Assembly: GCA_905235625.1 (NCBI GenBank)
Contig: CAJOLX010000009.1
Location: forward strand, 1-41,211
From: an uncultured Clostridia bacterium
GTDB taxonomy: Bacteria > Bacillota > Clostridia > Oscillospirales > Acutalibacteraceae
DNA length: 41,211 nt
Direction of reading: 5' to 3'
Made by a program: the position numbers and the translations under genes. The notes under the pieces are model-generated. The model did no database searches. It saw only the letters and a program-made list of their open reading frames with translations, and was not told the origin of the DNA. Below are positions 1 to 41,211 of this stretch, piece after piece (the first letter of the stretch is position 1; every line of letters begins with the position of its first letter).

Positions 1-56
1 ATGACGGCTGTTTTTGCTTGTGTTTCGTTAAAAAACGCAATCCTATCTAAAATTTA

Positions 57-78
57 CGCCGAAATCGGCGCATTTTTT
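57..78 (+). terminator. Probable intrinsic terminator of a gene left of the window
   Basis: CGCCG (57-61) pairs with CGGCG (66-70) around an AAAT loop and is followed by CATTTTTT. It lies just before the promoter of the first gene. A 27-codon open frame (1-84) runs through it, which makes that frame unlikely to be a gene. The rest of 1-149 shows nothing I can name. Confidence 0.45.
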
Positions 79-149
79 ACATAGAGTATTGATTTTTTAA
101 TCGGCAAATGCTCTGCTCGCGTTTTAATTGCCGCTTCTTTATTTTGCCG

Positions 150-178
150 TTGTCATAGCCGCCGGGCGGTGGTATAAT
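150..178 (+). promoter_or_regulatory. Sigma-70-type promoter for the lipoprotein hydrolase
   Basis: TTGTCA (150-155), a 17-bp spacer and a perfect TATAAT (173-178), about 48 bp before the start codon at 226. GGAGG lies just before that start. Confidence 0.7.
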
Positions 179-225
179 TGTTTTAACGAAACTAAACTGC
201 CCGCGGCGGGCAAAACGGAGGCAAT

Positions 226-960
226 ATGAAAAAAGCGTTATGTCTGTTTCTCTTTTTGCTCACGGCGCTTTCGTTCGCGGCGTGCGGCAGGGAGCAAAAC
301 GGAAACGAAACCGAAAAACCGGAGCTTACCGAAACTGAAACCGAAGGAGAAGAAAATATGAGCGGCAATTCAAACAAGCTCCTCTATATGGGGCACGCGA
401 GCATAAGAATAACTGCAAGCGACGGAACCGTTATTTACGTTGACCCATACGCCGGCAGCGGATACGACAAAGCCGCCGACGTAATTCTCGTGACGCACAG
501 TCATTTTGACCATTGCGACCTTGACCTTGTTAAAAACCGAAACGACGGCTGCAGAGTCGTCACGTGGAAAGAGGCTCTCGAAGAAAAGAGCTTTGATTTC
601 GGCGCCGTAAAAGCGGAAGCGGTCGAGGCGGGTTACAACCGCAATCACAGCTCGGACGAATGCGTGGGATATATCCTTTATCTGCCTGACGGCGTGACCG
701 TTTACGTTTCGGGCGACACGAGCAAAACCGAGCAGATGCCCTCGCTCAAAGAGAAAAATATAGATTACGCATTTTTCTGCTGCGACGGAATTTACAACAT
801 GGACCTTGACGAAGCGGCGGAATGCGCCTCCCTCGTGGGAGCAAAGCACAATATTCCCTATCACACCGCCCCCGGCAAGCTGTTTGACAGAAGCAGAGCC
901 GAAAATTTCGATGCCGAAAACAGGCTCATAATCGACGCCGGCGAAGAAATCACGCTGTAA
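226..960 (+). CDS. Lipoprotein of the metallo-beta-lactamase fold (UlaG-like hydrolase)
   Basis: The 244-residue protein starts with a lipoprotein signal peptide (MKK, hydrophobic core, FAAC with Cys20), so it should be lipid-anchored outside the cell. A Glu/Thr-rich linker (about residues 22-45) leads to a compact metallo-beta-lactamase domain. The metal motif is H91-S-H93-F-D95-H96. A later GDT motif and a PYHTAPG segment supply the remaining expected ligands. The size and the short HASIRI beginning fit the Lactamase_B_3/UlaG-like group, which hydrolyses lactones or phosphodiesters; the substrate here cannot be read. The start follows GGAGG and a good promoter. The gene stands alone or leads into the HNH gene 42 bp on. 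Confidence 0.8.
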   Translation: MKKALCLFLFLLTALSFAACGREQNGNETEKPELTETETEGEENMSGNSNKLLYMGHASIRITASDGTVIYVDPYAGSGYDKAADVILVTHSHFDHCDLDLVKNRNDGCRVVTWKEALEEKSFDFGAVKAEAVEAGYNRNHSSDECVGYILYLPDGVTVYVSGDTSKTEQMPSLKEKNIDYAFFCCDGIYNMDLDEAAECASLVGAKHNIPYHTAPGKLFDRSRAENFDAENRLIIDAGEEITL

Positions 961-1002
961 AAGGGAAAACGGATTAAAAATTCTACAAGAGGGTGCGTCA
1001 GA

Positions 1003-1761
1003 ATGGCAGAATGGTCAAGAGAAGAAGAAATAATCGTTTTCAATCTCTATTGCAAAATACCGTTTAAAAGCTCGTCAAAGAGTCATCCCGACGTAATCAA
1101 AATCGCGAATTTAATTGGGAGAACGCCGAGCGCGGTCAATATGAAAATCGGCAATTTCGGCAGCTTTGACGAAAATCTCAAAAAGCAGGGAATAGTCGGG
1201 CTCACAAACGCAAGCAAGCTGGACAAAGAAATTTTTGAAGAGTTTAACGGCAAATGGGACGATTTGGCTTACGAAAGCGAAAAGCTGATTGCGGAGCTTG
1301 CCGATACTCAGCCCGAAGAACAAATTGGCGGCGATTTATTCATTCCTGCGGGCGACGAACGGGAAGTAACCGCAAAGCAGAGAGTGAACCAATCTTTTTT
1401 CAGAAAAGCTCTGATTGCCTCATACGGCGGAGCCTGCTGCATGACGGGAATATCAAACAGCGATTTGCTGATAGCGAGCCACATCAAGCCATACAGAATA
1501 AGCGATAAAAACGAAAAAACAGATCCGAAAAACGGTCTTCTTCTCAACGCCCTGCACGACAGAGCGTTTGACAAAGGCTATATAACGGTTAAACCCGATT
1601 TCACAATCTGCGTTTCTGACAAAATCAGCGATATTTATTCCGGAGAGTCTGTAAAAAGATATTTCGGAGCGCTGAAAGGCAGTAAAATCACGCTCCCTGA
1701 AAAATTTTTACCGCAAAAAAAGTATCTTGAATATCACAATGACTGTGTGTTTTTGAAATGA
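1003..1761 (+). CDS. HNH endonuclease with N-terminal DNA-binding-like domain
   Basis: A 252-residue protein. The N-terminal 70 residues (EEEIIVFNLYCKIPF, later GRTPSAVNMKIGNF) resemble the helical domain that precedes HNH nucleases in many Firmicutes. The C-terminal part is an HNH_2-type module: CCMTGI, then SHIKPYR with His160, NGLLLNALHDRAFD with Asn177 and His185. This layout is typical of putative restriction endonucleases that cut modified or foreign DNA. No methyltransferase is adjacent, so it is either a modification-dependent or an orphan nuclease (inference). The start is set by AGAGGG 9 bp upstream. Confidence 0.75.
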   Translation: MAEWSREEEIIVFNLYCKIPFKSSSKSHPDVIKIANLIGRTPSAVNMKIGNFGSFDENLKKQGIVGLTNASKLDKEIFEEFNGKWDDLAYESEKLIAELADTQPEEQIGGDLFIPAGDEREVTAKQRVNQSFFRKALIASYGGACCMTGISNSDLLIASHIKPYRISDKNEKTDPKNGLLLNALHDRAFDKGYITVKPDFTICVSDKISDIYSGESVKRYFGALKGSKITLPEKFLPQKKYLEYHNDCVFLK

Positions 1762-1820
1762 CGAATGAAAACGCAAGCTTGATTGTCACCATAAAATGTC
1801 AAATGCAAAGGAGATGCGGT

Positions 1821-3320
1821 ATGAAGAAGATAATTTCTCTGATTTTGTGCGCGGCGGTGCTTTGCTGCGCGGCGGCGCCCGCTTTTGCGGATTATGAGGA
1901 ATGCGGCTGCGGATTTTCGCCGATAATTTACGTCGGCCCTCTCGGCTGCACGCCGATAGTAAGGGACGCGGGGGAAGAAACCGAGCAGACGTTGTGGAAA
2001 ATCGACACAAAGTTTCTGCTGTCCAACCTCGGCGGAGTTTTGCCCGAAATCACGAAGGCGCTTCTCATTCACGATTCGGACCTGCTCGGCGACGCGCTCG
2101 TTGAGTTTGTGAACGCCTGTTTCGGCGACCTTGCGCTCGACACCGAAGGCAATTCGAAGGCGAACGTCACAACTCCCGAGCTCAACGTTCCCGAAGGAAG
2201 CAAGCACGGGCCCGACAGCGATTATTATTTTGACTACGATTTCAGGCTCGACCCTTATTACGCCGCGGACAGGCTGAGTGAATTCATTTCTCAGGTCAAA
2301 GCCCTCACCGGCCACAACAGCGTGAAGCTCAAATGCTCGAGCATGGGCGGCGTGGTGCTCTCGGCTTATCTTGAAAAATACGGCAGCGAAGGCATTGACG
2401 TTATTATCTGCCGCTGCTGCCCGTTTAAGGGCACGGCTGTCGCGGGCGAGGCGTTCTGCGGCAAAACAGAGCTTAATTCAACCTCTCTTACCCGCTACGG
2501 CGAGGACGCGATTCCGTTTCTCGAAGCGGATTTCGCCGACGATTTCATCGAGGGCACGCTTTACGCCCTGCTTGACGCGCTGAAATGCGCGGGCGTTATC
2601 GACGGGCTGTGCAAATTCGGCAATAAGGTCGTTGCCGACGTCGGAGAAAAGGTTTACCGCGAGGCGCTCATTCCCGTTTTCGGCTCCATGCCCGGAATAT
2701 GGGCGTTCGTGCCCGGGGAATATTTTGAGGAGGCGGTCGAATTCATGAGCCTTCCCTCCGAGGGCGGGCTTCACGACAAGGTTTTCGCTTACAGAAATGC
2801 TATGGCGGATATCGAGCAAAATCTTAAAAACGCAAAGAACAGCGGAGTAAAGGTCTGCCTGATTTGCGGCTACAACGTGCAGAGAACTCCGCTCGTAACG
2901 CTTTGGAAATCGACCTCGGACGGCACAGTGGACACAAAATACGCTTCTCTCGGAGCGACCTGCGGCGACGTTAAGCAGCCGCTCGGCGACGATTATCTTA
3001 AAGCCCTTGCCGATAAGAAATATCTCTCGCCCGACAATATGATAGACGCTTCGACCTGCGCTTTGCCCGAATGCACGTGGTTTGTGCGCGACTGGCTTCA
3101 CTGCAACGGCAACGCCGGCATAGACGAGCTGTTTAACCTCGTTATGACGAGCGATGAGGTGAGCGCTGATTCGTTTGAAAAATTCCCGCAATTCCTCGAG
3201 GCGGATGACGACGCGGATACGGTTTATCCCGTAACGGGCGCGCCCGACGAGCTCGCGAGATTTATAAACAGCCCCACTTATCTCAATCTCGTAAGACTTG
3301 CCGCTTCAAAAGTGAAATAA
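1821..3320 (+). CDS. Secreted alpha/beta hydrolase (LCAT/lipase-like)
   Basis: A 499-residue protein with a clear signal peptide (MKKIISLILCAAVLCC, cleavage after AFA). The open frame extends 21 codons upstream, but AGGAG 8 bp before 1821 followed by a textbook signal peptide fixes the start there. The fold call rests on CSSMGGVVLSAYLEKYG near residue 175, a nucleophile elbow in which Cys replaces the first Gly of GxSxGG. The spacing of a later TWFVRDWLH segment could supply the catalytic His. LCAT-like and PGAP1-like acylhydrolases have this plan. Several Cys near the N terminus (ECGCGF) could form disulfides. The substrate is unknown; a lipid ester or acyl glycan is plausible. Confidence 0.65.
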   Translation: MKKIISLILCAAVLCCAAAPAFADYEECGCGFSPIIYVGPLGCTPIVRDAGEETEQTLWKIDTKFLLSNLGGVLPEITKALLIHDSDLLGDALVEFVNACFGDLALDTEGNSKANVTTPELNVPEGSKHGPDSDYYFDYDFRLDPYYAADRLSEFISQVKALTGHNSVKLKCSSMGGVVLSAYLEKYGSEGIDVIICRCCPFKGTAVAGEAFCGKTELNSTSLTRYGEDAIPFLEADFADDFIEGTLYALLDALKCAGVIDGLCKFGNKVVADVGEKVYREALIPVFGSMPGIWAFVPGEYFEEAVEFMSLPSEGGLHDKVFAYRNAMADIEQNLKNAKNSGVKVCLICGYNVQRTPLVTLWKSTSDGTVDTKYASLGATCGDVKQPLGDDYLKALADKKYLSPDNMIDASTCALPECTWFVRDWLHCNGNAGIDELFNLVMTSDEVSADSFEKFPQFLEADDDADTVYPVTGAPDELARFINSPTYLNLVRLAASKVK

Positions 3321-3331
3321 ATGCGGCAAAA

Positions 3332-3409
3332 TGAATTGCGCCTTCGGCGCGTGAATTGACCTGCGGTCATGAATTGCCATGCGGGGCATAAAGACGCAAT
3401 TCAATTCAT
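3332..3409 (+). repeat. Intergenic palindromic repeat element with iterated TGAATT units
   Basis: TGAATT occurs at 3332, 3352 and 3370, each followed by a tiny GC hairpin (CGCC-TTCG-GCG type, GACC-TGC-GGTC, GCC-ATGCG-GGC). The array closes with GCAATTCAATTCA (3396-3408), the inverted complement of the leading sequence. It looks like a REP/MITE-like dispersed element, or a multi-hairpin 3' UTR of the hydrolase gene. Confidence 0.6.
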
Positions 3410-3417
3410 AAAAAACA

Positions 3418-3466
3418 CAAGCTGAGATATACGGCGGTTTACTGCTGTTTTCATCTCGGCTTGTTT
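3418..3466 (+). terminator. Terminator of the secreted hydrolase
   Basis: CAAGCTGAGAT (3418-3428) pairs with ATCTCGGCTTG (3453-3463), an 11-bp stem with one G-T pair, then TTTGATTT. The rest of the 318-bp gap (3321-3638) holds the repeat element and the next promoter. Confidence 0.6.
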
Positions 3467-3577
3467 GATTTCCGGCGCACATTTATAAGCGCGATAAAAA
3501 GCTTCTTTATGACGGTCGGGCATTCGGCGGTGCTCCGTGTTTATTGCCGAAAAGGCATAAAATATTGCAAATAAATG

Positions 3578-3606
3578 TTGACCGCGGCGGATAAAACAAA
3601 TATAAT
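3578..3606 (+). promoter_or_regulatory. Strong promoter of the flavoprotein-reductase operon
   Basis: TTGACC (3578-3583), exactly 17 bp, TATAAT (3601-3606). The RBS GGAAGGGAG follows before ATG 3639. Confidence 0.8.
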
Positions 3607-3638
3607 AAAATCATAAATTCTCGGAAGGGAGACGCAAG

Positions 3639-5174
3639 ATGAAAAAATATGATTTCATAGTTGTCGGCGCAGGGCTTGCGGGTCTTGCCGCCGCCGCGGA
3701 GCTTACTTCGGCGGGTAAAAAGGTGCTTCTTATCGAGCAGCACAATCTGCCCGGCGGATGCTCCACCTCGTTTGTGAGAGGCAGGTTTGAGTTTGACCCG
3801 TCGCTTCACGAATTGTGCGGAGTGGGCCCCGAAAACGACCCCGGCGAAGTGAGAAAAATGTTTGACCGCCTCGGCGTAAATATCGGCTGGAAGCGCGTGG
3901 ACGATTGCTTCAGAATCATCAGCGAATTTTCGGACGGTACCCCGATGGATATCACAATGCCTGCGGGCAAGCGTGAATTTATTGACAAGCTCGATTCCTG
4001 CGTGCCCGGATACAGAGATAAAATCGAGAATATGTTCAGGCTTTTTGACGAGGTGAGCGACGGTCTCGATTATCTGAGCCGCCCCAAATACAACATTGTG
4101 AAAGCGATGGTCAAATACACCGATTTGCTCAAGGTCGGCGCGAAGTCAACCTCTCAGGTGTTTGACGCGCTTGAAATTCCGCAAAAAATCAGAGACATCC
4201 TCTCGGTTTACTGGAGCTATCTCGGAGTTGATATGGATTCGCTCTCGTTCCCTCACTATTCGAGCATGGTTTCAAATTACATCGGCAGAGGCGCTTATAT
4301 CCCCGCCCACACTTCTCACGAAATCAGCGTTGCCCTTACGGAAAAAATAAGGGAGCTCGGCGGCACGGTGCTGTTTAACTGCCGCGCTGAGGAATTTATC
4401 TTTGAGGGCGACAGGTGCAAAGCCGTAAAAACAAATCTCGGCACCTTCGAGTGCGGCTGCGCTCTGGCAAATATAAACCCCGACATCATTTACGGCAGCA
4501 TGATGGATAAAAAGCTCGTGCCGGAGAGAGAAAAGAAGCTCTCCGCCGCGAGAAACAGAAATTTCGGCGGCAGGATGTTTACCTGCTACCTCGGCCTCAA
4601 CAAAACCGCGCAGGAGATAGGCATCAAGGATTACAGCATCTTTATGGCGGGCGGTTCCGATTCGGCGAAGGAATATGACTCCATGCGCAGCATAGATACC
4701 AATAATTATACGATTTTCCTTTGCTACAACATAGCAAATCCCGATTTTTCACCCGAGGGCACCTGCGCCTGCTCATTCACCAGAATGTATACCTCGCCCG
4801 AGGATTGGGAAAATATGACCCCGCAGGAATATTTTGACACTAAAACGCGTATCGCCGACGGCTTTATCTCGCAGCTTAAAGAAAAAGCCGGCATTGACCT
4901 CAGACCTTACATCGAAGAGATTTCGGTGGCGGGCCCCTGGACCTTCGCTAGATATCTCAACGCGCCCGAGGGCGGCGTTTACGGCTATGAAACCAGAGAT
5001 TGGGACGGCATAATGGGCAGAAATATGTCCATGGCAACCGATTATCCCATAAAAGGTCTTATTCCCATCGGCACTTCGGGCCCGAGGGGAGACGGATATT
5101 CATCCGCGCTTTACTGCGGCAGTCAGCTCGCCGGAATTGCGCTCTCAAAATACGGTAAAGGAGGAAATGACTGA
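3639..5174 (+). CDS. Phytoene-desaturase-like NAD(P)/FAD-dependent oxidoreductase
   Basis: A 511-residue flavoprotein of the CrtI/carotenoid isomerase/retinol saturase superfamily. The dinucleotide motif GAGLAG lies at residues 10-15 and the ribose-binding acid in LLIEQHNLPGGCST; the C-terminal FAD segment is near GLIPIGTSGPRGDGYSSAL. Family members add or remove hydrogen across C=C bonds of polyenes, retinol or other lipids. The next gene starts inside the stop codon (TGATG overlap), and it encodes a complete NAD(P)H-to-FeS electron carrier, so the pair probably works as one two-component redox enzyme (inference). No carotenoid biosynthesis gene is present in the window, which argues for a dietary or lipid substrate rather than pigment synthesis. 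Confidence 0.75.
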   Translation: MKKYDFIVVGAGLAGLAAAAELTSAGKKVLLIEQHNLPGGCSTSFVRGRFEFDPSLHELCGVGPENDPGEVRKMFDRLGVNIGWKRVDDCFRIISEFSDGTPMDITMPAGKREFIDKLDSCVPGYRDKIENMFRLFDEVSDGLDYLSRPKYNIVKAMVKYTDLLKVGAKSTSQVFDALEIPQKIRDILSVYWSYLGVDMDSLSFPHYSSMVSNYIGRGAYIPAHTSHEISVALTEKIRELGGTVLFNCRAEEFIFEGDRCKAVKTNLGTFECGCALANINPDIIYGSMMDKKLVPEREKKLSAARNRNFGGRMFTCYLGLNKTAQEIGIKDYSIFMAGGSDSAKEYDSMRSIDTNNYTIFLCYNIANPDFSPEGTCACSFTRMYTSPEDWENMTPQEYFDTKTRIADGFISQLKEKAGIDLRPYIEEISVAGPWTFARYLNAPEGGVYGYETRDWDGIMGRNMSMATDYPIKGLIPIGTSGPRGDGYSSALYCGSQLAGIALSKYGKGGND

Positions 5175-6379
5175 TGCCATACGGAGTTAAATTAAAAGGC
5201 CTTAACGGCAATGATATGAAAGAATTCGCGTTTCTTCCCAAAACCCGCGACGCCGTCATAGCCGAAGCCGAGGCAAAGGACGTTGACAGCGTGTTTGCCA
5301 TAAACGAAAACGCCAAAGCGCTTCACCCCGATTTTCAGGAGCTTGCAGTAAAAGAGATAATTGAGCACACCGATGCCAAGACCTTCATCCTCGGCACCGA
5401 GGACGGCTCCCCCGCGGCTTATTTCAAGGCGGGTCAGTATCTCAGCCTTCGCTTCGTCATTGACAATTCCGTTTTGACAAGGCCTTATTCCATAAGCTCA
5501 TCCCCAAAGTGGAGCGAAGAGGGCAAATACGCGGTGACGATAAGAAGAAATCCGGGAGGATTTGCCGCCGATAAAATCCTCGACACCCTCAAGGCGGGCG
5601 ATAAGGTGACGGCGAGCGCTCCCGAGGGCAGCTTTTTCTATGATAAAATCAGAGACGGCTCTCAAGTTATCGCTTTAGCCGGCGGCAGCGGCATCACTCC
5701 GTTTCTCTCAATGGCTTACGCCGTTCGCGACGGCATCGAAGATTTTGATTTGACAATTCTTTACGGCTCGGCGAAATATGACGGCATTCTGTTCAGGGAT
5801 GAGCTCGAATCAATCGCTCGCGACTGCCCGAAAGTAAAGGTGGTTAACGTTTTGAGCGATGACAACAGAGAGGGCTGCGAGAGCGGATTTATCACCGCGG
5901 ATCTTATCAAAAAATATATTCCCGCAAACGGCTCGTTCTCGATATTTATGTGCGGACCCGACGCGATGTACAGATTCGTTCAGGGCGAAATCGAAAAGCT
6001 CGGCGTTGAGAAAAAATTCGTTCGCAAAGAGCTTCAAAGCGTTACCAAAAACGTTTCCGCTCTGCCCGGTTATCCCGATATTCAACCCGATTCCGTGTTC
6101 AGCGTAAAGCTTGTCAGAGGCGAAGAAACGTATGAATTCCCCGCAAAGGCTGATGAGCCGGTGCTTGCCGCTATTGAACGCGCGGGCATTTCAGCTCCCT
6201 CACGCTGCAGATGCGGCGAGTGCGGATGGTGCAGGTCAAAGCTGCTGAAGGGCGAGGTGTTCATCCCCGAAGAAACCGACGGCAGAAGATGGGCGGATAA
6301 AGAATTCGGATACATCCACCCGTGCGCGAGCTTCCCCGTTTCCGATATTGAGATAGAAGTGCCCGGAAGCTATGCCTGA
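5174..6379 (+). CDS. Ferredoxin-domain flavin reductase (FNR-type, 2Fe-2S)
   Basis: A 401-residue electron-transfer protein with three modules. After about 55 extra N-terminal residues comes an FNR-like FAD domain (RPYSISSSP from residue 103), then an NAD(P) domain (GGSGITPF from about 170, MCGPDAMY later), then a plant-type ferredoxin domain with Cys345-x4-Cys350-x2-Cys353 and Cys384. This is the layout of class IA/III oxygenase reductases and phenol-hydroxylase-type reductases, taking hydride from NAD(P)H and passing single electrons on. The start overlaps the upstream stop by one base, so the two proteins are made together. In an anaerobe the acceptor is more likely the partner flavoprotein than an oxygenase. 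A terminator follows 30 bp on. Confidence 0.8.
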   Translation: MPYGVKLKGLNGNDMKEFAFLPKTRDAVIAEAEAKDVDSVFAINENAKALHPDFQELAVKEIIEHTDAKTFILGTEDGSPAAYFKAGQYLSLRFVIDNSVLTRPYSISSSPKWSEEGKYAVTIRRNPGGFAADKILDTLKAGDKVTASAPEGSFFYDKIRDGSQVIALAGGSGITPFLSMAYAVRDGIEDFDLTILYGSAKYDGILFRDELESIARDCPKVKVVNVLSDDNREGCESGFITADLIKKYIPANGSFSIFMCGPDAMYRFVQGEIEKLGVEKKFVRKELQSVTKNVSALPGYPDIQPDSVFSVKLVRGEETYEFPAKADEPVLAAIERAGISAPSRCRCGECGWCRSKLLKGEVFIPEETDGRRWADKEFGYIHPCASFPVSDIEIEVPGSYA

Positions 6380-6410
6380 AAAGCATAAAACAACCTGATA
6401 TCTGGCTGTA

Positions 6411-6458
6411 AAAAAGACTGCATTCTCATTTTTTTCGTGAGTTTGCAGTCTGTTTTTT
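6411..6458 (+). terminator. Terminator of the flavoprotein operon
   Basis: AGACTGCA (6415-6422) pairs with TGCAGTCT (6444-6451), with further pairing inside, then GTTTTTTAC. Confidence 0.75.
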
Positions 6459-6461
6459 ACG

Positions 6462-6497
6462 CATGCAAAAGAACCACGCGTTTTGCGTGGTTCTTGC
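6462..6497 (-). terminator. Terminator of the MFS transporter gene
   Basis: GAACCACGC (6471-6479) pairs with GCGTGGTTC (6485-6493) around a short loop. On the minus strand the stem runs into TTTTGC. It sits back to back with the plus-strand terminator, so each convergent operon has its own stop signal. Confidence 0.7.
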
Positions 6498-6518
6498 TGC
6501 TGATATTTGATTTTATTA

Positions 6519-8087
6519 TCAATCTCTGTCGGCTTCTTCGACTGCTTCGTCGAGCCAGGTCGTGTCTTCGTCTTTTGAGAGCTCGCCGTGCTTTACTCCG
6601 GAAATTACGGCAAGACCGATTGCGAACATAACCGCGCAGAAGAGGAACATGTAGTTGTAATCCTCATTAAACAAGCCGATTACGAGGCCGCAAAGGATGG
6701 GTCCTGTGACGGAAGCGGACATCGTGGCGGTGTAGTAATAACCGGTGAAGGTGCCGACGTATTCTCTGCCGCCTATCGCGAGCACGAGAGGCAGGGTGTT
6801 GATGTTTACGCATCCTACCGCCGCGCCGCCGACTATGAGGGCTATCCAGAGAATTATCCAGGTGAACTTATTGACCGAGCCGTCAGCCGCGGGAGGCAAA
6901 ATCTGAGAAACGGTAAGATAAACGGCAAACATCGCCACAATGGCGGTAAGGCCTATCATAATGGTCTTTTTTCTGCCGAGCTTTCTGCCCATAACGCCGG
7001 CGGGAATGCCGAACGCCGCAAGCGAAACGGCAAAAACAGCCATCATAAGGGTTGAATAAATGGGAGCGACGCGAAGAGTGCCGTTTGCAAAATTCGTGAA
7101 GTTCGGCACGATGGCTTCCGTTGCGTTGTTGATAAGGAAGAGGGCTGCGAGCATTACGAGAAGGCTGCGCTTTTCTTCTTTGGTGATGGGAAGATTTTTG
7201 ATTTTAATCTTCTCTTTTTTCTTTTCGGTGTCGCCGTTTTCAAAGCCGACCTCTGCGCTCAGGTCGTATTTTTTATTCTTCTTATAGAATATGGTGAGCA
7301 CTACGAGGCAGAGCACGGAAATGCACGCGGTAACAACGAAAACGGGCGTGTAGTTAACGTATTGGGCGTTGCCTGCGGCGTCAAGCACGAGCTCGCCCGC
7401 ATCGTCAATTATTCTGCCGAAATCGTCGGTGCTTGCCTTGAGCGAATCGCTCAGAGCCGTGAACCCGAGCAGGCCGACGACGGTGGAGGCGATAATGCCC
7501 ACTACGAAGCCGAGCATCTGACCGATGCCGCCCATAATGTTTATAACGGCGTTAGCGTCGCTCTGAAGATGCGAGGGCGTAAAGTCCGGCATAAGAGAAA
7601 CAACGGGAGAGCGCCAGATTGACATCATGAAGTTAAAGCAGATGATGACAGACATCATCAGCAGGATGCTCAGACCCGTGGCTTTAACTGTTGCCGCAAC
7701 GGGAATGAAGCTGAAGGCGAATGCGCAAAGCGGCAGGAAAATGAGGATGTAAGGCATACGCTTGCCCATTTTGGTGTGGGTGTGGTCGCTCTTTTTGCCG
7801 AAATAAGGCTGGAAGATAACGCCGAAAATGTTATCAATGGTCATTATGGCGTTAACAACGAGCGCGACCGAAAGCCAGCTCATCCATGAATGAGTGGAAA
7901 GGAACTGCATGAAGGCTCCGTCTCCGCGCCAGATTTCGGTGAGCTTGCCTCTTAGAATGACCGGCACGTATGAGTTGTAAACAGACCAAAGAGTCATACA
8001 GCCCATAAAGCCGAAGCCGATGAGGAAAGTGCGTTTGTAATTGAGCTTTTCCTCAGGAGCTGCCGAGGCGGTTTTGTCTTTTTTCAT
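6519..8087 (-). CDS. MFS sugar:cation symporter (GPH-like)
   Basis: A 522-residue integral membrane protein with about twelve hydrophobic segments. The loop GKKSDHTHTKMGKRMPYIL (about residues 95-113) is the MFS_2/GPH signature, in which SD(R/H)T(R)TK(x)G(R)R(x)PY precedes the third membrane span. A charged central loop (KKKEKIKIKNLP) separates the two six-helix halves. The family imports glycosides, pentosides or hexuronides with H+ or Na+. The substrate is unknown; the beta-galactosidase 1.8 kb away on the other strand makes a galactoside possible but does not show it. Both end loops are charged and cytoplasmic. It has its own promoter and terminator. Confidence 0.8.
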   Translation of the reverse strand: MKKDKTASAAPEEKLNYKRTFLIGFGFMGCMTLWSVYNSYVPVILRGKLTEIWRGDGAFMQFLSTHSWMSWLSVALVVNAIMTIDNIFGVIFQPYFGKKSDHTHTKMGKRMPYILIFLPLCAFAFSFIPVAATVKATGLSILLMMSVIICFNFMMSIWRSPVVSLMPDFTPSHLQSDANAVINIMGGIGQMLGFVVGIIASTVVGLLGFTALSDSLKASTDDFGRIIDDAGELVLDAAGNAQYVNYTPVFVVTACISVLCLVVLTIFYKKNKKYDLSAEVGFENGDTEKKKEKIKIKNLPITKEEKRSLLVMLAALFLINNATEAIVPNFTNFANGTLRVAPIYSTLMMAVFAVSLAAFGIPAGVMGRKLGRKKTIMIGLTAIVAMFAVYLTVSQILPPAADGSVNKFTWIILWIALIVGGAAVGCVNINTLPLVLAIGGREYVGTFTGYYYTATMSASVTGPILCGLVIGLFNEDYNYMFLFCAVMFAIGLAVISGVKHGELSKDEDTTWLDEAVEEADRD

Positions 8088-8125
8088 GAGAAATCCCCCT
8101 GATAAGCATTTTGTGATGCCTGTTA

Positions 8126-8154
8126 ATTATACCACTTGCGGGCGATATTTAACA
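8126..8154 (-). promoter_or_regulatory. Promoter of the MFS gene
   Basis: On the minus strand TGTTAA (8149-8154), 17 bp, TATAAT (8126-8131), about 40 bp before the start. The -35 is weak. GGGGGA serves as RBS. Confidence 0.5.
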
Positions 8155-8217
8155 GATAGTAAAATTAACCAAAAATAACGGAGACGTTTGTAAAATGTGC
8201 CACATAAAAGGGCGAAA

Positions 8218-8901
8218 TTAAACCTCTGGCAAAACGATATAGTGATATATCGCGTAAAACTGAACTATGCTGCCGGCAAGCACCAAAACGTGAAAGGGCA
8301 GGTGCATAACGGGCTTTTTGATGCCGAGGCGGCAGAAAATCGCGCCGAGAGAATAAAGAACGCAGCCGATAAAGAGCAGCAAAAACGCCGTTTTGTTTAT
8401 CTGACCGAGCTTCGGCACGGCGCTAAAAAGCATGTAGGCTCCGCCGACAAAATAAATTGTCATGCAAATTGCCTTGAGCTTCTCATTATTAAAGAAAAAG
8501 AGCTTTGTCACTATGCCGAATGCGGCGCAGAACCAGCCTGCGCAAAATACGGCTATGCCGTGAGCGGGGCTCAGGCGGTAAAGCGTGATAAGCGCGCAGG
8601 GCGTAGCGGTGCCGGCGAGCAAAAGAGGTATCGCCATGTGGTCGAGCCGCCTCGCTGCGGCTTTGGCTTTCCCCGACGGCAAGCCGTGATAAAATGCCGA
8701 AATGCCGTAAACCGCCGTGAAGGCGAGGCAATATACCGCGCACGAAAAAATCAAAACGGTATTGCCCGACCCCGCCGTTGTTTTAAGGCATAGGGCGAGA
8801 GCGAACGCTCCGAAAACCGCTCCCAAAGCGTGAGAAATGCTGAACGAAATATCGAGCGGCCTCGAATATTCAATTATTTCAACTTTGTTGTTTCCCGGCA
8901 A
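8218..8901 (-). CDS. Hemolysin III / PAQR-family membrane protein
   Basis: A 227-residue protein with seven hydrophobic segments. Family markers are SISHALGAVFG near the N terminus, ISAFYHGLP with the conserved His, LDHMAIPLLLAGTATP (Asp-His), and a last block HLPFHVLVLAGS. These Ser/His/Asp residues form the zinc site of PAQR proteins, which are thought to be membrane hydrolases or lipid-homeostasis factors; 'hemolysin' is historical. No ATG fits: translation must start at TTG (8901), backed by GTGGTGA five bases upstream, which pairs with the extended anti-Shine-Dalgarno. Confidence 0.85.
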   Translation of the reverse strand: MPGNNKVEIIEYSRPLDISFSISHALGAVFGAFALALCLKTTAGSGNTVLIFSCAVYCLAFTAVYGISAFYHGLPSGKAKAAARRLDHMAIPLLLAGTATPCALITLYRLSPAHGIAVFCAGWFCAAFGIVTKLFFFNNEKLKAICMTIYFVGGAYMLFSAVPKLGQINKTAFLLLFIGCVLYSLGAIFCRLGIKKPVMHLPFHVLVLAGSIVQFYAIYHYIVLPEV

Positions 8902-8935
8902 TTAAATCACCACCGCAAATTATTACGCACAGCGC

Positions 8936-8964
8936 ATTATATCACCGCGCCGCGAAAAAATAAA
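8936..8964 (-). promoter_or_regulatory. Extended -10 promoter of the hemolysin III gene
   Basis: On the minus strand TGA-TATAAT (-10 at 8936-8941) with a poor -35 (TTTATT). The TG dinucleotide probably compensates. Confidence 0.5.
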
Positions 8965-8993
8965 GTCAAATTTGCAAAGAGGCTGACGCGCGG

Positions 8994-9022
8994 TTGACAA
9001 AGAGGAATTTTTTATATAAAAT
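8994..9022 (+). promoter_or_regulatory. Promoter of the YczE-like gene
   Basis: TTGACA (8994-8999), 17 bp, TAAAAT (9017-9022). It is divergent from the hemolysin III promoter, with about 30 bp between the two. Confidence 0.7.
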
Positions 9023-9060
9023 TATCGGGCAAAGTCAAGGCATCGGGAGGCAAAACGTCG

Positions 9061-9723
9061 GTGAAAACGGAGAGAATAAAAAGGTACGCGCTGCTCTTAA
9101 TCGGGCTGCTTATCGCGGGCACGGGAGTGGGCTTTACGAAGGTCGCCGCGCTCGGAGTGTCGCCAATTTCGTCGGTGCCTAACGTCATGAGCCTTCGCTT
9201 TCCCGTGATGACTATCGGCAATTACCTTATTATATGGAACTGCCTGCTAATAGCCGCTCAGGCTGCTGTTCTGCGCAAAAATTTTAAGCCGTTTCAGCTT
9301 TTTCAGATAGTAATTTCAATTCTTTTCGGCTATTTCACGGATTTCGGCGTTTTTATAGCGGGCAAAATTCCGGCGGATATTTACCCCGCGCGCCTCGCGA
9401 TGTCCGTTTGCGGAGTCATTTTGCTCGGCTTCGGCATTACTCTCACCGTTATCGCCGATATCATACTCAATGCCGGCGAGGCGTTCGTCAAGGTTTTGAG
9501 CGACACTCTCGGCAAGGATTTCAGCAGCGTTAAAGTGGTTTTTGACGTTTCAAACGTGCTGCTTGCGCTCATTTTGTCGCTCGTGTTTTTCGGCGGCAAA
9601 ATCGTGGGCATGAGAGAGGGCACCGTTATCGCGGCGGTCGGCACGGGCTTTGTTGTTAAATTTTTCACAAAGCTGCTCAAGGGCAGGCTGAACGCCTTTT
9701 TAAGCGGCAAAAGCGAAAGCTGA
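9061..9723 (+). CDS. YczE/YyaS-like integral membrane protein
   Basis: A 220-residue protein with about five to six membrane segments and the family's typical pattern: a short basic N terminus (KTERIKRYALLLIGLLIAG), then GVSPISSVPNV after the first span, an NYLIIWNCLLI segment, and a central FGITLTVIADI region. Proteins of this group (DUF6198, related to YitT/YczE) have no established biochemical role; transport or a regulatory membrane role has been proposed. Translation starts at GTG, with GGGAGG upstream. It is monocistronic. Confidence 0.7.
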   Translation: MKTERIKRYALLLIGLLIAGTGVGFTKVAALGVSPISSVPNVMSLRFPVMTIGNYLIIWNCLLIAAQAAVLRKNFKPFQLFQIVISILFGYFTDFGVFIAGKIPADIYPARLAMSVCGVILLGFGITLTVIADIILNAGEAFVKVLSDTLGKDFSSVKVVFDVSNVLLALILSLVFFGGKIVGMREGTVIAAVGTGFVVKFFTKLLKGRLNAFLSGKSES

Positions 9724-9736
9724 AAAAAACATCAAA

Positions 9737-9779
9737 ATGCAGGGAGCAGAAAATTAAAAATCGCGCCCTGCATTTGCAT
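9737..9779 (+). terminator. Terminator of the YczE-like gene
   Basis: ATGCAGGG (9737-9744) pairs with CCCTGCAT (9766-9773) over an A-rich 21-base loop, then TTGCATTTG. The U-run is weak. Confidence 0.45.
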
Positions 9780-9802
9780 TTGCCTTGCCGATGATGTATA
9801 AT
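9774..9802 (+). promoter_or_regulatory. Promoter of the beta-galactosidase operon
   Basis: TTGCAT (9774-9779), 17 bp, TATAAT (9797-9802), followed by an AT-rich leader of about 85 bases. No operator palindrome is obvious. Confidence 0.5.
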
Positions 9803-9873
9803 ACCAATTAAATAATGTTTTATAATATGAATTTTTGCATACGTTCGAGTTGAAAAAAAGCCGCGCCCGATAG

Positions 9874-13459
<3,586 letters not shown>

Positions 13460-13474
13460 AACGAGGCAAAAAAG

Positions 13475-13507
13475 AGGCATTGCACTTTAAACTGCAATGC
13501 CTTTTGA
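13475..13507. terminator. Bidirectional terminator between ybaK and the Nudix gene
   Basis: AGGCATTGCA (13475-13484) and TGCAATGCCT (13493-13502) form a perfect 10-bp stem with an 8-base loop. On the plus strand TTTTG follows; on the minus strand CTTTTTTG follows. The right arm also encodes the last residues of the minus-strand Nudix protein. Confidence 0.8.
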
Positions 13508-14230
13508 CTTAAGAAACTCGTTTGCGCTTTTGAGCATGTTGCGGTCGTTTGAAAATTTGAGCCTGTCCATCGCTTTGCGAAAATTCAGCCAGGCGTAATC
13601 TTCAATTTCTTCACGCTGTATTTTTGTGTCAACGTCTTCCGTTCTCGCAAGGAAAATGGTGACTGTTTTTTCAACCTTGCCCTGAATCGTGTATTCGGAT
13701 TTTGAAGCGAAATCGGGCAGAAAGATTGCGTGCACTCCCGTTTCCTCAAGCACCTCGCGCCTTGCGGCGTCTTTGGTGGTTTCGCCTCTCTCAATATGCC
13801 CCTTGGGGAAGCCCCAATTTGACGAGCGGTTGTTTTTTATGAGCAAAAAGGTCAGCTCGCCGCCTATGAATCTGTAAACTATCGCGCCGCTTGAGCGTTC
13901 GTAAAGGCATTCTATGCGCTTTATTCTGCCCTTTTCGGCAAACTCCACGGCGTCTTCGACCTGGTAGTTTATGAATCTCGTGCTTTTCGGCGCCACCACG
14001 TAGGCGGGCGGCGTGCCGTCGTTGTGCCTTATGACGGCTATCACTCTGCCGTCAAAAGTTCTCACGGGGTGGTTTATCCCCATAATGTAAGCTCCTGCTC
14101 CGTTAGAGACATAATCATAATGCCTTTTTCCTTCAATTACGCCGTAATTAAGCCCGTAGGTAAAGTCACGCTGTCCGTTTACGGAGTGGATAGGGTTAGT
14201 GACCCTGACTCTGACAAACTTGCCGAGCAT
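13487..14230 (-). CDS. Inorganic-pyrophosphatase-like domain fused to a Nudix hydrolase
   Basis: 247 residues with two modules. Residues 1 to about 105 (MLGKFVRVRVTNPI, LNYGVIEG, AYIMGINHPVRTFDGRVIAVI) match the small domain annotated as inorganic-pyrophosphatase-like in Clostridia. Residues 117-247 are a Nudix domain with the full box G144-x5-E150-x7-REVLEETG (144-166), preceded by SSNWGFPKGH, the lead-in seen in bis(5'-nucleosyl)-tetraphosphatases such as Ap4A hydrolases. It probably cleaves a nucleoside polyphosphate. The start ATG follows AAAGGTG. The stop codon is folded into the terminator stem. Confidence 0.8.
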   Translation of the reverse strand: MLGKFVRVRVTNPIHSVNGQRDFTYGLNYGVIEGKRHYDYVSNGAGAYIMGINHPVRTFDGRVIAVIRHNDGTPPAYVVAPKSTRFINYQVEDAVEFAEKGRIKRIECLYERSSGAIVYRFIGGELTFLLIKNNRSSNWGFPKGHIERGETTKDAARREVLEETGVHAIFLPDFASKSEYTIQGKVEKTVTIFLARTEDVDTKIQREEIEDYAWLNFRKAMDRLKFSNDRNMLKSANEFLKSKGIAV

Positions 14231-14279
14231 AGTTCCACACCTTTCAAAATGATCATACGATCACGGAAATTATGGAATA

Positions 14280-14308
14280 ATTATACACACAAGGTAAAAG
14301 CAATACAA
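14280..14308 (-). promoter_or_regulatory. Promoter of the Nudix gene
   Basis: On the minus strand TTGTAT (14303-14308), 17 bp, TATAAT (14280-14285). A TGATC/GATCA inverted repeat lies in the short leader near 14249-14262 and could be an operator. Confidence 0.6.
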
Positions 14309-14314
14309 TAGTTT

Positions 14315-14344
14315 TTGATTATTTTGTAAAAATTAACATATTAT
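14315..14344 (+). promoter_or_regulatory. Possible promoter of the sigma factor operon
   Basis: TTGATT (14315-14320), 18 bp, TATTAT (14339-14344) in a very AT-rich stretch. No ECF-type GGAAC/CGT promoter is visible, so autoregulation is not evident. Confidence 0.4.
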
Positions 14345-14470
14345 ACCTATATTATAGCGTTAAAATTTATTACTATATCAACTGTGTGCGGAGCATAAGC
14401 AAAATTTTTGCCGGCGCTCTGCAACATTTCCCATTTTTTTAATCACTTATCAATGAAAGCGGGTGGGGGT

Positions 14471-15022
14471 TTGGACAACAGAATAGCCGGGCTCGTTGAC
14501 CTTGCCCGCCGCGGCGACGCCGATGCGTTCGGCGAGCTTTATGAAATTTATCGCGGTGAAATGTACGCTTACGCATGCACCATCACGGGTGACAGCTACG
14601 CTGCGGAAGACGCCGTGAGCGAGGCTGTGGTTTCGGCTTTCAGGCAGATAAAAAACCTCAGGGACCCGCAGTCATTCAAGGGATGGCTTTTCAGAATTCT
14701 TCACGCCGAAAGCTGCAAGCAGTTTAATCAGCGTGTTGCTCACATGACCCTTGACGAAGACGTCGGCCACGAAACCGAGAGCCCGAACGACGGCATAGAA
14801 AATCTTGAACTGTCGCTCGAGCTTCAATCCGCTTTAAAGGTGCTTTCGCCGGAAGAGAGAGAAATAGTGATGCTCAAAACGATGGGCGAATACACCTCAA
14901 AAGAAATTGCGCAGATAACCGGCATAACACACTCTACCGTAAGGTCAAAACTGTCACGTGCGCTTACAAAGCTCAGAAACGAGCTTCAGAGCGGCGGGGA
15001 AGGAGGCGATATCCATGAATAG
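14471..15022 (+). CDS. ECF-type RNA polymerase sigma factor
   Basis: 183 residues from the preferred TTG start (14471), which has GGGTGGGGG just upstream; ATG 14453 is in frame but lacks an RBS. Region 2 covers about residues 1-75 (LVDLARRGDADAFGELYEIY, then AAEDAVSEAVVSAFRQI and FKGWLFRI). Region 4 is a helix-turn-helix near residues 122-175 (LSPEEREIVMLKTMGEYTSKE, then ITHSTVRSKLSRALTKLR). Such factors redirect polymerase in response to an envelope signal. Its last eight bases overlap the next gene, which encodes a membrane protein with a short cytoplasmic N terminus, so the pair is very probably sigma and anti-sigma. Confidence 0.88.
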   Translation: MDNRIAGLVDLARRGDADAFGELYEIYRGEMYAYACTITGDSYAAEDAVSEAVVSAFRQIKNLRDPQSFKGWLFRILHAESCKQFNQRVAHMTLDEDVGHETESPNDGIENLELSLELQSALKVLSPEEREIVMLKTMGEYTSKEIAQITGITHSTVRSKLSRALTKLRNELQSGGEGGDIHE

Positions 15023-16910
15023 ACAAGACAGAGAAACTCTCGAGCTTCTGCAAAAATCTTTTGCTCAAAGCGCGGAGAAAATAAACGTGCCCGATTCGCT
15101 GTCAAAAGAGAATATTTTGTTAAAGCTCAAAGCCGAAGATATCGCGCCCGTCGTTCCGATATCGTCCGCGAAGAAGCGCAGAGCCTACCCCGCTAAAAAA
15201 ATTGCGGCGGTGGCGGCGTGCTTCGTGCTCGTTATGGTCATAGCGGCCGTTGCGAGAAATATGAAGGGCGGCAGCGACCTCGGCATCAAAAGCGCGTTTG
15301 AAGGCCTTAAAATAAGCGAGCTTATCAAGAGCGTGGAATCGAGAGAAGAGCTCGACAGCGCCGTGAGAGACATAGTTGAATCGAGCAGCGAGAGCAAAGA
15401 CGGCGCCCCGGATGAAACGGGCGGCGTTTACCCAAAGGACTCAAAACCGGGTGAAAAACCCGCGGTCATTTCACAGCTTCCCGAGGTTGCTCCCGAAGAG
15501 GCCGACCCCGAAAAGCAGGCGGATATAGTTAAATACAGCCGCGGATGTCTGTTTATTCTCACGTCCGCTCTCAATGAAAAAACCTCTCTCGCAACGCAGG
15601 TGATAAGAGTTATCAAAACCTCTCCCGAAGGGGAAATGAGCATTCTTTCGTCAATAGAGCTCGGAGAGATGAGCGACAAAGGATACGCCGACGACTGCTT
15701 TGAGCTTCAGATATGCGGCAACACGCTCGTTGCCGTTATCGAACGCAGAGCTTATTCAAATCTCGACAGCTCGTCCGGCTCTAACGTAAGCACCGTTACG
15801 ATGTTTTACGACATAGCCGACCCGTCCGAGCCGAAGCTCATAAAGACAAACGAGCAGGAAGGCAAATTCGTCTGCTGCGAGCAGGTCGGCAATGAATTCT
15901 GCGTTGTCACGACCGACGCTCTTTCGGGCGAAAACCCCGTGGCGGCGTTTTATTCGGACGGCGCAAAAGCTTCGCCGAGCGAAAGCAGGGGCGAAATAAC
16001 CGTTGCAGAAAACGCAAGAGAAAACGGCTATCTCTTCATAACGGCGGCGCCTCTTTCGGGCGGCGAAAGCGCCTCGATGTTTGAAATAATCGGGTGCGGT
16101 CCGAGCGCGATGGTTACGGTAAGCGACAGCGGAGTTTACGTTGCAAGGCAGCTCAGAGCCGTCGGCACGTCCGAAACACGCACCGAAATTTACAGAGTGA
16201 CCCTCGGCGGCTCCGCCTCTCTCGCAGGCACTTACGGCTTTGACGGCAGCCTTTGCGCGGGCCTTAACGTTGACAACGACTACGGCGTTTATTACGTTTA
16301 TTCCCTTGACGACGGCGTTTACGCGGGCGCTCTCACATTCGGCCTTAAATCCGAAACAGAAGACGAGCCTCTCGGCATTGCTTCCGCCGATTCCGCCGTG
16401 TTCATCGGCTCGTGCGCTTACGTTACGGGCGAAGGCGGCAGCAGAGAAGTGAAATTCTCGGGCGGCGAAATAACCGTTTCGGAGTCTTCGCTTGAGCTCG
16501 GAGCGGGCGAAATTTACCCCGTTTCCGACAGCGTTGTAATGGAAATATCGGGCGCAAAAATAATCCGCCGCAGCTTAAAGGACGGCTACGCGTCGGTATA
16601 TTCCGTGCCGGAGAATACAACTCCGCTTTTAAACGACCCGAGAGCGGTTATAGCGGATGAAGAAAACGGGCTGTTCGGCATACCCGTGATCGTAAGCACC
16701 GACGGCGGCGAAAAGAGCGCTTATCTCGTCATTTCCGTTGCGGACGCCGAAACCGCCGACGCCGAAATTTACGTTCATAACGACAATTTTATAGGCGACG
16801 CTGCCACAAGGGCTGTCATTTCGGGCAGCGCGCTTTACACGGTTTCCGGGGAGAGCATAACGGCTTTTTCGATTAAAGACGACACCGTTCTCGCGAAATA
16901 TGAATACTGA
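15015..16910 (+). CDS. Membrane-anchored beta-propeller protein, probable anti-sigma factor
   Basis: 631 residues starting at ATG 15015 after a perfect AGGAGG, inside the end of the sigma gene (ATGAATAG). About 60 cytoplasmic residues (MNRQDRETLELLQKSF onwards) precede one membrane span (KKIAAVAACFVLVMVIAAV, about 60-80). An acidic linker then leads to a large extracellular part that begins ADPEKQADIVKYSRGCLFIL, the hallmark of the C-terminal beta-propeller family PF09826. The topology fits an anti-sigma factor whose outside domain senses a ligand or wall stress and whose short inner tail binds the sigma factor. No zinc-type HxxxCxxC motif is seen in the tail, so binding would be of another type (inference). 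Confidence 0.75.
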   Translation: MNRQDRETLELLQKSFAQSAEKINVPDSLSKENILLKLKAEDIAPVVPISSAKKRRAYPAKKIAAVAACFVLVMVIAAVARNMKGGSDLGIKSAFEGLKISELIKSVESREELDSAVRDIVESSSESKDGAPDETGGVYPKDSKPGEKPAVISQLPEVAPEEADPEKQADIVKYSRGCLFILTSALNEKTSLATQVIRVIKTSPEGEMSILSSIELGEMSDKGYADDCFELQICGNTLVAVIERRAYSNLDSSSGSNVSTVTMFYDIADPSEPKLIKTNEQEGKFVCCEQVGNEFCVVTTDALSGENPVAAFYSDGAKASPSESRGEITVAENARENGYLFITAAPLSGGESASMFEIIGCGPSAMVTVSDSGVYVARQLRAVGTSETRTEIYRVTLGGSASLAGTYGFDGSLCAGLNVDNDYGVYYVYSLDDGVYAGALTFGLKSETEDEPLGIASADSAVFIGSCAYVTGEGGSREVKFSGGEITVSESSLELGAGEIYPVSDSVVMEISGAKIIRRSLKDGYASVYSVPENTTPLLNDPRAVIADEENGLFGIPVIVSTDGGEKSAYLVISVADAETADAEIYVHNDNFIGDAATRAVISGSALYTVSGESITAFSIKDDTVLAKYEY

Positions 16911-16936
16911 AGAGCGCAAAATCAGTCAATTTTTTC

Positions 16937-16965
16937 TTGACAAACAGCTTAAATGCTATTATATT
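16937..16965 (+). promoter_or_regulatory. Strong promoter of the VPNTG protein gene
   Basis: TTGACA (16937-16942), exactly 17 bp, TATATT (16960-16965); overlapping TATTAT hexamers lie nearby. This predicts high vegetative expression. Confidence 0.75.
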
Positions 16966-17025
16966 ATAAGTGTATAAAACTTTATTGACAATAATTCATG
17001 TCATACAGAAAAGGGATGGTTTCAT

Positions 17026-17547
17026 ATGAAAAAAGCAATTTCATTGCTCCTCGCCGTAATTTTCGCGCTTGCCGCAATGTTCACACTGAGCGTTATGGTA
17101 TTTGCAGATGGCGAGGATGCAGCAGCCGGTGACGGCCAGGCAGCAGCAGCAGCTGACACTCCCGCTCCCGCCGACACCGAAAACACAAGAAAGTCCGACT
17201 CCGAGAGAGACAACGTCACTTCAACTAAAAAAGAAGAAGAGAGCTCGTCTTCAGACAGCTCTGCTAACCCCGCGGACGCTCTTCAGTCTATTATCGACAG
17301 CCTTGACAGCAAGACTACTCTTCCCAACTCCGCTAAAGACGATGATGCCGAAGTAGTCACCAATCCCGAAGGCGTAACAGCTTTCGTTAACGATGACGAA
17401 GCAAAGACCACCACCAAGGCGGCAGCCGTTATAAGCACCTACGTGCCCAACACCGGCAGCACGGCAGTAATCCCCGCAGTTGCTCTGCTTGCTCTGCTTG
17501 CAGGCACCGCAGCGGCAGTTACGGTCAAGAAGAAAGACGAAGACTGA
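17026..17547 (+). CDS. Secreted, acidic low-complexity protein with VPNTG sorting-like tail
   Basis: 173 residues: a signal peptide (MKKAISLLLAVIFALAAMF, cleavage near VFA), then a disordered stretch rich in Ala, Asp, Ser, Thr and Glu, with a run of Ser/Glu near residues 66-80. The end is YVPNTGS, a hydrophobic segment (AVIPAVALLALLAGTAAAV) and KKKDED. That order, pentapeptide, hydrophobic helix and basic tail, is that of a sortase substrate, with VPNTG in place of LPxTG. The alternative is a plain C-terminal membrane anchor. It is preceded by one of the best promoters in the window and followed by a strong terminator, so it is probably an abundant single-gene surface protein. Its function is unknown. 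Confidence 0.7.
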   Translation: MKKAISLLLAVIFALAAMFTLSVMVFADGEDAAAGDGQAAAAADTPAPADTENTRKSDSERDNVTSTKKEEESSSSDSSANPADALQSIIDSLDSKTTLPNSAKDDDAEVVTNPEGVTAFVNDDEAKTTTKAAAVISTYVPNTGSTAVIPAVALLALLAGTAAAVTVKKKDED

Positions 17548-17562
17548 TTAAAGCCTTAAATG

Positions 17563-17595
17563 ACAGGTTCGCGGTGAAACGCGAACCTGTTTTTG
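17563..17595 (+). terminator. Terminator of the VPNTG protein gene
   Basis: ACAGGTTCGCG (17563-17573) pairs perfectly with CGCGAACCTGT (17580-17590), loop GTGAAA, then TTTTG. Confidence 0.85.
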
Positions 17596-17682
17596 TTTAT
17601 CCGCATATTAGGCAGACGTTGCGCTGAGAGTCGGCAAAAGTTAAAAATTTGATTTTTGAATCTCCCGAGGGGGACGAAATAA

Positions 17683-20394
17683 ATGAAAACCAAATACCGA
17701 TTACTTTCCGCAAAAGTATTGGCATCCGTTGCGCTCAGCTTAATAATGATCTTTTCTTCGGCAGGAGGAGTAATTTCCTTCGCTGCCGAGGTTTCGGAAA
17801 ACACGATATCCGCCGAGCTCCTGCTTTCGGAGTCCGGTCAGAGTTCTTATGTGCTGCCCGACGGCTTTATGGATCTGATTTTTAACGGCCTGTTCAGCGA
17901 CACCGTTCAGGGCGACGACGATCCCATAAGAATAGACGTTTCAAGCTGCGGCATTCCTGCCGGCAGCATAAGCGAAGTGGGCAAGCTCATCTTTACAAAT
18001 CCCAGGCTTTTCCCGTCAAAAGAGGGCTTTTCCTACACCACTCAGGGCGGATACGTAAAGAGCATCACCTTCAAAGGGAACCCCGCCGCAAACAAAGCCA
18101 TGTATGAGGACTGCGAGAAGGAAATAAGCGCATTGCTTTACGGCATAAAAGACGATTCCTCGCTTTCCGACGTTGATAAGGCTCTGCTTGCTCACGACAG
18201 GCTCATAGCTCATTGCGAATATGACTATGCGCGCCTGAGCACGGGCCTCCCGATTGAGTCATATATGTCATACGGCGCTCTTGTCAACAGAATATCCGTT
18301 TGCGAAGGCTACACCCTCGCCTATATGTGGATGCTTGACGAGCTGGGCATAAGAAACGAATACGTTTCATCCTCTGCCAATAATCACTCGTGGGCAAAGG
18401 TATATATCGGTTCCGTTCCTTATTACGCGGACCTCACTTATGACGACCCCGTTTGGGATATTCCCGGCCAGGTTAAGCACGAAAACTTTTTGGTAAGCTA
18501 CGCCGAATTCAACCTGCATCATAATTACACGACCGTGGATTTTGACACCGGTCTCACTTCAACGGTTTACGATAATTATTTCCCCAAAGCTTCGCGCTCG
18601 GAAGTGCTCTACGTAAACGGCAGCTTTTATTACCTCAGACCCGCCGCCTCTCAGTCAAGCAAGTTTGCGCTTGTTAAAAGAACCAAGAGCGGCAGCGAAA
18701 CCGAGCTGCTTTATTTCAATATGTATTACAGATGGGCAAGCGGTCAGCCCGCTCCCTACGCTCATCCGAGACTGCTCCAAATGGGCGACGAAGTAATTTA
18801 CAGCGCAAACACCGAGGTGCGTTCTTATAACGTAAAGACCGGCGAAAACAAATCCATCTTCACAGCCACCTCCGCTTCTTTGCCGCAGGCTAATTATTAC
18901 ATCCTCGGCATGAGGCAGATTTCCGGCAGAATATACGTTTACGGCAGCGCTCAGTCCGTATTCGCTTCGCAGCTTGAATATGCCAACACAGAGTCCTTCG
19001 TTTACTGCAGCCACCCGAGCAGAGACACTCTCTTTGTCAGAGGAGAGAGCTGCGCCGAAGGAATAGAAGCGGCAAAAATCTGCACCGTTTGCGGAGACGT
19101 TATTATGGCTCCGAGCGAAAGCGGCCATTCCTTTGAGTGGATCGTCACCCGTCAGCCCGGCTGCGTAACGAGCGGCGAAGAGCAGCTTGTATGCGCCGTT
19201 TGCGGCTTTGTAAGCGACAGCAAAGCGATACCTCCCAAGGACCACAGCTATTCCGCCCCGACCTACACCTGGTCAAGCGGTTACGCATCATGCACCGCTC
19301 GCGCGGTTTGCTCCAAAGATTCTTCTCACGTTATCACCGAGACCGCCTCGGCGGCTGCTGCCGTAACGACAGCTCCGACTTGCACGGAAGGCGGCGCGGA
19401 AACCGTCACGGCGAGCTTTTCAAACGAAATCTTCGCTTCTCAGACTAAAACCGTGACTTTGCCCGCGGCAGGTCACAGCTATCAATACACCGTCACAAAT
19501 CCCACCTGCGAGCAGGCGGGCTCGAGAACGGGAGTTTGCTCCGTTTGCTCAGACACCGTCACCGAAACGATTCCGGCAACGGGTCACAGCTACACGAGCT
19601 CCGTTTCAAAGGCCGCCACCTGCACGGAAGAGGGCGTAAGAACTTACACCTGCGTCAACGGCGACGACAGCTATACCGAGGTAATCGGCAAGCTGCAGCA
19701 CACGCCCGGTAAAATAACCGTGCCCGCAACCTGCACGGATAACGGCACCGAGATTACTGTGTGCGGTATTTGCGGCGAAACCTTGAGCGAAAGCGCCGTA
19801 ATCCCCGCTTTGGGTCACAGCTACACGAGCTCCGTTTCAAAGGCCGCCACCTGCACCGGTGAGGGCATAAGAACCTTCACCTGCGTAAGATGCGGCGACA
19901 GCTACACCGAGGTAATCGGCAAGCTGCAGCACGTTCCCGGCGAATGGGTAACCGTTACGGCTCCCACCAAAACGGCTCCCGGCAGAGCGGTTCGCAAATG
20001 CGCGGTAGGCGGAGAAATACTTGAAGAAAAAGAGCTTCCGATGACAGAGTCTTATCCCGCCGTTTCAATTCGCAACTATAAGCCCTCACGCACCGAAGAT
20101 TATCAGGCAACGTTAACCTTTACCGCCGACGTTACGGACGCTCCCGACGGAGCAGCCGTTCACTGGTTTGTAAACGGCAAAGACGTTTATACGGGCGAAA
20201 AATACACGGTTGAAAAAGCGGAAAGCGACTATACCGTTCAGGCTAAACTCATAGGCTCCGATAACGGAGTTATTGCTGAAAGCGAAACCGAAACCGTTAA
20301 AATCAACAGCGGCTTCTTCGCGAAGCTTGCGTCGTTTTTCAAAAGATTATTCAGCATATTCTCCTTTGCGACACAATCAATTTCTGCAGAATGA
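17683..20394 (+). CDS. Secreted transglutaminase-like protein with Cys-knuckle repeats
   Basis: 903 residues. A long signal peptide (about 1-34) is followed by a transglutaminase-like domain whose triad is visible: Cys207 in SVCEGYT, His235 in NNHSWAKV, Asp250 in ADLTYDD. Residues about 290-440 may form a propeller or other beta domain. From about 465 on there are tandem knuckle repeats, each with CxxCG, a short acid stretch and IPA-x-GHSY; two copies are nearly identical. An Ig-like domain (HWFVNGKDVYTGEKYTV) and a Phe-rich amphipathic tail (SGFFAKLASFFKRLFSIF) end the protein. It may crosslink or cleave wall or surface proteins; the repeats probably bind metal or a wall polymer (inference). 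GGGGGA precedes the start. Confidence 0.75.
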   Translation: MKTKYRLLSAKVLASVALSLIMIFSSAGGVISFAAEVSENTISAELLLSESGQSSYVLPDGFMDLIFNGLFSDTVQGDDDPIRIDVSSCGIPAGSISEVGKLIFTNPRLFPSKEGFSYTTQGGYVKSITFKGNPAANKAMYEDCEKEISALLYGIKDDSSLSDVDKALLAHDRLIAHCEYDYARLSTGLPIESYMSYGALVNRISVCEGYTLAYMWMLDELGIRNEYVSSSANNHSWAKVYIGSVPYYADLTYDDPVWDIPGQVKHENFLVSYAEFNLHHNYTTVDFDTGLTSTVYDNYFPKASRSEVLYVNGSFYYLRPAASQSSKFALVKRTKSGSETELLYFNMYYRWASGQPAPYAHPRLLQMGDEVIYSANTEVRSYNVKTGENKSIFTATSASLPQANYYILGMRQISGRIYVYGSAQSVFASQLEYANTESFVYCSHPSRDTLFVRGESCAEGIEAAKICTVCGDVIMAPSESGHSFEWIVTRQPGCVTSGEEQLVCAVCGFVSDSKAIPPKDHSYSAPTYTWSSGYASCTARAVCSKDSSHVITETASAAAAVTTAPTCTEGGAETVTASFSNEIFASQTKTVTLPAAGHSYQYTVTNPTCEQAGSRTGVCSVCSDTVTETIPATGHSYTSSVSKAATCTEEGVRTYTCVNGDDSYTEVIGKLQHTPGKITVPATCTDNGTEITVCGICGETLSESAVIPALGHSYTSSVSKAATCTGEGIRTFTCVRCGDSYTEVIGKLQHVPGEWVTVTAPTKTAPGRAVRKCAVGGEILEEKELPMTESYPAVSIRNYKPSRTEDYQATLTFTADVTDAPDGAAVHWFVNGKDVYTGEKYTVEKAESDYTVQAKLIGSDNGVIAESETETVKINSGFFAKLASFFKRLFSIFSFATQSISAE
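19581..19856 (+). repeat. In-frame duplicated knuckle module inside the transglutaminase gene
   Basis: A stretch of about 44 bases starting GGGTCACAGCTACACGAGCT recurs at 19581 and 19812, 231 bp (77 codons) apart, and the flanking GAGGTAATCGGC segment repeats at the same offset. In the first copy TCVNGDDSY replaces the TCVRCGDSY of the second, losing one Cys of the CxxC pair. Confidence 0.75.
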
Positions 20395-20408
20395 ACAGAG
20401 CATAAAAA

Positions 20409-20446
20409 ATCGGCAGTCTCTCTGAAATGAGGGGCTGCCGATATTT
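20409..20446 (+). terminator. Terminator of the transglutaminase gene
   Basis: ATCGGCAG (20409-20418 region) pairs with CTGCCGAT (ending 20442), followed by ATTT. It directly abuts the next promoter. Confidence 0.6.
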
Positions 20447-20473
20447 GACAAAGGCATCGGCTTGTGATATACT
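20445..20473 (+). promoter_or_regulatory. Extended -10 promoter of yegP
   Basis: TTGACA (20445-20450), 17 bp, TGA-TATACT (-10 at 20468-20473). GGGAGG lies before the ATG at 20522. Confidence 0.8.
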
Positions 20474-20521
20474 TCAATTACGACAAGTCAATACAAAATC
20501 ATATTAAAGGGAGGCAACAAA

Positions 20522-20887
20522 ATGGGCAAATTCGTATTAAAAAAAGCTAAAACAGGCTTTAAATTTGACCTTAAAGCCGCAAACGGGCAGATAATCGCGT
20601 CAAGCGAGATTTATTCGTCCGAAAAATCAGCTCTTAACGGAATCGAGAGCGTTCGCGTAAACAGCGCAAGCGCAGTAGAGGATCAAACTGTTGAAGGCTT
20701 CGAAAAACTCAAGAATCCCAAGTATGAAGTTTATACCGACAAGGCGGGCGAATACAGATTTCGCTTAAAGGCAAAGAACGGCGAGATAATCGCGACGGGC
20801 GAAGGCTACAAAGCCAAAGCAAGCTGCCTTAACGGAATTAAGAGCATCGGCAAAAATGCTCCCGACGCTCCGGTAGTAAAAGAGTAA
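20522..20887 (+). CDS. yegP: YegP-family (DUF1508) protein
   Basis: 121 residues made of two DUF1508 repeats, about residues 5-50 ([20 protein letters not shown], then [11 protein letters not shown]) and 68-113 ([20 protein letters not shown], then [11 protein letters not shown]). Each repeat carries the family's F.LKA.NG..IA...Y core. The family has small stand-alone proteins of unknown role, common in gut bacteria and often expressed under stress. The fold is a small beta-alpha domain, probably cytoplasmic because no signal peptide is present. It has its own promoter and is followed by a hairpin. Confidence 0.9.
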
Positions 20888-20909
20888 ACGACACACAAAA
20901 CACCCTCTC

Positions 20910-20944
20910 ACAGGGCTTTGCCTGAAAGGCAGAGCCCTGTCTGT
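20910..20944 (+). terminator. Hairpin after yegP, possible terminator or attenuator
   Basis: CAGGGCTTTGCCT and AGGCAGAGCCCTG pair over a GAA-type loop (about 20911-20939). The following CTGTTAAG has no proper U-run, so readthrough into rubrerythrin is likely. Confidence 0.5.
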
Positions 20945-21005
20945 TAAGGGAGAAAATAAAATGCGGCGAAGAACCGCTAAAATTAAAACAGAGGGGATAA
21001 TCACC

Positions 21006-21551
21006 ATGAAGAAAAACAGCAAATACGCAGGCACTCAAACCGAGAAAAACCTTGAAGCGGCATTCGCCGGCGAATCACAGGCGAGAAACAAATACACCTA
21101 TTTCGCGTCAAAGGCAAAAAAAGAGGGCTATGAGCAGATAGCGGCTCTGTTTCTCAAAACTGCCGACAACGAAAAAGAGCACGCGAAAATGTGGTTTAAA
21201 GAGCTTAACGGCATAGGTGACACCGCCGAAAATCTTGAGGCTGCGGCAGACGGCGAAAACTTTGAGTGGACCGATATGTACGAGGGCTTTGCCCGCACCG
21301 CCGAGGAGGAAGGCTTCCCCGAGCTTGCCGAAAAATTCAGAGGCGTAGCCGCCATTGAAAAGCATCACGAAGAAAGATACCGCGCTTTGCTCAAAAACGT
21401 TGAGGCTCAGGAAGTGTTCAAAAAGAGCGAGGTCAAGGTTTGGGAATGCCGCAACTGCGGTCACATCGTGGTAGGCACCGAGGCTCCCGAAATTTGCCCC
21501 GTTTGCGCTCATCCTCAGAGCTATTTTGAGGTTTCGGCAGAAAATTATTGA
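21006..21551 (+). CDS. rbr: Rubrerythrin
   Basis: 181 residues from ATG 21006 (GAGGGG upstream; the longer frame lacks an RBS). A ferritin-like four-helix domain carries the diiron ligands in [31 protein letters not shown] and [10 protein letters not shown]. The C-terminal rubredoxin-like domain has CRNCGH and CPVCAHP around one Fe. Rubrerythrin is a cytoplasmic NADH-linked peroxidase of strict anaerobes. It probably shares a transcript with yegP and the next three genes, forming an oxidative and metal stress block. Confidence 0.95.
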
Positions 21552-21581
21552 TTAAAACTCATTAGCGAGGAGAATGCTTCG

Positions 21582-22712
21582 ATGTTTGACCCCGCAATTT
21601 TTCCCGAAATAAAGGGAAATCTCGGCTTCGGCTGTATGCGCCTTCCCATGAACGGCGAAGAAGTTGACCTTGAAGAATTTGCAAAAATGACCGATGCGTA
21701 TATCGGCGCGGGCTTTAACTATTTTGACACCGCTCACGGCTACATTAACGGCAAATCCGAAACTGCAATAAAAAAAGTCGTTTCCGAAAGATATCCGAGA
21801 GAGAGCTTTTTGCTCACGAACAAGCTCTCCGATTCTTACTTCGCGAAGAACGAAGACATAAGGCCGTTTTTTGAGAGCCAGCTCGAATACTGCGGCGTTG
21901 ATTATTTTGATTTTTACCTCATGCACGCGCAGGACAGCCGCAATTATCCGCAGTATCGGCGCTGCAAGGCTTATGAAACCGCTCTTAAGTTTAAGGAAGA
22001 GGGCTTGATTAAGCATCTCGGGCTTTCGTTTCACGATAAGGCGGAGGTGCTTGACGGAATTTTGAGCGACCACCCCGAGGTTGAGGTCGTGCAGATTCAG
22101 TTTAATTATGCCGATTACGAAGACCCGTCCGTTCAGAGCCGCAAGGTTTATGAGGTGTGCGCGAAGCACGGCAAGCCCGTAATAGTCATGGAGCCCGTCA
22201 AGGGCGGCAGCCTTGTGAAACTGCCCGACGACGCCGACAAAATATTCAGGCAGCTCGGCGGCGGCAGCAACGCAAGCTACGCAATGCGCTTTGCGGGCAG
22301 CTTCCCCGGCATGAGAGTTGTGCTCAGCGGCATGAGCAATCTTGAGCAGATGAACGACAACATCGCCTCAATGAAGGATTTCAAGCCCCTTGACGAAAAG
22401 GAGCTTTGCGCTCTGTCGCAGGTGATGGAGGCTTTCGGCAAGCTGAATCTCATTCCCTGCACCGCCTGCAAATACTGCATTGAGCAAAACGAATGCCCGA
22501 TGAATATCCGCATACCCGACGTATTCGCCGCTCTGAACGCGCACAACGAGTTTCATAATTGGAACACGGCTTATTATTACAACAACGTTGTTACGGCGGA
22601 TTCCGGCAAAGCCTCCGACTGCATAGGCTGCGGAATGTGCGAGAGCGTTTGCCCTCAGCACATTGAGATAAGGCGTTTTCTCGAGGAAGCAGCGGCAGCG
22701 TTTGAAAAATAA
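21582..22712 (+). CDS. Aldo/keto reductase with two 4Fe-4S clusters
   Basis: 376 residues. The TIM-barrel aldo/keto reductase domain (about 10-270) has the tetrad in NYFDTAHGYINGKSE (Asp, Tyr), LTNKL (Lys) and YLMHAQD (His). The C-terminal tail has CTACKYCIEQNECP and CIGCGMCESVCP, a ferredoxin-like pair of clusters. This fusion is widespread in gut Clostridia and presumably uses ferredoxin-type electrons; its substrate is unknown. A GAGGAG RBS sits 10 bases before ATG. It lies 30 bp after rubrerythrin and 5 bp before the next gene. Confidence 0.9.
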   Translation: MFDPAIFPEIKGNLGFGCMRLPMNGEEVDLEEFAKMTDAYIGAGFNYFDTAHGYINGKSETAIKKVVSERYPRESFLLTNKLSDSYFAKNEDIRPFFESQLEYCGVDYFDFYLMHAQDSRNYPQYRRCKAYETALKFKEEGLIKHLGLSFHDKAEVLDGILSDHPEVEVVQIQFNYADYEDPSVQSRKVYEVCAKHGKPVIVMEPVKGGSLVKLPDDADKIFRQLGGGSNASYAMRFAGSFPGMRVVLSGMSNLEQMNDNIASMKDFKPLDEKELCALSQVMEAFGKLNLIPCTACKYCIEQNECPMNIRIPDVFAALNAHNEFHNWNTAYYYNNVVTADSGKASDCIGCGMCESVCPQHIEIRRFLEEAAAAFEK

Positions 22713-22717
22713 AGAAA

Positions 22718-23233
22718 ATGGAAAATAAAAACGAATTCAGACCGATGAGGCGCTTTAAGCAGGAGCTCGGCAGGGAAGAATGCGAAAAGCTGCTTGCCGA
22801 AGCGAAAAGCGGAGTGCTCGCTTTGTCGGGCGATATGGGCTACCCTTACGCCGTGCCCGTAAATCACGTTTACAAAGACGGCAAAATTTATTTTCACTGC
22901 GCCGTCAGCGGCCACAAGATTGACGCGATAAAAAGAAACGGCAAGGTTTCTTTTTGCGTTGTTGCGAAGGACGAGGTTTTGCCGAAAGAAAGAGCGACCT
23001 CGTATCTCAGCGTTATGGTGTTCGGCAGAGCGAAAATAATCGAGAGCGAAGAAGAGCTCAGGCGCATTTCACGCTTAATAGGCAATAAATTTTCGCCCGA
23101 TTACTCAGAGGACTGCGAGGAAGAAATCAACGACACCATAGCAAGAGGCACTCTCTGCTGCGTTGAAATAACCGCCGAGCATATCAGCGGAAAATGCTCT
23201 CTCGATATCTTAAAAGAGAGAGAAAACAATTAA
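22718..23233 (+). CDS. Pyridoxamine-5'-phosphate-oxidase-like (NimA-type) flavoprotein
   Basis: 171 residues of the split-barrel FMN-binding fold. Recognisable blocks are MRRFKQELGREECEKLLA, GVLALSGDMGYPYAVPVNHV and IYFHCAVSGHKIDAIKRNGKVSF, which form the FMN and substrate pocket of NimA/PNPOx-like proteins. Proteins of this group reduce nitroimidazoles or bind flavin/F420-like cofactors; the real substrate is unknown. No good RBS precedes the ATG (AAATAAAGAAA), so translation probably depends on coupling with the upstream gene five bases away. Confidence 0.82.
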   Translation: MENKNEFRPMRRFKQELGREECEKLLAEAKSGVLALSGDMGYPYAVPVNHVYKDGKIYFHCAVSGHKIDAIKRNGKVSFCVVAKDEVLPKERATSYLSVMVFGRAKIIESEEELRRISRLIGNKFSPDYSEDCEEEINDTIARGTLCCVEITAEHISGKCSLDILKERENN

Positions 23234-23255
23234 GTCAAACGGAAGTTATCATAAT

Positions 23256-24350
23256 ATGGAAGACAGAAGCAAGGTCATAATACGCACGAGCTTTATCGGC
23301 ATCGCCGCCAACGTTTTGCTCGGCGCGGTCAAATTCACCGTAGGCATTCTTGCCAACGCTTTTACCGTAACGCTTGACGCCGTTAACAACCTGACCGACG
23401 CGCTCTCGAGCGTGATAACGGTCATCGGCACGAAGCTTGCCGGCAAAAAGCCCGATAAAAAGCACCCTCTCGGCCACGGCAGAGCGGAATATATCGGCAC
23501 AATGGTTATCGCCGCAATCGTGCTTTACGCCGGCATTACCGCAGCGGTGGAGAGCGTTAAAAAGATAATAAACCCCGAGCCCGCCGATTATTCAACGGTG
23601 TCGCTCGTGATAATAGCGCTCGCGGTCGTTGTGAAAATAGCGCTCGGAATTTATTTCAAAGCGGTCGGCAAAAAGGTTAATTCCGGCTCGCTCACCGCCT
23701 CCGGAGAGGACGCGAGCTTTGACGCCGTGCTCTCGTTTTCGGTGCTCGTGTCGGCAATAATCTATCTCACCCTGCGCGTGAATATTGAGGCTTACGTAGG
23801 TATTCTCATCTCCGTTTTCATCATAAAGAGCGGCATAGAGATGCTGCTTGAAGCGGTTGACGAGGTGCTCGGCAAGAGGATGGACAGAGAAACGGTAGAG
23901 GCCGTTATCAAAACCGTTTGCGAAGAGCCCGAGGTAAGAGGCGCTTACGACCTCATTCTCCATAATTACGGCCCCGATAGTTTTGTCGGCTCGGTTCACG
24001 TGGAAATTCCCGACACCATGAGCGCGAAAGAAATCGACCAGCTGGAACGCAGCATAGCCCGAAGGGTGTATGATAAACACGGCATAATCCTCGCCGGCAT
24101 AGGCATATATTCTTTCGGCGACAGCGACGACAGCATGCGCGACACCGTTTACCGCATCATCTGCCGCCACGACGGCGTGCTGCAGATACACGGCTATTAC
24201 GCGGACGAAGAAAACAAGGTCTTGAGCGTGGATATTATTCTGGACTTTGGGCTCGACAGCCGCGAAAGCGTTTATTCCGACATCTGCACGGAGCTCAAAG
24301 AAACGTTCCCCGAGTGGAGGGTAAACGTTACCTTAGATATAGACGTTTAA
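23256..24350 (+). CDS. Cation diffusion facilitator, probably Mn2+ exporter
   Basis: 364 residues with six membrane segments, then a cytoplasmic C-terminal ferredoxin-like domain. The transport site reads N44-x3-D48 (DAVNNLTD) in span 2 and D152-x3-D156 (EDASFDA) in span 5. The Asn/Asp/Asp/Asp set is that of Mn2+ exporters such as MntE rather than the His/Asp set of Zn exporters. The GKKPDKKHPLGHGRAEYI loop is the family signature. The protein is longer than YiiP (about 300) because of an extended C terminus with a second alpha/beta region. It is the last gene of the stress block and ends in a convergent terminator. Confidence 0.85.
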   Translation: MEDRSKVIIRTSFIGIAANVLLGAVKFTVGILANAFTVTLDAVNNLTDALSSVITVIGTKLAGKKPDKKHPLGHGRAEYIGTMVIAAIVLYAGITAAVESVKKIINPEPADYSTVSLVIIALAVVVKIALGIYFKAVGKKVNSGSLTASGEDASFDAVLSFSVLVSAIIYLTLRVNIEAYVGILISVFIIKSGIEMLLEAVDEVLGKRMDRETVEAVIKTVCEEPEVRGAYDLILHNYGPDSFVGSVHVEIPDTMSAKEIDQLERSIARRVYDKHGIILAGIGIYSFGDSDDSMRDTVYRIICRHDGVLQIHGYYADEENKVLSVDIILDFGLDSRESVYSDICTELKETFPEWRVNVTLDIDV

Positions 24351-24402
24351 CAGAACGGCATTATAAAATTCAAAAAGCATACACCGGAAAGTGTACATAA
24401 TT

Positions 24403-24438
24403 AAAGAAGGTTGGCAATTTAGTCAACCTTCTTTATTG
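24403..24438. terminator. Bidirectional terminator between the CDF and NERD genes
   Basis: AAAGAAGGTTG (24403-24413) pairs with CAACCTTCTTT (24424-24434), an 11-bp stem with TTTATTG on the plus side. The right arm overlaps the last codons and stop of the minus-strand gene. Confidence 0.75.
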
Positions 24439-25136
24439 TGTTTGTTTCTTATGTTTTGAATATGTTTTTGTTTAATCGAATCGCTTACTTGCGAATATGG
24501 ATATAACAATTCATATAACCGCATGATTTCTTCGTCTGGAACAGCGTCTTGCGGCATCATATGGATTGCTTCTGTCAAGGCAGAAACAATGTTGTTCCTT
24601 TTCACTACTTGGACATCCTTGCTGGAAACTGAAATCTTTTTCAAAGTACAACGTTCTGAAAAAACTATAATTGATTGTATTGCATAATTATCTCCGATGA
24701 CAGTTTTTAAATACTTAATATGCAAATTGTTTTGCATAATCGGATTGAAAAATTTTTCTTTATGTGCCGCTCTCCCTTTACCTTGAGGCAATGTTTGTGT
24801 CCATGTTTTGCTCTTCTCATCCCCAAAAATCCATCCGCTGTAGTTTTTACTCTCAAATACGATAAAGCCCTGCGGAAGTATCAGTATTACATCACATTCT
24901 GTTGTTTCACCGTTTTCTTTAGGAAGATACACGTTAAACAAAAACTTTGCCCCTTGCTTCTCAAGGTATTTCAGCTGCTTAAATATTCTGTATTCGCCGT
25001 ATTTGCCCGTATCGGCAATAGTTGCAAAATACGAATTGCCTGTTGCAGAATGATATGTTGTTTTATTAAAACTGAAAACTTGCAATATTACAATCAGCAG
25101 AACGACTATAAACGCAGGAATAATAACTGTTGTCAT
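24423..25136 (-). CDS. NERD-domain nuclease-related membrane protein
   Basis: 237 residues: an N-terminal membrane span (IIPAFIVVLLIVILQVFSF) and a NERD domain from about residue 45 (GKYGEYRIFKQLKYL, then TECDVILILPQGFIVFESKNYSGWIF), whose Asp and Glu-x-Lys fit a PD-(D/E)XK-like nuclease core. The family occurs in plasmid, defence and membrane contexts, with little biochemistry. An excellent AGGAGG sits before the ATG. The gene is 25 bp downstream of larE on the same strand, so it may ride on the lar transcript, yet it is clearly richer in A+T than its neighbours, suggesting recent acquisition. Confidence 0.75.
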   Translation of the reverse strand: MTTVIIPAFIVVLLIVILQVFSFNKTTYHSATGNSYFATIADTGKYGEYRIFKQLKYLEKQGAKFLFNVYLPKENGETTECDVILILPQGFIVFESKNYSGWIFGDEKSKTWTQTLPQGKGRAAHKEKFFNPIMQNNLHIKYLKTVIGDNYAIQSIIVFSERCTLKKISVSSKDVQVVKRNNIVSALTEAIHMMPQDAVPDEEIMRLYELLYPYSQVSDSIKQKHIQNIRNKHNKEG

Positions 25137-25161
25137 ATAAATCCTCCTAAAGCGCTGTTTT

Positions 25162-25995
25162 TTAGAAAACTGATTTCTCCGACTCTTTGAGGGCGGCGTT
25201 CATGCTGCCTACGGAATAGCCGGCGAGGTCGAGAGCGACGTGGAGAAAGCCGAGCTTTTTGAGCTCTTTATCGACCTGTTCCATAAGAGAGGCGTCAAAA
25301 AATTTGCCTATTTCGCTCTTGTCGACCTCTATTCTCGCCACCTTGCCGTGAGTGCGCACTCTCACCTTGACAAATCCGAGCGAGAGAAGGTACTGCTCCG
25401 CTTTGTCAATCCTTTCAAGACGTTCGGCGGTTATTTTTTCGCCGTATTCAATTCTCGAGGCAAGGCACGCCGACGAGGGCTTGTTCCAGGTGGGCAGGCC
25501 CGCGAGCCTTGAAAGCTCTCTTATATCGGCTTTGCCGAGCCCCGCTTCTCTGAGAGGGCTTTTTATGCCGAGCTCTTTAACCGCTCTGAGCCCCGGGCGG
25601 TAGTCGCCGAGGTCGTCAATATTGGAGCCCTCCGCAACGAACGGAAAACCTCTGCGCTCCGCTTCTTCGGAGAATTTCGTGAACATATCCCTCCTGCAAT
25701 AATAGCATCTGTCGGGCGGATTGCTCACGTATTGCGGCACGGACATTTCGTCGGTGTTCACCATTATCTGTTTGACTTCGAGCTTTGAGCAAAAATCGGA
25801 GGATTGACCGCGCTCCCTCTGCGGGAAGGACGGCGACACTCCGGTGAGCGCGATCACGTTTTTGCTGCCGAGCGCGTCGCTTGCGCAATAGAGCAAAAAC
25901 GCGGAGTCCGCGCCCGCCGAAAACGCAACGGCAACCTTGCCGAGCGATTTAAGATAAGCGTAAAGAGCTTCTTTTTTCTTTTGAAGGTCATCCAT
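25162..25995 (-). CDS. larE: LarE, sulfur transferase for nickel-pincer nucleotide synthesis
   Basis: 277 residues from ATG 25995, behind GGCGGAG and four bases after the larC stop. The PP-loop reads FSAGADS (26-31; Ala for the usual Gly), which binds ATP to adenylylate the pyridinium carboxylate. Cys177 in SSACLASR matches the sacrificial Cys176 of Lactiplantibacillus LarE. Cys97 and Cys100 (RCYYCRRDMF) are additional, as in the Fe-S-type LarE reported from Thermotoga, so this copy may hold a 4Fe-4S cluster and transfer sulfide catalytically rather than sacrifice its own Cys (inference). It is the third gene of larB-larC-larE. Confidence 0.9.
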   Translation of the reverse strand: MDDLQKKKEALYAYLKSLGKVAVAFSAGADSAFLLYCASDALGSKNVIALTGVSPSFPQRERGQSSDFCSKLEVKQIMVNTDEMSVPQYVSNPPDRCYYCRRDMFTKFSEEAERRGFPFVAEGSNIDDLGDYRPGLRAVKELGIKSPLREAGLGKADIRELSRLAGLPTWNKPSSACLASRIEYGEKITAERLERIDKAEQYLLSLGFVKVRVRTHGKVARIEVDKSEIGKFFDASLMEQVDKELKKLGFLHVALDLAGYSVGSMNAALKESEKSVF

Positions 25996-25999
25996 CTTT

Positions 26000-27229
26000 T
26001 TATTCTCCGCCGTCAACGAGATTTTTTGCCTCTCTGAGGCTTATGCCTCTTTCGCGGGCTATATTCGCGAGGTCGTCAAATTCATATTTTTCTTTTTGAA
26101 ATCCGCCGCCGCTCGACTTTTTAATTCTCACTGAGCCGTATTCGGTGTCGGCGATTACCGTTTCTCTTTTGAGTATTTTTCTTTCTTTTTCGCATTCTCT
26201 GATGCCTATGGTCGAGGTGTGCTTAAAAATGAGCGCCTCGATTTTTTCTTTGTTTTGCGGCTCGCACAAAACGGTGAACAGCGTGCCGGGCCTGTTTTTC
26301 TTCATGCCGGCGGGGGTCGTGAACGCCTCAAGAGCGCCGCCCTCGAGCATCATTTCGAGCGCGAAGCCTATTTCCTCGGCGGTCATGTCGTCTATGTTGC
26401 ATGAGAGCTCAATAACTCTGTCGCCCGCTTCCTTTTCTTCGCCCGAAATCGCTCTTACGCAGTTTGCGTATTTAAAATCCTTTTTGCCCATGCCGTAGCC
26501 GATTTTTTCAACAGTCATAACCGGCATATCGCCGAATTCCTGAACGAAATTTTTTAAAAGCGCCGCTCCGGTGGGAGTGCAAAGCTCGCCGTCGATTTCT
26601 CCGCCGTAAATCGGAATTCCGCTCAGAATATAAGCCGTGGCGGGAGCGGGCACGGGCAGAATGCCGTGGGCGCATTTCACTCTGCCGCTGCCCACGTGAA
26701 CGGGCGAAGCGACAACTCTGTCGGGCGAAAGCTTTCTCATGATGAGGCAGACGGCAGCGATATCCGCAACGGCGTCCATCGCTCCGACCTCGCTGAAATG
26801 AACGTTTTGCACGCTTTCGCCGTGCACGAGGCTTTCGGCGCCGGCGATTATGCCGTAAACGGAGAGAATATCCTCTTTAACTTCTTCGGGGGCGTTCATG
26901 TGGCCGTTTACAATATGCTCAATTTCGCTCATTCCGCCGCCGTGAGAATGGGAGTGACCGTGTTCGTGTTCGTGCTCGTGAGTGTGCTCGTGGTGATGCT
27001 CGTGCTCATGGATTATTTCGTCTTCGCGAACGCCGTTAACGAAAACCTCCATTTGAGAGCCGGTAACGCCGCATTTTTCGGCCTTTTTGAGCCTGTATTC
27101 AACGCCCGGTATGCCGAGGGAATTGAGCTCGTCGAGCATCTTTTCGGGCTCGGGCAGCAGATTTATGAGAGCGGCGGAAAGCATATCTCCGGCGGCTCCC
27201 ATGCCGCAGTCAAGATAAAGAGTTTTCAT
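26000..27229 (-). CDS. larC: LarC, nickel insertion into the pincer cofactor
   Basis: 409 residues in one uninterrupted frame. The N-terminal part (LYLDCGMGAAGDMLSAAL) and the C-terminal CTP-dependent half (CNIDDMTAEEIGFALE, MKKNRPGTLFTVL) are both complete. The first gene of this type to be characterised was split by a programmed frameshift; this one is not. A His-rich insert near residues 73-97 contains about 13 His alternating with Glu and ends GHSHSHGGG; it is suited to hold Ni2+. LarC builds the Ni-pincer from LarB and LarE products. The ATG overlaps the larB stop (ATGA), so translation is coupled. Confidence 0.92.
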   Translation of the reverse strand: MKTLYLDCGMGAAGDMLSAALINLLPEPEKMLDELNSLGIPGVEYRLKKAEKCGVTGSQMEVFVNGVREDEIIHEHEHHHEHTHEHEHEHGHSHSHGGGMSEIEHIVNGHMNAPEEVKEDILSVYGIIAGAESLVHGESVQNVHFSEVGAMDAVADIAAVCLIMRKLSPDRVVASPVHVGSGRVKCAHGILPVPAPATAYILSGIPIYGGEIDGELCTPTGAALLKNFVQEFGDMPVMTVEKIGYGMGKKDFKYANCVRAISGEEKEAGDRVIELSCNIDDMTAEEIGFALEMMLEGGALEAFTTPAGMKKNRPGTLFTVLCEPQNKEKIEALIFKHTSTIGIRECEKERKILKRETVIADTEYGSVRIKKSSGGGFQKEKYEFDDLANIARERGISLREAKNLVDGGE

Positions 27230-27981
27230 TTCTTTGCCTCCATGTGGTTTATCATACCGGCAAGATAGCCTGCGCCGAAGCCGTTGTCAATATTGACCAC
27301 CGACACGCCGCCCGCGCAGGAATTGAGCATCGAGAGCAGGGCGGAGAGCCCGCCGAAGCTCGCGCCGTAGCCAACGCTCGTGGGCACGGCGATAACGGGG
27401 CAGTCCGCAAGGCCGCCTATTACGCTTGCGAGAGCGCCCTCCATGCCCGCGACCGCCACGATAACGCTCGCGTTCATTATTTCTTCTTTGTGCGAGAGAA
27501 GCCTGTGAAGCCCGGAAACGCCCACGTCATAGAGGCGGGTGACTTCGTTGCCGAAAACCTCCGCCGTTACAGCCGCTTCCTCAGCGACGGGGATGTCGCT
27601 CGTGCCGCCCGTCGCAACCACTATTTTGCCTATGCCGTCGGGCTCGGGCTTGCTGCCGATTACGGCAGTGCGCGAGAGCGGGCAGTAATCGAGCTCAAAG
27701 CTTTGCTTTAAAATTTCGCATTGCTCGCCGTCAAGCCTCGTTATAAGTATTCTTTCGCATCCGCTTTTGAGCATTTCGGACACTATTGAGCGCATCTGGC
27801 CGGCGGTTTTGCCTGCGCCGTAAATCACCTCGGGGTAGCCCTGCACGGTTTCTCTGTGCAAATCCACCTTGGCAAAGCCGAGGTCTTTATAAGGCTCGCT
27901 CTTTAGCTTCGTGAGCGCTTCGTCAACCGAAAGCTCGCCGGAGCTCACCTTTTCGAGAATCGTTTTAACTTCCGTTTTCAT
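27226..27981 (-). CDS. larB: LarB, carboxylase of nickel-pincer nucleotide synthesis
   Basis: 251 residues from ATG 27981, with GGTGAT upstream; a GTG four codons earlier is also in frame. The N-terminal segment (ILEKVSSGELSVDEALTKL) and PurE-like core (GKIVVATGGTSDIPVAEEAA, then VGVSGLHRLLSH and MEGALASVIGGLADCPVIAV) match LarB, which carboxylates nicotinic acid adenine dinucleotide at the start of the pathway. The product serves lactate racemase or other LarA-type enzymes. No larA lies in this window. It is the first gene of the operon, and a hairpin separates it from the small membrane protein gene upstream. Confidence 0.92.
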   Translation of the reverse strand: MKTEVKTILEKVSSGELSVDEALTKLKSEPYKDLGFAKVDLHRETVQGYPEVIYGAGKTAGQMRSIVSEMLKSGCERILITRLDGEQCEILKQSFELDYCPLSRTAVIGSKPEPDGIGKIVVATGGTSDIPVAEEAAVTAEVFGNEVTRLYDVGVSGLHRLLSHKEEIMNASVIVAVAGMEGALASVIGGLADCPVIAVPTSVGYGASFGGLSALLSMLNSCAGGVSVVNIDNGFGAGYLAGMINHMEAKK

Positions 27982-28010
27982 TTTTATCACCACGCGTTTT
28001 ACGCCTGTTT

Positions 28011-28043
28011 TTAAAGCGGCTCCGCCGAAAAAGCGGAACCGCC
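28011..28043 (-). terminator. Terminator of the small membrane protein gene
   Basis: GCGGCTCCGC (28016-28025) pairs with GCGGAACCGC (28033-28042), with one internal mismatch or wobble. On the minus strand TTTAAAAAC follows, a weak U-run, so some readthrough into larB is possible. Confidence 0.5.
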
Positions 28044-28048
28044 GGCAG

Positions 28049-28366
28049 TTATTTTTTGCGCTTTAATATTGCCGCTTTCACTTTTCCCTCGGGGTCCTTT
28101 ATGAGCAGAGCGACAAGCCATATTATGAGGGCAAGAGCGATTACCGAAAGCCCGAGAAACAGGTCGTTGAGCATTTCGGACGGCTCGGGGGTAAAATATT
28201 CGGCTTTAAGCTCCGCGTATTCAAAAACGGCGTCGATAAACCACATTACCGAGGCGCCCCAAAGCATAAAGCAGAGCATGCCGAGATTCATTTTGGTTTC
28301 GGGAGCGGTTTTGTACCATATTACTGTTACGGTGACCGCCGCAAACACGGTTACGAGCAGAGTCAT
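28049..28366 (-). CDS. Small hypothetical membrane protein
   Basis: 105 residues with three hydrophobic segments (about 1-18, 27-48 and 69-90), the first at the extreme N terminus, and a basic tail (KAAILKRKK). I recognise no family. The charged loop EYAELKAEYFTPEPSE between spans 2 and 3 would face outside if the basic C terminus stays in. A strong AAGGAGAA RBS and a TTGACA/TATAAT promoter support a real gene. It lies directly upstream of the lar operon on the same strand, but no functional link is shown. Confidence 0.7.
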   Translation of the reverse strand: MTLLVTVFAAVTVTVIWYKTAPETKMNLGMLCFMLWGASVMWFIDAVFEYAELKAEYFTPEPSEMLNDLFLGLSVIALALIIWLVALLIKDPEGKVKAAILKRKK

Positions 28367-28446
28367 TTTTATTCTCCTTTTTCTTAAAAGACGTAAAATC
28401 CGCCTTAACGCGGCGCCTTTATTTTATTCTTTATAACGTCGATTGG

Positions 28447-28476
28447 ATTATACTATATGTGACTTTTGATTGTCAA
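28447..28476 (-). promoter_or_regulatory. Promoter of the small membrane protein gene, possibly also lar
   Basis: On the minus strand TTGACA (28471-28476), 18 bp, TATAAT (28447-28452), about 80 bp before the ATG. Confidence 0.7.
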
Positions 28477-28549
28477 GTAACGAGGGCGCCGGCAAATGCA
28501 AAGAAACGAAATTTTTCCGATAAAGCAAAAGATATCGGCGCCGAAATTA

Positions 28550-28578
28550 TTGAAAAGCGCTTAAAACTTTGATAAAAT
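28550..28578 (+). promoter_or_regulatory. Promoter of the GH99-like gene
   Basis: TTGAAA (28550-28555), 17 bp, TAAAAT (28573-28578); the RBS GAAGGA follows before ATG 28615. Confidence 0.6.
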
Positions 28579-28614
28579 GGATTTTACAAAGAAACACGAA
28601 GAAGGAATAAACAA

Positions 28615-29724
28615 ATGAAAAATTATGACGTTGCGGCTTACATCTGGCCGTCCTATACCGGCAAAGAACCCCGCGCCTATCAGTTTTGGGAGCAGCGCAA
28701 GGGCGAATGGCAAACAGTGCTGAGCGCCGAAAAGAAAACGGATGAGCACATTCTGCCCCGCGCTCCGCTCTGGGGCCCGCAGGATGAGGCAGACCCCAAG
28801 GTGATGGAGTTTCAGATAAAAGAGGCGCTTCGCCACGGGGTGAACGTTTTTATTTACGACTGGTATTGGTATGACCGCCGCCCGTTCCTCGAGCAGTGCC
28901 TTGACGAGGGCTTCCTCGGCGCGCCCAACAACGAGGATATGCAGTTTTATCTTATGTGGGCAAATCACCACGCCGATTACCTGTGGGATAAGCGCCTTAC
29001 CGACAATCGCGAGATAATCTGGCTCGGCACTCAGCCGCGCGAGGAATTTGACAAAATTTGCCGCAGGGTCATTGACATGTATTTTAAGAGGCCCAACTAT
29101 TACAAGATAGACGGCTGCCCCGTGTTTATGATATTTGAAACCGCGAATTTAGTGAGCGGACTCGGCGGAATTAAAAAAACGCAGGAGGCTCTCGCGCACT
29201 TCCGCTCGCTCGTTAAGGAAGCAGGCTTCCCCGATTTGCACCTGCAGTTTATCATGTTCTCGGAACACACCGTGGATGTAAGCAAAATCGACCCGGATTA
29301 TACGGGCACCACGAGGGCTTTGGTTGAGCTTTTGGGCGCCGATTCGGTCACTCATTATCAGTTCGTTCACATTGCCGACTGCGACAGGGATTATCTTGAC
29401 GTAATCAAAGACGTTCAAAAAGAATGGGAACGCATTCACAGCGAATACAAGGTGCCTTACTATCCGCAGGTCACCGTCGGGTGGGATAATAATCCCCGAT
29501 TTAATTATTTAACAAGGCCCATAATGAAAAACAACACGCCCGAAAATTTCAAAAAAGCGCTCGAAATGGCAAAGGATTACGTTGACAAATACAACGACAC
29601 GCCGCTTATCACCGTCAATTCCTGGAATGAGTGGACCGAAATGAGCTACCTTGAGCCCGACGACGTTTACGGCTACGGCTACCTCGAAGCGGTGCGCGAC
29701 GTGTTTACCGAAAGCGAAAAATAA
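28615..29724 (+). CDS. GH99-like/WbsX-type glycoside-active protein
   Basis: 369 residues, no signal peptide. Signature segments are VAAYIWPSYTG at the start, HGVNVFIYDWYWYDRRPFLE near 80, FYLMWANHH near 115, and the closing NSWNEWTEMSYLEPDD with YGYGYLEAV, all typical of the GHL/WbsX family (PF14307-like), which is related to endo-alpha-mannosidases of GH99. Members are found near polysaccharide loci, where they act on or help build cell-surface glycans. As the protein appears cytoplasmic, it may act on imported oligosaccharides. It is monocistronic. Confidence 0.78.
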   Translation: MKNYDVAAYIWPSYTGKEPRAYQFWEQRKGEWQTVLSAEKKTDEHILPRAPLWGPQDEADPKVMEFQIKEALRHGVNVFIYDWYWYDRRPFLEQCLDEGFLGAPNNEDMQFYLMWANHHADYLWDKRLTDNREIIWLGTQPREEFDKICRRVIDMYFKRPNYYKIDGCPVFMIFETANLVSGLGGIKKTQEALAHFRSLVKEAGFPDLHLQFIMFSEHTVDVSKIDPDYTGTTRALVELLGADSVTHYQFVHIADCDRDYLDVIKDVQKEWERIHSEYKVPYYPQVTVGWDNNPRFNYLTRPIMKNNTPENFKKALEMAKDYVDKYNDTPLITVNSWNEWTEMSYLEPDDVYGYGYLEAVRDVFTESEK

Positions 29725-29760
29725 AGCGAAAGCCGAATTTCAAACGCTCTGTGCGCCGTC

Positions 29761-29789
29761 TTGATTTTTTATTGTCGAATTGATATAAT
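29761..29789 (+). promoter_or_regulatory. Extended -10 promoter upstream of the 172-aa protein and the RNA-RT unit
   Basis: TTGATT (29761-29766), 17 bp, TGA-TATAAT (-10 at 29784-29789). It is the only clear promoter before the structured RNA and the reverse transcriptase, so all three may share it. Confidence 0.65.
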
Positions 29790-29895
29790 AATCTGGTAAT
29801 CGCGAAAACGAACGGTTTCATGCGGGCAATAAGCCGCAGCCGGCATGAAAAAGCCGCCGCTCTTTTTCGAAAAAATAAAGAAAGGACGAAATACA

Positions 29896-30414
29896 ATGGG
29901 CTTGTTTTCAAAAATACTCGGCGAAAACAGCGACGCTGAAAAAGTCGCGAAAGATTTAATCGGCGGAATTATCAAAACCGCTCAGCAGCAGGCGTCTTCA
30001 GCCGGCTCGGGCAAAGCCGAAAGCGGCGCTTCTTACGGCGCGCCTGCCGCGGCAAAGCCTTCTCCCTCAGGATTTTCATGGGGAGAGGAAATGCCGAATG
30101 AAGAAAATCAGTTTAACTTTAACGGCACCTACACGCAGTATTTCGAGAGCATTTTCCGCGCGGAATTTTCAAATTACCGCATAGAAAAAACTGCGCCGGG
30201 CGGCTCGAACAGAACCGTTTACACCTTCTATTCGGGCGACCGCAAGGCTCTCGTTACCGAGATCATGTCGCAAAACTGCTCGGCAAAAAAACTGCGCAGA
30301 GACTGCGAGGCGGCGGGAATACCCTATCTGCGCTATTACTATGACCACCACGGCTGGTGGAACACCCGCAACTATGTCGTAACACGCACCCGCGCCGCTC
30401 TCGGCGAAAACTAA
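29896..30414 (+). CDS. Unrecognised 172-residue protein upstream of the RNA-RT unit
   Basis: The start is ATG 29896 (AAAGGACGAAATACA upstream), not the longer open frame. Residues 1-35 are a helical head (MGLFSKILGENSDAEKVAKD), 36-72 a flexible Gly/Ser/Ala/Pro linker, and 75-172 a compact domain (TYTQYFESIFRAEFSNYRIE, VYTFYSGDRKALVTEI, then AAGIPYLRYYYDH and NYVVTRTRAAL). The C-terminal domain has the rhythm of small Clostridial proteins that resemble restriction-endonuclease folds, but I see no clear D/ExK pair, so no nuclease claim is made. It ends eight bases before the structured RNA. Confidence 0.6.
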   Translation: MGLFSKILGENSDAEKVAKDLIGGIIKTAQQQASSAGSGKAESGASYGAPAAAKPSPSGFSWGEEMPNEENQFNFNGTYTQYFESIFRAEFSNYRIEKTAPGGSNRTVYTFYSGDRKALVTEIMSQNCSAKKLRRDCEAAGIPYLRYYYDHHGWWNTRNYVVTRTRAALGEN

Positions 30415-30422
30415 AATCAGCT

Positions 30423-30564
30423 AAAAAGGCAGAAAGAGAACGCTTTTGCGCCTGCGGCAGACCCGGCGCCGGCATTTTTAAGGCTTCGCAGGCAGCCGCC
30501 GAACGTACGGTCCCGTACATCCCAGAATTATCTGGGATTTAACGATTTCTCTTTCTGCTTTTTT
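30423..30564 (+). ncRNA. Compact multi-hairpin RNA directly upstream of a reverse transcriptase
   Basis: The outer stem P1 is GCAGAAAGAGAA (30429-30440) with TTCTCTTTCTGC (30547-30558), 12 perfect pairs, extended by A-U pairs to 30423 and 30563. Inside lie P2 GCCTGCG/CGCAGGC (30450-30456, 30487-30493) enclosing the palindrome CCGGCGCCGG (30463-30472), P3 GTACG/CGTAC (30505-30509, 30514-30518), and P4 ATCCCAGA-ATTA-TCTGGGAT (30519-30538). The 3' arm of P1 leads straight into TTTTTT, so the RNA should terminate there. The RT start lies 31 bases further on. Alternatives are a decorated terminator of the upstream gene, or a MITE-like element with terminal inverted repeats. Confidence 0.6.
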
Positions 30565-30594
30565 ATATTATTGCTTAAAATCAGAGGGAACGGT

Positions 30595-31806
30595 ATGTCT
30601 TTACTCGATGCTCTCGGAAGCGAAAATGCGTGGGAAACGTTTTATGAATACAAGCTCGGGCTCGCCTGTCAAAAAAACTTCACCGCCGAGCTCAGAGAAT
30701 TCATTGACGAAAAGCGCTATTTGCCCGTTTATGAAAAAATAAGCGGCGGCGAAGAAGCATTTCCGCTGCCGAAAAAAACAGTAATCAGCAAGATGGGCAG
30801 CGATAAAAAGCGGGTGGTTTACACTTATCCCGACGATGAAAACACCGCGCTCAAGCTGCTCACTTATCTTATGCTGCGAAAATACGACAAAATCTTCGCC
30901 GGCAATCTGTATTCTTTTCGCCCCGGCAGAACGGCAAAGGACGCCGTGCGCCGCCTCACGAGGACTAAGGGCATTTCGCAAACGTATTCTTACAAGGTTG
31001 ACGTGAGCGATTATTTTAACTCCGTGCCTGTCGATTTGCTTTTGCCGCCTCTGAAAAGCGCGCTTGCGGATGACGAAAAGCTTTATGACTTTCTCTCGTC
31101 GCTTTTGCTTGAAACAGACGTTATTGAAAACGGTCGGATTCACCCGGAGCGCAAGGGCATTATGGCGGGCACTCCCGTTTCGTCGTTTTTCGCAAATCTT
31201 TTTTTGACCGACCTTGACCGTTATTTTGAAGAAAACGGCTTTCTTTACGCAAGATATTCCGACGATATAATTCTCTTTGCCGACACCCGCGGGGAATGCG
31301 AACGAAGGGCTGAAATCGCGCTTTCTTTTCTTCATTCTCACGGTCTTTCGGTCAATCCCAAAAAGGAATGCTTCTCTTCTCCCGAAGAGGGCTTCACCTT
31401 CCTCGGCTTTTACGTTTGCGGCAAAACGGTCGACATCGCTCCCGTTACCGTGCAAAAGCTAAAGGGCAAAATGCGCCGCAAGCGAGACGCTCTCACGCGG
31501 TGGAAAAAGAGAAACGACGTTGACGGCGAAAAAGCGGCGAAGGCTTTTATCAGAGTGTTTAACCGCAAGCTGTTTGAAAATTCGGGCGACAACGAGCTAA
31601 CGTGGAGCAAGTGGTTTTTCCCGTGCCTTACCCGCGCCGACAGCCTTAAAGAAATTGACCTTTACGCGCAGGACTGCATAAGATATCTCATAAGCGGCAA
31701 GCACACCAAAGCCCGCTTTAACGCGCGCTATGAATACATCAAAAAGCTCGGCTACAAAAGCCTCGTTCACGAATATTACAGCTTCAAAAGCGAAAATGAA
31801 CGGTAA
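30595..31806 (+). CDS. Stand-alone reverse transcriptase of uncertain class
   Basis: 403 residues from ATG 30595 (AGAGGG upstream). RT blocks in order: SFRPGRTAKDAVRRL, catalytic Asp136 in YKVDVSDYFNSV, KGIMAGTPVSSFFANLFL, the YSDD box 221-224 in ARYSDDIILFAD, GLSVNPKKECF, and FTFLGFYV. A helical thumb follows (LKGKMRRKRDALTRW) and a C-terminal domain with SKWFFPCL and CIRYLISGKHTKARFNARYEYI. No En/HNH nuclease or X-domain maturase fold is present, so it is not an intact group II intron. The motif before YxDD is TPVSS rather than the SQ of diversity-generating RTs, and no retron NAxxH/VTG is seen. The class is therefore unknown; a structured RNA precedes it. Confidence 0.85.
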   Translation: MSLLDALGSENAWETFYEYKLGLACQKNFTAELREFIDEKRYLPVYEKISGGEEAFPLPKKTVISKMGSDKKRVVYTYPDDENTALKLLTYLMLRKYDKIFAGNLYSFRPGRTAKDAVRRLTRTKGISQTYSYKVDVSDYFNSVPVDLLLPPLKSALADDEKLYDFLSSLLLETDVIENGRIHPERKGIMAGTPVSSFFANLFLTDLDRYFEENGFLYARYSDDIILFADTRGECERRAEIALSFLHSHGLSVNPKKECFSSPEEGFTFLGFYVCGKTVDIAPVTVQKLKGKMRRKRDALTRWKKRNDVDGEKAAKAFIRVFNRKLFENSGDNELTWSKWFFPCLTRADSLKEIDLYAQDCIRYLISGKHTKARFNARYEYIKKLGYKSLVHEYYSFKSENER

Positions 31807-31808
31807 TT

Positions 31809-31853
31809 TTTCGGCAGATTTCGGCCACCGCCCAAAATCTGCCGAAATTTTTT
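31809..31853 (+). terminator. Strong terminator after the reverse transcriptase
   Basis: TTTCGGCAGATTT (31809-31821) pairs perfectly over 13 bp with AAATCTGCCGAAA (31835-31847), then TTTTTT. Confidence 0.9.
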
Positions 31854-31988
31854 GCGATTTAAGGAACGGTATAAATCCTAAACGCATGCAGCTATTTCCG
31901 GTATCGGCAAAGCGGATTATATTGCCAAACTCCATATCTTCCTAAAAAACCGTCGAATTTGCATTTGCCGAAACAGCATTATTTTTAA
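31854..31988. other. Non-coding spacer between the RT and the ATPase-helicase unit
   Basis: No supported gene. Base composition shifts here from the GC-balanced RT side to the AT-rich helicase side. An open frame on the minus strand (31597-31935) is a shadow across the RT end. The remaining bases to 32182 hold the promoter and a 165-base leader. Confidence 0.5.
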
Positions 31989-32017
31989 TTGTCTTTTACG
32001 CGCGTGCGTGATATAAT
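31989..32017 (+). promoter_or_regulatory. Extended -10 promoter of the ATPase-helicase unit
   Basis: TTGTCT (31989-31994), 17 bp, TGA-TATAAT (-10 at 32012-32017). Transcription would give an approximately 165-base leader to the small ORF, long enough for regulation. Confidence 0.7.
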
Positions 32018-32182
32018 TATTATATTATGGTGTAATGGCACATTTAGCGCTGATATTCAAAAATACAGCGATATATTCAAATGCAAAATTGCGCCGTGGA
32101 ACAACTCATCGGGACTAATCAATGCCAAAATACCGCCACTGCTTTGACAATAAGATGAAGAGAATGAACAGGGAGAATAAAT

Positions 32183-32293
32183 ATGGCGGCAATCAACAAA
32201 TTAATTGTTCAGGTGCATAATGAAGTGCTCAAGGCACAAACCGTCGACGAGTTTAACCATATCTTTGACATCATTGGAGCAATTGATGATTGA
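32183..32293 (+). CDS. 36-codon ORF upstream of the ATPase-helicase
   Basis: ATG 32183 has AGGGAGAA 7-8 bases upstream, a better RBS than that of the big gene. The predicted peptide (MAAINKLIVQVHNEVLKAQT, then VDEFNHIFDIIGAID) is helical and acidic at the end. Its stop lies 26 bases before the next start. It could be a small accessory or inhibitor protein, or a leader peptide that couples translation to the helicase. I know no family. An overlapping 33-codon frame from 32123 has no comparable RBS. Confidence 0.5.
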   Translation: MAAINKLIVQVHNEVLKAQTVDEFNHIFDIIGAIDD

Positions 32294-32319
32294 TTGTTTT
32301 TTTTGAAAGGATCGCAGTA

Positions 32320-35300
32320 ATGACGAATGAGGAAAAACTTTGGTTTCAAAAGCTGACTGAGGACAGAGAAGACAGCGCAAGGACTCTTGAAAAGCGCTCA
32401 ATGAAGGGTGTTAGAACAAGCGTTGTTGATAAATATACCGACCAGGCGCACTTTATTTATGAGCTTTTACAGAATGCCGATGATGCTAATGCAACATCGG
32501 TAAGATTTGCGCTTTGTAATAAAGGTCTGGTGTTCGCTCATAACGGAACCAGGAGATTCACCGTTACCGACCCTGACAATGAAGATGAAGATTCAATAAA
32601 CGGAACCCTTGGAGATATCAACTCGATTACATCAATAGCCAACTCAAATAAAAATGATGATAAAAACAAAATAGGAAAATTCGGCGTTGGTTTTAAAGCG
32701 GTTTTTCAGTATACGGAAACTCCTAAAATCTATGACCCTGAAATTGCCTTCAGAATTGAAAGGTTCATAGTTCCAAAGCTGATTAAAGAGGACTGTGAAG
32801 CAAGAAAAAGCGATGAAACTTTGTTCCTTTTTCCGTTTAATCATCATGAGAAAACAGCAGAGGAAGCTTATGAGGATATTGCATCAAAGCTGAAGTCACT
32901 CGTGTTTCCGATACTCTTCCTCCCCAAACTTCAAAAGATTCGCTTTGATATTGACGGATTTAAAGGAACTTACAGCAAGGATATCAAAGAAACCCGTTAT
33001 TTCAAAGACATAACTGCCGAGAGAATTCACCTTATCCAAAATAGTGGCGAAGAAAAAACAGTTGAGGAGTTGTGGCTCTTTAGCCGCAAGGAAGACGGCA
33101 ATGTCTATTCTGTAGGTTTTGCCCTGGATAAAAACGGGAAGCTGAAACCGATTGACAAACCCGCATTTTGCTTTTTCCCAACAAAGGAAGACACCAAGCT
33201 GCACTTCATAGTTCATGCTCCGTTTTTGCTTAATGACAGCCGTGAAGGTATTCTCGCCGGTGAAGAGCACAATAAAAAGATGATTAATCTGCTGGCAAGG
33301 CTTGCCGGCGATGCCCTTGTGTGCCTCAAAGAGATTGCCGTTGAAACAAAAACCATGATTATAAATGATGATATTCTTGATATTGTGCCTTATGATGATG
33401 AGATATTCACCGAAATCGGCAACAGGGACAGGATATCTTTCAAACCATTTTATGATGAAATAAAGGAGAGATTTGAAAGCGAAGATATTATCCCGTCCGC
33501 CGATGGATATGTTTACGGGAAAGATGCATACTGGCCTTATTTCACCGTTATTTCAGAAATATTTTCTGACGAACAGTTATCCGAATTAACATTCAATCCC
33601 GATGCAAGATGGGTTTTCTCTTCCCTTCCCCGTCAAAGCCTGCATAGTGTCAGAGACACAAAAAGTGATTATATCGACGATATTGTAAATGCTTGTATTT
33701 ACGATGATGATTTGCTGGATGGCAATTATGCTGCCGGCACCAAAAGAATCAATCCTGAGTTTATTGAAAGCCAAAGTATTGAATGGCTCCATAAGTTTTA
33801 TTCGTGGCTCAACAAAGCAACAGAAAGGTCAGAAAAATCGAAAATATTGCCCGTGTTCCTCAACTCGGACAGTAAAGCAGTTGAGGCATTTGATTCAAAC
33901 AATATGCCTAAAATATTCATTTCCGCCGAAGCAAGCGATAACTTTTCAACAATTCATCCGGACTTGCTGAAGAATGAGGAAACGGTTGCATTTTTCAAAA
34001 AAATCGGTATTAAAGAGCCGTCTCTTAAAGATGAAATATATAACCACATTCTTCCTAAATATGAATATGATTATGATATTGATGAAGACAACGATTTCAT
34101 CAAAATGTTTACATACTATAAGCAGTGTCCCAAAGAGGAACTAAAGAGCTACATTAATCTTGTGAAAGATTGTGAGATAATATATTTCAAATGTGCCAAC
34201 GATGATGAAATCTATCGAGGAATAGCGGAAACTATTTACTTCCCCGAAGAGAACCTATTGAAGTATTTTGAGCCGCAGGAAGAAGCAAGATTCTTAGATT
34301 ATGATGCTTATAAAGATGTCATAGATGAAAAAGACTGGGATTTGTTCATTGAGTTTTTAGAAGAACTGGGTGTATCAAGAACGGTCAGAATAATTGATGT
34401 TGAATACAGCCACACTCAGGCAACAGTTTTGGGCTTGCCAAATGATTATTTCACAGGCGATAAAAAATGGATTGAAAAACAGATTGACGGCTGCGAAGAA
34501 ATACTTGAAGCTATTGTTAAAGAACAGAGTCTTGAATACTCAATCGCATTATGGAATCAATTGCTTTTTGTGATTGATACTGATACATTACATGTATCAT
34601 ATTCATTCAACACTGCTCTTGACAGAATTCTCAAGGGCAATTACTACAGAAATGATAAAACAAAATCATTCATTGAAATAAAGCATTTGAAATCATTCAA
34701 ATGGCTTATGGGCAAAGACGGTGAATTTCATTCCGGCGATGAAATGTCAACCGATGAACTAGCGTCTGAATATGAAATCAACTCTGACAACGCTAAAGAA
34801 CTCATTCGCTTTCTCGGAATACATGAATCGCATGATGATGCCGATATAGAAAGAATCAAAAGAATTTCAGAGTTGACCGATGAAGAAAAGAAGGCGCTGT
34901 TTTTTGCAAAGAAACTAAAAGCTCTCGGCTTTGAAAATGAAGAGGATGCTCAGCGCGCTGCTCAGCTGCTTCGGGCAGAAAAGCAAAAGAAAGAAGAAAA
35001 GCGCCTTGAAGAAGAAGCTGAAAAAGGTAATAAGCAGCTCGAAAGAATAAACCGGATAACCACCGATGTGTCTAAAAGAGCAAATGAATTTGTCGAGAAA
35101 GGTGAAAACGTCGCTCAGAGCGGAAACGAAACCAAAGAAACGGTTAAGAAACCCTTAATAAATACTGATTTTGACGACGAAGCAGATGAGGACGATTACA
35201 CTCCCAAGATAGAAAAGTTTGAAAAGCGCAAGGAAAAAGCAGAAGAAAAAGCAGCGGCAGAAGTAGGAAAAATAGCTTATGAGGAAGACCTGGAAACAAG

Positions 35301-37350
35301 AATTTCCGGGGCGGAAAAATATTCTTATGAATGGTTTACTTCTTTGCTGGAACTTGAAGCAATAAGAAGCGGCGAAAATAATATGAACAGCCGTGAGGTT
35401 TCCATAAGCTTTGCAAAAGTTGAAAGAGAAGCAGGGACTCAGCGCACTCTTATTTTGAAACACCCCAGCAGACATATTCCGCAGTTTATGGAAGAACTTG
35501 CCGATATTCCTCTTGTGCTTCAAACTGAAAATGAAAAGAAAACCGTTGCTATTGAAGTTATCAATATCAAATCTTATACCTTGAGAGTAAAGCTCAAAGC
35601 AAACGCCGAACTGGATAATTTTGATCTTTCCGCAGTTAGGGAAGCTACTATCAACGCTCAGAATCCTGCGTTTTTGCTTGAAGCATTGAGAAAAGAATTC
35701 AATGCGCTTGATTTTGAGCCGGACTATAATATGAGGGATAACTTGCCTGAAAACATTGAATTTGTTTTCGGGCCTCCGGGGACAGGCAAGACAACTCATT
35801 TAGCTAAGAATGTTATCCTTCCGCTTATGAACGGAAAGGAAAAGCCGCGTATTCTTGTGCTTACTCCCACAAATAAAGCATCCGATATTCTGGCTTCAAG
35901 AATCATGGAAGTGTCTGAGGACAGTTCATACGAAGAATGGCTCACAAGATTTGGCGGCACCGGTGATGAAGCAATAGAGCAAAGCCCGATATTCAGAGAT
36001 AAGACTTTTGATATTCAAAGCCTTGAAAAATCCTGCGTCATTACTACAATAGCAAGATTTCCTTACGATTCCTTTATGCCCTTTGGTAAATGGCTTTTTA
36101 TCAAAGATTTAAAATGGGACTACATCATTATTGATGAAGCCTCAATGGTTCCCATTGCAAATATTGTTTATCCGCTTTACAAAAAAACTCCTAAGAAATT
36201 TATTATTGCAGGAGATCCTTTCCAAATCGAACCGATTGTTGCTGTTGATACATGGAAAGATGAAAGCATTTATACTCTCGTTAAACTTAATTCTTTTGTA
36301 AACCCAACAACCGTTCCCCACGATTATAAAGTTGAGCTTCTCACAACTCAGTACAGAAGCATACCTGCTGTCGGCACTGTTTTCAGTCAGTTTACTTATG
36401 GCGGAATTCTTAAGCACTTCAGAGACGAAGATTCTCAAAGACCGCTTAATATTGACGCGGGATTTGACATTAATACTCTTAACATTATTAAGTTTCCCGT
36501 CAGTAAATATGAGAGCATTTATCGCCCGAAGAGATTGCAGGGCAAAACACCGTATCATATTTATTCGGCGTTATTCTCTTGTGAGTTTGCCAACTATCTT
36601 GCAAATTTAATAAGCAAATCAAATCCGGAAGAGATTTTCAGAATCGGTATTATTTCAACCTACAGAGCGCAGGCCGACTTGATTGACAAGCTGCTTGCCT
36701 CAATGAAATTACCGGAAAAAGTTGATATTCAGGTTGGAACAATTCACGGTTTTCAAGGCGATGAATGCGATATGATTATAGCAGTATTCAATCCTCCGCC
36801 GAAGATCGGCGATTCATCTCAAACGTTCCTTAACAAGACAAACATTATCAATGTTTCCATCAGCCGGGCAAAAGACTATATGTTCATCATTATGCCCGAT
36901 GATGATACTGAAAATATCAATAATCTCCGACTGGTTAAGAGAGTTGAAAAGCTTTTTAAAAACAGCGGCGTTTGTTGTGAAATAGAATCTCACGAGGTTG
37001 AAGAGATAATGTTTGGCGATGAAAACTATCTGGAAAACAACTCGTTCTCAACAAGTCATCAGGCAGTTAATGTCTACAGTCTTCCCGAAAAGTATTATGA
37101 AATCAGAAGTGAAGATACAGCGGTTGATGTTCAGATACATAAAAGCAATAAGCCGGGCAGCGGCGAAGCAACAGTTGCTCCGGCAAAGAAATATATTTAC
37201 AGCAGAACTTATGGCAAGGGCGAGGTTGTAATGCGCAGACGGGATGCCGTCGGGCGGGCGCTTGATATTAAGTTTGATTCACTCGATGCCGTAAAAACAT
37301 TCTATGGGGAAAAGGCATTTTTAAGCGGTGAATTGAGCTGGATTGAATAA
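32320..37350 (+). CDS. Giant sacsin/Hsp90-like ATPase fused to an SF1 (Upf1-like) helicase
   Basis: 1676 residues from ATG 32320 (AAAGGAT upstream). The N-terminal GHKL domain shows the N-box ELLQNADDANATS (48-60) and the lid/G motifs IGKFGVGFKAVF (about 116-127), as in sacsin and plant NOV proteins. A long middle region follows, then a charged coiled coil (about 865-990). The helicase has Walker A GPPGTGKTT (about 1150), IIIDEAS (about 1271), GDPFQIEP, TTQYRSIP, and the end motifs TIHGFQGDE and NVSISRAKD. The C terminus resembles a small SH3/Tudor-like domain (YGKGEVVMRRRDAVGRA). No nuclease domain is visible. Composition is much more AT-rich than its neighbours, which points to transfer. 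Such fusions are common in antiphage islands. Confidence 0.85.
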   Translation: MTNEEKLWFQKLTEDREDSARTLEKRSMKGVRTSVVDKYTDQAHFIYELLQNADDANATSVRFALCNKGLVFAHNGTRRFTVTDPDNEDEDSINGTLGDINSITSIANSNKNDDKNKIGKFGVGFKAVFQYTETPKIYDPEIAFRIERFIVPKLIKEDCEARKSDETLFLFPFNHHEKTAEEAYEDIASKLKSLVFPILFLPKLQKIRFDIDGFKGTYSKDIKETRYFKDITAERIHLIQNSGEEKTVEELWLFSRKEDGNVYSVGFALDKNGKLKPIDKPAFCFFPTKEDTKLHFIVHAPFLLNDSREGILAGEEHNKKMINLLARLAGDALVCLKEIAVETKTMIINDDILDIVPYDDEIFTEIGNRDRISFKPFYDEIKERFESEDIIPSADGYVYGKDAYWPYFTVISEIFSDEQLSELTFNPDARWVFSSLPRQSLHSVRDTKSDYIDDIVNACIYDDDLLDGNYAAGTKRINPEFIESQSIEWLHKFYSWLNKATERSEKSKILPVFLNSDSKAVEAFDSNNMPKIFISAEASDNFSTIHPDLLKNEETVAFFKKIGIKEPSLKDEIYNHILPKYEYDYDIDEDNDFIKMFTYYKQCPKEELKSYINLVKDCEIIYFKCANDDEIYRGIAETIYFPEENLLKYFEPQEEARFLDYDAYKDVIDEKDWDLFIEFLEELGVSRTVRIIDVEYSHTQATVLGLPNDYFTGDKKWIEKQIDGCEEILEAIVKEQSLEYSIALWNQLLFVIDTDTLHVSYSFNTALDRILKGNYYRNDKTKSFIEIKHLKSFKWLMGKDGEFHSGDEMSTDELASEYEINSDNAKELIRFLGIHESHDDADIERIKRISELTDEEKKALFFAKKLKALGFENEEDAQRAAQLLRAEKQKKEEKRLEEEAEKGNKQLERINRITTDVSKRANEFVEKGENVAQSGNETKETVKKPLINTDFDDEADEDDYTPKIEKFEKRKEKAEEKAAAEVGKIAYEEDLETRISGAEKYSYEWFTSLLELEAIRSGENNMNSREVSISFAKVEREAGTQRTLILKHPSRHIPQFMEELADIPLVLQTENEKKTVAIEVINIKSYTLRVKLKANAELDNFDLSAVREATINAQNPAFLLEALRKEFNALDFEPDYNMRDNLPENIEFVFGPPGTGKTTHLAKNVILPLMNGKEKPRILVLTPTNKASDILASRIMEVSEDSSYEEWLTRFGGTGDEAIEQSPIFRDKTFDIQSLEKSCVITTIARFPYDSFMPFGKWLFIKDLKWDYIIIDEASMVPIANIVYPLYKKTPKKFIIAGDPFQIEPIVAVDTWKDESIYTLVKLNSFVNPTTVPHDYKVELLTTQYRSIPAVGTVFSQFTYGGILKHFRDEDSQRPLNIDAGFDINTLNIIKFPVSKYESIYRPKRLQGKTPYHIYSALFSCEFANYLANLISKSNPEEIFRIGIISTYRAQADLIDKLLASMKLPEKVDIQVGTIHGFQGDECDMIIAVFNPPPKIGDSSQTFLNKTNIINVSISRAKDYMFIIMPDDDTENINNLRLVKRVEKLFKNSGVCCEIESHEVEEIMFGDENYLENNSFSTSHQAVNVYSLPEKYYEIRSEDTAVDVQIHKSNKPGSGEATVAPAKKYIYSRTYGKGEVVMRRRDAVGRALDIKFDSLDAVKTFYGEKAFLSGELSWIE

Positions 37351-37385
37351 TAATGACTGTAACTGCTGCTTAAGAGGAAGATGTT

Positions 37386-37463
37386 GTGAACCAATCAGAC
37401 AAAGAAAAAGTTGCGGAAAATTGCAAACGCTTTGATTTGCTAAAAGATAAGTATAGGTTTTAA
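37386..37463 (+). CDS. Possible 25-codon ORF or gene remnant after the helicase
   Basis: GTG 37386 follows AGAGGAAG and reads VNQSDKEKVAENCKRF then DLLKDKYRF before a stop. The composition is AT-rich like the helicase gene. It may be the start of a deleted partner gene, because the frame ends abruptly and a terminator follows. Confidence 0.3.
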   Translation: MNQSDKEKVAENCKRFDLLKDKYRF

Positions 37464-37500
37464 TATTGCTCAATTTGAGATATTCGCGAATTTTACGTGC

Positions 37501-37537
37501 AAAAACCGACCCCGTATTTAACGAGGTCGGGATTTTT
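37501..37537. terminator. Bidirectional terminator between the helicase unit and the phosphatase
   Basis: CCGACCCCG (37506-37514) and CGAGGTCGG (37522-37530) pair with one mismatch. GATTTTT follows on the plus strand and TTTTTG on the minus strand. Confidence 0.75.
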
Positions 37538-37538
37538 A

Positions 37539-37568
37539 TGCAATGTAATTTATTGCAATGTAATTTTT
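37539..37568. repeat. 15-bp tandem duplication
   Basis: TGCAATGTAATTTAT (37539-37553) is followed at once by TGCAATGTAATTTTT (37554-37568), just outside the stop codon of the phosphatase gene. It may mark a duplication scar at the edge of the foreign block. Confidence 0.6.
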
Positions 37569-37571
37569 CAA

Positions 37572-38576
37572 TCAAATCACGTCAAAAACTGCCGTGACGA
37601 GGGTGATGGGCCACATCACCGCGGAGATGAGCGAATCGAGAGGGTCTTTATAAAACGGACGAAGCTCGCCTTTCACGTCTTCAAAAAGGTTTGCGGGAAT
37701 GCGCGCCGTGAAGTTTGAGGGGCGCTCAATGCCGAGAGCGTAAAGAGCGACTGCGGCGACGTCTCTGTTGCGGGTGTTGGTATCCAATTTGCCTCCGGCT
37801 TTTACGGTTTTGCCCGCAAAGGCGACGGTGGTGTTGGTTTCGCGCATTGAAAATCTTCCGTGACCGCCCTTGATGGTGTGGCCGTGGTCGGAGCAGACGA
37901 TGAACAAGCCGTTCTCCATGAGGCCGTTGCGCTCGACGGAATCGTAAATTTTTCCGAGATAGCCGTCCGCCTCGTGAATAGCGTCAAAATATTCGTCGGA
38001 TTCGCTGCCGTGAGCGTGACCCGCGGCGTCAACGCAGTCAATCTGAACGTAGAAAATCGAGGGAGCGTTGCCTTCGTCAAAATAGGCGCAGATTTCATCG
38101 GTCAGGTCGCTGTCGTTTGAGACGTTGACTTTATTCACGCCGATGTCATTCTCGATTATGCCGAAATTGACGTTGTTCCAGTTAACAAACGAAGCGAGTT
38201 CCGCGTCGGGCATCGCCCTGCGCGCGTAGGTGTAAATCGAAGGGAATTCCGTATCGCTCGAGCGCTCGCTTTCGCCGGAATTGCCGTTGTGAATATAATG
38301 CTTGTAATAAGATACGCCGGTGAGAATCGAAGCCCAGTTGGGGCCGCTGTCCGTCGGCACCTCGGTGCGGGCGGTGTAGTCAACGGCGCCGTTAGCGAAA
38401 ATGCGGTCAAAATTCGGAGTGTCGGCGTCCTTTATGAACCTGCCGGCGCCGTCAATGCCGATGATGAACACGTGCTCGTATGCGCCGTAGGATTCGCTTT
38501 TATCCGCCGCGAATGCCATTGAAGAAACGGAAAACATCAAAGCGATTGACAGTAATGCGGAAATAAATTTTTTCAT
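37572..38576 (-). CDS. Secreted nucleotide pyrophosphatase/phosphodiesterase (alkaline phosphatase superfamily)
   Basis: 334 residues with a signal peptide (MKKFISALLSIALMFSVSS, cleavage after AFA). The superfamily metal set is visible: Asp in FIIGIDGAG, the nucleophile region PTDSGPNWASILTG, Asp and His in VDAAGHAHG, SDHGH, and the last His in KGGHGRFS. This fits type I phosphodiesterases/ENPP-like enzymes, which release phosphate or cut phosphodiesters outside the cell. It ends in a hydrophobic tail (SLISAVMWPITLVTAVFDVI) similar in placement to that of the second phosphatase, possibly a membrane anchor. AGGGGA is the RBS. Confidence 0.85.
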   Translation of the reverse strand: MKKFISALLSIALMFSVSSMAFAADKSESYGAYEHVFIIGIDGAGRFIKDADTPNFDRIFANGAVDYTARTEVPTDSGPNWASILTGVSYYKHYIHNGNSGESERSSDTEFPSIYTYARRAMPDAELASFVNWNNVNFGIIENDIGVNKVNVSNDSDLTDEICAYFDEGNAPSIFYVQIDCVDAAGHAHGSESDEYFDAIHEADGYLGKIYDSVERNGLMENGLFIVCSDHGHTIKGGHGRFSMRETNTTVAFAGKTVKAGGKLDTNTRNRDVAAVALYALGIERPSNFTARIPANLFEDVKGELRPFYKDPLDSLISAVMWPITLVTAVFDVI

Positions 38577-38633
38577 GCTGCGTCCCCTTTAAATCTCAAT
38601 TTACCAATTTGTTTTTTCTGGTTTTACGATAAA

Positions 38634-38683
38634 TTTCGGCGGCGGCAAAATGAACGCCGCTTTGCGCTTGCCGCTCGCCGAAA
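38634..38683 (-). other. Structured 5' leader of the secreted phosphatase
   Basis: On the minus strand TTTCGGCG and CGCCGAAA enclose further CGGCA/TGCCG pairs (38634-38683), downstream of the promoter and upstream of the RBS. No U-run follows, so it is not a terminator. It could be a stability or regulatory element; no known riboswitch is recognised. Confidence 0.4.
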
Positions 38684-38712
38684 GCCCGAAAAAAATCCGT
38701 ATAATTTCCTTC

Positions 38713-38741
38713 ATTTTAACACAAAAATCGCGTTTTGTCCA
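38713..38741 (-). promoter_or_regulatory. Promoter of the secreted phosphatase
   Basis: On the minus strand TGGACA (38736-38741), 17 bp, TAAAAT (38713-38718). No Pho-box-like direct repeats stand out. Confidence 0.6.
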
Positions 38742-38772
38742 CGAATAAAATGATTTAAGGCTCATTTTGAAA

Positions 38773-40065
38773 TTACAGCAATTCTTTCGTTTTACAGGCA
38801 AGATATAAGGGCAGATTCGTAATATACCCATCCTTCCTGTAACCTCGTTTTGAAAAGCGAATTGCATGCTCGGGCCGATGCTCCGATATATATCTTTTGA
38901 AAGAGGGTGCAGACTTATCCTCGCCGCCCTTCGCTTCAACGGGAATTATTTCCGTTCCGTATTGCAAAACAAAATCTATTTCGCTGTTCTTGTCGGAAAA
39001 ATAACGTGGCTCGGCGTCAAACTGACCGCGAAGCTGCTGCAAAACGTAGTTTTCGGTCAAAGGGCCTTTGAACTGATAATCGCTTTTTAAGAGAATTGCG
39101 CTGTTATCAACTTCCGCCATTGCTTTCAAAAGCCCCGTATCAAAGACGAAAAGCTTGAACTGATCCGGCTTATCAAATGCCGCAAGCGGATGCTCCGTTT
39201 TGGAAACGTTATAAACGCGGTTCAGCATCCCGGCAGAAACAAGCCACTCGATTGCTTCTTCAAAATCCCTTGCTCTGCCGCCGCTTCTTACGGCGCCGTA
39301 CATAAACTTCTCGTTCGGCTTGGCAAGCTGTGATACGATGCTGCGGAATACCATAAGAATGCGGCCGCTGTTGACTTTACCGTTATGCTTGGAAAAGTCG
39401 TTTTCATAAATCTCTATAAGCTCTTTCTGAATTTTAGAAATGCGAACGGGATCCTTGTGCTTGACCCAGGAGGCAACGCATTCCGGCATTCCGCCTATAA
39501 TAAGATAATTGTTATAAGCGTCCAGCAGCCGATTGTGAAAGATTTCTTCAATCTGCTGTTCCTTTTGTATGCCGTCGTAATAGGCGAAGAGCGAGGGATC
39601 GGTCGCTTCCAGAAATTCATCGAAGCTCAAAGGATAAACGTCAAGCAGATTGACCATGCCCACGGGATAGGATTTGGGCTTTGCAAGAAGTGTGCCTAAA
39701 AGACTGCCGGCGGCGATGATGTGGTATTCGTTTGCTTTTTCTTTAAAATATTTCAGAGCGTTTAACGCCTCGGGGCATTCCTGAATTTCGTCAAGGATAA
39801 TCAGAGTTTTTCCGGGAAGTATCTTTTCGCCGGAAATCATGGATAAGAGCTCAATGATACGCTTGGGATTCTTGTTGGTTTCAAAAACCGATTTGAGCTC
39901 ATCCTCTTCATCAAAGTTAAAATAGGCAAAGTTATCGTAGCAGCTTTTTCCGAATTCCTTCATAAGCCATGTCTTGCCGACTTGACGCGCGCCTTTTAAG
40001 ACCAACGGCTTGCGGTCTTCGTCGGATTTCCAGCGAAGCAAGTCCTGAATTGCTTTGCGCCTCAA
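38773..40065 (-). CDS. AAA ATPase with DUF4143 domain
   Basis: 430 residues from TTG 40065, with GGCGGTGAT upstream. The in-frame ATG at 40086 lies only about six bases after the predicted transcription start, leaving no room for an RBS. Walker A is GARQVGKT (25-32) and Walker B LIILDEIQ near 95; AAGSLLG is sensor-like. The C-terminal DUF4143 part has ENYVLQQL, SEIDFVLQYG and PVEAKGG, a PD-(D/E)XK-like core. These proteins are numerous and often mobile in gut bacteria; their role is unknown (archaeal-type ATPases, possibly addiction or defence). The promoter sits in a 32-bp repeat array. Confidence 0.88.
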   Translation of the reverse strand: MRRKAIQDLLRWKSDEDRKPLVLKGARQVGKTWLMKEFGKSCYDNFAYFNFDEEDELKSVFETNKNPKRIIELLSMISGEKILPGKTLIILDEIQECPEALNALKYFKEKANEYHIIAAGSLLGTLLAKPKSYPVGMVNLLDVYPLSFDEFLEATDPSLFAYYDGIQKEQQIEEIFHNRLLDAYNNYLIIGGMPECVASWVKHKDPVRISKIQKELIEIYENDFSKHNGKVNSGRILMVFRSIVSQLAKPNEKFMYGAVRSGGRARDFEEAIEWLVSAGMLNRVYNVSKTEHPLAAFDKPDQFKLFVFDTGLLKAMAEVDNSAILLKSDYQFKGPLTENYVLQQLRGQFDAEPRYFSDKNSEIDFVLQYGTEIIPVEAKGGEDKSAPSFKRYISEHRPEHAIRFSKRGYRKDGYITNLPLYLACKTKELL

Positions 40066-40098
40066 TAAAATCACCGCCTTTCTCATGTTTACAATCAC

Positions 40099-40127
40099 AA
40101 TTTAACACATTTTTCCGGCTTTTTCAA
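40099..40127 (-). promoter_or_regulatory. Promoter of the DUF4143 gene, embedded in the repeat array
   Basis: On the minus strand TTGAAA (40122-40127), 17 bp, TAAATT (40099-40104). The predicted start is near 40092. Both hexamers fall in or at the edge of the first 32-bp unit. Confidence 0.6.
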
Positions 40128-40246
40128 GACAAAATTGCACGTTTTTCTGAGCTTTTGGGAAGATTTTTGCACATTTTTCTGACTTTTTGAAGAATTTTTT
40201 GCACATTTTTCTGACTTTTTTCAATCAAATTTGCACATTTTTCCGA
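40103..40246. repeat. 32-bp periodic tandem array upstream of the DUF4143 gene
   Basis: TTGCAC starts units at 40135, 40167, 40199 and 40231; the diverged TAACAC at 40103 keeps the phase. Each unit reads about TTGCACATTTTTCTGACTTT then TTGAAGAATTTT. Spacing is exactly 32 bp throughout, and the fifth unit is partial. Exact phase with no unique spacers argues for stacked binding sites on one face of the DNA, not CRISPR. Confidence 0.85.
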
Positions 40247-40272
40247 AATTTCGGCTGTAAATGCTCCGCAGA

Positions 40273-40312
40273 TAAAAATTGCGCGGGGCAAGCCGAATGC
40301 CTGCTCCGCGCC
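40273..40312 (-). terminator. Terminator of the partial alkaline phosphatase gene
   Basis: GCGCGGGGCA (40281-40290) pairs with TGCTCCGCGC (40302-40311), one G-T. On the minus strand AATTTTTATC follows. Confidence 0.7.
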
Positions 40313-40348
40313 GGAATTATAAAAATTTTTTGCTTAACGGCAACCTAA

Positions 40349-41211
40349 TCAATCGTCCACAAACAGCTGAACTACGAGGTTGACGAGCTCGTAGGGAGTT
40401 TTGAGGATTGTAATCAGCAGCTCCTTGTAGAAGGCGGGGTTTTCCTCGGAGGCGGGAATCTGATCGGCAACTCCGATTTGCTCCGCAATGTAGCGGGCGA
40501 CGGCTGTGTTTTCAATGGTTTCGCCGTTTTGGAGCATGCCGGTGTCGCCGTAAACGCGAAGAGGCACGTCCGTTCCGGTGTGGAACGTTACGGTAAATCT
40601 CCACTTTGAGAGAAGCTTGTCATAAATTATGCCGCCGGTTTCGTGGTCCGCGGTAACGACTACCATGGTGTGGCCGTCCTGCTCGGCGAATTCCAGGGCG
40701 TTGGCAATGGCTTTGTCAAATTCCATAAGGCTCTTTATCATGCCTTCGCTGTTGTTGGAATGGCTGTATTTATCAATGTGAGCGCCTTCAACCATGAGGA
40801 AAAAGCCGTTTTCGTTATCGAGCTGATCTATTGCAAGCGTTGTGAGCTCGCTCAGAGGAGCGTCTTCGGGTTTGCCGCTGTCGTAGCACACTTTGCCGGT
40901 AAACTGCGCCAGAGATTTTGAATTTTCGGGCAGGTCGTAAAGCTCGCTTATGTTGTCAACGTAAGTCCAGCCGGCTTGCTCGGCGGAGCTTTCGGTGATT
41001 ATTCCGTCCGCCGCGCTCCAAAGCAGGTCGAGCCCGCAGCCCAGCTGCTGAGCGGAAATCGCTTCGCTGTCGCCGCGCCTTGCGACGTGGGCGCTGTAGC
41101 AGGCAGGAGTGGCTCCGGTGTTTTTGTCGGAGGTGACAACGCCCGTCTTCATGCCGATTTTTTGCGACGCTTCGCAAAGGTTGGTGTAAGTCTGAATCAC
41201 TGCGCCCGTAT
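40349..41211 (-). CDS. PhoA-type alkaline phosphatase, N terminus outside the window
   Basis: At least 287 residues; the frame is open to the window edge. Visible blocks are GMKTGVVTSDKNTGATPACY and AHVARRG, the LGCGLDLLW segment, VEGAHIDKYSHSN with metal ligands, TADHETGG, and FHTGTDVPL with the last zinc His. These are alkaline phosphatase ligands in order. The active-site Ser and the signal peptide must lie beyond 41211. The C terminus (FYKELLITILKTPYELVNLV) is hydrophobic and resembles the end of the other secreted phosphatase. The enzyme probably releases phosphate outside the cell. Confidence 0.88.
   Translation of the reverse strand, partial: TGAVIQTYTNLCEASQKIGMKTGVVTSDKNTGATPACYSAHVARRGDSEAISAQQLGCGLDLLWSAADGIITESSAEQAGWTYVDNISELYDLPENSKSLAQFTGKVCYDSGKPEDAPLSELTTLAIDQLDNENGFFLMVEGAHIDKYSHSNNSEGMIKSLMEFDKAIANALEFAEQDGHTMVVVTADHETGGIIYDKLLSKWRFTVTFHTGTDVPLRVYGDTGMLQNGETIENTAVARYIAEQIGVADQIPASEENPAFYKELLITILKTPYELVNLVVQLFVDD

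What the first reader, a model, noticed from the sequence alone, without database searches (positions are those of the whole stretch)
30423..31806. Structured RNA with closing 12-bp stem directly upstream of an unclassified reverse transcriptase
Seen: a 142-base element with a perfect 12-bp outer stem, at least three inner hairpins and an immediate U-run, 31 bases before an RT start. Known: retrons (a1/a2-closed msr-msd) and some DRT antiphage systems place their template RNA just upstream of the RT. Inference: this is the template/primer RNA of the RT. The RT itself shows YSDD, TPVSS before it and no retron NAxxH/VTG, so it may belong to an undescribed class.
Basis: partly seen in the sequence, partly recalled or inferred. 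Interest (0 to 1): 0.8.

Follow-up and report, generated by a model that had tools for sequence, protein, structure and literature searches.

The report
Reverse transcriptase with partner RNA
A bacterium carries a reverse transcriptase and a small folded RNA that are kept together across many related species; the RNA bears marks of a short template that could be copied over and over, much as telomerase copies its own RNA, though no product has been seen yet.

Summary
The folded RNA is real, but not new as an object. It is Rfam RT-5 (80.5 bits, threshold 45.7), and the enzyme is a catalogued, uncharacterised class, PADLOC RT_UG26 (E 5e-175). So "undescribed class" is wrong; "template RNA of the RT" is strengthened.

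In 76 aligned homologous elements the fold, outer stem and a pseudoknot included, pairs in 93.3% of cells, and 34 of 44 pairs show changes on both sides. In one bacterial family 74 of 79 genomes with the RT carry the RNA, against 1 of 36 without. In 24 of the 74 it lies 1.2-9.5 kb from the RT, which speaks for action in trans and against a leader or attenuator.

Just 3' of the last hairpin lies a short loop flanked by a direct repeat (window: GAUUU-AAC-GAUUU). The copies match better within an RNA than between RNAs, though not among the most divergent. That is the A-B-A' signature published for the telomerase-like DRT10 system. I predict tandem-repeat cDNA, (GTTAAATC)n.

In one genus 23 of 23 genomes have the RT, at one conserved chromosomal place in the 16 examined, under purifying selection: odd for phage defence. 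Product and function are untested.

The parts
29761..29789 (+). Candidate promoter of the operon (TTGATT-17-TATAAT, TG before the second hexamer)
   Evidence: Consensus match only, 10 of 12; 7 such sites in the region against 3.1 +/- 1.9 in shuffles
29896..30414 (+). Accessory gene, 172 aa, RT-associated (PADLOC RTasCOG2852)
   Evidence: E 4.3e-66; relatives directly upstream in 118 of 189 collected loci, some with little upstream DNA held; no Pfam family for the window member; model with alpha-beta-beta-beta-alpha-beta-alpha core, pLDDT 81, no PDB fold match at E <= 0.001
30423..30564 (+). Structured ncRNA, Rfam RT-5 (RF03026) plus its closing stem
   Evidence: the Rfam match covers 30446-30550
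30429..30440 (+). Closing stem, 5' strand (pairs with 30547-30558)
   Evidence: 11 of 12 pairs with changes on both sides, 93.8% of cells paired
30441..30450 (+). Small hairpin, CGC/GCG
   Evidence: 98.2% of cells paired, 1 of 3 pairs with changes on both sides
30451..30456 (+). Pseudoknot, 5' strand (pairs with 30487-30492)
   Evidence: 99.8% of cells paired, 3 of 6 pairs with changes on both sides
30458..30514 (+). Two-part stem (30458-30463 with 30509-30514, 30466-30473 with 30499-30506) and inner hairpin, crossed by the pseudoknot
   Evidence: 14 pairs, 11 with changes on both sides, 91.7% of cells paired; inner hairpin 3 of 3, 89.0%. The window itself breaks 6 of the 14 pairs as written
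30520..30537 (+). Last hairpin, proposed 5' boundary of the template
   Evidence: 5 of 6 pairs with changes on both sides, 88.8% of cells paired
30536..30548 (+). Proposed template: A = 30536-30540 GAUUU, B = 30541-30543 AAC, A' = 30544-30548 GAUUU; the single-stranded loop is 30538-30546
   Evidence: Direct repeat in the sequence; match between A and A' exceeds permuted pairs
30547..30558 (+). Closing stem, 3' strand, followed by the U-run
30595..31806 (+). Reverse transcriptase, 403 aa, class UG26
   Evidence: PADLOC RT_UG26 E 5.3e-175; Pfam RVT_1 E 7.5e-25; YSDD at residues 221-224

Best explanation
The window holds a UG26 reverse transcriptase system: accessory gene, RT-5 ncRNA, RT. The ncRNA folds into a pseudoknotted core closed by a long stem and partners the RT in trans (fold, partnership and separable placement shown by comparison; binding inferred). 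The RT copies the short loop just 3' of the last hairpin, stops at that hairpin, slips back, and re-anneals the end of the new DNA to the second copy of a short direct repeat (A-B-A'). The result is single-stranded tandem-repeat DNA, here (GTTAAATC)n if A = GAUUU, or (ATCGTTAAA)n if only the UU at the start of the loop is used (inferred). Priming is probably by a conserved tyrosine near the RT's C-terminus (inferred). The accessory protein probably reads or acts on the product (inferred, no direct evidence).
For: Partnership: RNA in 74 of 79 RT-bearing genomes of one family and in 1 of 36 without; beside the RT in 85 of 89 loci; over the Rfam threshold in 8 of 8 first relatives. Trans: of the 74, 45 have the RNA within 1 kb, 24 have it 1.2-9.5 kb upstream on the same contig and strand, 5 on another contig; opposite-strand genes lie between in L094 and L190. 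Own promoter: exact TATAAT at the 5' edge in 17 of 27 distinct elements without a detected accessory gene (18 of 28 rows; L094 and L204 are one element) against 2% of background windows. Fold. Template: the loop lies 3' of the last hairpin inside the closing stem, the place reported for DRT10 (PMC12632851) and in an analogous loop for DRT3 and DRT9 (PMC13174585). A/A' match: mean 3.35 nt in 88 unique pairs against 3.18 permuted (26 of 2000 reach it) and 2.88 letter-shuffled; within the UUUAA clade (58 pairs) 6 of 2000. One element per RT cluster at 75% identity: z 3.7, n 102; control region z -1.7. The base before the loop co-varies with A': C with C in 15 of 17 against 29 of 65 (p 0.002), A with A in 29 of 63 against 1 of 19 (p 0.0009), n = 82. 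The next UG classes by score are UG27, UG4, UG17 (= DRT10) and DRT9.
Against: No cDNA, RNA or binding data exist. The A/A' signal vanishes where RTs are most divergent (clusters at 65%: z 0.95, n 64), and the two smaller loop groups show no excess (862 and 560 of 2000). 20 of 88 pairs share only 2 nt. The windows and the base classes were chosen after I had looked at loops, so the probabilities are descriptive, and related sequences are not independent. The UU of A' also pairs with a conserved AA of the closing stem, so its conservation has a second cause. By sequence and by fold the RT is closer to a group II intron RT than to DRT9. In loci with an accessory gene the promoter signal is weak (3 of 55 exact, 14 of 55 with 5 of 6; background 1.3% and 10%), so there the RNA may come from the operon transcript. 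Tyrosine priming was not measured on the model.
Confidence: 0.6

Rival explanations
1. The RNA is an essential partner and template, but the product is not made by repeat realignment: a single short cDNA, or a concatemer as in DRT2.
For: Partnership and fold evidence does not depend on repeats; the conserved UUUAA of the main clade could be a fixed start or recognition site; no A/A' excess in the smaller loop groups.
Against: The A/A' match exceeds permuted pairs, and a control region does not; the variable part of the loop is flanked by the repeat, as in DRT10.
Confidence: 0.25
2. The RNA is a structural cofactor or guide with no template role.
For: Most invariant letters lie in the pseudoknotted core.
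Against: The loop is unpaired, of nearly fixed length and placed where related RTs have their templates (PMC12632851, PMC12483538, PMC13174585).
Confidence: 0.1
3. The RNA is a cis-acting leader, attenuator or terminator of the RT gene.
For: It ends in a U-run shortly before the RT start in the window, and 45 of 74 genomes have it within 1 kb.
Against: In 24 of 74 genomes it lies 1.2-9.5 kb away and in 5 on another contig, with opposite-strand genes between in L094 and L190; also on another contig in the genomes of L067 and L079; own promoter signal.
Confidence: 0.03
4. The RNA is the msr-msd of a retron.
For: A closing stem upstream of an RT.
Confidence: 0.02

Closest known systems
Rfam RT-5 RNA (RF03026)
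   Same: The same RNA family: 80.5 bits, full model length.
   Different: The Rfam match covers 30446-30550 without the closing stem. The structure line printed by cmscan shows no pseudoknot; such models cannot hold one, so I cannot say whether Rfam's own annotation has it.
PADLOC RT_UG26 with RTasCOG2852
   Same: Best and near-full-length matches of the RT and of the accessory protein.
   Different: The models name proteins only. I found no paper on the activity of UG26 or on RT-5 in the library searched.
DRT10 (UG17 RT, SLATT protein, ncRNA; PMC12632851)
   Same: Template loop just 3' of the last hairpin inside a closing stem; A-B-A' pattern; UG17 is among the next-best RT profiles.
   Different: Different RT class (UG26 580 bits against UG17 92); the ncRNA matches RT-5 (its relation to the DRT10 RNA was not tested); no SLATT family in the three neighbours tested; a different accessory protein.
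DRT9 (UG28, poly-U template; PMC12483538)
   Same: Position of the template in the ncRNA as described in the papers; conserved tyrosines near the RT C-terminus.
   Different: DRT9's template is a uniform U run; here the loop is mixed. RT scores 580 bits to UG26 and 85 to Drt9.

Membership tests
Rfam RT-5 RNA | Score over the curated threshold | tested here: met
   80.5 against 45.7 bits
UG26 reverse transcriptase | Best profile match is RT_UG26, full length, with intact YxDD | tested here: met
   579.9 bits, residues 1-399; next UG class 108.7 bits; YSDD at 221
Class 2 UG RT with template ncRNA | Conserved ncRNA linked to the RT | tested here: met
Class 2 UG RT with template ncRNA | Place in the class 2 clade of a UG tree | not tested
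   No tree was built; only profile scores
Class 2 UG RT with template ncRNA | RNA-templated cDNA is made | not testable with these tools
   Needs cDNA sequencing
DRT (phage defence) | Protects against phage in an RT-dependent way | not testable with these tools
   Only context: a candidate defence gene next door in the window; in one genus 23 of 23 genomes have it and 16 of 16 examined share its place, which is unusual for defence
DRT10 | UG17 RT | tested here: not met
   UG26 580 bits against UG17 92 bits
DRT10 | Adjacent SLATT protein | tested here: not met
   No SLATT family at E <= 0.001 in three neighbouring proteins
DRT10 | A-B-A' template pattern 3' of a stable hairpin | tested here: met
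   GAUUU-AAC-GAUUU at 30536-30548, A reaching two bases into the hairpin; population test, not significant at deep divergence
   Absent from the RT
Retron | msr-msd RNA with branched 2'-5' msDNA | not testable with these tools
   Needs biochemistry

The most novel reading that the evidence does not exclude
UG26 with RT-5 is a telomerase-like ribonucleoprotein that writes short tandem-repeat DNA, and in one bacterial genus it has become a fixed, vertically inherited part of the cell rather than a mobile defence gene.
Probability: 0.25. Interest if true: 0.87.

Novelty: new variant of a known kind. Interest (0 to 1): 0.6.

Why it matters
For Rfam RT-5 and for the RT class UG26 I found no described function in the library searched. 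This work ties them into one unit, gives a covariation-backed pseudoknotted fold, shows that RNA and RT can lie apart, and names the bases likely to be copied together with the predicted product. If right, telomerase-like repeat addition is wider among bacterial RTs than the systems already published, which bears on where telomerase came from, and a genus in which the RT is a core gene offers a natural test of what such DNA does.

Tried and rejected
Mobile carrier: viral contigs gave no relative with the window protein and one 27% match with A1. Plasmids (the 5000 best records kept) and phages (44 records) gave only matches under 60% identity; the rows listed are at most 28%. Accessory protein: no Pfam family for the window member, only weak single-member matches among the 44 (best E 0.0061), no PDB sequence match at E <= 1, no PDB fold match at E <= 0.001 (best E 0.029, a restriction endonuclease at rank 2 with E 0.036). 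Left as 'nuclease-like core by topology, unproven'. A 4-bp GUAC hairpin (window 30505-30518) was considered and dropped: nearly invariant, and broken in some elements by eye. Weinberg 2017 and the UG/Abi paper of 2022 are recalled only; they are not held.

Rows dropped: one search skipped six repeats or odd elements and left out L063 and L066, giving 77 references; L090 was then left out, so A2 has 76. In one search, 16 of 189 RTs were dropped (under 370 aa, X or identical). In one search, L010 had no parsed loop, and L105 and L185 are absent because model R1 missed them. In one search only the 127 elements with an RT in hand were used. In one search, R1 matched 58 of 75 sources at E <= 0.001. 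Of the 17 misses, nine are loci with no RNA in the stretch held (L067, L079, L096, L174, L175, L177, L189, L191, L192), one is a contig edge (L136) and seven are very divergent (L105, L153-L157, L185). Rfam RT-5 passed its threshold in 13 of 20 divergent loci; it missed L105, L107, L153-L156 and L185, but found L157. Several loci are the same place reached twice (such as L003 and L017, L005 and L015, L094 and L204, L107 and L185), which inflates raw counts slightly; searches use unique pairs or clusters.

Full report
WHAT IS THERE. The stretch 30423-30564 folds far better than shuffles (z -5.5) and gives the only RNA-family match over threshold in the window: Rfam RT-5, 30446-30550, 80.5 bits (alignment). 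The gene after it (ATG 30595 to 31806, 403 aa) matches PADLOC RT_UG26 over its full length with 579.9 bits; the next UG classes are UG27 (109), UG4 (97), UG17 (92) and Drt9 (85). The gene before it (29896-30414) matches PADLOC RTasCOG2852. A promoter-like site stands before that gene (29761-29789). So the window holds an accessory-RNA-RT operon of a catalogued but uncharacterised class. The genome has one RT-5 match and one UG26 match.

HOMOLOGUES. Eight of 197 genomes sampled from the order have UG26 at E <= 1e-60, the window's own among them, in nine places; the eight relatives' loci all carry RT-5 upstream. With an nhmmer profile, 85 of 89 loci (these 80, the eight relatives and the window; a few are the same place reached twice) have the element upstream of the RT, 5 to 578 bases away. 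Two misses are contig edges (L026, L064). The other two (L067, L079) have 4 kb upstream without it, but their genomes hold one RNA each on another contig, next to an ORF that reads like the accessory protein, and one RT; binning errors in such assemblies are possible. The genome of L026 showed no RNA.

FOLD. On 76 aligned elements I wrote down 44 pairs, taken from reading these same sequences and the Rfam structure, and then counted: closing stem, small hairpin, two-part stem, inner hairpin, last hairpin, and a pseudoknot joining 30451-30456 to 30487-30492. 93.3% of cells pair; 34 of 44 pairs have changes on both sides; covariation score 0.395 against 0.192 shuffled (0 of 500 reach it) and at most 0.132 for slid partners. 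The closing stem, which the Rfam match leaves out, has 11 of 12 pairs with changes on both sides. The pseudoknot is 99.8% paired with 3 of 6. The window itself breaks six of the 14 pairs of the two-part stem as written. A similar layout, closing stem, last hairpin and loop, is predicted for the most divergent UG26 found (L185; z -4.1; 285 bits to the UG26 profile), which R1 and Rfam miss.

PARTNERSHIP AND TRANS PLACEMENT. In the family of G830, 79 of 115 genomes have UG26 at E <= 1e-50 and 75 have the RNA (model R1, strict filters); 74 have both. The five RT genomes without an R1 match (G953, G954, G957-G959) have divergent RTs and an element visible by eye, which Rfam accepts in G959 (L157, 46.9 bits). 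One genome has RNA without RT (G975, checked; 93% complete). Of the 74, 45 have the RNA within 1 kb of the RT, 24 have it 1,207 to 9,469 bases upstream on the same strand, and five on another contig; among the 69 on one contig no case is on the opposite strand or downstream. In L094 and L190 opposite-strand genes lie between. Of 83 rows in A3, 28 lack a detected accessory gene; 18 of these (17 of 27 distinct elements) have an exact TATAAT at the element's 5' edge against 2% of background windows; with an accessory gene it is 3 of 55 against 1.3% (for RNA-only loci the accessory search was not run, so 'lacking' is nominal). A leader or attenuator does not explain this; a separate RNA gene working in trans does.

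TEMPLATE. Between the last hairpin and the closing stem lies a short loop, in the main clade UUUAA-N4 followed by UU. In DRT10 the template sits just there and has the form A-B-A', where A' lets the new DNA end re-anneal for another round (PMC12632851: abstract, results and discussion read; its authors suggest that this may hold for all or part of the UG family). DRT3 has its template in an analogous loop (PMC13174585, passages). The window reads GAUUU-AAC-GAUUU. Over 88 unique pairs the longest shared word between the hairpin side and the stem side averages 3.35 nt, against 3.18 when partners are permuted (26 of 2000) and 2.88 when letters are shuffled; within the UUUAA clade 3.26 against 3.01 (6 of 2000); in the two smaller groups there is no excess (862 and 560 of 2000). 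Taking one element per RT cluster, z is 5.3, 5.0, 3.7 and 0.95 at 95, 85, 75 and 65% identity; a control piece of the stem gives z from -2.3 to -0.2. The base before the loop co-varies with A' (p 0.002 and 0.0009, n = 82). I set the windows and base classes after seeing loops, and related sequences are not independent, so this is support, not proof. Repeats with other letters, such as CUGUU-AAAUU-CUGUU (L106) and UUCUUUC-AAAG-UUCUUUC (L148), can be read; L143 and L144 share only 2 nt.

ENZYME. Among 173 RTs, Y379 is invariant, and Y394 and Y395 are tyrosine in 153 and 159. DRT9 is primed by tyrosines of its C-terminal tail (PMC12483538, passages) and DRT10 by a C-terminal serine or tyrosine. 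An AlphaFold model (pLDDT 90) matches group II intron RTs best, then G2L4, DRT9 and DRT2; by sequence too a group II intron RT comes first (E 5e-30; a DRT9 chain 2.5e-19). Priming by these residues is inference.

CORE GENE. In genus g576 23 of 23 genomes have the RT (in G1043 only a fragment at a contig end) and the same 23 have the RNA. Of these, 16 loci were compared: the same gene lies downstream in 16, an AcpS-like gene and a DnaC-like ATPase in 15 each, TrkA- and TrkH-like genes upstream in 13 each (names by my reading of the translations). RT identity between species (median 70%) lies within the range of the neighbours' medians (56-83%); rank correlation with the downstream genes is 0.51-0.58, with TrkA 0.29 and TrkH 0.21 (p 0.06). 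Median dN/dS is 0.11 over the 13 of 120 pairs with dS under 1.5. In wider samples UG26 is patchy: 8 of 197, 16 of 391, 17 of 150 and 3 of 13 genomes. So it looks like an accessory gene in most lineages sampled and a core gene in one.

WHAT IS SHOWN AND WHAT IS NOT. Shown by computation: family membership, fold, partnership, separable placement, promoter signal, conserved locus in one genus. Inferred: RNA binding, template use, repeat product, priming, the accessory's role, defence. I found no paper describing UG26 or RT-5 function in the library; PMC10504277 lists UG26 RTs in cold-seep viruses (passages), and PMC8934634 does not name UG26 in its main text (passages).

Noticed in passing
window 32320-37350 (+): 1676-aa protein with a Sacsin-like N-terminal part and a C-terminal AAA_11/AAA_12 helicase; best PADLOC matches are TmtA and MkoA models, so a candidate defence gene beside the RT operon.
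   Followed up: partly
window 25162-27993 (-): Three genes that look like larE, larC and larB (nickel insertion protein E 1.4e-133, AIR carboxylase E 2e-16; larE by reading only), the nickel-pincer cofactor pathway (recalled).
   Followed up: partly
window 24423-25136 (-): NERD nuclease-related protein (E 3.6e-28).
   Followed up: no
G076 contig C10, L005 and L010: One genome carries two UG26 systems about 55 kb apart with different template loops; L009 is a close relative of L010 in a second genome of the same genus.
   Followed up: no
L070, between the RNA and the RT: Two copies of a short GCGCCTGATTAAGGCGCAGGCAGCA unit that resembles the pseudoknot strands of the RNA itself.
   Followed up: no
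genus g420 loci, for example L094, L096, L174, L175, L177, L189-L192: Many RTs here lack an adjacent accessory gene, and other genes lie between RNA and RT; whether the accessory lies elsewhere in these genomes was not searched.
   Followed up: partly
L090:3800-3990, L016 and L066: RNAs with large inserts: a long extra arm at the last hairpin in L090, insertions in the core in L016 and L066.
   Followed up: no
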